Shown here in pieces: positions 1-48,270 of a DNA stretch of 48,270 nucleotides; position 1 is the stretch's first letter, and every line of letters starts with the position of its first letter. Made by a program: the position numbers and the translations under genes. The notes under the pieces are model-generated. The model was not told where the DNA came from and ran no database searches. It saw only the letters and a list, made by a program, of their open reading frames with translations. Origin of the DNA: an uncultured Verrucomicrobiales bacterium (GTDB lineage Bacteria > Verrucomicrobiota > Verrucomicrobiia > Verrucomicrobiales > Akkermansiaceae); the NCBI GenBank assembly GCA_938008215.1, contig CALLLS010000045.1, forward strand, positions 1 to 48,270, read 5' to 3'.

Positions 1-439
1 TTATAATATAGATCGCCTCCGTTTTCTTATGGCGGTAGATACGAAGGATGCCACCAGGCACTTCTTGCGACTCCGTTTCTTGTAAAATCCGAGAGCGTTC
101 TAGCATGAGGGCTAACACATAGCGGGTATTGTCGGTGGATGAATCATCCTCGGCTGAGAGACGCTCTAGAAGCGATTCCGCCGTTTCTTTATGCAAGGGT
201 TTGTCGCCCTCTATCTTCTCCAGCTTCTTCCACTTAGATTGCCATGAGGAAAAGGGAGCTAATTCCTCCTCTGGTCTTTTCTTCCATCCCTCTTCAGAGT
301 AATCTTTTCTTAGATACCCTCCATCCTCAAACCCTAGAAAAATAGCGGTATGGATGGTATCACCTTCCTTAAAAGGCGCATCCAGCACGGCGCACTTATT
401 CAGCTTACGTGAAAAGTGGTATCGCTCTGGGAGTGCCAT
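1..439 (-). CDS. Hypothetical protein, 3' end cut off by window edge
   Basis: An open frame starts at an ATG on the minus strand (position 439, protein start MALPERYHFSRK) and runs without a stop to the left edge, giving at least 146 residues. The product is hydrophilic and rich in Lys, Glu and Trp (for example SSWQSKWKKLEK), with no signal peptide or membrane segment, so it is probably cytoplasmic. I do not recognise the family. Codon use resembles the neighbouring genes, and the same frame stays open for the full 439 bases, which supports real coding. It lies 72 bp downstream of the DUF4870 gene on the same strand and could be cotranscribed with it. The C-terminus is missing, so a recognisable domain may lie outside the window. 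Confidence 0.65.
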   Translation of the reverse strand, partial: MALPERYHFSRKLNKCAVLDAPFKEGDTIHTAIFLGFEDGGYLRKDYSEEGWKKRPEEELAPFSSWQSKWKKLEKIEGDKPLHKETAESLLERLSAEDDSSTDNTRYVLALMLERSRILQETESQEVPGGILRIYRHKKTEAIYII

Positions 440-511
440 ATAATGTAAAGACTATTAGGCTTATGTAATGCTTATATAGCCTTAGCCTAGGTTAGTCTCA
501 ACCATTCCTAA

Positions 512-874
512 TCAGGAAACCAGACGAATCGTAAATGGATAACGATACGCTACTCCTTCTTTTACTTTTAGGGCGGCCATAACATTAAGGACGACCTGAC
601 CGACAACAACCACTGGAAAAAGCAAAGTCCCGATCAACACAAATGATAAGACAAAACATATTATATAAGCTATGCTTACTGTGATCATGAAATTTAAACA
701 TTCTTTTGCCTGATCTTCAGCAAACGGCATTTCCCCTTTCTTTATTACCCAAATAATAAGTGGTCCGACGACCCCAGCAATGATCGCCGACAAATGAGAA
801 AATAAAGCCCAATCTAGTTCATTTTTGGTAGGATCAGAGCTGTTTGGCTCGATAGTATTGTTTTCTTGTTCCAT
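512..874 (-). CDS. DUF4870 family small membrane protein
   Basis: A 120-residue protein with a polar, Asn/Glu-rich N-terminus followed by LDWALFSHLSAIIAG, a hydrophobic segment, a charged loop (KKGEMPFAEDQAKECLNF) and two more hydrophobic segments at about residues 62-100. The order 'W..L.HL..', 'F...QAKE.LNF', then a long hydrophobic stretch is characteristic of the DUF4870 (Tic20-like) family of small inner-membrane proteins, whose molecular function is not established. Length fits the family (about 105-130 residues). It sits 73 bp downstream of efp on the same strand, so readthrough from efp is possible. The family assignment is fairly secure; no biochemical role can be stated. Confidence 0.85.
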   Translation of the reverse strand: MEQENNTIEPNSSDPTKNELDWALFSHLSAIIAGVVGPLIIWVIKKGEMPFAEDQAKECLNFMITVSIAYIICFVLSFVLIGTLLFPVVVVGQVVLNVMAALKVKEGVAYRYPFTIRLVS

Positions 875-947
875 AACGAAAAAGATTAAAAATTGAAAAG
901 GTTGAATTGCAAGGGTAAACCAATAAATAGCAATTCAGACGTTTGCT

Positions 948-1508
948 CTATGCACGCCCTACATAGGTCTTATCATCGGTATTAACCTTGATAGAATCGC
1001 CTTGGTTCACAAAGAGAGGAACCTGCACCATTAGCCCTGTTTCTAGAGTTGCTGGCTTAGATGGGTTATTAGCGGTATCTCCTTTTATCCCTTCAGAGGA
1101 TTCCGTGATCTTAAGCTCCACTATAGGAGGAACCGTCACAGCAATGGCATTCCCCTCGATAAACAAAACTTCTACTTCCAGCCCCTCTTTTAGGAAATCT
1201 TTTGATTCAGCCACCAGTTCCTCATTAAGCGTAATGGTCTCATACGTCGTTAAGTCCATAAAGTTATATCCTGATGGGTCAGAGTAAGAATACTCTAGCT
1301 TTTGGCGATCTGTAGGGACTACTTCGACTTTATCACTAGAAGCGTAACGGATCGCTTTTTGCTTACCACTACTGACGGAGCGCACGGTAGCCATAATCAG
1401 AGCATTTCCCTTTCCTGGTGTTCGGTGATCTAACCCCTGAACGATCCCTAAATCCCCATCATATTTGATGCACTGCCCCTTCTTCAAATTTGTCGCTACT
1501 ACTGCCAT
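948..1508 (-). CDS. efp: Elongation factor P
   Basis: 186 residues, the normal EF-P length. EF-P binds between the P and E sites of the ribosome and relieves stalling at polyproline stretches. The N-terminal KOW-like domain carries the tip loop RTPGKGNA with a lysine at residue 33, the position that is post-translationally modified in many bacteria. The OB domains follow, ending in the family signature around IKVNTDDKTYVGRA. The conserved lysine suggests an EpmA/B or other lysine-modification route rather than EarP rhamnosylation, which uses arginine. The protein itself contains one Pro-Pro pair (VPPIVEL). The start is the ATG at 1508. It is followed at short distance by the DUF4870 gene, which may share its transcript. 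Confidence 0.97.
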   Translation of the reverse strand: MAVVATNLKKGQCIKYDGDLGIVQGLDHRTPGKGNALIMATVRSVSSGKQKAIRYASSDKVEVVPTDRQKLEYSYSDPSGYNFMDLTTYETITLNEELVAESKDFLKEGLEVEVLFIEGNAIAVTVPPIVELKITESSEGIKGDTANNPSKPATLETGLMVQVPLFVNQGDSIKVNTDDKTYVGRA

Positions 1509-1722
1509 ATCGTTAAAATTGTCACTTCGTTTAGTCTGCTACGCTGGCAAAGGTCAAAAAGAAAGTTTAGGGGACTGCGAGAAACCATCTTTTACGATCC
1601 ATATGAAATCTATTGATATTCTCATGTCTTTAAAAAAGAGAATGTGTTTTTGTCCTTCGGGTTACTTCACCTTTATATCAGAAGGCTCGTAAATCGTTTA
1701 AACCTAGTTTTCAGAAGTCCCC

Positions 1723-2433
1723 TTAAAGCTCGTCATAGAATACGAAGGAGAACCCTTCTTCCTTTGCCCATGTCAAAAACTCATCCACCGCGCCAGGGAG
1801 CCAGCTTTTATCAATTTCATACCCATCGCCTTGAATATAACGCATTTCATGAAGCACCATTGCACCGCCTCCCCTCTTCACTAGTTTCTCTTTCAGCCTC
1901 TTCATGAGCTTCTGAGAGCCCTCCTTACCCACGGCTGGGTCATGAATGTAAGTAGTTACGTAGGCATACTTAAACCCCTTCTCTTCCACCATCTTCTTCA
2001 CAGGAGAAGTAATGACCCCGAATGGAGGGCGGAAGTAATGCATCTCATGCACTTTTTGGGTAGGAAGACCCTTAACAAATTCTGCATACTCATCCACCTC
2101 CTTAGAAAGCAGATCGTAACTGGAGAGCACCTTGGCATTGTGGGAAATAGTGTGCTGTCCCAGCTGATGCCCTTCGTTTAAAGCGCGCGTCACAATCTCT
2201 GGGTGCATCTTAGCATTTACACCCACGTAGCAAAACATGACCTTCACATCGTGCTTCTTTAAGACATCCAATAACTCGATGGAGGTTACCTTGGAAGGTC
2301 CGTCATCAAAGGTTAAGACGATCCTCTTATCCCCCCTCGGTGGAGCGGAGGGCTCCAGAACCGTGCAGCTAAATGTCAATAAGAGCGTCAGGGAAACGAG
2401 TAATGTAATTGAAAACAGAAGCTTCTTCTTCAT
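1723..2433 (-). CDS. Lipoprotein polysaccharide deacetylase (NodB homology domain)
   Basis: 236 residues. The N-terminus is a lipoprotein signal (KKKLLFSITLLVSL, then lipobox LTFSC near residue 23), so the enzyme is expected to be lipid-anchored in the envelope. The NodB catalytic motifs are present: motif 1 TFDDGPS (about residue 42), motif 2 HTISH (about 97-101, the metal-binding His pair) and motif 3 RPPFG (about 136). A later LHEM matches the usual C-terminal His motif. These carbohydrate-esterase family 4 enzymes remove N-acetyl groups from chitin-like or peptidoglycan sugars using a divalent metal; the substrate here cannot be read from sequence. No Shine-Dalgarno is visible upstream of the ATG; the AAGGAGG nearby lies on the opposite strand. 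Confidence 0.9.
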   Translation of the reverse strand: MKKKLLFSITLLVSLTLLLTFSCTVLEPSAPPRGDKRIVLTFDDGPSKVTSIELLDVLKKHDVKVMFCYVGVNAKMHPEIVTRALNEGHQLGQHTISHNAKVLSSYDLLSKEVDEYAEFVKGLPTQKVHEMHYFRPPFGVITSPVKKMVEEKGFKYAYVTTYIHDPAVGKEGSQKLMKRLKEKLVKRGGGAMVLHEMRYIQGDGYEIDKSWLPGAVDEFLTWAKEEGFSFVFYDEL

Positions 2434-2490
2434 AAGGAGGTTTTATCAGCTGTCCGGCTGCATTTAAAATTGAAAATAGTGAGGAGTTCA

Positions 2491-2528
2491 TTGCTTCAAG
2501 CAATTTATAGGGTGGTTCCTCACCCTAT
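2491..2528 (-). terminator. Pair of hairpins after aat, possible terminator
   Basis: Just after the aat stop (minus strand) there is a perfect 8-bp stem, ATAGGGTG/CACCCTAT with a 6-nt loop (2507-2528), followed by a second palindrome TTGCTTCAAGCAA (2491-2503). There is no adjoining T-run, so a classical intrinsic terminator is not proven; the hairpins could also protect the 3' end of the argD-ribF-aat message. Confidence 0.45.
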
Positions 2529-2530
2529 TC

Positions 2531-3115
2531 TTACGTAAGAGTCACCTTCCTGAGAAGCGTTAAATATTCATCTGTAGGCATTTCATATCCACCGAACATT
2601 TTTAAATGGTCAGTTAACCACTGCGTATCCAGAAGCTGCACCCCCTCTTCTCTGAGCCTTTCCACAAGGCTCACCATCGCTATCTTACTAGCGTCTGTTT
2701 TTCTACTAAACATAGATTCTCCGAAAAAGGCTTTACCATATTGAACGCCATAGAGACCTCCCTGTAACCCTTCATCATCCCAACACTCTACTGAATGCGC
2801 GTAACCTAATTCGTGCAACAGACAATACGACCGGATAATCTTTTCATCGATCCAAGTTTCCTCTCGCTGTCCACAAGCACGCATTACACCTTCGAAGTCT
2901 GCATCAAACCTAATTTCAAATGGCTTCTTTTTCAAAGCCTTTTTTAAACCTCTGTTAATATGAAACCGTTCATCGAGAGGTATGATCCCACGCTTTTCAG
3001 GGCTAAACCATAAGATTTCGCCGTCATCAGCCATTGGAAAGATTCCTTGCAAGTATCCAGAGAGAAGAAAATTAGGGTCTATAATTTCAGCATTTTCCTC
3101 AGGAGCCTCACTCAT
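2531..3115 (-). CDS. aat: Leucyl/phenylalanyl-tRNA--protein transferase
   Basis: About 194 residues from the chosen ATG. Aat transfers Leu or Phe from charged tRNA to proteins with N-terminal Arg/Lys, marking them for ClpS/ClpAP degradation (N-degron pathway), in the cytoplasm. Family signatures are clear: LQGIFPMAD, then ILWFSPEKRGIIPL near the N-terminus, the central HSVECWDDEGLQGGLYGV and AFFGESMFSRKTDASKIA, and LLDTQWLTDHL near the end. The frame extends upstream to a TTG at 3145, but that would overlap ribF; ATG at 3127 and ATG at 3115 are both better. I chose 3115, which gives MSEAPEEN and starts 4 bp after the ribF stop. It is the last gene of an argD-ribF-aat run. Confidence 0.95.
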   Translation of the reverse strand: MSEAPEENAEIIDPNFLLSGYLQGIFPMADDGEILWFSPEKRGIIPLDERFHINRGLKKALKKKPFEIRFDADFEGVMRACGQREETWIDEKIIRSYCLLHELGYAHSVECWDDEGLQGGLYGVQYGKAFFGESMFSRKTDASKIAMVSLVERLREEGVQLLDTQWLTDHLKMFGGYEMPTDEYLTLLRKVTLT

Positions 3116-3119
3116 GGCC

Positions 3120-4064
3120 TCAAACATACCATGCGTTGCCCGCAAGAATCAAGTCTTGCCCACTCTGACAGTCCTTAGCGATTTGGCTCTTCAGCTCACC
3201 TAGCCCACTAAACTTTTGTTCTTCGCGAATATGCATTCCGATCTCCACTTCTAGTTCTAAATCATAGAGGTCATCTGAAAAATCAAAAAAGTGGACTTCA
3301 AAACATCGCCTATTTTCGCCACTCACAGTAGGTCTCACTCCCAGGTTTGCCACTCCAGTGAGAAGCCTTCCTTCATGTTCTGATTTCACAGCATACACTC
3401 CATTCGGAGGTAAGAGCTCGTTTTGGGTATCAATATTTGCGGTTGGAAAGCCGATCTCCGTTCCTAGCTGATCCCCCTTCACAACTTTTCCAAATAAGGA
3501 GTATGCTCTTCCAAGCATTTCCGCGGCCGACCGTAAGTTTCCATCACGAACGCATTGCCTGATTCTAGTACTGCTAATACGTTCCTGGTTATGAATAATA
3601 GGGGCGATAGCAGAGAGCGCGATCTGCCTTTCCTGACAATAGGACTTAAGGAACTCTAAGCGCCCCTCCCTCCCCTTTCCAAATTTCCAATCTTCACCAA
3701 TAGAGATATGAGCTAGCTTTCCGCTATCTGAGATAAGGTCTAAAAACTCTTTCGCGGTGCACCTTGCAAAATCTTTATCAAAAGGAATGACGAGAAGATA
3801 CTCTACTCCTAAGTCAGAAAGGAGCTGAATCTTATGCTTAATTGTTGCGAGAATTCTCTGTGGCGCACGATCAGGCATGAGAACCTGCATGGGAAAGGGA
3901 TCAAAGGTCAGCACTCCTGATAGTTCTCCATTCTTCTTTGCTTCAGCTACCGCCTTCTTAATGACTTCCTGATGTCCTTTATGAACACCATCAAAGACAC
4001 CCATTGCGAGATGCACTCGCCTTGGTAACTCTGAAAGTGAAGAAATATCAGCTGAAACTATCAT
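3120..4064 (-). CDS. ribF: Bifunctional riboflavin kinase/FMN adenylyltransferase
   Basis: 314 residues, the usual length. RibF phosphorylates riboflavin to FMN and adenylates FMN to FAD. The N-terminal nucleotidyltransferase half has GVFDGVHKGHQ (HxGH-type motif, about residues 22-32) and the ISSTRIR motif (about 164-170). The C-terminal kinase half has GKVVKGDQLGTEIGFPTANI (about 192-211; PTAN binds nucleotide and magnesium) and GVYAV. Both activities look intact. It starts 8 bp after argD and ends a few bases before aat, so the three genes look like one operon. No FMN riboswitch is visible upstream, consistent with its internal position in the operon. Confidence 0.97.
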   Translation of the reverse strand: MIVSADISSLSELPRRVHLAMGVFDGVHKGHQEVIKKAVAEAKKNGELSGVLTFDPFPMQVLMPDRAPQRILATIKHKIQLLSDLGVEYLLVIPFDKDFARCTAKEFLDLISDSGKLAHISIGEDWKFGKGREGRLEFLKSYCQERQIALSAIAPIIHNQERISSTRIRQCVRDGNLRSAAEMLGRAYSLFGKVVKGDQLGTEIGFPTANIDTQNELLPPNGVYAVKSEHEGRLLTGVANLGVRPTVSGENRRCFEVHFFDFSDDLYDLELEVEIGMHIREEQKFSGLGELKSQIAKDCQSGQDLILAGNAWYV

Positions 4065-4072
4065 AAAATGCG

Positions 4073-5326
4073 TTAGGCAGAGATAGCCTCATCTAATCCC
4101 GACCTAATAAGCTCTAAAGCTTCACTCACTTCTGCTTCACTTACATTGAGTGGAGGAAGAAGGCGAATAACAGAAGGTCCAGCAGGAGGAATGAGGAGTC
4201 CCTTACCAGCGAGTATATTACATAAGTGAATAGATGCCGTCACATCCTTAGGAGTATTTATTTCATTCTCATTTAGACCTATTCCTAAGAGTAACCCCAC
4301 ACCTCTCAGCTCCTTCACAGCAGGATGATTCCAGCTTTTAATCTCTCTGCGAATCTGCTTTTCTCTCGCCACCACATTCTCCTTCAAATTCTGCTCAATA
4401 ATTTCACTTAGAACAGCAAGTGATACCGCACATGCAAGAGGGTTCCCGCCATAAGTAGAGCCATGAGAGCCTGGTCCAAGAACACTAGAAAGAGGCTTAC
4501 CGTTTGTCTGCTTATCGGTAACCCAAAACCCACCAATTGGAAAGCCACCTCCCATTCCTTTCGCCCAAGAGATAGCATCTGGTTTCAGTGAATCATGAAA
4601 TGCTCGCCATCCCATGAGGTGCCCAGTCCTTCCAAACCCGCACTGCACCTCGTCTATAAGCAAGAGTAAATCATGCTCTTCGCACAGTTTCTCAATAGTG
4701 CAGAGGAAATTTGAAGTAGCAGAGTTAATCCCACCTTCTCCTTGGATCGGCTCTAACATGATGGCTACCGTTCTGTCTCCGATCGCATTTTCTAAAGCAT
4801 GCTCATCATTGTATGGAAGGTGCGTAAACCCTGATAAAAGAGGGGCGAAGCCTTGCTGAATTTTTTTCTGCCCCGTCGCAGACATGGCACCAATCGTTCT
4901 TCCGTGAAATGATTGGTTAAAGGTGAGAATCTCAAACCGTGATTCCCCTTTTTCATTTGGTCTTTCATGCCCATACTTGCGGGCAAGTTTTATCATCCCG
5001 TCATTCGCTTCAGCGCCTGAATTAGAGAAGAACATTTTACCTGGAATTTTAACACACTGTTCTGTAATCAGCTCTGCGAGGTCCGCTTGCCCTGTAATTT
5101 GATATAAATTGGAGCAATGCATCAGCTTTTCTGACTGCTCCTTAATTGCCTTTAGCATTCTAGGGTGAGCATGCCCCAAAGAACATACAGCTATTCCATT
5201 GCAGAAGTCTAAATACCTCTTCCCATCTGTGTCCCAAAGCTCCGTGCCCCGTGCATGAGAAGGCTCGATTGGAAATCTCCCGTAAGTAGGAAGCACGTAT
5301 TGCGATAATTTTTCAGAGGTCGTCAT
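4073..5326 (-). CDS. argD: Acetylornithine/class III aminotransferase
   Basis: 417 residues. A fold-type I PLP aminotransferase of class III, best matching acetylornithine aminotransferase (N-acetylornithine + 2-oxoglutarate to N-acetylglutamate semialdehyde + glutamate; arginine biosynthesis). Motifs: NGIAVCSLGHAHP near residue 45, FFSNSGAEAND (phosphate binding, about 100-110), LLIDEVQCGFGRTG (cofactor Asp, about 220-233), and AISWAKGMGGGFPIGG, whose Lys should form the Schiff base. The wording STYGGNPLACA is also typical. First gene of the argD-ribF-aat run; it is divergent from the rhodanese gene across 182 bp that must hold both promoters. A role in ornithine or GABA-type transamination cannot be fully excluded from sequence alone, but ArgD is the best call. 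Confidence 0.93.
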   Translation of the reverse strand: MTTSEKLSQYVLPTYGRFPIEPSHARGTELWDTDGKRYLDFCNGIAVCSLGHAHPRMLKAIKEQSEKLMHCSNLYQITGQADLAELITEQCVKIPGKMFFSNSGAEANDGMIKLARKYGHERPNEKGESRFEILTFNQSFHGRTIGAMSATGQKKIQQGFAPLLSGFTHLPYNDEHALENAIGDRTVAIMLEPIQGEGGINSATSNFLCTIEKLCEEHDLLLLIDEVQCGFGRTGHLMGWRAFHDSLKPDAISWAKGMGGGFPIGGFWVTDKQTNGKPLSSVLGPGSHGSTYGGNPLACAVSLAVLSEIIEQNLKENVVAREKQIRREIKSWNHPAVKELRGVGLLLGIGLNENEINTPKDVTASIHLCNILAGKGLLIPPAGPSVIRLLPPLNVSEAEVSEALELIRSGLDEAISA

Positions 5327-5508
5327 GATGGTCTTAAAAAATGCAGTTTAAGAAGATTAAGAATCGTCCTATATGTGCTGAACTCTCTGCAAAGATCAAC
5401 TCATATATTTACCGTTTCTTTCCTCAAAAATTTTTGCAGAAATAGTTCTTGTCATCATTCACACACACCGCCATGGAATGCCTTTAGAACTAAATTCCTA
5501 CTTATTTT

Positions 5509-5859
5509 ATGTCATTCCCTGATCCTGCATCGACAAAAGAAATCAGCTTTACAGAAGTCTCTACCATTATCGAAAACGCTGAGGAAAACTTTTTACTCAT
5601 TGATTGTAGAGAACCTGATGAATTTGAAATTTGTAGTATTGAAGGAGCTGATCTCGTCCCCCTATCAAACTTTGACATGGAAGTGGAAACGCTTTTTGCA
5701 GATGAAGGAGAATCTGCAGTAGTTTATTGCCACCATGGAGGGCGCTCATTAAAAGCAGTAGATTGGCTTCGGTCTAAAGGGTATACCAATACCTTCTCAC
5801 TGAAAGGTGGAATAGATCTCTGGGCACAAGAAGTGGACACAGAGTTACCACGATATTAA
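5509..5859 (+). CDS. Rhodanese-like sulfurtransferase, single domain
   Basis: 116 residues, a single rhodanese domain. The N-terminal half has FLLIDCREPDEFEICSIEGADLVPL (typical 'D.R...E...GHI..A.N.P' layout) and the active-site loop is YCHHGGRSLKA, with the catalytic Cys at about residue 75 followed by a six-residue loop. Such proteins shuttle sulfane sulfur through a Cys-persulfide (thiosulfate or protein donors) and lack a signal peptide, so it acts in the cytoplasm. It is divergent from argD and is the only plus-strand gene in the first 8 kb. The donor and acceptor are not predictable. An overlapping open frame (5375-5722, other frame) is a shadow. Confidence 0.92.
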   Translation: MSFPDPASTKEISFTEVSTIIENAEENFLLIDCREPDEFEICSIEGADLVPLSNFDMEVETLFADEGESAVVYCHHGGRSLKAVDWLRSKGYTNTFSLKGGIDLWAQEVDTELPRY

Positions 5860-5869
5860 GCTCTGGTCC

Positions 5870-6025
5870 TCACTTAATTGTAAAACTTCTACCTCTGTTA
5901 TTTTCCCACGCTTTAGTGGCAGATTTAAATAACGCACTCAACTGCGGTAGAGTTTTAATCTGATATTCCACCGTTTTTGCATGAGTCGTCACAGGGTGCT
6001 TTTTAAAGACTGGCTTGAAAATCAT
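5870..6025 (-). CDS. Possible small protein, 51 aa
   Basis: An ATG at 6025 (minus strand) opens a 51-codon frame beginning MIFKPVFKKHPVTTHAKTVE and ending in NNRGRSFTIK before TGA at 5870-5872. The product is basic (about 10 Lys/Arg, few acidic residues), has no membrane segment and is not one I recognise. The frame fills most of the 323-bp gap between the rhodanese gene and polX, and the palindromic repeat at 6055-6135 lies immediately upstream. There is no convincing ribosome-binding site. It may be a genuine small basic protein, a remnant of a larger gene, or chance. Confidence 0.3.
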   Translation of the reverse strand: MIFKPVFKKHPVTTHAKTVEYQIKTLPQLSALFKSATKAWENNRGRSFTIK

Positions 6026-6054
6026 TTTTCACAAAACGCGACATTTTATATAAG

Positions 6055-6135
6055 CGGAGGATTCATCGAATCCTCCCTACCGCTTCGCCATATAATACAA
6101 GCAAAATGGGTAGGGCGGTTTTGATAAAACCGCCG
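6055..6135. repeat. Palindromic repeat element, copy A
   Basis: An 81-bp element built as two 27-nt arms in inverted orientation (6055-6081 and 6109-6135) around a 27-nt centre. Each arm is itself a hairpin: GGAGGATTC/GAATCCTCC with loop ATC on the left, GGCGGTTTT/AAAACCGCC with loop GAT on the right. The inner edges are CCCTACC and GGTAGGG. A second copy in the same orientation is at 8624-8719. The arms match each other at about 21 of 27 positions. The layout resembles REP/BIME-type or MITE-like elements. The remainder of the 5860-6182 gap holds only the possible small ORF. Confidence 0.85.
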
Positions 6136-6182
6136 TTTCTAAGGGAGGCTTTACAGTAGTATGTTTTTGTCGTGTAGTGTGA

Positions 6183-7928
6183 TCATTTTTGTAAAAATCG
6201 CTTTATATCAGCCAATGGGAGGCAATTAATAACATCTGCCTTTGTGAGCCACCCTTTACGCGCCCACTTAATACCAAAGGCTAAATTTTGGAAACCATTC
6301 ACGCTGTGCGCATCTGGATTAATAGAGGTCTTCACCCCCTTTTCCGCCGCCCTTCTCCACCAGCGCCAATCCATATCCGCTCTCATGTAAGAGCAATTTA
6401 GCTCAATAATCGTGCCTGTTTCTGCCGCACAATCGATAATCTTTTCCAAGTTAATAGGGTATGGATCACGTCGCAAAAGCAAGCGACCTGTAGAGTGTCC
6501 CAGCATCGTGACGTGAGGGTTTTCTAATGCTCGAATCACCCGCTTAGTCATTGTCTCCTCATCTTGATTTAGAGGTTGGTGCACAGATGCCACACAATAG
6601 TCTAACTCCGCCAAAAGCTCATCACCAAAGTCTAAAGAACCATCCTTGAGAATATCCACCTCAGAGCCAGAAAAGAGATGCAGATCCACCTCTTCATTTT
6701 GAAACTTTGTGTTCAGCTCCTGAATTTCTGCAATCTGATTTCGTAAGCGTTCTTCACTTAGACCATTCGCTTGGAAAGAAGACTTACTATGATCCGCTAT
6801 TCCTAGATATTGTAGTCCACAATCATGCGCCGCCAGCGCCATCTCTTCTAGCGTATTACTTCCATCTGATGCGGTAGTATGGTTATGAAAGGTTCCTCGG
6901 AGATTCTCTAGCATTACTAAATCTGGTAACTCCCCCTTCTCTGCGGCCTCTATCTCACCTCTATTTTCACGCAGTTCAGGCTCGATCAATGGCAACCCCA
7001 GCGCAGCATAGATACCCCTTTCTTCATACACTTCTGGAACCTCTGCCTCTTTCCCTTCTATTATTGTGAACCCATACTCATTGAGAGAGAGACCTTTATC
7101 GCGGGCACGAGAACGAAGCACCACATTATGCTCCTTACTCCCTGTGAAGTATTGCTGAGCGAAGGGATACTGCGTATTAGATACTGCTCTGAGATCGCAT
7201 TGCAGTCCTTTTTCGGTAGCGACGATAGAAGCTTTTGTGTCACCACAAGCGATAACCTCTACTACCTCTGGGAAGGTTGTGAAAAATGCCGTGAGTTGCG
7301 CTGGTGATTTAGTGGCAACGAGAAAATCTAAATCATGTGAAGTCTCTTTCCCCCGCCTAAATGACCCGCATATGCACGCTTGTGAAACTTCTGGGTGTTC
7401 CTTTAGGCGCTCTAGGAGGACCTGTGCTAGCCCTGCGATAGCTCCATGGCAAAATTGCCCATCATATTTCTCTCTCGCATCTATCGCCTTTAAGATATTC
7501 TCCACCGTCTTTTTACCGAAACCAGACAGCACCGAAACCCTTTCCTCTTCGCACGCTTTTTTAAGAGCGGGAATGGAATCTATTCCTAGGGATTCATATA
7601 AAGCTTTAATTTTTTTCGCCCCTAAACCCTGTAGTTCAAAAAGATCGAAAAGGGTCTCAGGAAATTGAGCCTTAAGGTTTTGGTAAAAGCTCATTTCACC
7701 AGTACTCGCTAACTCATGGAGCTTTGACTGTAGTGCGTCCCCTAGCCCCTTAATCCCTTTTAGATCATTGTCTTTTGCACGAGAAACGATATCACCTTCA
7801 AAATTTCTCACCACTTCTGCACCGTTCTGATACGCACGAATCTTAAATGGGTTCTCGCCCTGCAACTCTAGTAATAAAACTATCTCCTCTAAAACATCAA
7901 TGAGTGTATCACGCGTAATTTCAGGCAT
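6183..7928 (-). CDS. polX: DNA polymerase X family with PHP domain
   Basis: 581 residues, the full bacterial PolX architecture. N-terminal helix-hairpin-helix regions (IKGLGDAL near residue 60, LQGLGAKKI near 100, LSGFGKKTV near 135) bind DNA. The polymerase core has [19 protein letters not shown] with metal Asp at about 199 and 201, and a third Asp in CDLRAV (about 245), so the gap-filling polymerase site looks intact. The C-terminal PHP domain has HNHTTASDG (about 348-356), ADHS, SEVDIL, SVHQP, LGHSTGR and NPDAHS, i.e. the usual set of metal ligands for 3'-5' exonuclease/AP-endonuclease activity. Expected role: repair of gaps and abasic sites. It is divergent from the split gene at 8073. 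Confidence 0.95.
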
Positions 7929-8000
7929 ATTAGTTACGTAAGCATGAATGCATTATATGACAAGTGTTTCGAGATCGAACTCTTTCTCTAAAGCCATCAG

Positions 8001-8014
8001 GTATAACGTTATAC
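8001..8014. promoter_or_regulatory. 14-bp perfect palindrome, candidate operator
   Basis: GTATAACGTTATAC reads identically on both strands. It lies in the 144-bp divergent gap between polX and the split gene at 8073, 12 bp before the 35-bp box. Position and symmetry suit a site for a dimeric regulator; which regulator is unknown. Confidence 0.5.
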
Positions 8015-8025
8015 GCTAGGTATAG

Positions 8026-8060
8026 GGAAAACTATTTACACTAAGTTATATGATCCTACT
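8026..8060 (+). promoter_or_regulatory. Shared 35-bp upstream box, copy 1
   Basis: This stretch starts GGAAAA, contains TTTACA (8035-8040) and ends TGATCCTACT, 12 bp before the ATG at 8073. It matches the box at 8791-8825 at 27 of 35 positions by direct comparison. TTTACA resembles a -35 element, but no good -10 at standard spacing is evident, so it may be an unusual promoter or an operator. Confidence 0.5.
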
Positions 8061-8072
8061 GTTATCCAAAAA

Positions 8073-8549
8073 ATGAATCAATACGAAGCAAAGATCTTCG
8101 AGGATCGATACTGGCACACGTCCCGGTTCTCCAACAAGTTTCATATTATCTACGCAATGATGTGCGGGGGCTGTATTCTCGCAGGAGTCCTCCAGTTCCA
8201 GAAACTGTGGATTCTAGTATTACTTGCGCTGCTCTGTTAACCCTTGATGTACGTCAAGCTCTTCTCAAAGTGGACTCCTGAGTATCTGTTGAGCAAAATT
8301 CGAGACTCCGATGAAGAGGTTTTTGGTAGAGTCGAAGGCGTCCAAGCGATCTTCGGATTGCATCAGGTCAACTACAGCTATTCATTAAATGGAAAGAAGA
8401 TGGTAGGGTTTGATACGATTCCGAGTTCTAGAATAGGGACCTTGCACAACGGAGATGAGATCCTCGTCAACTACTCTAGGTCTGAACCGAGACTATCCAT
8501 GATCAGATTTGGAGAACAAGCGGATGGTTGCAACCAGATACAGCGTTAG
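8073..8549 (+). pseudogene. Two-TM plus beta-domain protein gene split by in-frame TAA
   Basis: An ATG at 8073 opens a 55-codon frame (MNQYEAKIFEDRYWH...) with two hydrophobic runs, ending at TAA 8238-8240. The same reading frame resumes at once (CCC TTG ATG) and continues to 8549. Ignoring the TAA gives one protein of about 158 residues: a helix at about residues 24-43, a second run LWILVLLALLC-stop-PLMYVKLFS, then a soluble beta-rich domain. The stop falls inside the second hydrophobic segment, so a single ancestral membrane protein of DUF3592-like layout is the simplest reading. Alternatives are two adjacent small genes, or stop readthrough (TAA followed by C). A single base change such as TTA to TAA would explain it. 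The 8550-8849 stretch holds only the repeat and the second box. Confidence 0.6.
8247..8549 (+). CDS. Downstream half of split gene, DUF3592-like soluble domain
   Basis: If translated on its own, this frame starts at ATG 8247 (or TTG 8244) and yields 100 residues: MYVKLFSKWTPEYLLSKIRD, then an alternating beta pattern (VFGRVEGVQ, VNYSYSLNGKKMVGFDTI, GDEILVNYSRSEPRLSMIRF). The pattern 'V.Y.Y..NG....' followed by 'G....V.Y....P..S' resembles the extracytoplasmic part of DUF3592 proteins, normally placed between or after membrane helices. Without the upstream half it would lack a full membrane anchor. Function unknown. The C-terminal tail (about GEQADGCNQIQR) is polar. It is more probably the 3' part of the disrupted gene than an independent one. 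Confidence 0.5.
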   Translation: MYVKLFSKWTPEYLLSKIRDSDEEVFGRVEGVQAIFGLHQVNYSYSLNGKKMVGFDTIPSSRIGTLHNGDEILVNYSRSEPRLSMIRFGEQADGCNQIQR

Positions 8550-8623
8550 AGTTTTCTGTATAAGGGAGGGGGGCGGGCAGAGAAACTTGGCTTTTGAGAG
8601 ATCCAAGATTTTCTCTGTGACGA

Positions 8624-8719
8624 CGGAGGATTCATCGAATCCGCCCTACCATCACATTTACTCGTTAGTCTTGATGTTTGTTTATACCATACGGTAGGGC
8701 TGATTTGATAAATCAGCCG
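8624..8719. repeat. Palindromic repeat element, copy B
   Basis: A 96-bp copy of the element at 6055-6135, same orientation. Left arm 8624-8650 starts identically (CGGAGGATTCATCGAATCC) and ends CCCTACC; right arm 8693-8719 starts GGTAGGG and forms the perfect stem GGCTGATTT/AAATCAGCC. The left hairpin has one mismatch. The central spacer is 42 nt and unrelated to that of copy A, so arms are conserved and the centre is not. It lies in the non-coding gap between the split gene and the short asparaginase. Confidence 0.85.
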
Positions 8720-8790
8720 TATTTGTATAGCGTATAGCGGGTTAGATAGAATAAGAAAGGATTGAGATCGCTCCAGCGGTTTTACAATAA

Positions 8791-8825
8791 GGAAAATTGT
8801 TTACAACTAGTCAGATGATTCTACT
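8791..8825 (+). promoter_or_regulatory. Shared 35-bp upstream box, copy 2
   Basis: Second copy of the box at 8026-8060: GGAAAA start, TTTACA at 8800-8805, TGATTCTACT at the end, 24 bp before the asparaginase-like ATG. The conservation of TTTACA and TGAT.CTACT between otherwise different flanks argues for a protein-binding or promoter role. Confidence 0.5.
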
Positions 8826-8849
8826 TTTCATGCTTAATCTTTAGATTGA

Positions 8850-9344
8850 ATGAGTAACTCCAAAATTACAATCCTTGCATGTGGTGGCACCATAGACAAA
8901 ATTTATTTTGATGCCAAATCAGATTATCAGATTGGAGAACCGCAAATTCAAACAATACTGCGTGAATCAAATGTATGCGTAGATTACGTTGTTACTTCAG
9001 TTGTCCGTAAAGACAGTTTAGAAATGACAGATCAGGATAGAGACGATTTATGCACTGCGGTAGAGAAAGCAGGTTCAAATCGTATTCTTATCACACATGG
9101 CACTGACACAATGATTGAAACCGCCAAGTATTTAAAAAAGTTTACAGACAAAACTATCGTTTTGACTGGCTCAATGGAGCCTGCACGTTTTAGGAATACA
9201 GATGCTCACTTTAATATCGGTGGGGGCTTAATCGCTGTGCAAACACTATCGGCTGGGGTCTATATAGTAATGAACAGTAAAGTTTTTAATCCTGATTTAA
9301 TAAGAAAGAATGTTGGCGATAGTATTTTTGAACAAATACCATAA
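8850..9344 (+). CDS. Short asparaginase-domain protein (N-terminal domain only)
   Basis: 164 residues, about half the length of a normal type I/II L-asparaginase (about 320-350). It corresponds to the N-terminal catalytic domain: ILACGGTIDK carries the nucleophile Thr at residue 14, THGTDTM carries Thr85-Asp86, and VLTGSMEPARF matches the conserved loop after it. When I align by eye with E. coli AnsB, the third triad residue (Lys162) falls on a non-Lys position (Gln/Thr near 131-132), so activity is uncertain. Stand-alone N-domain proteins of this kind occur in other bacteria. No signal peptide, so cytoplasmic. It stands alone, preceded by the 35-bp box and the palindromic repeat, and followed by a 141-bp gap before miaA in which I see nothing. 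Confidence 0.85.
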   Translation: MSNSKITILACGGTIDKIYFDAKSDYQIGEPQIQTILRESNVCVDYVVTSVVRKDSLEMTDQDRDDLCTAVEKAGSNRILITHGTDTMIETAKYLKKFTDKTIVLTGSMEPARFRNTDAHFNIGGGLIAVQTLSAGVYIVMNSKVFNPDLIRKNVGDSIFEQIP

Positions 9345-9485
9345 TCCGCATATAATGAATACCTACACTATCTGAGAGTTAGTCATAGACATAAACGATC
9401 GATAAATCCAACACTTGTCTAAAATCGCACCCGTGCACTGTTATTGTGTTGAACCTTCCTTAAATTTTCTATCATGTAGCGTTTA

Positions 9486-10373
9486 ATGACTACAATAGCC
9501 ACGCAAGATCTCTCTCCATTTTATATTTGTGGCTCCACCGCTACTGGAAAATCTTCTATTGCACTGGAATTAGCAGAAGAACTGAATGGTGAGATCATTA
9601 ATGCGGATGCTTACCAGATTTACAAAGGACTAGAGATTATCTCCGCGTGCCCTAGTAAGGAGAATTTGGAAAAGGCCCCGCACCACCTTTACTCTAGTCT
9701 CCCTCTCGATGTGGAGATGAACGCGATGCTTTACCGTGAGATGGCTCTACCCCTCATTAAGGACATCCAAGAGAGAGGAAAAGTGCCACTCGTCACGGGA
9801 GGAAGCGGAATGTATCTGAAATTCCTCACACACGGTCCTTCTCCTATACCCGCTGCCGATCCAGAATTGAGAAAAATCTTAGAAGAACGTGAACTGGTTG
9901 ACCTCCTCGCGGAACTCAAAGAAAAAGATCCCGAAGTGCTTACGACCTTTCCTCCTGAGAATAAGCGCTACGTCGTTCGCGCTCTAGAGATTTGTCTCAT
10001 GACTGGAAAAAAAGCCTCTGAACTAAAAGCGGATTGGAACACCCTCCCAACTCCGCCTCCACGCGGCACCCTCATTGCTCGCGCTAAGGAAGAAACTCTT
10101 CTTGCGATTGAAAAACGCGCCGATGAAATGCTCTCTAGTGGAGCGATCGAGGAAGTAAATGCTCTCCCTACGGATGATGAAATGCCAACCGCATGTAAAG
10201 CGATCGGGATTAAAGAAATTCGCGCTCATCTCGCTGGCGAACTCACCTTAGAAGAATGCCGAAGAAACATCATCATTTCTACGCGCCAATATGCTAAACG
10301 CCAGCGCACTTGGTTTAACAAAGAAACCTGGCTTACCCCGCATGCAGGAAACACGTATGATCCTGCAGAGTAA
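9486..10373 (+). CDS. miaA: tRNA dimethylallyltransferase
   Basis: 295 residues. MiaA transfers a dimethylallyl group to A37 of tRNAs reading UNN codons. The P-loop is ICGSTATGKSS (about residues 14-24), followed by INADAYQIYKGLEI, the family's 'DS.Q.Y..L.I' segment with Ala-Tyr in place of the usual Ser-Met/Arg. LVTGGSGMYLKFL and PPENKRYVVRALEI (tRNA contact) are present, as is the C-terminal RQYAKRQRTWF. Slightly short of the usual 300-315 but complete. It converges with the methyltransferase gene on the minus strand, with only 2 bp between the stop codons. A GTG or other upstream start is not needed: ATG at 9486 gives the expected N-terminus. Confidence 0.96.
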   Translation: MTTIATQDLSPFYICGSTATGKSSIALELAEELNGEIINADAYQIYKGLEIISACPSKENLEKAPHHLYSSLPLDVEMNAMLYREMALPLIKDIQERGKVPLVTGGSGMYLKFLTHGPSPIPAADPELRKILEERELVDLLAELKEKDPEVLTTFPPENKRYVVRALEICLMTGKKASELKADWNTLPTPPPRGTLIARAKEETLLAIEKRADEMLSSGAIEEVNALPTDDEMPTACKAIGIKEIRAHLAGELTLEECRRNIIISTRQYAKRQRTWFNKETWLTPHAGNTYDPAE

Positions 10374-10375
10374 CT

Positions 10376-11107
10376 TTACTTACGCCTCCAAACGGTCACT
10401 TGAGAGACTGTCCACTGAAACTTCCGTGCGGTTTCCCGAATTAAAAAGGGTTCGTTTGTTTCTTTTTCAAGGGTGAAGTGTTCGCTCATTTCTTTCTTTA
10501 GCCAATCTAGGGTCTCCCCTTTTGGGAAATTTTCTGGCGGAGTAAACTCTTCCAACCATGTACAGGGTGTAGCGAGCACGACGCGCCCGCCTTCATTAAC
10601 GAGACTAGGTAGGCGATCCAAAAACTTCTTTGGCTCAGGAAGCCTACAGATCAGATTAGCTGCTAGCACACGATCAAAGGTTCCTAAAACTTGCGGTATT
10701 ACCATCGCGTCCCCTTGCATAAAGCTAATACGTGACGAATCGCCACTAGTGGGCTTTCTGAGAGTCACTTCATCTTTAACATTCCCTTCTATGAGACGAG
10801 AAACGGTCACCTCCTTATTTTCCGCAAGCTCCGCAGCGGCCTCCACAAAAGCGAGCGAGTAATCTATGGAAATCACCTCCTCTGCTATCTCCGAGAGCGT
10901 ATAAGATGACCTTCCTACAGCTGCACCTACATCTAAGGCTCGCGCCACTTTTTCTGTGCCTACATGACGTGCCACTCTTTCTGGAAATCCTACCGCCTCA
11001 CTTGGACCACCAGCCCAGCCTAAAACATCATCAGCGGTACCGTAATGAAAGAGAAGATACTCATCCACCAGCTTACGCGTCTCGTAAATATTATCGTTCA
11101 TAATCAC
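10376..11107 (-). CDS. Putative 4-mercaptohistidine N1-methyltransferase (stand-alone OvoA C-terminal type)
   Basis: 243 residues. A class I SAM-dependent methyltransferase: the glycine motif is ALDVGAAVGRSS (about residues 57-68), then VISIDYSLAF and MQGDAM (adenine/acidic motifs). The N-terminal wording YETRKLVDEYLLFHYG and GFPERVARHV is characteristic of the methyltransferase domain fused at the C-terminus of OvoA and of separately encoded homologues named putative 4-mercaptohistidine N1-methyltransferase (TIGR04345). Its proposed reaction is the last step of ovothiol A synthesis, methylating 5(4)-thiohistidine. No OvoA sulfoxide synthase is in the window. Start is ATG 11107 or 11101. Substrate assignment is family-based and untested here. 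Confidence 0.8.
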   Translation of the reverse strand: MIMNDNIYETRKLVDEYLLFHYGTADDVLGWAGGPSEAVGFPERVARHVGTEKVARALDVGAAVGRSSYTLSEIAEEVISIDYSLAFVEAAAELAENKEVTVSRLIEGNVKDEVTLRKPTSGDSSRISFMQGDAMVIPQVLGTFDRVLAANLICRLPEPKKFLDRLPSLVNEGGRVVLATPCTWLEEFTPPENFPKGETLDWLKKEMSEHFTLEKETNEPFLIRETARKFQWTVSQVTVWRRK

Positions 11108-11196
11108 CCTTACTTCCTTTGTGAGCTGAAAGCACCCAAAAGTTTTTCTTTTTTATTTCTTCTTATGAGTCTTACTTTCTTGGTTGTCTCCAATAT

Positions 11197-11682
11197 ATGT
11201 CAAAAGTCTTAGATCCAGCTAAAGAATTACGCTTCACAAGGTCTGCCCAAGCGGTGTTCTTTGCTATCATTGGCTCCATTTTGCTCACCATCGGAGTCAC
11301 GCTCCTATTGGTTATCTACACTGTTCATACAAATGACCATTTAGATAACTTACCTTTCCCCATGTGGTTAATCTTTTCACCTTGGATTCCTATGATCCCA
11401 TGCTTTTGGGTGTGCTATCATTGCGCTAAATACCCCTACCTTATCTTTAGCCCTATCGGCATAGAGGTCTTCCCTTTTTGGAAACCAATAAAGAACTTCA
11501 ATCTTATAGAATGGGGTTTAGTTCGCCTCGTAGACTTTGAGACATCTCGCATGACCCTTCATTTCACGGAAGAAAAAACTTCTGGGGTAGTTCTCTCTCT
11601 CTCTCCTTTAAGTAAGAATTCACGTATCCTCTTGAAGCGCGCTCTGGAGGGCGTTATGGATCAGCGGAAAGTTAAGAAATGA
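11197..11682 (+). CDS. Two-TM membrane protein with PH-like tail
   Basis: 161 residues: a short cytoplasmic N-terminus, two membrane helices (about 21-44 and 55-78), then YLIFSPIGIEVFPFWK and a beta-rich stretch ending in a basic tail. Two helices followed by 'I....IGI....FW....I.W..I......' is the layout of bacterial PH-domain membrane proteins, so I call it PH-like, not a confirmed family member. Function unknown. It overlaps the next gene by 4 bp (ATGA), which indicates translational coupling, and it is divergent from the OvoA-type methyltransferase gene. Confidence 0.75.
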   Translation: MSKVLDPAKELRFTRSAQAVFFAIIGSILLTIGVTLLLVIYTVHTNDHLDNLPFPMWLIFSPWIPMIPCFWVCYHCAKYPYLIFSPIGIEVFPFWKPIKNFNLIEWGLVRLVDFETSRMTLHFTEEKTSGVVLSLSPLSKNSRILLKRALEGVMDQRKVKK

Positions 11683-12194
11683 AACCACACTCTAGACAAA
11701 TTTTATCGGTTCAAGATGCTTATGGCGATCAAGGTTGGCACGCAGAACTCATTGAGGGGCAAGACGTCATCAAATCTGTTTTTGAGGCACACCACACTCA
11801 GGTGGAAGTCATCGCGCAAGCATATGTTCCATTAAATGCGCTCTCTATTATCTCTGAGTGCCCTATGGATATTCCACACACGCATTTCGCGATCGCTATG
11901 GAACTCTTTATGAGAGCCAATAAGCAACTGAACCTCGGTAACCTAGAATATGATTTAGACCGCAAGTGCATTATCTTTCGCATTAGTAATGTCTTTGATC
12001 GTGAGGTTTACGATAAGGACATCATTTCCTCTATGGTGCATGCTGCTATTGCAGAGGCAGACCGCTTCCTCCCTTATCTCTCCACTGTAGTACAGACAAG
12101 AGCAGAACTATTACCAGACCTCTCTATTGAGCGTCTTCTCATGCGCGAGGATTTCATACCTCCCGTTCCTGAAGGAGAAGAAGAGGAACTCTAA
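11679..12194 (+). CDS. YbjN-like protein
   Basis: 171 residues, soluble, no signal peptide. The core has THFAIAMELFMRANKQLNLGNLEYD, then RKCIIFRISNVF and a C-terminal helix with MVHAAIAEADRFLPYL; this order (helix, 'G.fe.d...g...fr..l', helix with repeated Ala) is typical of the YbjN/type III secretion chaperone-like fold. The last residues are very acidic (EGEEEEL). YbjN-domain proteins have regulatory or chaperone-like roles in other bacteria, but none can be assigned here. It is translationally coupled to the PH-like membrane protein upstream, so the two products may work together. Confidence 0.65.
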   Translation: MKPHSRQILSVQDAYGDQGWHAELIEGQDVIKSVFEAHHTQVEVIAQAYVPLNALSIISECPMDIPHTHFAIAMELFMRANKQLNLGNLEYDLDRKCIIFRISNVFDREVYDKDIISSMVHAAIAEADRFLPYLSTVVQTRAELLPDLSIERLLMREDFIPPVPEGEEEEL

Positions 12195-12247
12195 GAATGA
12201 AACGGGGGTATTCCCTCCTCTAATCTTTTAACTCAGCCCAGAGCCTC

Positions 12248-14089
12248 TTGAATAAGAACGCATTATTCCTTTTACTCACTCTATCGTTATTTATTATAAC
12301 GAGTTGTGACCGCGCTACTCCTACAGGGGTGAGCAAAGAAGAGGTGGTAAACGTCCCCACAAAACCTGATTTCAATGCGCACATTCGCCCTCTTCTCTGG
12401 CAGTTAAAACATCAGGACAATCCTGAGAAGTCCTCCTTTTGGCAAAAGGTCAGTAAAAGCGGCTTAGAAAAAAATGATTTTCAATTCCTTACTAAAGACT
12501 TTGGGGCTCCCTATGGGATAGAAAACAAACAAGACCTTACCCTCCTTTGGCGATGGGCTCGCGCTGGCGGATCCGTAGAACACCCCAAATGGCTCTACTC
12601 TCCTTTACCGAAAGCGAGAAACACAGCCTCGGACAAAAATACACTCACTGATACAGAGACCGTGGGCTTGGCTGACTTCCTTCTCTCCCAGCTTCTAGAA
12701 CTACCGGATCAAAATACCCCATTCTCCTCATGGGTGAAAAAGAGCCTTCAAGAAGGGACGCCATATGATGCTCTTCTAAGAGAGCTTTTCACCTCTCCTA
12801 ATTTCCCCGCAAACTCCATCGACTTTTGCACTACCGCATTCCTCGCTGAAAATGGGCTCCCGCTGCGTTTGACTCGTTTATTGGGAACAGAAGATAACTC
12901 CCCTCTCCTCAAGGATGCTGAAACCCTATTGAGTGAATTTAACTTACGTTCTTATCGAAAATTATTCGATACTGAAACTCTAGAAGCGGTCTCAGCCTTA
13001 GAACATGAAATCAGTGAGCATTGTGAATCATTCGCTCCGCTCTCACTCTCTCCTGATTCATTCATGGCATGGAAAAGCACTAGTCCTGCCTATGTCCCAT
13101 TAAGAACACCTAATCACCATCTTAACTTTCAGGAGGAAGAAGGAGACGGCTACTTTAGAAAAGGACTCTCCTTGACCAAAAATAAAGGGAGTAAACTTTT
13201 AGATAATTTAGAAGATATTACTGCTCTCTCTTTTTGGGTAAAAGGAGACTGTTCTTTAGAACTTAGGAGTGAAGACGTATCCTCTTTTATTTCCATGTCC
13301 CAAAATACACTTTCGCTTCATTCACAGAAAGTAGGATCACCGCCTGAAGACGCCTTCACATTCCCGATCTATTCACAGTCAACGCTGTGGAATCATATCA
13401 GCCTTGCCACTGATGTCAGTAAGGCAAACGGATTTACGCTTTATTTAAATGGGAAAGACATCACCCCTAAAAGACGTTTTCACTTTCCATTTCCTAGCCC
13501 TTCTAGCTCTCTCCTCGTCCGTAATCTAACACAGAACCCTTCTACCTTAGACGAGCTAAAGGTATTCACCACTACTCTCTTAAGCCCTCTAGAACAAAAA
13601 GCCCTCTTTGATTCCAGTCTACCTCAAACCTCCTTTAAAGATCAAAATTCAGCATTAGTGGTTCAGCATTTAAACTTCCTTAAAAACGAGAATTTCCAAG
13701 CTTACCTAGACAAAGGTCTGAACCTTCAAACACAATTACAAACCACCTTAGAAAAAGGGCGAGTAGCTTGCGCCTTACCTAAAGGGATGAATTTCAACCT
13801 CAATACTGGAACATATTTCAAAGAGGCTATTCCTTTTTCAGTGAGTGACACCTCACCCTCAGAACTAGCTAATTGGATGATTACGAATGCTTCTCCATGG
13901 CTCGCCCGCACTACTGTGAGCTGGGTGCACGAAGCCCTGACTGGCATGCCCATGATTGATTACGCTTTCCCTGAAGATACCATTCCTGAAAACTGGGAAG
14001 AGATCGACCAACTCGCCGCTGGCTTTATCAAAAGTGGCTGGAACTTACAGCTACTGGCGACGTGGATTATAAATAGACAAACCTCATGA
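12248..14089 (+). CDS. Lipoprotein resembling DUF1549-LamG-DUF1553 proteins, haem motif absent
   Basis: 613 residues, starting at TTG 12248. Lipoprotein signal (LFLLLTLSLFIITSC, Cys near 20). After it comes NAHIRPLLWQL, which resembles the start of Planctomycete/Verrucomicrobia cytochrome-C-like domains ('IRPLL...C..CH') but has no CxxCH. TPYDALLRELFTSPNFP resembles DUF1549. The middle (about 310-450) looks like a LamG/concanavalin domain (LSFWVKGDCSLEL, TLWNHISLATDV, FTLYLNGKDI, SLDELKVF-like end). The C-terminus LANWMITNASPWLARTTVSWV, then FIKSGWNLQLLATWIINRQTS follows the DUF1553 pattern ('LA.W......P..AR...NR', 'F...GW.lk.l...I..S..yR'). I infer a divergent, haem-less member of unknown function, exported and lipid-anchored. 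Its end overlaps the next start (ATGA). Confidence 0.65.
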   Translation: MNKNALFLLLTLSLFIITSCDRATPTGVSKEEVVNVPTKPDFNAHIRPLLWQLKHQDNPEKSSFWQKVSKSGLEKNDFQFLTKDFGAPYGIENKQDLTLLWRWARAGGSVEHPKWLYSPLPKARNTASDKNTLTDTETVGLADFLLSQLLELPDQNTPFSSWVKKSLQEGTPYDALLRELFTSPNFPANSIDFCTTAFLAENGLPLRLTRLLGTEDNSPLLKDAETLLSEFNLRSYRKLFDTETLEAVSALEHEISEHCESFAPLSLSPDSFMAWKSTSPAYVPLRTPNHHLNFQEEEGDGYFRKGLSLTKNKGSKLLDNLEDITALSFWVKGDCSLELRSEDVSSFISMSQNTLSLHSQKVGSPPEDAFTFPIYSQSTLWNHISLATDVSKANGFTLYLNGKDITPKRRFHFPFPSPSSSLLVRNLTQNPSTLDELKVFTTTLLSPLEQKALFDSSLPQTSFKDQNSALVVQHLNFLKNENFQAYLDKGLNLQTQLQTTLEKGRVACALPKGMNFNLNTGTYFKEAIPFSVSDTSPSELANWMITNASPWLARTTVSWVHEALTGMPMIDYAFPEDTIPENWEEIDQLAAGFIKSGWNLQLLATWIINRQTS

Positions 14090-14274
14090 ATATGAAAAAG
14101 AACATTTTCTTATCAGCTCTAGCATTAATTATCATTACTGCCTGTTGTGTATTCTTCGTATTAAAAGGGAAAAGGTATGAAGTTGTCGTCACTCAAGATC
14201 GATTAAAGGAAAAGCTTGCCGAAAAATTTCCATATACCGAGAATGAATCTATTGTGATAACGCTGGGAATTTAG
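14086..14274 (+). pseudogene. Truncated DUF1439-like lipoprotein gene
   Basis: A 62-residue frame whose ATG overlaps the preceding stop. It has a signal-like hydrophobic segment (FLSALALIIITAC, Cys near 19) and then KRYEVVVTQDRLKEKLAEKFPY...SIVITLGI. The run 'Y.V.vtq..L...l..kFP' matches the beginning of DUF1439 (YceB-like) lipoproteins, which are normally about 170-190 residues. The frame stops where the family's second strand begins, and only 8 bp separate it from the convergent cmk stop, so the remaining two thirds are missing. It could also be a genuine small lipoprotein. Confidence 0.5.
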
Positions 14275-14282
14275 CTAAAGGC

Positions 14283-14930
14283 CTAAAGCTCCCACCCCAT
14301 TTTCTCAAGGTGCTGGATGACGACATTCACCACGCCCTCCAGATCATAATCACCTGTATTGATGATAATTGCATCTTCGGCGGCTTTTAAGGGCGCAGTT
14401 TTTCGGCTAGAGTCTTGTTTATCACGCTCCGCTATAGAGTCAGTAATCCCCTCAGCTTCGCGCCTTGCTTGGCGGATCTTTTCACTCGCCTTAAAGAAGA
14501 ATTTATAAGGAGTTTCAGGGAACACCACTGTCCCTATGTCTCGTCCCTCCATCACCACATCACTTCGTTTCAGGTAATCCCGTTGCTTAGAAAGGAGAAC
14601 TTCACGCACTTCTGGAATCTTAGCGACATTGGAAACCGCATTATTTACCGCCTCAGTCCGCAATTCATCATTTAAGATTACACCATCAAAGCCGACGATA
14701 GATAAGTGCCGAGATTCATCTACTCCACACTCGATCTTAATCTGTGGTAAGGTCTCATTTACGGCTTCCGCATTTTCTACGTCCACGCCGAGAGCTAAAA
14801 GCTTCCAAGCCACCGCTCTATACATGGCACCTGAATTCACCATCACAAGGTTTAGCCTCTTTGATAAAATTTTAGCGGCACTACTTTTCCCTGAAGCTGC
14901 TGGCCCATCAATTGCAATCGCTCTAGACAT
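14283..14930 (-). CDS. cmk: Cytidylate kinase
   Basis: 215 residues. Phosphorylates CMP and dCMP with ATP. P-loop IDGPAASGKSS is at residues 8-18; SGAMYRAVAWKLL (about 37-49) and the family's VMEGRDIGTVVFP (about 125-137) are intact, followed by the lid region RQARREAEG. Length and motif order match the short bacterial Cmk. It converges with the truncated DUF1439-like gene and is divergent from the nucleotidyltransferase gene at 15047. It is not next to rpsA here, its common neighbour in other genomes. Confidence 0.96.
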   Translation of the reverse strand: MSRAIAIDGPAASGKSSAAKILSKRLNLVMVNSGAMYRAVAWKLLALGVDVENAEAVNETLPQIKIECGVDESRHLSIVGFDGVILNDELRTEAVNNAVSNVAKIPEVREVLLSKQRDYLKRSDVVMEGRDIGTVVFPETPYKFFFKASEKIRQARREAEGITDSIAERDKQDSSRKTAPLKAAEDAIIINTGDYDLEGVVNVVIQHLEKMGWEL

Positions 14931-15046
14931 GCCCCTACATTTTCATTCTTAACAATAATTCACAACTCTTTTTCCTGAAGTTCCCTTCCCTTGCAAATTC
15001 AAAAAATCCTTTCCCTAGAGTCTCGTTTCTGCCTAAAGCTCTAAAT

Positions 15047-15943
15047 ATGGCAACACTTCTCGTCTTAGCAGCAGGAATGGGATCGCGATACGGTGGACTA
15101 AAGCAGCTCGACCCAATGGGACCTAACGGAGAAACTATTTTAGACTATTCTGTCTATGACGCCATTCGTGCAGGGTTCACCAAAGTCGTTTTCATCATTA
15201 GAAAGTCCTTTTCGGAAGAGTTTGAGGCACGTGCTGAGAGCATCTATGGAGGAAATATAGAGATCGCTTATTGTTACCAAGAACTCGATAATCTCCCTAA
15301 AGGGTTTACTTGCCCAGAAGAAAGACAAAAGCCATGGGGCACGGCGCACGCTATCTGGGTTTCTAAAGATGAGGTTAACGATCCCTTTGCGGTCATTAAT
15401 GCTGATGACTACTATGGTCCACAAGCCTTTCAAACCGCGGCAAACTTTCTTAACGCTGCGGACTCTACATCTACGGATTACGGGATGGTTGCTTATCAAC
15501 TCGCGAACACACTATCTGAGCACGGAGGAGTAAACCGTGGCGTCGTAAACCAAGAAAACGGCTTCATGAAAGATGTGAAAGAAGTCTTAAAAATCCAGAC
15601 TCAGAAGGATGGTAGCATAAAAGGCATAGACGATGATCATGTGGAGCATAAACTCACTGAAGATACCCTTGTCTCTATGAATTTCTTCCTCTTCACCCCT
15701 TCCCTTTTTGGCAAACTAGACGAGTTCCTTTTCGATTTCTTTTCCGCCCGCCTTAATGAAGAAAAGTCCGAGTCATACATTCCCGCTGTGATAGATGGTC
15801 TCATCAAAGACGATCAAGCGACATGCACCGTAAAGCATTCCACAGATCGCTGGTTTGGGGTTACTTATCCAGAGGACAAGCCAATCGTTCAAAAAGCAAT
15901 CTCTGAGTGTATAGCAAATGGTGTCTATCCCGAAAATTTGTAA
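15047..15943 (+). CDS. Sugar-phosphate nucleotidyltransferase family protein
   Basis: 298 residues. The N-terminus LLVLAAGMGSRYGGLKQLDPMGPNGE is the nucleotide-binding signature ('LAAG.GSR.gglK...P') of sugar-nucleotide pyrophosphorylases; WGTAHAIWV and VINADDYYGP supply the usual substrate loop and metal-binding Asp (DADD-type). The C-terminal half lacks a left-handed beta-helix, so it is a single-domain enzyme. The substrate is not clear: this subgroup is generally annotated only as a nucleotidyltransferase, and UTP:sugar-phosphate activity is a guess. It is a lone plus-strand gene, convergent with the nspC operon with 17 bp between them. Confidence 0.85.
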   Translation: MATLLVLAAGMGSRYGGLKQLDPMGPNGETILDYSVYDAIRAGFTKVVFIIRKSFSEEFEARAESIYGGNIEIAYCYQELDNLPKGFTCPEERQKPWGTAHAIWVSKDEVNDPFAVINADDYYGPQAFQTAANFLNAADSTSTDYGMVAYQLANTLSEHGGVNRGVVNQENGFMKDVKEVLKIQTQKDGSIKGIDDDHVEHKLTEDTLVSMNFFLFTPSLFGKLDEFLFDFFSARLNEEKSESYIPAVIDGLIKDDQATCTVKHSTDRWFGVTYPEDKPIVQKAISECIANGVYPENL

Positions 15944-15960
15944 GCTGTAGACAGATAAAG

Positions 15961-17181
15961 TTACTTTAACCCTTTATAATCTGCATAGCAGAAATCCCGT
16001 AGGCATTCTAAGTCTCCTGAAGTCTTCAGTAAATGGATGCTTGGGTGTCGCACTCCATTAAAGAAGGTCGTCTTTACCATCGTGTAATGCACCATGTCAT
16101 TCAAAATGAGGCGATCTCCGACTTCAAGAGGGCGACTAAAGCCGTAATCTCCGATCTGATCCCCAGCCAAGCAGGTATTACCACCTAATCGATATAGATA
16201 AGCTCCTCGATCAGCGGGTTGCTCACCAGTCGGCAAATACACATCAGGGCGATAGGGCATCTCCAAGACATCAGGCATATGAGCCGTGGCGGACACATCC
16301 AAAATCGCATTTGTTACATTCCCGTTTTTGTGGAGATCTAAGACCGTGGAAACAAGCACCCCACTATGTATTGCCACTGCCTCTCCTGGTTCTAGGTAAA
16401 TTTGCAGGTTATATTTTTCAGAGAGCCTTTGGATAAGGGAACCCAGCCCTGACCTATCATATCCGTCTTTCGTGATCCACTGTCCTCCGCCCAAATTGAG
16501 ATACTTGATTTCTTCTCTAGATAGAAAACTCCCGAAGGATTCCTCCACCGCCGCAACTGTTTTCTCTAAGTCCTCTAATCCCTGCTCACAGAGAGTATGG
16601 AAATGAAGTCCTGAAATTCCTTCCATTACTCCAGGCGGATAGCTGTGAAATTCCTTAGCGGTCACTCCGAGCCTTGATCCTGGTGCACATGGGTCATAAT
16701 GAGAGACACCTCCAGTAGAGCACTCTGGATTAATGCGTAGACCAAACTGTAGTCTAGAAGCATCGGGCGTGGTTTCTTTTTGAAACTCTAAGCACTTTTT
16801 CTTAAAGCGCAGCCATTGACTCACTGAATTAAAGTCGAGGTGATCTGAAATAGGTAAAAGCTCCTCTATATCTTCCTCCGTGTAAGCTGGTGAGCAAGTG
16901 ATGACCTCAGCTCCATTAGGGAAATGCTCCCTTGCTAACCGTGCCTCCCATGCCCCAGAGGCGCAGGCTCCATGCAAAAACTTCCCAATCAGCGGATAAA
17001 GATGAGGCTGCGCAAAGGCTTTCTGTGCGAGAACAATCTTAGCTCCAGAAGCATCGGCCACCTCACGGAGAATTTGACAGTTACTCTCTATCTGCGCCTC
17101 ATCAATGATGTAGGAAGGGGAAGAAATAGATTTCGCAGCATCGAGAAGCTGCCTTGATGGTTGAGGCGCATCAACTGTCAT
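15961..17181 (-). CDS. nspC: Carboxynorspermidine/carboxyspermidine decarboxylase
   Basis: 406 residues. A fold-type III PLP decarboxylase (alanine racemase-like barrel) that decarboxylates carboxynorspermidine or carboxyspermidine in the alternative polyamine pathway. The PLP lysine is expected in VLAQKAFAQP (about residue 54); GLHFHTLCEQ, KYLNLGGGQWIT (glycine-rich phosphate loop), YLEPGEAV and GNTCLAGDQIGDY (the latter with the conserved Cys-Asp of this family) are present. The partner dehydrogenase (CASDH) is not in the window. It is last in a tight bamD-lptE-rsmI-TIM barrel-nspC run, starting 5 bp after the TIM-barrel gene. Confidence 0.93.
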   Translation of the reverse strand: MTVDAPQPSRQLLDAAKSISSPSYIIDEAQIESNCQILREVADASGAKIVLAQKAFAQPHLYPLIGKFLHGACASGAWEARLAREHFPNGAEVITCSPAYTEEDIEELLPISDHLDFNSVSQWLRFKKKCLEFQKETTPDASRLQFGLRINPECSTGGVSHYDPCAPGSRLGVTAKEFHSYPPGVMEGISGLHFHTLCEQGLEDLEKTVAAVEESFGSFLSREEIKYLNLGGGQWITKDGYDRSGLGSLIQRLSEKYNLQIYLEPGEAVAIHSGVLVSTVLDLHKNGNVTNAILDVSATAHMPDVLEMPYRPDVYLPTGEQPADRGAYLYRLGGNTCLAGDQIGDYGFSRPLEVGDRLILNDMVHYTMVKTTFFNGVRHPSIHLLKTSGDLECLRDFCYADYKGLK

Positions 17182-17186
17182 TCTAT

Positions 17187-18119
17187 TTATAACGTTTCAG
17201 GGTAAAGTTCCTTCCATTTAGATAAGGCTTTCTTGATATCCTCCGCTTTCCTCCCAGGCGAAAGTTCCCAAATAAGAGGGAGCTTCTTTTTCACAAAGTG
17301 TGGAATGAGTGCATCATACTCGATTTCTCCTTGGAATGGAACGCGATGGTCTCGCGTCGGCCATTGCACATCATGGAGATGTCCACCGATGAGGTATTCA
17401 CTCATTTTCGCGAGCCATTCTTCATGATTTAGTAATCCCAAATTATGTTTGCGGTGCACATGACCAAAGTCATGCCAGTAACCGATTGTCTCACTGTCTT
17501 TAAAGTGCTCTTGCAAGGTGGTCATCTCCGTTTCCGTAGGCACCTGCTCAAAGTGTGAGCGGGATTCGATCGCAAGCTTTAATCCATACTCCTTCGCTTT
17601 CTCTTCAAGCAACTCTAGGAAATGCATCGCTCGGCGCATATAGATTTCTCCCGTCTTCTCGCGCTCCTTAATGAACTTTACCTTATGCTCATTGAATTCA
17701 GGAGAGAGATATTTCCCGTCTTTAACCAATCGTTCCAGCACCTTAGACCACTTGTTAGAAGGCATTTTATGGTTAGAGCCCATGTGCAGCACCACATACA
17801 TAGCTTCAAATTCAGCTGCCACTTCCAGCGTCTTAAGAGACAACGTGTAAGCACGATCTCTTTCATGTTCGCGAAAGGAGGTAAACTCATAAGCATCAGG
17901 CGCATCCATTGTTACTTCCGTCGGCGAGGGGAAAAAATTATGCACTCCGCTGCACTTAAACATTCCGTTTTTATAAGCGCGCTGGATCCCGGGAAGCTTA
18001 GAGATCACCATGCCATGGCTTAACTCTATATTATTAAAGCCGAGATCGAGAATCTCTGTAATAATATCCTCACCATCATCGTGGCGACCAGTATTCCAAC
18101 ATGTAGAGAATGCTAACAT
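17187..18119 (-). CDS. TIM-barrel sugar phosphate isomerase/epimerase-like protein
   Basis: 310 residues. Matches the xylose isomerase-like (AP endonuclease family 2) superfamily: LGFNNIELSHG near residue 30, YVVLHMGSNHK (about 107-117), KLAIESRSHF with the metal-ligand Glu (about 180), IGYWHDFGHVHRK (about 212-224) and LIGGHLHDV (about 243-251), ending with PLIWELSPG. The His, Glu and Asp metal ligands of the family appear to be present. The reaction is unknown. It is wedged between rsmI (2 bp gap) and nspC (5 bp gap), so a link with polyamine or envelope metabolism is possible but only inferred from position. Confidence 0.85.
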   Translation of the reverse strand: MLAFSTCWNTGRHDDGEDIITEILDLGFNNIELSHGMVISKLPGIQRAYKNGMFKCSGVHNFFPSPTEVTMDAPDAYEFTSFREHERDRAYTLSLKTLEVAAEFEAMYVVLHMGSNHKMPSNKWSKVLERLVKDGKYLSPEFNEHKVKFIKEREKTGEIYMRRAMHFLELLEEKAKEYGLKLAIESRSHFEQVPTETEMTTLQEHFKDSETIGYWHDFGHVHRKHNLGLLNHEEWLAKMSEYLIGGHLHDVQWPTRDHRVPFQGEIEYDALIPHFVKKKLPLIWELSPGRKAEDIKKALSKWKELYPETL

Positions 18120-18121
18120 TA

Positions 18122-18835
18122 TTACTTTAAAGATTTGGGAATTTGATAATTTTTAGGAGCAACGATTAGCACGATCTCTCCTTTTGGTGGATGAGCTGTA
18201 AAATATTCTACCAGCTCACTTACAGCTCCTCTATGATATGTTTCATATAATTTCGTTAGCTCTCTCGCAACACAAATAGGATGTTCTGGAGCTACTTCAG
18301 CCAGTAGTTCTAAAGCGGTAAGAAGGCGGTGAGGTGATTCAAAGTAAAGCGTAGTATGTTCAGCGACGGTCGCTACCTCTAGTAGACTCTTCTTTTTCCC
18401 CTTCTTCATGGGCAAGAAGCCTCCAAAGAGGAAGTGATGGGACGGGAATCCTGAACCGACTAGCGCAGTTAGCACCGCACTCGCTCCTGGGAGAACCGTA
18501 TATGAAACTCCTTCAGTAAGGCACGTTTGGATTAAACGTTGTCCTGGGTCAGAAATTGCAGGCATTCCGGCATCGCTTACCACAGCTAAAATCTCACCAC
18601 TTTTTACGCGCTTAATTATTTCAGGAATTTTACGCTCCTCAGATTGCGCGTTCAGACTGAAAAGCGGCTTGGAGATTTCTAGATGGTTAAGTAACCTCTT
18701 GGTATGCCTTGTATCTTCACAGGCTATAAAATCGCATACTTTTAAGACTTCGATTGTCCTTAAGGTCACGTCTCCTAAATTCCCGATAGGAGTAGGCAGA
18801 AAGTAAATAGAAGGTTGTGGCTGTTGATTCTTCAC
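18122..18835 (-). CDS. rsmI: 16S rRNA 2'-O-ribose C1402 methyltransferase
   Basis: 237 residues. RsmI methylates the ribose of C1402 in the decoding centre of 16S rRNA. The tetrapyrrole-methylase fold is marked by YFLPTPIGNLGDVTLRTIEVL (start of the protein), CEDTRHTKRLL, VSDAGMPAISDPGQRL (the SAM loop) and VLPGASAVLTAL. A little shorter than the common 270-290 because the C-terminal extension is absent; the catalytic core is complete. Its ATG overlaps the lptE stop by 4 bp, so translation is probably coupled. Confidence 0.96.
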   Translation of the reverse strand: MKNQQPQPSIYFLPTPIGNLGDVTLRTIEVLKVCDFIACEDTRHTKRLLNHLEISKPLFSLNAQSEERKIPEIIKRVKSGEILAVVSDAGMPAISDPGQRLIQTCLTEGVSYTVLPGASAVLTALVGSGFPSHHFLFGGFLPMKKGKKKSLLEVATVAEHTTLYFESPHRLLTALELLAEVAPEHPICVARELTKLYETYHRGAVSELVEYFTAHPPKGEIVLIVAPKNYQIPKSLK

Positions 18836-19371
18836 TCAAATGTATTCGCTATACGAGATATAATTTGTCGAGAAACCCTTTGTAACGCATCGGGAAAGGC
18901 ATTTGCTCGCGCAATCTGTAAGTTATCTTCTAGGAAAAAACGTGTTATTCCTCTTTCCGTTCCTTTAGCTAAAACCTTTTTTCCACTATCTGAATATGAG
19001 GTTACTGACCAGGCAACGTTTACGGTCATACTTAATTCCTCTGGTAAAAGTCCGTCCGTTCTAGACACTCTCACTTGTCTATAATTCACGGCCGTAATCT
19101 TAGTTTTTAAAACTGCGTCAGAATCGCTTGAGGTATTAATAGAGTAAGTTCCGTCCTGTAAAAGAGCATCTACGAGGTTGTTTCCTAGTTGTGCTTCTAA
19201 CCTGGGGTATTGCGTACGATTGTCTGGAGTAGGAATATTTAACGAGCTTATCCCACGCATTTTAATCGGTTTAGCCCCACCTATAGTGTAGCCACAGCTT
19301 GAGAAAATCATGGTTGAAACTGCAAATAAAAGCGCTATGGAACATGATCGCACCATCCTATTGAAGTGCAT
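18832..19371 (-). CDS. lptE: LPS assembly lipoprotein LptE-like
   Basis: 179 residues with a lipoprotein signal ending at FSSCGYTIGG (Cys near 26). LptE plugs the LptD barrel and helps place lipopolysaccharide in the outer membrane. The wording CGYTIGG....M.gi.sl.IP...N.T..p.LE..l...l...l is the LptE signature, and the C-terminal half (VSRTDGLLPEELSMTVNVAWSV) has the expected alternating beta pattern. No LptD in the window. It overlaps bamD by 14 bp and rsmI by 4 bp, which fits an outer-membrane assembly operon. Confidence 0.9.
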   Translation of the reverse strand: MHFNRMVRSCSIALLFAVSTMIFSSCGYTIGGAKPIKMRGISSLNIPTPDNRTQYPRLEAQLGNNLVDALLQDGTYSINTSSDSDAVLKTKITAVNYRQVRVSRTDGLLPEELSMTVNVAWSVTSYSDSGKKVLAKGTERGITRFFLEDNLQIARANAFPDALQRVSRQIISRIANTFE

Positions 19372-20296
19372 TTATACGCTGTTGTGCTTTATTAGATAGT
19401 TCCGAACCTTCTCCAGCTTTATTGACCACTTCCTGAAAATAGTATTTCGCTGAAGAAATCTTTCCTTTCTTCTCATAAAAAGAAGCTATATCAAAGGTTC
19501 TCTGAGCATCTGTCCCTGAAATCTGCGAGAGCAAATTACGTGCATCCCGTGCTTGAGTCGTGCCTGGATATTGCTGAATAAGGTCTTCTAAAGTAGTGCG
19601 CGCCCTATTTAAATTACTACTGTTTTGATTTCCCTCTTCTGTGTATCCTGAGAGAGCTTTACCTGCTCTGTATGTTGCCTCTGGAGCAAGCGAGTGTGTA
19701 GGATAAGTATCTACAACCTTAAAGTAGGCGGCAACAGCCTCATTGTTCTTTTTCTTACTTTCAGAATACGTTCCCACCGCAAAAAGCGCGCGTGCAGCAA
19801 TATCGGAAGCAGGTGCATTTTCACTCACTTTTACCAGCATTTCCACTACATCTGAATATTGAGGCTCTTGCTTTAAGCCCAAAAATTTCTTATTCAACCC
19901 ACCTTTAGCTGCAGAATAGGCAATGCCAGACTGGCGGTCCAATGCGCTTTGGTAATTAACACCATTACGGAATTTTTGAATGTAGTTCTGATAAGAATCG
20001 AATGCATTTACGGGTTTATTCTCTGATTCCCAATATTGGGCTGCTTTATAGTTCAACTCAGGAGCCTTATCATAAGATGGATACCTTATAGATAGTAGGT
20101 CGTAATACTTTGCTGCGTCGCCCAAATCCCCCTTTTTCTCTGCTTCATCTCCCTTGTAATGTAACTCTTGTGCTTTTGGGAGATTTTTCCCCACTTCGCT
20201 TGCAAGTTGAGCGTTCGGGGTCTCTAAGTCACTACATGAAGAGAAAAGTGAGACAATGGGTAATAATAGAAAAGGCTTTAAGGATCGTATCATCAT
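19358..20296 (-). CDS. bamD: BamD-like outer membrane assembly lipoprotein with TPRs
   Basis: 312 residues. Lipoprotein signal FLLLPIVSLFSSCSD (Cys near 21), then tetratricopeptide-like helices: AQELHYKGDEAEKKGDLGDAAKYYDLLSIRYP (about 42-73) begins the first repeat, further repeats near 80-110, 160-200 and 230-300. BamD-like lipoproteins form part of the BAM machine that inserts beta-barrel proteins. The pairing with lptE supports an outer-membrane assembly role, though other TPR lipoproteins (YbgF/CpoB-like) have a similar layout. It is the first gene of the five-gene minus-strand run and is divergent from the class IV aminotransferase, with 54 bp between. Confidence 0.8.
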   Translation of the reverse strand: MMIRSLKPFLLLPIVSLFSSCSDLETPNAQLASEVGKNLPKAQELHYKGDEAEKKGDLGDAAKYYDLLSIRYPSYDKAPELNYKAAQYWESENKPVNAFDSYQNYIQKFRNGVNYQSALDRQSGIAYSAAKGGLNKKFLGLKQEPQYSDVVEMLVKVSENAPASDIAARALFAVGTYSESKKKNNEAVAAYFKVVDTYPTHSLAPEATYRAGKALSGYTEEGNQNSSNLNRARTTLEDLIQQYPGTTQARDARNLLSQISGTDAQRTFDIASFYEKKGKISSAKYYFQEVVNKAGEGSELSNKAQQRINALQ

Positions 20297-20350
20297 TTTA
20301 AAAGGTTATTGAATATTGGTTTCAGAAGATATTTTGTAAATGTTTAAAGA

Positions 20351-21166
20351 ATGAAGAATCAAGTTTATTGGAATTGGATGGATGGAGACTATACTAAGTC
20401 CCCAACAATTTCTACACTCTCTAGTTCTGTCCTTCATGGTTATGGGGTTTTTGAGACTCTCTATTATAACAATAATATTCGCTTATTTGAGGCACATCTT
20501 AAGCGACTTAAAAACGGCATGTTTTCTTATGAAATGGAGGTTCCTAATGCCTTTCCAGAAATACCATATATCATCAATGATTTAATAGAGAGAAATAACC
20601 TTAAAGAGGCACGCATACGCATTTCAGTAATTGCGAGAGAGTCTGCTCTAAGCACCGGTAAAATCCCTTCTTCTCTCATTATCTCAGCTCTTCCCTATCA
20701 TCGAGAGTCCTTTTCACGTTCATTAAAAACCACTTTAAGTAAAGAAACATCCCCTACTCTTAGTTTAAATAAATCCACGAGCTACGCGGGGTATATCTTA
20801 GCAAAAAGAAAGGCTTTTTCCAGTGGTTATGATGACGCTCTCTTTCTAGACCAAGAAGGTCGAATAATCGAATGCACATCTGCCAATATCTTCCTCTTTA
20901 AAGATAACAAATGGTATACCCCTGATTTGAGTAATAAAGGACTGAGCGGAATTCAAAGGCGCATCGTTCTAGACGCCATGAACAACCTCAATATACCAAT
21001 TTATATAACGAGCTGTGCATTTAATGAAGATGCATACAGCTTCGCGTTTATCACAAATTCTTTAATTGGACTTCAGGAAATCAAATCTATTAATGGAGTT
21101 CAGATGTCTGCAACTCCTAGCTCATTTGCTAAGATAAAGAGAGAATGGTCAAAATTAGAGATTTAA
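20351..21166 (+). CDS. Class IV aminotransferase / aminodeoxychorismate lyase-like
   Basis: 271 residues, PLP fold type IV. VLHGYGVFETL near residue 29 and the arm FEAHLKRL are typical, the PLP Lys lies in TSYAGYILAKRKAF (about 148), and IECTSANIFLFK with GLSGIQRRIVLDAM form the cofactor phosphate-binding segments. The family includes branched-chain aminotransferase, D-amino acid aminotransferase and 4-amino-4-deoxychorismate lyase (PabC); the short length favours a PabC- or D-amino-acid-type enzyme, but sequence alone does not decide. The 3' end overlaps the convergent rodA by 12 bp. Confidence 0.85.
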   Translation: MKNQVYWNWMDGDYTKSPTISTLSSSVLHGYGVFETLYYNNNIRLFEAHLKRLKNGMFSYEMEVPNAFPEIPYIINDLIERNNLKEARIRISVIARESALSTGKIPSSLIISALPYHRESFSRSLKTTLSKETSPTLSLNKSTSYAGYILAKRKAFSSGYDDALFLDQEGRIIECTSANIFLFKDNKWYTPDLSNKGLSGIQRRIVLDAMNNLNIPIYITSCAFNEDAYSFAFITNSLIGLQEIKSINGVQMSATPSSFAKIKREWSKLEI

Positions 21167-22357
21167 CATTCGGACTCTTCTTCGGTCCAGCTCCTTACTC
21201 GAGTAGTCTATTCTATGCACCCATATGCTTTGGACGAATCCAAGTAACAGCATACAAATAAGAGTAAAAGATCCAGAATAGCTGACAAGAGGAAGAGGAA
21301 TTCCGGTAATCGGCATAACACGGATACACATTCCTATATTCTCGAAGACATGAGCGAATATAAGCCCGGAAACCCCACAACAGACAATCAATCCAAAAGC
21401 ATCTTTACTAAATAGTCCAACAATTAGACACCCTACTATCAGGAGTAGAAATATGGAAATTAAAAGTGCCCCACCTCTAAACCCAAGCTCTTCACCTATC
21501 ACTCCAAAGATGTAGTCATTGTGTGCTGTGTCATAGGGAATAAATCCATTTGCATGCACTGCACCTGCTTGACCTTCTAAATCTGCTTTCAACCCTACTC
21601 CTTTCCACCCTGCTTTACCTATTGCAGTTGTTACATAGTGGATGGCGTAGTTATCATCATTATACTCGACTTGACCATCATTCTGCACCATGGCGATATA
21701 CTGATCTATACGTTCCGTAGCGCGCTCAGAAACACTAGGCAAAACAAGGTAATATAGAATAGGAAGAATCCCAAACGCTCCAATCGCCATCATTATGAGA
21801 TACCGGTATGGAATGCCCGCCACAAAGAGACAAATTATAGCTACTGGCACCCATACGAGAGCTGACCCCATGTCCCCAGACTTTACTACTAGGAGAAAGG
21901 GAATGCCGCAAAAGACTGCAATAATCGTTAGCTTAATAAATGGATGGTTTAACCAGTTTTTCCAGCGCGGTAACTGCTCAAACAATAAAGCAACGAATAG
22001 GATCCCAGCTCCTATCATAAGCTGAGTCGGCTGAAAGGAAACTCCGCCAATACTTATTTGATGAACACTAGACCCGTTTGACAATACGACTGTCATCAGA
22101 GTTAATGCTAGAATATACATGGGAATGGAAAGCCACTTTAGCCATTTGTAGTCAATCAACGAGACAATGAAATAAATAGCAGTCCCAAGAACTATCCAAA
22201 TAATCTGCCTTTTAGCAAACCACTCGCCTCCTGTGGGTTGGTGACGTGCCGCACTCTCGATGATGAAGATACTAAAAACAAGTAAAGCATACATCGTAAT
22301 CAGTAGGACAGGATTAAGTCCTAACACTTTTCTTACGATGGTTGGTAATTTAGTCAT
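21155..22357 (-). CDS. rodA: Rod-shape peptidoglycan glycosyltransferase RodA (SEDS family)
   Basis: 400 residues, about ten membrane helices. SEDS proteins polymerise lipid II; RodA works with a class B PBP in cell elongation. Typical segments: IIWIVLGTAIYFIVSLIDYKWL, FQPTQLM, LLVVKSGDMGSALVW (conserved 'qPDlGtal' region with Lys-Ser-Gly here), FIPYDTAHNDYIFGVIGEELGFRGG (SEDS extracellular loop with the Asp of the HxDxIF motif) and the C-terminal MPITGIPLPLVSYSGS. FtsW is less likely because of the loop wording and length. No mreBCD or PBP2 nearby. Its ATG overlaps the stop of the beta-helix protein gene by 4 bp. Confidence 0.93.
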   Translation of the reverse strand: MTKLPTIVRKVLGLNPVLLITMYALLVFSIFIIESAARHQPTGGEWFAKRQIIWIVLGTAIYFIVSLIDYKWLKWLSIPMYILALTLMTVVLSNGSSVHQISIGGVSFQPTQLMIGAGILFVALLFEQLPRWKNWLNHPFIKLTIIAVFCGIPFLLVVKSGDMGSALVWVPVAIICLFVAGIPYRYLIMMAIGAFGILPILYYLVLPSVSERATERIDQYIAMVQNDGQVEYNDDNYAIHYVTTAIGKAGWKGVGLKADLEGQAGAVHANGFIPYDTAHNDYIFGVIGEELGFRGGALLISIFLLLIVGCLIVGLFSKDAFGLIVCCGVSGLIFAHVFENIGMCIRVMPITGIPLPLVSYSGSFTLICMLLLGFVQSIWVHRIDYSSKELDRRRVRMLNL

Positions 22358-24132
22358 TCTTCTTCCGTATCTTCAGAAGGCTTAACCTCCGTGGATGCTT
22401 CATTTGAAGTATCTACACTTTCAGGCTTATCTTTATTCTCTACTTTCTTATTAACTGTCTTAAGATCAATTTTTTCCTCTTGAATATCAAAATCTGCCCC
22501 TCCCCAGACATCTTTGTTTTCATTCCCTTCAAAGATTACGGAATCTAGTCCCTGCCAAGTAGTTCCTTTATATAAAACGATACCCGCTATAGAGTTTCTT
22601 AGCACCTTAGCTCCATAAATTGTCACGCTTCCAGAATTTCTGCCATACCCTCCTGCTAGCTCATTATTACTGAATTCAGATTTCACCACTTTTGCATTTC
22701 CACCCTCTGTAACATAAAGCCCTGCATGCGTATTAGATCTAATAGTAGATCCTATTATACTTAATGACCCATTCTTCGTGGCTACTGTTCCAGACTTTAA
22801 ATTAAATTCAGATATTGAGTCTTTAAAACTTATAGCGCCTTCATCCCAAGCGTCTATTCCATGATGTAGATTTTTCGTGGATATAGATGCGTCAATCTTT
22901 GCTAAACTTCCTTTCCCCGATACTGCATATCCGTCCCAAGTATTCGCTTCTGAGCGACATGCTAAAAGGGATACTATTCCTCCATCTCTTACATGAATTC
23001 CATGTCCCGCGGATTCAAAGAATAAACAAGAGGTGAAAGATGCCTTCCCTGAAACGATTACTACAGAGTAAGCAGAACCTTCTTCATTTTTGGTATCCGT
23101 ATGCTTAAACATCACGTGCTCAGCCTCAAGCTCACCTTCAGGGCTTACGTAGAGTGCCGCTCCAGATGCTCCGCTACAATGGATAATTACCGGTCTTCCT
23201 TCTACCCCTAGTATCGTTACTTTCTTATTGATGACCACAGGCGAGTTATAATTACCTTCTTTAAGTTGAACTATATCGATTGGTCGCGCCGCATTGATCG
23301 TTTCTTGTATAGTCGGATATTTACCGGGGTATAGAAGTGTTCTTGGGTAGCTATTTACTTTATCAAAAAAGGCTTGGTAAACAGGATCAGAAGTTAATTC
23401 TTTTGCTTGGTTAGCAAGGAATAATACCTCTCCATTATATTCACCTGTATCGAGCTCTTTCGCCTGCTCGAAAATCTGGCGAGCTTTCTTACGTCTTTTT
23501 ATTACCTCTACTTCCATTGCACTTCTTGTCTGTTTCCAAGTAGCTGCTTTTTCGTTTGTTGGATCTAAGGTGATTAATTCATCTGAAAGGCGAAGCATAG
23601 CTTCAGCATCATCCTCATTATTTGCCTTCACTAATGCCGTTTCTAGTTCATCTCTTTTATCATTTAGGCGACCTTCTGCCACTTCGGCGTTAGAGGGAGC
23701 TATCTTATCATTCTCTGAATCCACCAACATTAAGTTAGATAAAATTTTATCAGACTTAGCCCAATCCCTATTACTCAAACTAACTGATAAACTCTTTTCT
23801 AAAGAATCTACTTTTTGCTCTAGCTCTAGAGCTTCCTCTACAGACTTATTTTCAGGACGCCCTGGAAGAGTCTCCTCCGCAAGAGCTATTGCTTCTGTAG
23901 CTTCCTTGAAACGACGTTTTTCTATAAAGCTTTTAGCCTCATTCAAGTAGCTGTTCGCACGTTTTTTAGTGGCATACTTATCCCATTGGATTTTACCTAT
24001 GATTAAACCTCCAATAAGTATAAAAATCAGAGCTATAATCTTACCTACCCCACCTTTTTTTACTTTAGGAGTTTCAGTTACTTTCTGTTCTTCTTTTTGT
24101 TGAGAATCTTTCTTCTCATTATCTTCTGCCAT
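22354..24132 (-). CDS. Membrane-anchored helical/TPR plus right-handed beta-helix protein
   Basis: 592 residues. A charged N-terminal tail (about 30 residues, mostly Lys/Glu) precedes one membrane segment, IIALIFILIGGLIIGKI (about 32-48), so most of the protein should lie in the periplasm. Residues about 50-260 are helical with TPR-like character (FIEKRRFKEATEAIALAEE, AMLRLSDELITLDPTNEKAA). From about 275 (YPTIQETINAARPIDIVQLKEG, a pectin-lyase-like entry) to 540 the sequence is a right-handed parallel beta-helix with repeated 'G..V....G.l....' turns (SGKASFTSC, GIHVRDGGIVSLLAC, GLYVTEGGNAKVV). The tail is acidic. Carbohydrate binding or lyase function is possible, but no catalytic residues can be named. 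It precedes and is coupled to rodA. Confidence 0.8.
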   Translation of the reverse strand: MAEDNEKKDSQQKEEQKVTETPKVKKGGVGKIIALIFILIGGLIIGKIQWDKYATKKRANSYLNEAKSFIEKRRFKEATEAIALAEETLPGRPENKSVEEALELEQKVDSLEKSLSVSLSNRDWAKSDKILSNLMLVDSENDKIAPSNAEVAEGRLNDKRDELETALVKANNEDDAEAMLRLSDELITLDPTNEKAATWKQTRSAMEVEVIKRRKKARQIFEQAKELDTGEYNGEVLFLANQAKELTSDPVYQAFFDKVNSYPRTLLYPGKYPTIQETINAARPIDIVQLKEGNYNSPVVINKKVTILGVEGRPVIIHCSGASGAALYVSPEGELEAEHVMFKHTDTKNEEGSAYSVVIVSGKASFTSCLFFESAGHGIHVRDGGIVSLLACRSEANTWDGYAVSGKGSLAKIDASISTKNLHHGIDAWDEGAISFKDSISEFNLKSGTVATKNGSLSIIGSTIRSNTHAGLYVTEGGNAKVVKSEFSNNELAGGYGRNSGSVTIYGAKVLRNSIAGIVLYKGTTWQGLDSVIFEGNENKDVWGGADFDIQEEKIDLKTVNKKVENKDKPESVDTSNEASTEVKPSEDTEEE

Positions 24133-24261
24133 AATTATTTAGTGAAAGTGATTTAAATATCTTAACTACTTGATCTTAAAAACGATAAAATGAGAAAGGT
24201 AAAGCCTAAGTATTTTAAACTGTAAAAATGAAGACTAAATAAAGGGTGCTCAAGGTCACAA

Positions 24262-25890
24262 TCATTCTTGAAAACGTTGGGCAATCGGCATTCTACGCCC
24301 CACTCCGAAGGCTTTTGTAGTCACCCTTAGTCCTGGAGCCGCTTGATGCCTCTTCCACTCATTTAAATCCACACGGCGTTGCACCCATCTTACTAAAGAT
24401 TCCTTATATCCCGTTGCAGATAAAATTTCCTCTGCCGAACACTCATCCTCCACATACATTTCTAAGATTTCGTCCAACACCTCATATTCTGGTAATGTAT
24501 CTTGATCTGTTTGGTCTGGTCGTAATTCTGCGCTAGGGGCTTTATTAATCGTATTCCAAGGAATAATCTCCTCATCGCGATTTATCCATCTTGCTAACTC
24601 ATATACCATCGTCTTCGGCACATCACTAATAACCGCTAGCCCACCACACATATCACCATACATCGTGCAATACCCTACCGCCAGTTCACTTTTATTCCCT
24701 GTGGTAAGAAGTAAAGCCCCTGATTTATTAGAGAGAGACATCAGGTAAACACCACGAATCCGTGCCTGCATATTCTCCTCTGTCACATCTTCTTTAGCTC
24801 CGTCAAAGGGCACTTTCATTGCCTCCTTCACCGTCTGAAAGGTGTCGGAAATTTCTACGCGATCGCATCGCATCCCTAGCTTCTCTGCTAACACTAGTGA
24901 ATCATCTACGCTTCCCTCAGAAGAATAGGGACTCGGCATAGTAAGTCCATGCACACTCTCTCCACCCAAAGCCTTTTGTGCTAAGTATGCCGTCATTGCT
25001 GAGTCTATCCCGCCACTCAATCCTAAACACGCTTTAGAAAAGCCACATTTCTGAGAATAATCTGCTAAGCCTAAAACAAGAGCATCATGAAGCTCCTCCA
25101 TTGGTTCATTCAGCTTCATTTCAATTGCTGTCCCTTCAGAGTCCACAACGATCACTTCATCTTTAAACTGAGCTGCCTGCCCTATTAGGTGACCTTTCGC
25201 CGAAAACGCTAATGAACCACCATCGAAAATGAGCTGATCATTCCCTCCTAAGCTATTGCAGTAAAATAAAGGCAACCCTGCCTCAAGTGCTACGGAGCTC
25301 AGTAGCCCCGCCCGTCTCTCTTGCTTTCCTAAGCTAAAAGGTGATGCGCTAAGGTTAACTATCAGGTCAGCCCCCTGCTCCACTAGACTCTCAACTGGAT
25401 TTTTTTTATAAAGGGGGCGATGAAGGTACTCGTCAGTCCAGATGTCTTCACAAATCGTAATTCCTACTTTCTCGCCCTTAAACTCCCAAATTAAATTTTC
25501 CTCTGCTGGTTTATAATACCTTCTTTCGTCGAAAACATCATAGGTAGGAAGTAAGGTTTTATCTCTCCTCCCCACAACCTTGCCTTCATGTAATATCGCT
25601 ACTGAGTTAAAAAAAGGCTTCCCAACTCCATCAGATTTCTCTGCGTAACCTACTAGTAAGGGGACGCGACCCACCTCCTTAGCCATTTCTTCCAGCACCA
25701 CTTTTGACTGAGGAATAAAACGGGACTTAAAAAGTAAGTCTCTGGGTGGATACCCTATCAAGCTACATTCGGGCGAAACAACAAGCTCCGCACCTTTATC
25801 AAGTGCTTCCCTATACGCATTGACAAGCTTCTTAGCGTTCCCTTGAAAATCTCCAATCGTGGGATTTATTTGAGCGAGCCCTATTTTCAT
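24262..25890 (-). CDS. nadE: Glutamine-dependent NAD+ synthetase
   Basis: About 542 residues from the ATG at 25890. Makes NAD+ from deamido-NAD with glutamine. The N-terminal nitrilase-like glutaminase domain has the catalytic Glu in SPECSLIGYPPRD, Lys in GRRDKTLLPTYDVFDERRYY and Cys in GITICEDIW. The C-terminal synthetase has the P-loop GLSGGIDSAMTAYL and TTGNKSELAVGY. An upstream in-frame start (25917) would overlap the CPBP gene by 23 bp; MKIGLAQINPTIGD at 25890 is the normal family N-terminus and lies 4 bp after the CPBP stop. Cotranscription with the protease gene is likely. Confidence 0.96.
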   Translation of the reverse strand: MKIGLAQINPTIGDFQGNAKKLVNAYREALDKGAELVVSPECSLIGYPPRDLLFKSRFIPQSKVVLEEMAKEVGRVPLLVGYAEKSDGVGKPFFNSVAILHEGKVVGRRDKTLLPTYDVFDERRYYKPAEENLIWEFKGEKVGITICEDIWTDEYLHRPLYKKNPVESLVEQGADLIVNLSASPFSLGKQERRAGLLSSVALEAGLPLFYCNSLGGNDQLIFDGGSLAFSAKGHLIGQAAQFKDEVIVVDSEGTAIEMKLNEPMEELHDALVLGLADYSQKCGFSKACLGLSGGIDSAMTAYLAQKALGGESVHGLTMPSPYSSEGSVDDSLVLAEKLGMRCDRVEISDTFQTVKEAMKVPFDGAKEDVTEENMQARIRGVYLMSLSNKSGALLLTTGNKSELAVGYCTMYGDMCGGLAVISDVPKTMVYELARWINRDEEIIPWNTINKAPSAELRPDQTDQDTLPEYEVLDEILEMYVEDECSAEEILSATGYKESLVRWVQRRVDLNEWKRHQAAPGLRVTTKAFGVGRRMPIAQRFQE

Positions 25891-25894
25891 CTTT

Positions 25895-26671
25895 TTACCA
25901 AAGTCCGTATTTACCAAAATGCAATGCGTAAATTCCCATCAGCAAATTTGCCACTCCGTGCATCACAACGACGGAAAGTAAACTGCGAGTCACGACCGTC
26001 ACCCAATATGCCAAAACTCCATAAATGAATGCAGCTGCATAATCGACAGGAGCATGAGCAATTACGAAAGCGAGGGTTACTACCCAAAACGTAAGTATAG
26101 AAGGCTTCCCAAACGGCACTTTCCAAAACCGCCCTGCGGGACCATCCCGATCCAAGAGATACCGCATTAAGAAGCTACGCCAGAAAATTTCCTCTGCTAA
26201 GGCCACCAGCACGACCGCTCGCCAAAACCGGGCTATCACTGCGACCCAATACTGCACAGAACCGTTCTCAAACAAACTTCCATCAAAACCTTCTCTTCGC
26301 TCTTGGATACCCAGCCTCTTCATCCAGCCTTCTGGATCCTCTTCCAGCCCCAACCATTCGTAAAGCTGCGTAGGTAAAATCCAAAAAACAATCCCAACAG
26401 CACCCATTACAGCGCCAAACCATACCCACTTACTCCACTTTAGCTCATAATTTTTCCAAAAGAAAAGCAGCGCTGCCGTTCCTAAAATGACTTCCAGTCC
26501 TAAGATCCAATACTCTGGCTGGCGTTGCCACCAAGGAAGCTCTGAGTGATCACGGAAGAAACCAATATAAGGAATCACATTTCCGCCAATTAATCCCATG
26601 ATAAGGATAATCCCAAGCGGCACGACGTGTGCGAGAGTGCGATCATTCCTCCATTTCTCTAACTTGCTCAT
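25895..26671 (-). CDS. CPBP-family intramembrane metalloprotease, CAAX protease-related
   Basis: 258 residues, about seven or eight membrane segments. The CPBP (Rce1/Abi) motifs are visible: EEIFWRSFL (catalytic Glu-Glu...Arg, about 167-175), FVIAHAPVDYAAAFIYG (His motif 2, about 200) and VVVMHGVANLLMG (His/Asn motif 3, about 238-250). The wording closely resembles the group associated with exosortase/PEP-CTERM systems (CAAX prenyl protease-related, TIGR03008). The neighbouring divergent gene encodes a PEP-CTERM protein, which strengthens that association, although a processing role is inferred only. It is upstream of, and probably cotranscribed with, nadE. Confidence 0.85.
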   Translation of the reverse strand: MSKLEKWRNDRTLAHVVPLGIILIMGLIGGNVIPYIGFFRDHSELPWWQRQPEYWILGLEVILGTAALLFFWKNYELKWSKWVWFGAVMGAVGIVFWILPTQLYEWLGLEEDPEGWMKRLGIQERREGFDGSLFENGSVQYWVAVIARFWRAVVLVALAEEIFWRSFLMRYLLDRDGPAGRFWKVPFGKPSILTFWVVTLAFVIAHAPVDYAAAFIYGVLAYWVTVVTRSLLSVVVMHGVANLLMGIYALHFGKYGLW

Positions 26672-26771
26672 TTAGAGAATTTAAATCACAGATGGACAGC
26701 CATTGGCACGGATTATTTTCCTCTTTCTTTACTCTCAAGCCGTATACCTTGACCAAATATCATCAATTCTT

Positions 26772-26858
26772 GAGGGTGCGAAATCCCGTCCTGTGGTATT
26801 CCTTTCTAAAGGCAGACTAAAATACACCCTTCTTTTTGCAAAGAAAAGATGCACCCTC
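26772..26858. promoter_or_regulatory. Symmetric intergenic motif between CPBP and PEP-CTERM genes
   Basis: GAGGGTGC (26772-26779) and GCACCCTC (26851-26858) are perfect inverse complements 71 nt apart. Between them TACACCCTTC (26823-26832) repeats the right-hand motif with changes. CCTTTCTAAAGG and TTCTTTTTGCAAAGAA form two small inner hairpins. The whole could be a structured leader for either gene or a set of binding sites. The 265-bp gap (26672-26936) otherwise holds only AT-rich sequence. Confidence 0.4.
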
Positions 26859-26936
26859 TAGCGAGAAGGCTTGCGACTTTTTTTCTTGGCGACACTTATT
26901 TTTAATTAAATAGTGTGATCATAACCATTGATTAGT

Positions 26937-27584
26937 ATGAAAATAGCCATTACTGCGATTTTATTATCACTTACATCTGTTTCCTTTTCCGCCGGTTTCC
27001 TCTTAGATGCTTTAACTGGTACTATCCCGGGCACTACTACTACTTGGACTGCAACTCAAACACAAGGCTCTTCCTTAAATGTTAGTGGTAATAATTTCAA
27101 AATGTCCTCAGCCTCAGCTGGTGGTGGTGCTGCTGCTGAAATAATGACGATTACTTTTACAGGTGGTGCAGTTGATATAGATGTTCTCCCCAGCGGAACC
27201 GGTCAAGCTCAGTTTAGTAACAGCAATGCTAGCAATACTCTTACCGCAGATGCAGGAGCTGGAGGCTGGTCGTTTACGGCAGGAACCGTAGTGCCTCATC
27301 GTGAAGACGCTCTCCCTGCTATAGACCCTAATTGGTACACCATCACCGGCAACTCAGTAGTTACAGATCGCGTTAAAGGGGGCAATCGCGCTAATGGAGA
27401 CTTAAGTGGAAATGAAGACTGGGGTAGCTTCTCAAATACTGGAGTTACCACCTTCACGTGGGCTACCGAAGCTGCCAACAACGAATCCTTCCAGTTCTGC
27501 GTTACGCCTGTCCCAGAACCAACATCAGCAGGACTTCTTGGATTAGGCGGACTAGCACTCTTACTTCGTAGATCACGCAAATAA
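26937..27584 (+). CDS. PEP-CTERM sorting-domain protein
   Basis: 215 residues from ATG 26937; the TTG at 26928 is a less likely start. A signal peptide (MKIAITAILLSLTSVSFSA) is followed by a low-complexity region rich in Gly, Ser, Thr and Ala with almost no Lys, then two Trp-containing stretches. The C-terminus has the tripartite sorting signal: VPEPTSAG, a hydrophobic run LLGLGGLALLL and RRSRK. Proteins of this type are cut by exosortase and are usually linked to the surface or extracellular polysaccharide. Tandem Thr/Gly/Asn wording suggests a beta-sandwich passenger, but no known domain is visible. Cognate exosortase is not in this window; the CPBP protease next door is the only related partner. 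Confidence 0.9.
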   Translation: MKIAITAILLSLTSVSFSAGFLLDALTGTIPGTTTTWTATQTQGSSLNVSGNNFKMSSASAGGGAAAEIMTITFTGGAVDIDVLPSGTGQAQFSNSNASNTLTADAGAGGWSFTAGTVVPHREDALPAIDPNWYTITGNSVVTDRVKGGNRANGDLSGNEDWGSFSNTGVTTFTWATEAANNESFQFCVTPVPEPTSAGLLGLGGLALLLRRSRK

Positions 27585-27644
27585 GAGTATTTACCTCCGT
27601 AGCGGGTAATAGATGTGGAACAGAAAACAGAGAATTCCAGCGTT

Positions 27645-28811
27645 TTACAGGTTTCCTACAAAACGCTCTATTCTGTCCAAAGCTACCTCTAGTTGATCGA
27701 ACGCAGTAGCATAACAACAGCGGAGGAAACCTTCTCCACAGGCACCAAAGGCGGTGCCCGGGACGGCGGCTACGTCCTCTTGTTCTAAGAGCTTCAATGC
27801 GAACTCATGGCTCGTCAGCCCAAAGCGTGTCACTTCAGGAAAGACATAAAACGCTCCACCAGGCAGGTGGCAATCCAAGCCCATTTCATTCAGACGTTTC
27901 ACCATGTAATTTCTTCTAATCTCATAACTCTCCTTCATCTTTTCGACTGCCGGAATACCACGCTCTAAAGCCTCAATAGCAGCCGCCTGACTCGTAATAG
28001 GTGCACACAGCATCGCATACTGGTGAATCTTCATCATCGCCTCGATTAGCTCTGGCGGCGCACAGGCATAACCCATGCGAAACCCAGTCATTGCGAAGGC
28101 TTTTGAAAAACCATGGAGCAAGATCGTTCTCTCACGCATTCCTGGCATTTGGGTAATGCTCAACCCTGCTTCCCCCTCGTATGTTAGCTCACTATAGATT
28201 TCGTCAGCGAGCACAATTAAGTCGTGCTTTACACAAACCTTCGCAATTTCCGCTAATTCTTCCTTACTCGCTATCGCACCCGTAGGGTTCGTAGGGTAAT
28301 TTAAAATAAGAACCTTACTTCTTGGTGTGATAACCGCCTCAATGTCCTCAGCCTGTAGTGCGAACCCGTCTTCTTTCTTGGTCGCTACTACTACTGGAAC
28401 GGCATGCGCCATCACTACACTTGGACTGTAAGAAACGTAACACGGCTCATGGTAAATCACTTCATCCCCTGGATTACAAAGAGCTCTCAGTGCTAGATCC
28501 ATCGCTTCAGAAACTCCTACTGTGACGAGCACTTCATTTTGGGGATCATAAGTGAGACCAAAAAAGTTCTCTACATACTTAGAGATCGATTTTCTCAAGC
28601 TTAGAAGGCCAAGATTAGAAGTATAACTGGTTTGTCCTTTCTCTAGGGAATAAATAGCAGCCTCCCGGATATTCCATGGTGTTTGGAAATCAGGCTCCCC
28701 GACTCCGAGAGAGATCACATCTTCCCGCCCAATCACTAACTCAAAGAAGTCCCGTATACCAGAACGTGGAATAGAGCCCACCGTTTGAGAGATTTTCTCC
28801 TGATAATTCAT
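27645..28811 (-). CDS. Alanine-type class I aminotransferase, AlaT-like
   Basis: 388 residues, fold-type I PLP enzyme. SLGVGEPDFQTPWNIREA (about 35-52), LTYDPQNEVLVTVGVSEAMDLAL, NYPTNPTGAI, LIVLADEIYSELTYEG and LHGFSKAFAMTGFRMGY, where the Lys binds PLP, are all intact. The sequence resembles the Bacillus YugH/AlaT group. Its ATG is 1 bp after the Lrp-family gene stop, the same order as alaR-alaT, so an alanine-synthesis aminotransferase under local Lrp control is a sound inference; aspartate specificity is not excluded. Confidence 0.88.
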   Translation of the reverse strand: MNYQEKISQTVGSIPRSGIRDFFELVIGREDVISLGVGEPDFQTPWNIREAAIYSLEKGQTSYTSNLGLLSLRKSISKYVENFFGLTYDPQNEVLVTVGVSEAMDLALRALCNPGDEVIYHEPCYVSYSPSVVMAHAVPVVVATKKEDGFALQAEDIEAVITPRSKVLILNYPTNPTGAIASKEELAEIAKVCVKHDLIVLADEIYSELTYEGEAGLSITQMPGMRERTILLHGFSKAFAMTGFRMGYACAPPELIEAMMKIHQYAMLCAPITSQAAAIEALERGIPAVEKMKESYEIRRNYMVKRLNEMGLDCHLPGGAFYVFPEVTRFGLTSHEFALKLLEQEDVAAVPGTAFGACGEGFLRCCYATAFDQLEVALDRIERFVGNL

Positions 28812-28812
28812 C

Positions 28813-29292
28813 TTATGGTGTCACAGGTAAGCGCTCCGTATCTTCATCATCTGTAAGGCATATTCCGTTTAGCTTATACGTCTTCAGTGGAAAATGTGTT
28901 CTGGTAGAAATGACTCCCCCTATTTTAGAAAGAGTGTCATAGACAAACGTTGCTATACCCAAATTATCATCTAGCTCGACTTCTAATAAGAGGTCATAAT
29001 CACCACTAAAAAGAGAGCAAGAGATCACTTGATCAAATCTTGCAATACGGTTCGCTAAGCGGTCATACCCTCCACCTGCCTCAGGCTTAATTTTCACCTC
29101 GATTAAGGCGTTAACCTTCTTCACCGCGAGCTTATCTTTATTCACGACATATGGTTGCCCAAGAATCGTTCCGTTCTCTTTCCACACCTTAAGTTGCGAT
29201 GCCACCTCCTCTTCCGTAAGCCCAGCTTCTTTCGCTAGGGTCTTCACCGTTTGAAAATTTGATCTTTGAATTAAATGTAATAATTCATCCAT
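28813..29292 (-). CDS. Lrp/AsnC-family transcriptional regulator
   Basis: 159 residues from ATG 29292 (the frame runs on to a TTG at 29331, which I reject because MDELLHLIQRS is the normal start). An N-terminal winged helix-turn-helix (TVKTLAKEAGLTEEEVASQLKVW) is followed by the effector-binding RAM domain: ALIEVKIKPEAGGGYDRLANRIARF, ISCSLFSGDYDLLLEVE and ISTRTHFPLKTYK. Lrp proteins usually bind an amino acid and regulate the adjacent gene; here the adjacent gene is the aminotransferase, cotranscribed with 1 bp spacing. Confidence 0.9.
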   Translation of the reverse strand: MDELLHLIQRSNFQTVKTLAKEAGLTEEEVASQLKVWKENGTILGQPYVVNKDKLAVKKVNALIEVKIKPEAGGGYDRLANRIARFDQVISCSLFSGDYDLLLEVELDDNLGIATFVYDTLSKIGGVISTRTHFPLKTYKLNGICLTDDEDTERLPVTP

Positions 29293-29424
29293 ACTTTTTT
29301 CATAAGATGCTCCTACCACAAAGGCAATCAAAAGATAGTTCCCGAGCCTTCAAATTCACTATTAAGAAGAGCTTTTAGATTATGCCCCCCTCTTTTCACC
29401 CAAGATTGTATTTTACTAATGAAC

Positions 29425-30372
29425 TTAACGACGCCTTCTCGAGCTCATCGCCCTTCTTGGCGATTTCATTTCTTTTCTTAGTTCATCAGTGTAAGTTTTC
29501 ATTGTGATGAACTCAAAGCGGCGGTCTCTCGCTCCTTCTCTACAGAAATCCTTAACCAAGTCGTAATACGATTTAGTGGTGCCTGGTGCCGTGTAATCAG
29601 CGAAGTGCATAGACAGCAATATTACAGGGTTAGACAATTCCCTATGTAACTGCGCGGAAACTTCGGCATTGCTCATCTTGTCGTCCTGCCAATTGTAATC
29701 CATACTGATGGTATATTTCCCATTGTCTCGTTTCCATGAAGGAACACTGACAGTTAATATGCCGTGTCGGAATTCTACCGGGCTGCCCACTGGAGAAAAA
29801 TCGTAGGTGTAGTTATTCTTCTTCAGAGCCTTATACAAATTATCATTGATCGCCAAGTAAGGCGCTCTGAATCCAGTGCATTTGTAAGGAGCCCCACTCT
29901 GATCTCTGAAACGCTCGGCGACGTCTTCATCAAACTCGCAGAGTTCCGTGTCCCATTGCTTGAGTGACCACTCCTTTCCATTACAATGCCTCACGGTGTG
30001 CGAGCCCATCTCATGACCAGCGTCGAGAATATTTTGAGTGAGCTGAACACGTCTAGCGATCTCTTTTTCAGTGCCCCCGTAGCCAATATCTGGAGTCCCC
30101 AGTCCTCCAGTGTGCCAATAGGTAGAATTCGCATACATCGTGAATTTTGCAGGTAATCCACTCAATCGAGTAAGTTCGCCCCCAAAGTTTACGACATCCT
30201 TAAGCTTAGCGTGGCTTTTGCTACCATCAAAACACAGCGCGACTTTGATGCGCTCTGACTTAGATCCAGCCCCTAAGCCTAAATGCGTTCCAGCTAAAAG
30301 GCTACCCAAGATGCCTACCGCAGAACGGCGGGTATATGAAGTTGAGGAAGAGTGTATAGTGTGAGATTGCAT
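29425..30372 (-). CDS. Polysaccharide deacetylase-like protein, exported, basic tail
   Basis: 315 residues. The N-terminus YTRRSAVGILGSLLAGTHLG looks like a Tat-type signal with a twin Arg. The NodB-like fold then has CFDGSKS (motif 1, Asp pair reduced to one), MGSHTVRHCNG (His pair HxxxH) and TGFRAPYL (motif 3). The C-terminus ends in a strongly basic stretch (SPRRAMSSRRRR). Motif 1 differs from the canonical TFDDG, so catalytic competence is less certain than in the 1723-2433 gene. It is a lone minus-strand gene between the Lrp gene and the TPR gene; both flanks hold short gaps with no obvious promoter. Confidence 0.85.
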   Translation of the reverse strand: MQSHTIHSSSTSYTRRSAVGILGSLLAGTHLGLGAGSKSERIKVALCFDGSKSHAKLKDVVNFGGELTRLSGLPAKFTMYANSTYWHTGGLGTPDIGYGGTEKEIARRVQLTQNILDAGHEMGSHTVRHCNGKEWSLKQWDTELCEFDEDVAERFRDQSGAPYKCTGFRAPYLAINDNLYKALKKNNYTYDFSPVGSPVEFRHGILTVSVPSWKRDNGKYTISMDYNWQDDKMSNAEVSAQLHRELSNPVILLSMHFADYTAPGTTKSYYDLVKDFCREGARDRRFEFITMKTYTDELRKEMKSPRRAMSSRRRR

Positions 30373-30385
30373 AGCTTTTGTTAGT

Positions 30386-30403
30386 TCTCATTCCTCAATG
30401 AGA
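30386..30403 (-). terminator. Short hairpin between deacetylase and TPR genes
   Basis: TCTCATT/AATGAGA, 7 bp with a 4-nt loop (CCTC on the plus strand), sits 14 bp upstream of the deacetylase start and 48 bp after the TPR stop on the same strand. There is no T-run, so a role as terminator or leader structure is only suggestive. Confidence 0.3.
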
Positions 30404-30450
30404 GAAGTAAAAAGAGTAACGCGGACACTCCTAAATGTGATGCGAGACCT

Positions 30451-31353
30451 TTATGGAGTAATCTCTAAGAGATCCTTATATTTAGAAGGAAGTTTGCGAG
30501 TTTGGTTTGTAAGATTGTTCCATAAGCGTGCTACTGATGCAGCTTCTAGTAATTGATAATATGCTGTGGAGTTTTTTTTAGCCTTATCTGTGCGTAGCTT
30601 TTTCTTAACATCCATCATTCCAGGTTTAGCTAAAATAGTATCGATAATTTTTTCACAGGCATTCTCTACTAAATCTACCTCTTTCAAATTCGACAGTGCT
30701 AGCATTTCGTTAAACTTCAACAACGACTCCTCTTCTTCACCTTTTGCTTGGAGGGCTAATGCATGACAATAAGATACTTGAGCCCATTGATAAGCTGGGA
30801 GCTTTTTCTTATCCCACTGTTTAGCGAGGAGGAGCATTTTATCCCAAGAACGAGATTTAACGGCATTCCAAAATGGATAAATAGAAAGCTGATTAATAAA
30901 ATTTTCATTTGTTAACGCTTCAGGTCTGAAGCTATCCAAAAGGCTATCTAAACTTTCTAAATCACCAGAGCGCCTTGCGCATTCCATCTCATAGAATGAA
31001 GCTAACACACTGTAATTGCCGGGAAGGATCTTAAGTCCTTGATATTCTTTTTTGCAGGTTTGGAACGCAGCTTTCGCCTCGTTGAATTTGCCCAGCTTGT
31101 AGCTCTCTAGACCTTTATGAAATGAAGAGGGGCGATAAAAAAAGATACTTTCAATATTATCTCTAGAAATCGCTGATTCTGTAGTGTCATTGACGTTATC
31201 AATATAGAATACTTTGGCTTTATCTGCCCTAACAAGGAGAGAACTCTTAGATGAGCCGTCTTTCATATTTATAACTACTTTAGCGGCATCTGCGTAAGAT
31301 AAGATAGTGGTAAACAATGCAAAAATTGCGCATGAAATTACTCTTGAATTCAT
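30451..31353 (-). CDS. Secreted TPR-like protein, last gene of Exb operon
   Basis: 300 residues. Signal peptide VISCAIFALFTTILSYADA, then a small beta region that includes KVVINMKDGSS and VNDTTESAISRDNIESIFFYRP, and from about residue 80 a helical repeat region (SYKLGKFNEAKAAFQTCKKEY is a clear TPR; SWDKMLLLAKQWDK follows). It ends in a short basic-rich tail. No catalytic motif. It starts 21 bp after the large TPR gene and is probably periplasmic, acting as an adaptor for the ExbBD-powered complex; that role is inferred from position. Confidence 0.8.
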   Translation of the reverse strand: MNSRVISCAIFALFTTILSYADAAKVVINMKDGSSKSSLLVRADKAKVFYIDNVNDTTESAISRDNIESIFFYRPSSFHKGLESYKLGKFNEAKAAFQTCKKEYQGLKILPGNYSVLASFYEMECARRSGDLESLDSLLDSFRPEALTNENFINQLSIYPFWNAVKSRSWDKMLLLAKQWDKKKLPAYQWAQVSYCHALALQAKGEEEESLLKFNEMLALSNLKEVDLVENACEKIIDTILAKPGMMDVKKKLRTDKAKKNSTAYYQLLEAASVARLWNNLTNQTRKLPSKYKDLLEITP

Positions 31354-31374
31354 AATTAAATTTTAAATGGGGGG

Positions 31375-34300
31375 TTATTTTTTCTCCTCAATCTGGGTTG
31401 CCATGTCTTTCACTTCACCAGATTCTCCGAATTTCTTCACCAAAGCTTCTGTTTCTTCCCATAACACTTTATCCTCAGGCACAAATTTATTGAGATTGAG
31501 CCTAGTAAGATCAACATATTTCCAACCTTGGTTATATGCCGCTTGCTTATCGCTCATAGTAATACTGCCGTCCTTACTTTCTTTCTGAGGAGTATTCCTT
31601 TTCCAAAGAAGTTCCATCATTCGTTTAGTCGAAGGCGCAGATACAGATATAACACCTAAATAAGACCCGTTTAATTTCACGTAAGCTTGTAGAGCGTCTG
31701 CGTCTTTCCCTTGTTTATCAAAACTGAGCGCATAGTTATAACTGGTTCTAGCTCGGTGCTTAGAAAACTTTTTATTATCAAGGTATTCTCTAGAGCGAGC
31801 ATTCACCTCCGCCCATTCTTCATTAGAAATATGAAGCTCTATTAAGCGAAAGAGCGCTCTTTCCTTATCCACATTCTTGGCTGAATCACTTGCATATATC
31901 CCGGTAAGGAGAGTCTGGGCCTGTTTTTTCTCTTCTGGTTTGTTAGAGCTTGCATAGACATCAGCGAGACCAAAGTCCGCTTTAAGCTTAAATTCTTTAT
32001 TCTTGCGCTTAATAATTTCCTGAAAGTAAGGAACAGATTCTCTTGGCGTAGCAGTCTTTTCTCTAATATAGTCTCCAATTTTCACTAAGCTATATGGTGT
32101 TAAGACAGCAGGGTTAAATTCGTTTTTAAGATCAGCAAATAACGCTTTAATACCAGCTTGTAAGGTATTCACTTTATTAGAATCTTTGTTCTTCTGAGTG
32201 ATCTTAATTTCACTCTCGTAAGCACCAATCAGAGCGATGCGTAACAGCGCCAAAGCTTCTTTATCTTCTGCGTCTATTCCATCAAAATTATAAAAATGCT
32301 CTTTAAGCTGATCTACATTATTTACCTCTAAAAATGAGTCTCTGTATGAATTAATTAAGTTTTCAAGCATGGGCTGACCAGGTAACTTAGCCACTCTAGC
32401 AATAACACTCTTCATCTTCTCTAAGCCTTCTGTAGCTCTACCTACTTTTTGCATTGCAGGGAAACCAGAAACCGCTACTTGCGCTTGAGATGGCGATTTC
32501 TCTGCGTAGCTCTTCCAATACTCATCATAATATTTTACGGCGTCTGAACTTCTGTCCGCACCTTTTCTTTCAGGGTCACCTAGAAGGAGAATTAGGCTGT
32601 AGAGAGATTCTTCACCTGCAGCTTTATTCCCTAACTCCTTTGATTTATCTAAGCCTTTCTTGTAGTATTCTTCAGCCTTTCCAAGGTCATCTAAAGAATA
32701 GTAGATACTGCCTTGGAGGTTATACGCGGCATCTATAATCGGGACACTAGGGAATTTTTCTAGTTCACCTAACTTTTTCATTGCAGAGTCTAGCTCGTCT
32801 AGGGAGAAATGAGAATTTGCTCTATCGAACAAAGCATATGGGTAAAGTGCTGAAGGAGTCTCCCTATTAGCTGCTAGATAGGCGTCCAACTTTTGACCTG
32901 CCGCTTCCCACTGCCCCATTCGAGTAAGGTTCGAGGCTTCTAAAAATACCGCGTCATCCTTAAATTTGCTTTCTGGATACTCACTTACATGCTGTGACAA
33001 ATACTTATCTGCATCCTGGTAGCGACCTAAATAGTAGTATGAACCACCTAACGCAAAAAGATTTGCGTCATGCGCTTCCGATGGCTTTGATTCTTCTAAT
33101 GATTCGAGCTGCGCAGTCGCAAGATCAAGCACTTCTTTATACTGCCCATTAAAATAAAGACCCGTAATCATTACTTTTTTAACTTCTTCTGCGTTTTCGC
33201 TTCCTGGGAAAGTCTTCACAAAGGTGTTTCCGTACTGTTCCGCCTTGCCTATTTTACCTATGTTTTGACACGTTCTAATTAAGCTAAATAAGTTTGATTC
33301 TCGATTAGGACTTTTAGGGTAACGCTCTTCTAACTGCTTATAAGCCGCATATGCCGCCCTGTTGTTTCCAGCATTTGACCAAAGGTATCCAGAGAGTGAT
33401 AAAGAAATGGCTTCGTTAGGCTCCTTGCTCCTCGCTTCATTCTCAAGTTTACTAATTAGTTCTTTTACTAATGGCGGAGAAATAATGATGAAACCATCAC
33501 GCAGTGGTCTAGTGATTTTTGAGCCTTCAAAAGACTTAGCGACAGCCTTTAGATCATTTATCGCTTCAAGTGTATCAGGCACTAAGCTCAATAATTCTAA
33601 AGGAACGATTTGCATATCAGCCTTAATTGCCTGAGACGCCCTAGAAAGGAGAATTTTAGAATATTGGCTGGCAACAAAAACGTCCGATTGCAAATCACTG
33701 CGATACTTTTTAAGAAAGTCTAAGATAATACCTTCATTCTTCTGCTTTATAGATTCTTCTAAGAGTGCATCAAAACCAGAGAAAATTGCTGCGGGAGGTG
33801 TGAGAAACTTATTCTTATTTTTAACAGCGCTTTCTAAGGATTTTATCCCCTCATCAATGTCACCTGTTTTAAACTGGCAAATACTGAGGTTAATTGAGAG
33901 CTTCCCTTTTGGATATTTATCATCTTGAGGGTTCGTTCGAGGATTTTTTTCTTTTAAGAATTGTTCAAATCTTATCTTTGCTTGCTCGTAATCACCCTGA
34001 GCGAAGAGAACATCACCCCACTTATATAAAGCATAATTTCTAAAGGTGTTCTTATTTTTTGCTTTCTCACTATTGGGATAATCATTGAAGCAATTCTGGA
34101 ATGATTTAGCGGCTTCAGGATAGAGCTTAAGTTTATCTTCACAATAGCCTTTATGATACCAGAACCAGCCGAATTTCGGCCCAAAGTCAATAATAGCATC
34201 CTCTGGCTTATTTACTCCAGTGAATAACGTAAGAGTATCTAGAGCTCCTTGCCAGTCACTAGCTTTCATTTTCTCTAAGCTTTGATTGTAAGCTTCCTTA

Positions 34301-34386
34301 ATAGTCGGAGCTTTGGCTGCATAGAGGCAGGATAGAAAAAAGGGAGGTAATAATATGAAGAGTAAGAGAGGACGCATAATATTCAA
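31375..34386 (-). CDS. Large secreted TPR protein of Exb operon
   Basis: 1003 residues. Signal peptide MRPLLLFILLPPFFLSCLYA (FLSC could be a lipobox), then tetratricopeptide repeats for most of its length, for example QSLEKMKASDWQGALDTL, YPEAAKSFQNCFNDYP, GDYEQAKIRFEQFLKE, YKEVLDLATAQLES, YQDADKYLSQHVSEYPES and LGKAEEYYKKGL. Repeats end about residue 950 and a charged tail follows. There is no enzymatic motif. It begins 3 bp after exbD-2, so it is part of the same operon. Likely a periplasmic scaffold working with the ExbB/ExbD motor; the size and repeat content are unusual for a motor partner. Confidence 0.88.
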   Translation of the reverse strand: MNIMRPLLLFILLPPFFLSCLYAAKAPTIKEAYNQSLEKMKASDWQGALDTLTLFTGVNKPEDAIIDFGPKFGWFWYHKGYCEDKLKLYPEAAKSFQNCFNDYPNSEKAKNKNTFRNYALYKWGDVLFAQGDYEQAKIRFEQFLKEKNPRTNPQDDKYPKGKLSINLSICQFKTGDIDEGIKSLESAVKNKNKFLTPPAAIFSGFDALLEESIKQKNEGIILDFLKKYRSDLQSDVFVASQYSKILLSRASQAIKADMQIVPLELLSLVPDTLEAINDLKAVAKSFEGSKITRPLRDGFIIISPPLVKELISKLENEARSKEPNEAISLSLSGYLWSNAGNNRAAYAAYKQLEERYPKSPNRESNLFSLIRTCQNIGKIGKAEQYGNTFVKTFPGSENAEEVKKVMITGLYFNGQYKEVLDLATAQLESLEESKPSEAHDANLFALGGSYYYLGRYQDADKYLSQHVSEYPESKFKDDAVFLEASNLTRMGQWEAAGQKLDAYLAANRETPSALYPYALFDRANSHFSLDELDSAMKKLGELEKFPSVPIIDAAYNLQGSIYYSLDDLGKAEEYYKKGLDKSKELGNKAAGEESLYSLILLLGDPERKGADRSSDAVKYYDEYWKSYAEKSPSQAQVAVSGFPAMQKVGRATEGLEKMKSVIARVAKLPGQPMLENLINSYRDSFLEVNNVDQLKEHFYNFDGIDAEDKEALALLRIALIGAYESEIKITQKNKDSNKVNTLQAGIKALFADLKNEFNPAVLTPYSLVKIGDYIREKTATPRESVPYFQEIIKRKNKEFKLKADFGLADVYASSNKPEEKKQAQTLLTGIYASDSAKNVDKERALFRLIELHISNEEWAEVNARSREYLDNKKFSKHRARTSYNYALSFDKQGKDADALQAYVKLNGSYLGVISVSAPSTKRMMELLWKRNTPQKESKDGSITMSDKQAAYNQGWKYVDLTRLNLNKFVPEDKVLWEETEALVKKFGESGEVKDMATQIEEKK

Positions 34387-34389
34387 TAA

Positions 34390-34851
34390 TTAGTCTATAA
34401 GGTCAGTGAAAGTAACACTCTTAATCTCGTTTTTCGCGAGGCAATTCAACACATCCAGAACTCTCTGTTGTTCTGCATCACCATCTATCGACATTTGAAC
34501 AACTGGAGTGCTCCCCGCAAGATCAGCAGAGGATTTATAAAGTTCAATTCTCTGAGAAAGTAGTGGGACTGAACGGTCACCAGTGTCTGTATCTAGGGTC
34601 TCTCGTGAATCTGCTGTGCCTAGATAGATGATACCTGACGGATCAATCTTAATGAGCATAGGATCAATCTCAGATGGGTCACCTCCCGTACACACAGATG
34701 GTAACTTCATATTAACATCCTGCTCAGACGCTTGAATCGTAGTAGTGACAATAAAGTAAATGAGGAGAAGGAAACAGACATCAATCAATGATGATATATC
34801 TAACCCCGGAGTGTCTTCTTCGTATATTGATCCCTTATTTTTTCTTGCCAT
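34390..34851 (-). CDS. ExbD/TolR-family protein (second copy)
   Basis: 153 residues. Short N-terminal tail, one membrane helix with the conserved Asp in DISSLIDVCFLLLIYFIV (about residue 24), then a periplasmic domain. The Asp is the proton-relay residue used by ExbBD/TolQR motors. The periplasmic part (PSGIIYLG, VPLLSQRIELY, VVQMSIDGDAEQQRVLDVLNCL) follows the TolR-like alpha/beta pattern. It follows the first exbD by 8 bp; two different ExbD paralogues in one operon suggest a hetero-oligomeric motor. Confidence 0.92.
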   Translation of the reverse strand: MARKNKGSIYEEDTPGLDISSLIDVCFLLLIYFIVTTTIQASEQDVNMKLPSVCTGGDPSEIDPMLIKIDPSGIIYLGTADSRETLDTDTGDRSVPLLSQRIELYKSSADLAGSTPVVQMSIDGDAEQQRVLDVLNCLAKNEIKSVTFTDLID

Positions 34852-34859
34852 AATAATTC

Positions 34860-35318
34860 TTAATAACCTGGGTTGACTTGATATGTAGCGAACTTCACAT
34901 CGTCTACACCCGCCGCTGCAGAGGAGCGTATCACCTTTCTACTGTGGCGGAATACCGCTTTTCTATCTCCACGTAAGTGCAATACAGGGGAATATCCAAA
35001 CCCGTCTGCTTTTTCTTTTTCTTTTAAGATGTAATCGGTGAGGTCTTCCTCTGAATCAAAATTTATAGAGCCGCTAGCATTTTTAAACCTTCCATCTTTA
35101 TAGATGTTAATAACAATGCGTCCGTTCTTATCCTCTTGCTTCCTAGAATTTTTGGCAATTGGCACCTCTACTTCGGCATCCATTTGAACAACTATCATAT
35201 TCGCATTAACGAGAAAGAAGATGAGAAGCAGAAATACCATATCAATCATGGGCGATAGATCCACTGCCTGATCATCATCAGCCGCTGAATTGAAGTTTTT
35301 TAACCGTCTAGATGCCAT
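34860..35318 (-). CDS. ExbD/TolR-family protein (first copy)
   Basis: 152 residues. The membrane helix VDLSPMIDMVFLLLIFFLV carries the conserved Asp (about residue 26); the N-terminal tail is basic and short. The periplasmic domain (VEVPIAKNS, GRIVINIYKDGRF, VLHLRGDRKAVFRHSRKVI) is the usual TolR-like fold. It differs clearly from the second ExbD in sequence, so the pair is not a recent tandem duplication. It starts 32 bp after exbB. Confidence 0.93.
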   Translation of the reverse strand: MASRRLKNFNSAADDDQAVDLSPMIDMVFLLLIFFLVNANMIVVQMDAEVEVPIAKNSRKQEDKNGRIVINIYKDGRFKNASGSINFDSEEDLTDYILKEKEKADGFGYSPVLHLRGDRKAVFRHSRKVIRSSAAAGVDDVKFATYQVNPGY

Positions 35319-35350
35319 AAAGCCTATTAAATATTAACGACTTCAAAAGA

Positions 35351-36136
35351 TCACTCCGCAGCTAACCCTTCAGGAATTTTAGCTAGATGCGCGTCTTGAT
35401 TGATAGTTTGTAAAGATGCATTAATGAGTTCCTCTGAGGTTTGATGACACTCTGCAACTAAACTATTCAGCTTATTCTTAAAGAAGTAATAAGAAACGAG
35501 AGCAGGAATGGCTATAACAAGCCCCCATAGTGTTGTTAAAAGGGCTGCTGAAATATCATTAGCCAGCATTCCAGGATCAGCTTGCCCGCTTCCAGAAAGC
35601 GTAGCAAATGCTCCAACCATACCAAGAACCGTTCCGAAAAGACCCACCATAGGAGCGGCTTGCGCTACTAAAGAAATATAGTTAATCCAAACCATATTTT
35701 TACGGTTTTCATTGATAGAGAAGTCTGCCACAGCATCTTCTACTTTTTCTCTACCAAGGTCTTCAGGGCTTGTGGCATCAACATTCGGCAAGGCGTAAGC
35801 CATCATGCGCCCAAGGTAACTTGGGTCAGCAGAAGATGCTTCTATAGCAGAGCGAACACGACAGTTCGTCATATGATCTAAAAGCTCATTCTTAAGATCT
35901 ACGGGGCAAAACTTAGCGCGGGAGATATTCATAAAATTAAACACCACTAATGCAAACAACGCCAATGACACCACAAGGATAAGGAACATAGTGGAACCAC
36001 CAGCTACCACATACTGTTGTAATGCGTTTGTCTTCTCCTGCCCAAAAGCTAAAGATACAGATGTGAGAGTTATTAGAGCGTAGATATTCCCCTTATAATG
36101 GGGACGGTTACTATTGAGAAAAATATCGTTCTTCAT
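35351..36136 (-). CDS. exbB: MotA/TolQ/ExbB proton channel family protein
   Basis: 261 residues. N-terminal hydrophobic segment (about 18-32), a membrane helix STMFLILVVSLALFALVVF (about 48-66), a cytoplasmic loop, and two further helices including LVAQAAPMVGLFGTVLGMVGAFATL (family signature around 155-180) and ALLTTLWGLVIAIPALVSYYFF. ExbB forms the proton channel and, with ExbD, energises outer-membrane or periplasmic partners. It is the first gene of exbB-exbD-exbD-TPR-TPR. No TonB or Pal gene is nearby, so the client is not the textbook TonB receptor system as far as this window shows. Confidence 0.94.
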   Translation of the reverse strand: MKNDIFLNSNRPHYKGNIYALITLTSVSLAFGQEKTNALQQYVVAGGSTMFLILVVSLALFALVVFNFMNISRAKFCPVDLKNELLDHMTNCRVRSAIEASSADPSYLGRMMAYALPNVDATSPEDLGREKVEDAVADFSINENRKNMVWINYISLVAQAAPMVGLFGTVLGMVGAFATLSGSGQADPGMLANDISAALLTTLWGLVIAIPALVSYYFFKNKLNSLVAECHQTSEELINASLQTINQDAHLAKIPEGLAAE

Positions 36137-36255
36137 AAAAGTCCTAGTATATCATAATTTCTTCCACGAGCAATTCAGCGCAAGTATTCTTTTAAAAAAG
36201 CACGCTCCATTTATCATTTAAAACCAAAATGCATGCTTCTTATCGTCACAGACAA

Positions 36256-37185
36256 CTATTTAGCTCCAAATTTATCATTATCACGTTTTATCTGGTCTGT
36301 AATTTGCAAAGCTAAGCGTAGGGCTTCTAGTCCATTTTGCCCTGTCACCTCTGGCTGCCTTTTCTCTCTCACTGCATTTGCAAAAGAAGCTAACTCTAAG
36401 TAGAGCGGCTCTCCTTTTTCAACAGGGACCTTCTTCTTATCTAATCCTAGTAACCCCTTTTTAACGATGTGCCCTTCTTGATTTTGGTAATCTAATGATA
36501 AATACGCATCACCTTGGAAAACCCTGATTTCACGTAATTTTTCTGAGCTAATCCTGCTTGCGGTAATATTTGCAACCGCACCATTTTCAAAACGTAATCG
36601 TGCATTGGCTATATCTTCATGTTTAGTGATAACAGGAATTCCAACCGCATCAACCGAGATGACAGGCGCACCTACTAAATGAAGGATAATTTCAATATCA
36701 TGAATCATGAGATCCAATACAACACCAACATCTAAACTTCTCTTCGGAAATGGAGAAAGCCTTTGAGCCTCAATAAAACGCGGATACCCTACCTGCTTTT
36801 CAAGCGCCTTCATTACTGGATTAAAACGCTCTATGTGACCAACTGCGAGTATCTTATCTTCTCGCTCAGCAATATTCACTAGCTCTCGTGCATCTTCTAA
36901 TGTTCCTGCAATAGGCTTTTCCATTAGGATATGCACTCCTCTTTTCATAAGTTCTCCGCCCACTTTTAAATGCGCATCGGTAGGCACAGCGACGGAAACA
37001 GCCTCCGTAAGCTGAGCTAACTCATCAAGGGTTTTTACAGGCTCTGCTCCGAATTCTTTCGCGACAGCCTTAGCTCTCTTAAAGTCCGCATCATAGACCG
37101 CAACTAAATCTGCCCGTTCCAATTTACTAATCACACGCGCGTGATTCCTCCCCATTACTCCTGCCCCTGCGAGTCCAAACTTCAT
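36256..37185 (-). CDS. Gfo/Idh/MocA-family NAD(P)-dependent oxidoreductase
   Basis: 309 residues. N-terminal Rossmann fold with GLAGAGVMGRNHARVI (about 4-19) and EKPIAG (about 94-99, the catalytic Lys motif), then a C-terminal alpha/beta domain with DVGVVLDLMIHDIEIIL (about 152-168, the His in the substrate-side motif). Similar proteins sit in lipid A/LPS gene clusters of Bacteroidetes/Chlorobi- and PVC-type bacteria, where UDP-GlcNAc 3-dehydrogenase (GnnA) activity has been proposed; whether this applies here is a guess. It lies alone between pnp and the Exb operon, with a 113-bp gap to pnp that holds the pnp terminator and a 119-bp gap to exbB. Confidence 0.8.
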   Translation of the reverse strand: MKFGLAGAGVMGRNHARVISKLERADLVAVYDADFKRAKAVAKEFGAEPVKTLDELAQLTEAVSVAVPTDAHLKVGGELMKRGVHILMEKPIAGTLEDARELVNIAEREDKILAVGHIERFNPVMKALEKQVGYPRFIEAQRLSPFPKRSLDVGVVLDLMIHDIEIILHLVGAPVISVDAVGIPVITKHEDIANARLRFENGAVANITASRISSEKLREIRVFQGDAYLSLDYQNQEGHIVKKGLLGLDKKKVPVEKGEPLYLELASFANAVREKRQPEVTGQNGLEALRLALQITDQIKRDNDKFGAK

Positions 37186-37234
37186 GGGAAAAGTGTTACG
37201 TGAATATATCCTCAGTGTTAAGGATTATTCTCAT

Positions 37235-37263
37235 AAAAAAACCCGCCATTAATTTGGCGGGTT
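37235..37263 (-). terminator. Intrinsic terminator after pnp
   Basis: On the minus strand AACCCGCC and GGCGGGTT form a perfect 8-bp GC-rich stem (37256-37263 with 37240-37247) with an 8-nt loop, followed directly by a run of T residues. It lies 36 bp after the pnp stop and is a textbook intrinsic terminator. Confidence 0.9.
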
Positions 37264-37298
37264 GTAATATAAAAAATTGAGCTAAAAGCGAAGTGAAC

Positions 37299-39470
37299 TT
37301 ACCCTAAGGTGAATTCTACTACCTCTTCATCTCCAGATGGAGCGTCATCTTTTTTCTCTCTCTTAGGAGAAGATCCGCCCACAGCTTTAATACTCATCTT
37401 GACACGACCTTTTTCATCAACGCCAACACATTTAGCAGTGACTTCTTGTCCCACTTTCACAACATCTTCTGTTTCTTTCACACGCTCATGTGAAAGCTCA
37501 GAAATATGAATGAGTCCGTCTTTTCCAGGAAGCACTTCCATGAATGCACCAAACTTAGTGGTGCTCACTACTTTACCAGTATAAGATTTTCCGACCTCCA
37601 CCTCTGCGAACATGCGCTCCAGAAGTTCTTTAGCACGGTTTAAGCTCTCAGGTTTAGCAGCGTAAATTTGCACTGTCCCACTGTCATCTACAGAAATCTC
37701 AGCACCTGAGTCCGCCTGTAGATTACGAATATTTTTTCCACCAGGCCCAATGAGTTCACCAATTTTAGATGGCTCAATCTTCATGGTTTCAATACGAGGA
37801 GCATTTTCACTCAGCCCGTTAGCCTCAGAAATAATCGTATCCATGTAGTTAAGAACATCGATGCGACCTTGCTTCGTTACGTCAATAGCAGCTTCTAAGA
37901 TATCGAGAGAAACACCTGGAAGCTTAAGGTCTAACTGGTAACCAGTAACACCCGCCTTTGTTCCACAAAGTTTAAAGTCCATATCACCGAAGAAATCTTC
38001 ACTCCCGATAATGTCTAGAAGAAGCTTATGATCCTTAAGCTCACCAGACTCTGTTTTCTCAGTTACAAGACCACAAGAGATTCCAGCTACTGGAGCTTTA
38101 AGAGGAACACCCGCTTCCATGAGAGCCATAGAGCCTGAACAAACAGTCGCCATAGAGGTAGATCCATTAGAGGACATTATCTCTGAACTAATACGCATGG
38201 TATATGGGAAATCTTCTGGATCAGGAAGCACTGGCGCGATAGAACGCTCAGCAAGTGCCCCGTGTCCTATTTCACGACGGTTCTGACCACCGAAACGTCC
38301 TGTCTCACCTACAGAGAAAGGAGGGAAGTTATAGTGGAGGAAGAAGTTCTTAGAATCTTCTCCACCAGCATAGTTGTCCATATAGAGTTTTTCATCTGCT
38401 GGAGCAAGAGTTGCTAGGGAAAGCGCTTGAGTCTCACCACGTGCAAAGAGTGCTGAACCGTGAACCTTAGGAATATGTCCCACTTCACCGGTTAACTCAC
38501 GTAGATCATCGATCTTACGTCCGTCGGCACGAATTCCCTTTTCCATGATAGAAACGCGGAACGCTTTCTTCTGGAGGTAGTCAAAGGCTTGATCAATATC
38601 AAAGTTAGAGGCCTCAGGGTCTTTTGCTTTGATTGTGTCTTCTAGCTCTTTTCTAAGGGCTTCTACAGCCTTACTACGCTCTACTTTAGATGGCTTATAG
38701 ATCGCATCTTCGATCTTATCACCAGCAACTTGGTAAGCTACTTCTAGAAGATCTTCCTTAGGAAGTCTTAAGTCATATTCACGAGTCGCTTTTCCACAAA
38801 GCTTCACGAGCTCTTCTTGTGAGGCGATCAGGATTTGAACTTGCTCCTGAGCAAAACGGAGCGACTTCTTGAATTCTTCATCAGGTAACTCATTCGCCGC
38901 ACCTTCAATCATGATGACATCATTCTTGTTGCCAACGTAAACGAGGTCTAAGTCACTCTCTTCACGCTGGTCGAAAGTAGGGTTCACTACGAACTCTCCA
39001 TTTACGCGTCCCACACGCACCGCACCGACAGGACCTGCGAATGGGATATCAGAAATGGCAAGAGCTGCAGAAGCGCCGTTCATGGAAAGAATATCGGAAT
39101 CATTGATACCATCAGCACTGAGAAGAAGCGCGATGATCTGCGTGTCGTAGAGATAGCCTTTTGGGAAAAGAGGACGTAAAGGACGGTCCGTCATACGACA
39201 GGTAAGGATCTCCTTTTCAGTAGGACGCCCTTCACGCTTAAAATAACCGCCAGGGAATACTCCCGCTGCAGTTGCTTTCTCTTTATATTCTACGGAAAGA
39301 GGGAACCAGTCTTGCCCTTCTTTAACTTTAGTAGCGGAAACAGCGGTCACCATAATCATGGTGTCTCCAGAACGGACTGTTACAGCCCCATCAGCGAGCT
39401 GACCCATTTTCCCTGCTTCAAATGTAATCGGGGAATTGCCCACATTACTTGTAATCGTGTGAATACTCAT
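37299..39470 (-). CDS. pnp: Polyribonucleotide nucleotidyltransferase
   Basis: 723 residues. PNPase degrades RNA 3' to 5' by phosphorolysis and is a degradosome component in many bacteria. Two RNase PH domains (first about 5-215 with TDRPLRPLFP; second about 315-545 with GGEDSKNFFLHYNFPPFSVGE-type wording and MDFKLCGT), a KH domain (GELIGPGGKNIRNLQ, about 570-585) and an S1 domain (GKVVSTTKFGAFMEVLPGKDGLIHISE) are all present. The tail is acidic (DDAPSGDEEVVEFTLG). It is downstream of rpsO on the same strand; the leader between them carries hairpins. Autoregulation through the leader is likely by analogy with other bacteria. Confidence 0.98.
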   Translation of the reverse strand: MSIHTITSNVGNSPITFEAGKMGQLADGAVTVRSGDTMIMVTAVSATKVKEGQDWFPLSVEYKEKATAAGVFPGGYFKREGRPTEKEILTCRMTDRPLRPLFPKGYLYDTQIIALLLSADGINDSDILSMNGASAALAISDIPFAGPVGAVRVGRVNGEFVVNPTFDQREESDLDLVYVGNKNDVIMIEGAANELPDEEFKKSLRFAQEQVQILIASQEELVKLCGKATREYDLRLPKEDLLEVAYQVAGDKIEDAIYKPSKVERSKAVEALRKELEDTIKAKDPEASNFDIDQAFDYLQKKAFRVSIMEKGIRADGRKIDDLRELTGEVGHIPKVHGSALFARGETQALSLATLAPADEKLYMDNYAGGEDSKNFFLHYNFPPFSVGETGRFGGQNRREIGHGALAERSIAPVLPDPEDFPYTMRISSEIMSSNGSTSMATVCSGSMALMEAGVPLKAPVAGISCGLVTEKTESGELKDHKLLLDIIGSEDFFGDMDFKLCGTKAGVTGYQLDLKLPGVSLDILEAAIDVTKQGRIDVLNYMDTIISEANGLSENAPRIETMKIEPSKIGELIGPGGKNIRNLQADSGAEISVDDSGTVQIYAAKPESLNRAKELLERMFAEVEVGKSYTGKVVSTTKFGAFMEVLPGKDGLIHISELSHERVKETEDVVKVGQEVTAKCVGVDEKGRVKMSIKAVGGSSPKREKKDDAPSGDEEVVEFTLG

Positions 39471-39493
39471 TTTTATATTTAGTTAGTTTTGTT

Positions 39494-39601
39494 AACCTTA
39501 AGAGAATTTATTCTTAGGTTGGTTCCTAATAACATTTACACAATCATCTTAACTTCGGGAGACTCTGACATCTGTCTTCAAAATAAAAACAGGTGTCAGA
39601 G
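39494..39601 (-). promoter_or_regulatory. Structured pnp leader, possible autoregulatory RNA
   Basis: Two hairpins in the 231-bp rpsO-pnp gap: a 13-bp stem (39563-39575 with 39589-39601, one mismatch) 93 nt upstream of the pnp ATG, and a bulged stem (39494-39520) close to the ATG. In E. coli an RNase III-cleaved stem in this position allows PNPase to destabilise its own message; the similar arrangement here suggests the same logic. No enzyme site can be read from sequence. Confidence 0.5.
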
Positions 39602-39655
39602 GCGTCCTCCATCGTTAAATTATTATATACCTGCCCTTAGGTATTTAATTAAACC

Positions 39656-39684
39656 AAAGAGGCTAGATATTACTCTAGCCCTTT
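39656..39684 (-). terminator. Terminator-like hairpin after rpsO
   Basis: GGCTAGA (39661-39667) pairs perfectly with TCTAGCC (39674-39680), and AAAG/CTTT extend the stem past a one-base bulge. On the minus strand it is followed by TTTGGTTTAA, T-rich, 18 bp after the rpsO stop. It probably limits readthrough into pnp, as in partially terminated rpsO-pnp operons. Confidence 0.6.
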
Positions 39685-39701
39685 AGTTTATAAAATCTTA
39701 G

Positions 39702-39953
39702 TTACTTACGTAATCCTAATCCTTGGATGAGTTTACTGTAACGCGCTTCATCCTTTTTCTTAACGTAAGTAAGTAATTTGCGTCTCGTTGCCACCATCTT
39801 AAGAAGACCTCTTTTTGAGGCTACATCTTTTTTATGTATCTTGAGGTGTTCAGTAAGATCAAGGATTCTTTCCGTGAGTAAAGCGACTTGATAATCTGCG
39901 CTTCCTGTATCATTTTCGTGAGTTTTAAACTCAGCAGTATTTATATTGCTCAT
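39702..39953 (-). CDS. rpsO: 30S ribosomal protein S15
   Basis: 83 residues, a little under the usual 88-89. S15 binds the central domain of 16S rRNA early in 30S assembly. The signatures [22 protein letters not shown] and [34 protein letters not shown] are unmistakable. It begins at the ATG at 39953 and is the first gene of an rpsO-pnp pair. S15 often controls its own translation; I see no clear pseudoknot in the 100 bp upstream. Confidence 0.98.
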
Positions 39954-40052
39954 AATATCTTGGGATATGGATAGTAAGCCAAACCATCCAGTCCTGTTTA
40001 TTGGCTGAGATAAGAGCTAAGCTGTGTAAATAAATATAGCAACCTTAAAAAA

Positions 40053-41651
40053 CTAATTCTCTCTCCCCAACAAATACAACTCTTGAGCTTTAGTTTCTGT
40101 CACTTGCTCAATAGGTCCCTCTAATGGTATCTCAATGTGACGCATTCCATCAGACTGGGCTTTAAATTCATTCATCAATTTAGCCTTACCTGGGAAGGAA
40201 GCGGCAGGGATCTTTAGTAAAGCCTCTCCATTAAAGTGCCTTTCACTCCTCAATAATTTCACATAGTCATCTCTATCCAATTCTGGATTTCCATTAACGG
40301 CTATATCCCCTTTCATCTTCAATAGTTGAATTGCTTTTTCTCTAAGCCCTTTCCTTTGCAGCAGAGAAACCCTTGAGACCTTAGGCATATCTAAAGTTTT
40401 GTTAATATATTCATTACTGGGCTCAGAAATGCCGAAATCTAAAGAGAGGTTTACAGCTTTATCTAAAGAACTCTCTAATCTTGCGTTTTTGACAAAGATC
40501 TGTTCGCCTTCTATCTGCAGTTCCCAATCTGTTTCATCGAATTTATAGGCTTTATAGTTAACAGTGCTATCTAATGTAGTTAAAGCTCTCCAAACTGGTA
40601 TCTCATGTGTTAGCTTAAAGGCATTTTCATGAACAACTTCACTTTCCACCCCGTCAACTTCACTTTCTTTCATGAGAGGGATGAATTTGTAAGAAAGACC
40701 CTTAGCTGAATCTAGAACCCCATTGAAAGTATATCTAGCGTTAATGACTCCTGTAATTAATGGTTGAAAGTCTTCTTTAAAAACATCCTGTGTCTTACAA
40801 TTTGTTATCACGCCTTTTCCAGAAATCGAAGAACTATCTCCATCTGTAGCATTGAGCTCTAGAGTAAACTGTGCCTCTCCTTTATCAAAAGTAGCATCTA
40901 CAATTTGAAATTTATTATTATTTATGATCACTGTCATTGAAACTATTGAAACATCTTTAAGCCAAGCGTAAGTAAAAGTCCCCCCTTTAAGGGTTGCCAC
41001 AGTGTTTTCAGGATTCTTAGTTAAAGCCAGCGTAGTATCTGAAATTCGCCCTTTTGTTTTTTCTGAATACCCCCAACTACAAGAAAAACTTTTAACTTCA
41101 AGATTATCAAATCTGAACCAGCTTTTATTATCTAATAAAGGCATTAAAAGGGACTCTCCACTATTATTTTTAGATTGAGAGATTTTTGTATGAAGATCGA
41201 GCCTTTCACATGTCACATTACTCGTATAAAACTGCTCTTTTTTACTGACTAAATTCCCTAGAGGAATACTTAAATTTCTGAATTCAAATTCATCAAAGAA
41301 GCTTTTATTCGTCCCGGTGGCACTTAATTTACCAATACTAACAGGTGAAAAAAGTCCACCTGAAACATCTTTTAAAGAAACTTCTTCAGCATTAAGAGAA
41401 GCTTTAATTTTCTCATTAATTTTTTCAGCAAATGCAGGCTTTTGATGGGCAGTAGCTAAAAAGTAGAAGATAACACTACTAACAAGCAATAAAATAAGAA
41501 GAAATTTCAAAAAAATCCTCAGCAAGTAAGAACCCAAATCCGCCTTACTACTTAAAAGGCGTGGAGCTTTGAAAATTTGAAAAAAGACTCCTTGTTTAGA
41601 AATCCAACTAGAGATTTCTTGATTGTATTTGTCGATGCGCTCTTGATCCAT
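40053..41651 (-). CDS. AsmA-like membrane-anchored protein of unknown function
   Basis: 532 residues. Cytoplasmic N-terminus, one membrane helix FLKFLLILLLVSSVIFYFL (about 47-65), then a long periplasmic region of alternating hydrophobic/polar residues with many repeated strand-like segments (SIGKLSATGTNKS, VATLKGGTFTYAWLKDVSIVS, SLSLDFGISEP style), the general look of AsmA/TamB-like beta-rich repeat proteins. No catalytic residues. AsmA-type proteins in Gram-negatives are implicated in lipid transport to the outer membrane; homology here is by architecture only. It is divergent from scpA and its promoter must lie in the 125 bp between. Confidence 0.6.
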   Translation of the reverse strand: MDQERIDKYNQEISSWISKQGVFFQIFKAPRLLSSKADLGSYLLRIFLKFLLILLLVSSVIFYFLATAHQKPAFAEKINEKIKASLNAEEVSLKDVSGGLFSPVSIGKLSATGTNKSFFDEFEFRNLSIPLGNLVSKKEQFYTSNVTCERLDLHTKISQSKNNSGESLLMPLLDNKSWFRFDNLEVKSFSCSWGYSEKTKGRISDTTLALTKNPENTVATLKGGTFTYAWLKDVSIVSMTVIINNNKFQIVDATFDKGEAQFTLELNATDGDSSSISGKGVITNCKTQDVFKEDFQPLITGVINARYTFNGVLDSAKGLSYKFIPLMKESEVDGVESEVVHENAFKLTHEIPVWRALTTLDSTVNYKAYKFDETDWELQIEGEQIFVKNARLESSLDKAVNLSLDFGISEPSNEYINKTLDMPKVSRVSLLQRKGLREKAIQLLKMKGDIAVNGNPELDRDDYVKLLRSERHFNGEALLKIPAASFPGKAKLMNEFKAQSDGMRHIEIPLEGPIEQVTETKAQELYLLGREN

Positions 41652-41776
41652 GGTTTATCAAAAATTACCCTTACTTCGTTTGCTTAGAGGGCTTTTGTTT
41701 CAACGTCAATATAAAGTAATGTTTGTAATTCTTTCCTATTGCATAATCATCGCTCTTATTACATCTTAATTATCTA

Positions 41777-42511
41777 ATGCCACAATTAGAACCAAAGGCT
41801 TATAAGGTTAGATTGCAAGTTTACGAAGGACCTCTAGACCTACTCCTTCATCTGATAAAAAAAGATGAGCTAGATATCTATGAAATTCCTATAGAACGGC
41901 TTACTGGGCAATATATGCAACACTTAGAGACCTTCAAGCGACTTAATATCCCTCTCGCATCAGAGTTTGTCGTGATGGCTGCTAATCTCATGTATTTAAA
42001 AAGTAGAGCTCTATTACCTAAAAAGCTGCAACCACCCGAGGAAGAAATAGAAGAAAATGATCCAAAGTGGGATCTCATTCGACAACTCTTAGAATATAAA
42101 AAATTTAAGGACGCGGCACTCTATCTAAGCAACCAGCAAACACAAACAGGCAACCTTTTCGCAAAACAGATCTCTCTTGATAATGACATGGAAGTCGCAC
42201 CAATAATCTCAGACACTTCTGTTTTTGAACTTGTCAGAGCATTTCAAAAAGTAGTTCGGCGCTTTGAAGAGGAAAATGAATTAGGAAAAATCGTAGATGA
42301 TCATTTCAGTGTATCTGACAAAATAGAATTCCTCCTAGATGCGGTTCCCTATGGAAAAGACAAATGCTTTGACTCCCTATTTTCTAAAAGTAAGACTAAA
42401 CAAGAGGTCATTGTCACTTTTCTGGCTATATTAGAACTAGTAAAATTAGGTAAGCTTCATTTCAACCAAGACGAAATGCTAGGACTCATTAAAATTTCAC
42501 AACCTAAATGA
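41777..42511 (+). CDS. scpA: Segregation and condensation protein A
   Basis: 244 residues. ScpA is the kleisin subunit of the SMC-ScpAB complex that compacts and segregates the chromosome. The N-terminus KVRLQVYEGPLDLLLHLIKKDELDIYEIPI is diagnostic, LTGQYMQHLETF and FVVMAANLMYLKSRALLP follow, and the C-terminal winged-helix part has VIVTFLAILELVKLGKLHFNQ. scpB, a frequent neighbour, is not in the window. It overlaps nadD by 4 bp (ATGA), so the two are probably translationally coupled. Confidence 0.95.
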   Translation: MPQLEPKAYKVRLQVYEGPLDLLLHLIKKDELDIYEIPIERLTGQYMQHLETFKRLNIPLASEFVVMAANLMYLKSRALLPKKLQPPEEEIEENDPKWDLIRQLLEYKKFKDAALYLSNQQTQTGNLFAKQISLDNDMEVAPIISDTSVFELVRAFQKVVRRFEEENELGKIVDDHFSVSDKIEFLLDAVPYGKDKCFDSLFSKSKTKQEVIVTFLAILELVKLGKLHFNQDEMLGLIKISQPK

Positions 42512-43086
42512 GTAAGCCATATTCCATAGCTCTTTTCGGAGGCTCTTTTGATCCTATTCACATTGGTCATGTAAGTTTAATTGAACAGATAGCCATAGAG
42601 TTTTCTTTTGATAAAGTAATAGTTCTACCTTGTAAGCAATCTCCCCACAAAAAGAACGCTCCTATTGCTAGTGATGCAGATCGATTAGGCATGTGCCAGA
42701 TCGCAACTGCACACATCGACATCGTAGAGGTCAGCGATTGGGAAATAAACGAATCTTCAGAGCAATCTTACACTTGGTCAACGGTAGAGTATCTGAAAAA
42801 CAAATACCCATCGGCGAAATTATTTTTCATTTTAGGAACAGACCAATGGAATGTATTGCATAAGTGGGCTCGATATGATTACCTGAAGTCAGAACTGACA
42901 TTCGTAGTTGTGAAAAGACAAGAGGAAGTTATAGAAAGAGTAGACGCTAAATATATATCTCTAGATTTTAATAACCCAGTGTCTTCCACGTTAATTAGAA
43001 GTCAATTTTCTAATGAGAGCAAACCCTCAGGCTTATCGCCTAGCGTATTAGAATTCATCTTATCCAAAGGACTTTATAAAAAGTAA
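42508..43086 (+). CDS. nadD: Nicotinate-nucleotide adenylyltransferase
   Basis: 192 residues. Adenylates nicotinate mononucleotide to deamido-NAD, the step before NadE, which is also in this window. ALFGGSFDPIHIGHVSLIEQ (HxGH at about 18-21), VIVLPCKQSPHKK, the middle FFILGTDQWNVLHKW and the C-terminal VSSTLIRSQF (the family's ISSTxIR motif) are intact. Its stop butts directly against the stop of the convergent aroK. Confidence 0.95.
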   Translation: MSKPYSIALFGGSFDPIHIGHVSLIEQIAIEFSFDKVIVLPCKQSPHKKNAPIASDADRLGMCQIATAHIDIVEVSDWEINESSEQSYTWSTVEYLKNKYPSAKLFFILGTDQWNVLHKWARYDYLKSELTFVVVKRQEEVIERVDAKYISLDFNNPVSSTLIRSQFSNESKPSGLSPSVLEFILSKGLYKK

Positions 43087-43629
43087 CTACACCTCATGTT
43101 TGGAAAAAAAATAGGAGGCCGAGTCTATTATTCCGCCTGAAATCTCAGAAATACTCAATCCTTCCGTATCGATCTTGAATTGAGAAACTTCTTCGTATAT
43201 GGGATCTCTTTCCTCCATAAGTGTAAGAATTTTCAGTTCCATCTCTCCTCCACTCAGAAGGGGGCGATTATTATCATTAGAGACTCTTTTAAAGGTCTCT
43301 TCCTTAGTAGTTCTTAACCATACGACATAACCAAGTGACTTCAAGAGGTCTCTATTAAGGTCAGAAACAGGCATTCCGCCACCTGTACTAATGACTGCTT
43401 TTTCGGTTGCTGTCTGGCAAAAATTTTCAAGCATTTCATGCTCCAGCTTCCTGAAGTAAGGCTCTCCTTTCTTTTCGAAGATTTCAGAAATCTTCATCCC
43501 TTCTCTTTTTTCAATCATTTCATCAGTTTCAATATGATGGAAATTGAGCTTTTTAGAAATCTCTCTAGCAATGGCACTTTTACCAGTCCCCATAAATCCT
43601 ACTAAAACGATATTCTCTGCTATACTCAC
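43087..43629 (-). CDS. aroK: Shikimate kinase
   Basis: 180 residues, normal size. Phosphorylates shikimate with ATP in the aromatic amino acid pathway. The P-loop is VLVGFMGTGKSAIAREI (about 8-24), ETDEMIEKREGMKISEIFEKKGEPYFRKLEHE supplies the substrate Asp and Arg-Lys segment, STGGGMP the shikimate loop, and RPLLSG the C-terminal lid. It stands alone, convergent with nadD, and 100 bp from the Sua5-type gene start on the other strand. Confidence 0.95.
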   Translation of the reverse strand: MSIAENIVLVGFMGTGKSAIAREISKKLNFHHIETDEMIEKREGMKISEIFEKKGEPYFRKLEHEMLENFCQTATEKAVISTGGGMPVSDLNRDLLKSLGYVVWLRTTKEETFKRVSNDNNRPLLSGGEMELKILTLMEERDPIYEEVSQFKIDTEGLSISEISGGIIDSASYFFSKHEV

Positions 43630-43729
43630 AACGGAAAGGTCACATGAATTCGAGCGCTTGAATAGATCATAAGCAAGTAATTTTTAGTTCTTGATAAAAT
43701 GGACAACCCTAAGAACAGTTATCTTAACA

Positions 43730-44773
43730 ATGGAAACTGAAATTTTAGTCGCAGATTTATATAACTGGAAAGACGCCAGTGTAACTGCTTCAGCCCTATT
43801 GAAAGATGGACAGGTGGTAGCTCTCCCAAGTGAAACAGTTTATGGCCTCGCTGCCAGTATTTATGAAGAGGAAGCTTTAGACTATATTTTCGAAGCTAAG
43901 GGGCGTCCTTCATATGACCCTTTAATCGTTCATATAGGGGAAGTTTCTGACCTTTCCAAAGTAGCGGAAATAAGTGATGAACTTAAGCCCATCGTTAACT
44001 TGCTTACGGAAACATTCTGGCCTGGTCCTTTGACTCTTGTCTTACCAAAAAAGAAAGAGATTTCAAACACCATAACAAGCGGCTTAGATACCGTGGCAGT
44101 GAGGCTACCTGAAAATGAAATTTTGAGAGAAACTTGCAAGATCGCCGGGCCTCTAGCAGCCCCTAGCGCGAACCGCTTTGGAAGCATAAGCCCAACTTCC
44201 GCTTCAGCAGTATTTAAGGAGCTAAACGGACTCATCCCCCTTATCGTTGACGGAGGAGCATCCCGCGAAGGAATAGAAAGCACAATTATTAAGCCCTCTC
44301 CTGCTCCAGCCGAAGGAAAGAAGCCTATATTCACTTTACTCCGTCCAGGAGCAACGACTCGCGAGGAACTACGTAAGATTGGCAAGATAGAGAAGCCAAA
44401 ACCACCTAAGAAGGACTCCACAGAGAGCATAAAGGTGGATGCTCCTGGGATGTTAGATTCGCACTATGCACCAAAGACACCTTTATATCTCTTTAATTCG
44501 TTTGAGGAATTTAAGCCTGAAGAAGGAAAGAAATACGGGCTATTCACCCTTAAAGGAGAAGATGGGATGTACTTTAAAAAACACGCTTGGGATGAAGTGA
44601 TGACCTTAAGCCCTGGAAACGGAAAGACTAAAGAAGGAGCGGTTCGTTTCTTTTGGGCGATGCGCCAATTAGATGAAAAAGGGCTCGATGCAATTATTGC
44701 AGAACCGATGAATACTGCGAATATTGGAGAAGCGATGATGGATCGCTTGAGACGAGCTGCAGTTAATTGCTGA
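43730..44773 (+). CDS. tsaC: L-threonylcarbamoyladenylate synthase, Sua5 type
   Basis: 347 residues from ATG 43730; the TTG at 43691 is a less likely start. Makes threonylcarbamoyl-AMP for the t6A37 modification of tRNA. The YrdC domain has VALPSETVYGLAA, KGRPSYDPLIVHI, WPGPLTLVLPKK, VAVRLPEN and APSANRFGSISPT, followed by a linker and a C-terminal Sua5 domain that starts at APGMLDSHYAPKTPL. The two-domain length marks it as Sua5-like rather than the short TsaC. No tsaB/D/E nearby. Confidence 0.93.
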   Translation: METEILVADLYNWKDASVTASALLKDGQVVALPSETVYGLAASIYEEEALDYIFEAKGRPSYDPLIVHIGEVSDLSKVAEISDELKPIVNLLTETFWPGPLTLVLPKKKEISNTITSGLDTVAVRLPENEILRETCKIAGPLAAPSANRFGSISPTSASAVFKELNGLIPLIVDGGASREGIESTIIKPSPAPAEGKKPIFTLLRPGATTREELRKIGKIEKPKPPKKDSTESIKVDAPGMLDSHYAPKTPLYLFNSFEEFKPEEGKKYGLFTLKGEDGMYFKKHAWDEVMTLSPGNGKTKEGAVRFFWAMRQLDEKGLDAIIAEPMNTANIGEAMMDRLRRAAVNC

Positions 44774-44819
44774 TTTAGACAGCCCATATATGCTGCCTAT
44801 TGCAGATAAACAAGTCGCT

Positions 44820-46010
44820 TTAGAGAAGATACTTCGCGGCTGTCTCCACATCCTTATCCCCTCGTCCAGACATGTTACAAATGATGATTTCATCCTTAGA
44901 CATTTTACCAGCAGTTTTTAAGACATATGCTAGACCATGAGAAGTCTCTAAGGCAGGAAGTATTCCCTCTATACTAGAGATTTCTTTAAATGCTTTGAGA
45001 GCTTCATCATCGGTAGCGTAATCGTATTCGGCTCTCCCTACATCTTGCAGATAGGCATGCTCTGGTCCAATGGCAGCGTAATCTAAGCCTGCACTCACAG
45101 AATGTGTCAGCTCTATTTGACCATCATCATCAGCTAGGAGCCAAGTTTTAGTGCCTTGTAAGACGCCTAGCTTCCCTCCTTGAAATCGTGCTGCATGACG
45201 CTCAGGAATAATCCCGTCTCCGCCAGCTTCTACTCCCATCATTCTTACCTCTGTATCCTCTAAGAAAGGATGAAAAAGACCTATCGCATTTGAACCACCG
45301 CCTACACACGCTACTAATAAATCGGGAAGGCGTCCTTCTTTAGCGAGAATTTGCTCACGCGCTTCCAGACCAATAACACGGTGAAAGTCTCTCACCATCA
45401 TAGGAAATGGGTGCGCTCCAAGTGCAGAACCCAAAATATAATGCGTATTTTCTACAGAAGCGACCCAATCTCGCATTGCTTCATTTACCGCCTCTTTTAA
45501 AGTCGCTTGTCCTGCGGTGACGCCAACTACTTCCGCTCCCATGAGGCGCATACGAGCGACATTAAGCGACTGTCGCTCCATATCCACTGACCCCATGTAG
45601 ACGCGACATTCCATCCCAAAGCGGGCGCATACGGTAGCAGTCGCTACACCGTGTTGACCAGCACCCGTCTCTGCAATGATACGCTTTTTCCCAAGACGTT
45701 TAGCGAGTAAAATTTGTCCGATCGCATTATTAATTTTGTGAGCTCCTGTATGAAGAAGATCTTCACGCTTAAAGTAAATTTTAGCTCCCCCTAGTTTCTC
45801 AGTGAGACGTTCTGCAAAATAAAGAGGGGTGGGTCTACCACAAAAGTTCATCAAGAGGTCATCGAGCTCTTCTTGGAATGCAGGGTCTTTTCGCGCTGCT
45901 ATATATGCCGCCTCTAAGTCTAAGAGTGGCGTCATCAGCGTCTCAGGCACGAACATGCCGCCAAATTTCCCAAAGTGACCTGATTTATCCGGAAGAGTTG
46001 CAGTAGACAT
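44820..46010 (-). CDS. trpB: Tryptophan synthase beta subunit
   Basis: 396 residues. Condenses indole with serine using [21 protein letters not shown] near the start, [21 protein letters not shown] with the PLP Lys at about residue 92, [29 protein letters not shown] (PLP phosphate) and [11 protein letters not shown] are present, so the enzyme looks active and of the standard TrpB1 class. trpA is not adjacent, so the trp operon is split. It follows mnmM-like by 47 bp and may be in one run cysJ-mnmM-trpB. The region between it and the convergent tsaC (46 bp) shows no clear terminator. Confidence 0.97.
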
Positions 46011-46057
46011 AATTTATTAAATGTAGCAGAGATTTTTTAAAGAACAGTAGAAAATTA

Positions 46058-46642
46058 CTAAATACGCCCTTTTTGAATCCCTAGTAAATAAGGGGCTTTT
46101 GATCGCGTATTATGAGGATTTACTTTCAGAACATTATATTGCGTGGAATATAGTGAGCTCGCCCATTCGTCAACGGCACTCGCTTCCGCAGCTCCGCCCT
46201 CATGTCCTGGATAACAGACAATCGTTAATAGCCCTCCTTCTGAAATGAGGCTAAGCGCTTTATCTAGAGCATATAGAGTCGTATCTTTTTCGGTGATCAC
46301 TGATTTGTCACTATTCGGTAAATACCCTAAATTAAACATAATAGCGGACACCTTCTCAACACAGTGTTCTGCGAGTTTACTATGACAACATTGGTGCAAG
46401 CTTACTCTGGGAAGGTAATCTTTTCCCTTTAGCCATCCCTCATCCTCTAATAGATCTTTGGTTTGTTTAATAGCCTCCCCCTGCACATCAAAGGCATAAA
46501 CTTTACCTTTGTCCCCTACGCACTGGGCAAGAAAAAGCGTGTCATACCCATTACCAGCAGTAGCATCGATAGTAGTATCACCCTCCTTTATAACTCGAGC
46601 AATCCAATTATGAGCGATCGCAAGGGTGCGTAAACTTAACAT
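46058..46642 (-). CDS. MnmM/YtqB-like class I SAM methyltransferase
   Basis: 194 residues. TTIDATAGNGYDTLFLAQCVGDKG (SAM loop, about 23-46) and IMFNLGYLPNSDKS (family motif N-L-G-Y-L-P, about 103-116) and IVCYPGHEGGAAEA are typical of the YtqB group, annotated earlier as rRNA methylase. Characterised YtqB (MnmM) methylates the wobble uridine of tRNA to form mnm5s2U. The assignment to this reaction is by family only. Located between cysJ and trpB on the same strand, with no functional link apparent. Confidence 0.82.
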   Translation of the reverse strand: MLSLRTLAIAHNWIARVIKEGDTTIDATAGNGYDTLFLAQCVGDKGKVYAFDVQGEAIKQTKDLLEDEGWLKGKDYLPRVSLHQCCHSKLAEHCVEKVSAIMFNLGYLPNSDKSVITEKDTTLYALDKALSLISEGGLLTIVCYPGHEGGAAEASAVDEWASSLYSTQYNVLKVNPHNTRSKAPYLLGIQKGRI

Positions 46643-46686
46643 GTATTGACACTCTCACTTATAAGCATCCCGTCAAGAGCTAGCTC

Positions 46687-48270
46687 TTAATAAACGTCTC
46701 TTGCGTAACGCTTCTCTTTCTTAAGAAGTTTAATGTAATCCACCGCTTCTTGTTCACTCATTTTTCCGTGAACTTCCGCGATCTTATGAAGCACTAGATC
46801 TACGTCCTTCGCCATGCGAGATGCATCACCACAGATATAAAAGTGGGCGCCTTCTCGGAACCATTTCCAAATTTCGGAGCCTTCTTCCATCATGCGATCT
46901 TGCACGTAAATTTTTTCTTTTTGATCACGTGAGAATGCTGTTGTGAGCTTATTAAGCCCCCCTTTCTTCTGCATGCCGTCAAGCTGCTCTGCATACAGAA
47001 AATCTGTTTCTACATGCGGGTTTCCAAAGAAGAGCCAGTTTTGCCCCTCTGCCTTCGTCGCTTCACGCTCTTCTAAGAATGCTCGGAACGGAGCAATCCC
47101 TGTTCCTGGCCCACACATAATAACATTCTTTTTCGTATCTTCTGGGAGACGAAATGCCTTATTAGAATGAACAAAGACTCCTGGATTCATTCCTTCTGAA
47201 CGGTCGGAAAGGAAAGTAGAGCAGACTCCACCGCGGCTTCTTCCATGCCCTTCATAGCGCACAATAGCAACGGTAAGATGAACTTCTCCAGGGTGTGCCT
47301 TGGGGCTAGAAGAGATCGAGTAGAGGCGCGGCTGTAACTTCTTAAGAACACCTACGAACTCCTCGGCATCTATGAAATCCGCAGGATGATCTAAGATCAG
47401 GTCTATAAGTTCCCGGCCCCAACAAAAGTCATCATACGCTTTCTTATCGTCAGCTTCCACCAGAGAGCGTAAAAACGGTGAACCGCTATTACTCTGCCAT
47501 GTTGTGATCAGCTTTTTATTGAGGGAGCGTATATCGTAATTTGAGATAAGAGCTTCCCTTAAAGTAGCGGTCTTCTTATCTGGAGTAGGGACTTCTTCTG
47601 TCGGTTTAAAGCCCAGATTTTCAATAATCTCATCCACCACCTCAATCGGATTCTTAGGTAATACTCCTAGTGCATCACCGGCCTCGTAGACGAGATCAGA
47701 GCCCTCCAAAGAAAGCTCAGTGTGGAATGTCTCGCGCTGAGAACCTTCTTTATTCAAATTATAATTATTGAGAATAGGTGCAGGGAACGGGTTCTTTTTC
47801 CCAAACGGAACCGTTTCGTCTATCGTTTCCTCTTCGACCACTATTGCCGAATTCGCCCCAAACGCCTGAAGCACCTTTCCTTGCCATTCATCGAACGGGT
47901 CTTCATAATCGACGTCGGCATCCACGCGATCAGCCATGCGTCTGCCGCCAAGCTCCCCTAGGCGCTTATCAAAGTCTATCCCAATTTGGCAAAAGTCGGG
48001 ATACTCTGTATCCCCTAGCCCAAAGACGGCATATTTTACCCCTTCCATCTTAGGAGCATACTCTGACATAAGTGCGGCATGGAGGTCTGTCGCATTATCG
48101 GGCGCTTCCCCATCACCATAGGTTGAGGTAATTATCAAAAGGTTCTCAATATTAGGAAGATCATTTACTGAGACCTCAGCCATGTCTTGAATCGTGACCT
48201 CTAGTGTATCCTTTGTCGCTTTTGCTAGCTTCCTAGAACATCCCTCGGCATTTCCTGTCTGTGATCCATA
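46687..48270 (-). CDS. cysJ: Sulfite reductase flavoprotein alpha subunit, 5' end cut off
   Basis: The frame stays open to the right edge, so the N-terminus lies outside; 527 residues are visible. Upstream of the first Met (48183) the codons read YGSQTGNAEGCSRKLAKATK, the FMN-binding start of a flavodoxin domain, which shows that the Met at 48183 is internal. TSTYGDGEAPDNA completes the flavodoxin site. The FAD-binding domain has RLYSISSSP and GGVCSTFL; the NADPH domain has MCGPGTGIAPFRAFLEER and the C-terminal YARDVY. It passes electrons from NADPH to the haemoprotein CysI in sulfate assimilation. Related diflavin reductases are an alternative, but the wording fits CysJ best. Confidence 0.9.
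   Translation of the reverse strand, partial: YGSQTGNAEGCSRKLAKATKDTLEVTIQDMAEVSVNDLPNIENLLIITSTYGDGEAPDNATDLHAALMSEYAPKMEGVKYAVFGLGDTEYPDFCQIGIDFDKRLGELGGRRMADRVDADVDYEDPFDEWQGKVLQAFGANSAIVVEEETIDETVPFGKKNPFPAPILNNYNLNKEGSQRETFHTELSLEGSDLVYEAGDALGVLPKNPIEVVDEIIENLGFKPTEEVPTPDKKTATLREALISNYDIRSLNKKLITTWQSNSGSPFLRSLVEADDKKAYDDFCWGRELIDLILDHPADFIDAEEFVGVLKKLQPRLYSISSSPKAHPGEVHLTVAIVRYEGHGRSRGGVCSTFLSDRSEGMNPGVFVHSNKAFRLPEDTKKNVIMCGPGTGIAPFRAFLEEREATKAEGQNWLFFGNPHVETDFLYAEQLDGMQKKGGLNKLTTAFSRDQKEKIYVQDRMMEEGSEIWKWFREGAHFYICGDASRMAKDVDLVLHKIAEVHGKMSEQEAVDYIKLLKKEKRYARDVY

Follow-up and report, generated by a model that had tools for sequence, protein, structure and literature searches.

What does an ExbB-ExbD proton motor do in an operon where its partners are two secreted TPR proteins? 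The question is raised by a cluster in a 48,270-nucleotide stretch of DNA (hereafter the window) from an uncultured member of the Akkermansiaceae, whose genome is a 1.95 Mb draft in 73 contigs. Checking the window's open reading frames confirmed the five genes reported in the first-pass annotation, their coordinates and their intergenic gaps of 32, 8, 3 and 21 bp, and placed all of them on the minus strand. The genes span 30451-36136 and, in the order of transcription from 36136 to 30451, encode an ExbB/TolQ-family protein, two ExbDs and two further proteins, a TPR protein of 1003 aa and one of 300 aa:

35351..36136, minus strand: ExbB/TolQ-like proton-channel subunit, 261 aa (PF01618, MotA_ExbB, 3e-25)
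34860..35318, minus strand: ExbD1, 152 aa (PF02472, 9e-18; clade M1 of the ExbD tree, support 99/98)
34390..34851, minus strand: ExbD2, a distinct paralogue, 153 aa (PF02472, 4e-16; clade M2, support 100/98)
31375..34386, minus strand: large secreted TPR solenoid in the Mul1A position, 1003 aa (TPR families, Pfam)
30451..31353, minus strand: small secreted TPR-like protein of the Mul1B family, 300 aa (NCBIfam NF052542)

The motor of this locus looks functional, because both ExbDs retain the transmembrane aspartate (in SPMIDMVF in ExbD1 and SSLIDVCF in ExbD2) and ExbB retains the pore threonines (in GLFGTV and LLTT; T169, T201 and T202 are invariant in an alignment of MUL1-type ExbBs, the class described below). 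ExbB has a signal-peptide-like stretch at its N-terminus, and its closest solved structures are TolQ and ExbB. That the two ExbDs are distinct paralogues, as first annotated, was borne out by the ExbD tree, which assigns them to two separate ancient lineages.

Both TPR proteins also open with signal-peptide-like stretches. The larger one had been described as a 1003-aa TPR scaffold, and Pfam does find TPR repeats across the protein; its length is less firm, as 1003 aa assumes a TTG start and an ATG three codons later (codon 4) would give a 1000-aa protein with a better signal peptide. Its AlphaFold model (mean pLDDT 72.9) consists of helical hairpins throughout and is predicted with confidence from about residue 324 onwards, up to the C-terminus; the PDB entries that it matched, at TM-scores of ~0.2, were all generic TPR solenoids. 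One of these matches is a periplasmic scaffold from the flagellar motor of Campylobacter. Together with the large TPR protein's weak resemblance to PorW/SprE, it could point to a gliding-type or type IX-type machine for surface motility or secretion, with the TPR proteins as its periplasmic scaffold. We consider such a machine very unlikely: the PorW/SprE score was 33 bits against a cut-off of 250, the structural matches are generic, and no gliding or type IX genes were found at the locus. The 300-aa protein had only sub-threshold TPR matches in Pfam, and its model (pLDDT 61) was too poor for use.

The first-pass annotation proposed a proton motor apart from the TonB and Tol systems, and the scores agree with this. 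ExbB reached 58 bits against the ExbB equivalog cut-off of 206, and the Tol-family models gave 73 bits for tolQ (cut-off 221), 44 for tolR (127) and 63 for YbgF (90), so that ExbB, the ExbDs and the TPR proteins fall far below the curated TolQ, ExbB, TolR and CpoB cut-offs. Nonetheless, among general models ExbB matches TolQ best, the ExbDs TolR and the large TPR protein YbgF/CpoB, and the locus is conserved as a core across the family. Both points favour a reading in which the TPR proteins are an extended CpoB-like assembly and the motor serves to constrict the outer membrane or keep it intact. This Tol-Pal-like role in envelope upkeep appears improbable, given that every match lies under its curated cut-off, that TolA, TolB and Pal were all missing from the locus, and that the Akkermansia MUL phenotype is one of mucin use. 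Zorya defence was considered and rejected, since PADLOC's ZorA model matched ExbB only, at 13 bits (E 0.006).

The claim that TonB and Pal are absent holds at the locus, where neither is present, but not for TonB in the genome as a whole, since contig C15 bears an exbB-exbD-tonB operon (TonB, PF03544, 8e-18). The ExbB-ExbD pair of the locus might therefore energise that TonB, the only one in the genome, and through it the single TonB-dependent receptor, encoded on contig C34, with the TPR proteins as accessories. TonB and a TonB-dependent receptor do occur in nearly all genomes of the family, and published work has compared MUL1, to which we assign the locus below, with the Sus system. However, TonB has an exbB-exbD pair of its own in its own operon, neither TonB nor a receptor is linked to the ExbB-ExbD pair in the window, no TonB gene was seen beside a MUL1-type motor, the ExbB score is far under the equivalog cut-off, and the large TPR protein accompanies the motor wherever the motor is found. 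We regard a Ton energiser as unlikely.

Against NF052542 (mucin_mul1B_fam), the NCBI curated model of the ‘Mul1B family putative transporter subunit’, the 300-aa protein scored 200.4 bits (cut-off 75, E 4e-59), which places it in the Mul1B family; the small TPR protein of Akkermansia (A. muciniphila) scored 281 bits. Named contigs, A. muciniphila among them, share the window's gene order: L110-L112 carry exbB, exbD1, exbD2 and the large and small TPR genes, while L113 has the first four genes and stops at the large TPR gene. Because of this family membership and the synteny with A. muciniphila, we identify the locus as a MUL1 homologue; as far as sequence can tell, it is the MUL1 of Akkermansiaceae. 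The locus, first put forward as the window's best candidate for an undescribed system, thus belongs to a described one, and PVC clusters reported in 2025 (PMC12204202) contain the same components; the homology to MUL1 leaves the claim that it has no known client without support. 

In an Akkermansia genome, the MUL1 locus lies at ~667-674 kb, and interpolation from GH33/GH181 marker genes (Amuc_0625, 1547 and 1835) puts its tags at approximately Amuc_0545-0556. The MUL1 tags are presumably ~Amuc_0543-0547, with Amuc_0544 as Mul1A and Amuc_0543 as Mul1B. Published work terms Amuc_0546 a biopolymer transporter and reports higher levels of it on soy medium than with mucin, a pattern that fits a mucin-specific role poorly.

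The distribution of the locus also bears on mucin specificity. Among 97 genomes of the family, 75 had MUL1-type ExbB (E <=1e-100) and 91 had the large TPR protein (E <=1e-60); outside the genus Akkermansia, whose members in the genome set have large TPR proteins 86-98% identical to those of the named contigs (three Akkermansia, one Akkermansiaceae), the counts were 66 and 82 of 87. All 75 genomes with the motor kept the large TPR gene, and dispensable TPR genes, the pattern first proposed as speaking against a separate machine, were not seen. Surveying the five-gene order, as the first-pass annotation had suggested, showed that the same arrangement recurs across the family and the order. At 29 loci with 5-20 kb of context these five genes were the only conserved ones, the next neighbour occurring at 9 of the 29; an arrangement this consistent is far beyond chance, and the five genes form a self-contained unit.

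According to a 2026 paper, aquatic Akkermansiaceae lack MUL1 synteny, and MUL1 is hence mucin-specific. Our family-wide counts sit badly with that statement, in conflict with it rather than disproving it, since our genomes carry no habitat labels and MUL1 may be defined differently there. The presence of the locus across the family, beyond the gut genus, suggests that MUL1 is an engine of general use, not one specific to mucin, although near-universal presence could equally signal a housekeeping envelope function. One genome of the genus Akkermansia (G085, 99% complete) had neither MUL1-type ExbB nor the large TPR protein, possibly owing to an assembly gap. In one genus, seven genomes (G022, G434, G440, G447, G453, G465 and G472) have a second, diverged MUL1-type large TPR gene, and at L078:12353-15292, in the same genus, such a gene lies in tandem with the MUL1 locus.

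A sister module, found in other parts of the phylum and also in 15 of the 97 genomes of the family, has the order TPR (~950 aa)-TPR (~290 aa)-ExbB-ExbD-ExbD and is followed at most of the loci examined by a membrane-anchored protein with a helix motif such as GGGSLxxSxxxHxxxL. A 2025 paper (Mol Biol Evol, PMC12204202) describes PVC TPR-TolQ-TolR-TolR-vWA modules with vWA-fold transducers and reports their function as unknown; the sister module matches the cluster described there. Profiles of the large TPR proteins of MUL1 and the sister module aligned as homologous over 856 columns (hhalign, E 9e-68, 13% identity), in a comparison whose score TPR repeats inflate. The ExbD tree offers what we judge to be stronger evidence of homology: the first ExbDs of the two modules group together (M1 with Sa, 90/91), as do the second (M2 with Sb, 97/94), and the ExbD duplication would therefore be older than the split between the modules. 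On these comparisons, the MUL1 module is a rearranged relative of the phylum-wide sister module.

The two motors were never found together, as 75 family genomes had the MUL1-type motor, 15 the sister motor, none both and 7 neither (several of these being incomplete assemblies; Fisher 1e-12, ignoring relatedness). Within three genera the motor switches, with sister/MUL1 counts of 5/5, 2/7 and 8/2 (Fisher 2e-7 within these), and the MUL1-type large TPR gene persists in 12 of the 15 sister-motor genomes, sometimes as a short ORF. From this mutual exclusion and the replacement of one module by the other inside genera, we infer that both perform the same job. 

Other motors were seen along the way. 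The window's own genome has a second TPR-linked motor on contig C4 (L007:4584-10635), in which exbB and exbD precede genes for two secreted TPR proteins, one of 793 aa and the other of 796 aa, and an ExbD related to that of the C4 motor (100/97 in the tree) lies with an 816-aa TPR protein just downstream of a sister module (L150). On contig C20 (L010:4068-5926), exbB stands with genes for a membrane-anchored protein of 257 aa and for a degenerate ExbD that scores under the cut-off of Pfam. Near the locus, at window positions 26928-27584, there is a gene for a secreted protein with a PEP-CTERM anchor (PF07589).

If the modules share a job, the transducer is the part to account for. The window has the TPR, tolQ-like and two heterologous tolR-like genes that characterise the PVC module, but a motif scan of the window, of a kind that catches 7 of 11 sister loci, found no TM-anchored transducer with a His-bearing helix, and there was likewise none in the Akkermansiaceae MUL1 loci that we read. 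In 12 of the 15 sister genomes the best match was a His-bearing squalene-cyclase-like transducer, which adjoins the motor in the loci read. A related toroid transducer with a His in its helix (L060:4460-6034) also sits in a MUL1-type cluster, flanked by exbD2 and the large TPR gene, in a single genome from a different family of the order; this arrangement suggests that the transducer once belonged to the MUL1 operon. 

At their N-termini, the proteins beside the sister motor (L146, L148, L152, L153, L156, L157 and L163) all have a membrane helix in which a His is conserved, but their C-terminal domains vary, being of the squalene-cyclase-like toroid, PA14, SAM plus vWA, and SAM plus PA14 kinds; in its accessible part, the 2025 account (PMC12204202) covers the vWA kind. 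We considered an unlinked squalene-cyclase-like toroid as the missing transducer. Such toroids are common in the family, but in the N-termini read, from unlinked copies in MUL1-bearing genomes, Akkermansia included, the helix lacks the motor-type His, and the window's genome gave a single, weak toroid match (1e-39). Solitary toroids in MUL1-bearing genomes, some of them in tandem, start like MSLHAQLSPEAQARL, again with a membrane helix lacking the motor-type His (L178-L184, L186-L195).

Taken together, we think it probable that the locus is a MUL1 operon encoding a proton-driven periplasmic machine for glycan uptake. By analogy with ExbB-ExbD and TolQ-TolR structures, ExbB would form a pentameric proton channel with a dimer of one ExbD1 and one ExbD2 in its pore. 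Proton flow would drive the ExbD pair, whose periplasmic parts may engage the Mul1A solenoid and Mul1B, and this periplasmic assembly would pass force to a putative outer-membrane client and so draw large glycans into the periplasm; a protein resembling TonB or a transducer, encoded at another site, may contribute. The import step is modelled on the role of the MUL genes for mucin in Akkermansia: according to published work, the accumulation of mucin products within A. muciniphila requires MUL genes for pili and a periplasmic complex. Marine Akkermansiaceae have been reported to take up fucoidan. No glycan-degrading cluster, pilus or outer-membrane channel was linked to the locus, and in the window's organism uptake of glycans would follow from the homology. 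A broader and more tentative proposal is that MUL1 and the phylum-wide transducer module are two versions of one polysaccharide-import engine in the Verrucomicrobiota periplasm, the MUL1 operon having lost its transducer and transmitting force via the TPR solenoid or an unlinked protein.

The system itself is already named, and its interest here lies in its tie to a phylum-wide motor family and in the doubt cast on mucin specificity. That tie joins the mucin use locus of Akkermansia with the orphan TPR-TolQ-TolR-TolR clusters of the PVC bacteria, a link that we did not find in the literature searched. If correct, it would give those clusters a function, make MUL1 a core feature of the family, not an adaptation to the gut, and reveal a proton motor that seemingly works although its operon has no TonB-like transducer. 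Because MUL1 and the sister module exclude each other in distribution, they offer a clean complementation test.

Of the known systems, Tol-Pal (TolQRA-TolB-Pal-CpoB) resembles the locus in its motor family and TPR partner and differs in its TolA, TolB and Pal and in the curated cut-offs that the window's proteins miss. TonB-ExbB-ExbD shares the PF01618 and PF02472 motor pair, the pore threonines and the aspartate, whereas the window has two ExbDs, two TPR proteins and neither TonB nor a receptor in cis. The PVC TPR-TolQ-TolR-TolR module is closer, with a homologous large TPR protein, a related small one, ExbB and two matching ExbD lineages; there, the TPR genes come first and a His-helix transducer mostly follows, while in the window the motor comes first and no transducer is encoded in cis. 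A. muciniphila MUL1 differs in the gap between exbD2 and the large TPR gene (~1.1 kb in Akkermansia, 3 bp in the window), and the window's genome belongs to an Akkermansiaceae genus other than the gut genus Akkermansia. Identity between the two is 55% for ExbB, ~42% for ExbD1, ~44% for ExbD2, 27% for the large TPR protein and 26% for the small one, and all five genes are shared in the same order and on the same strand.
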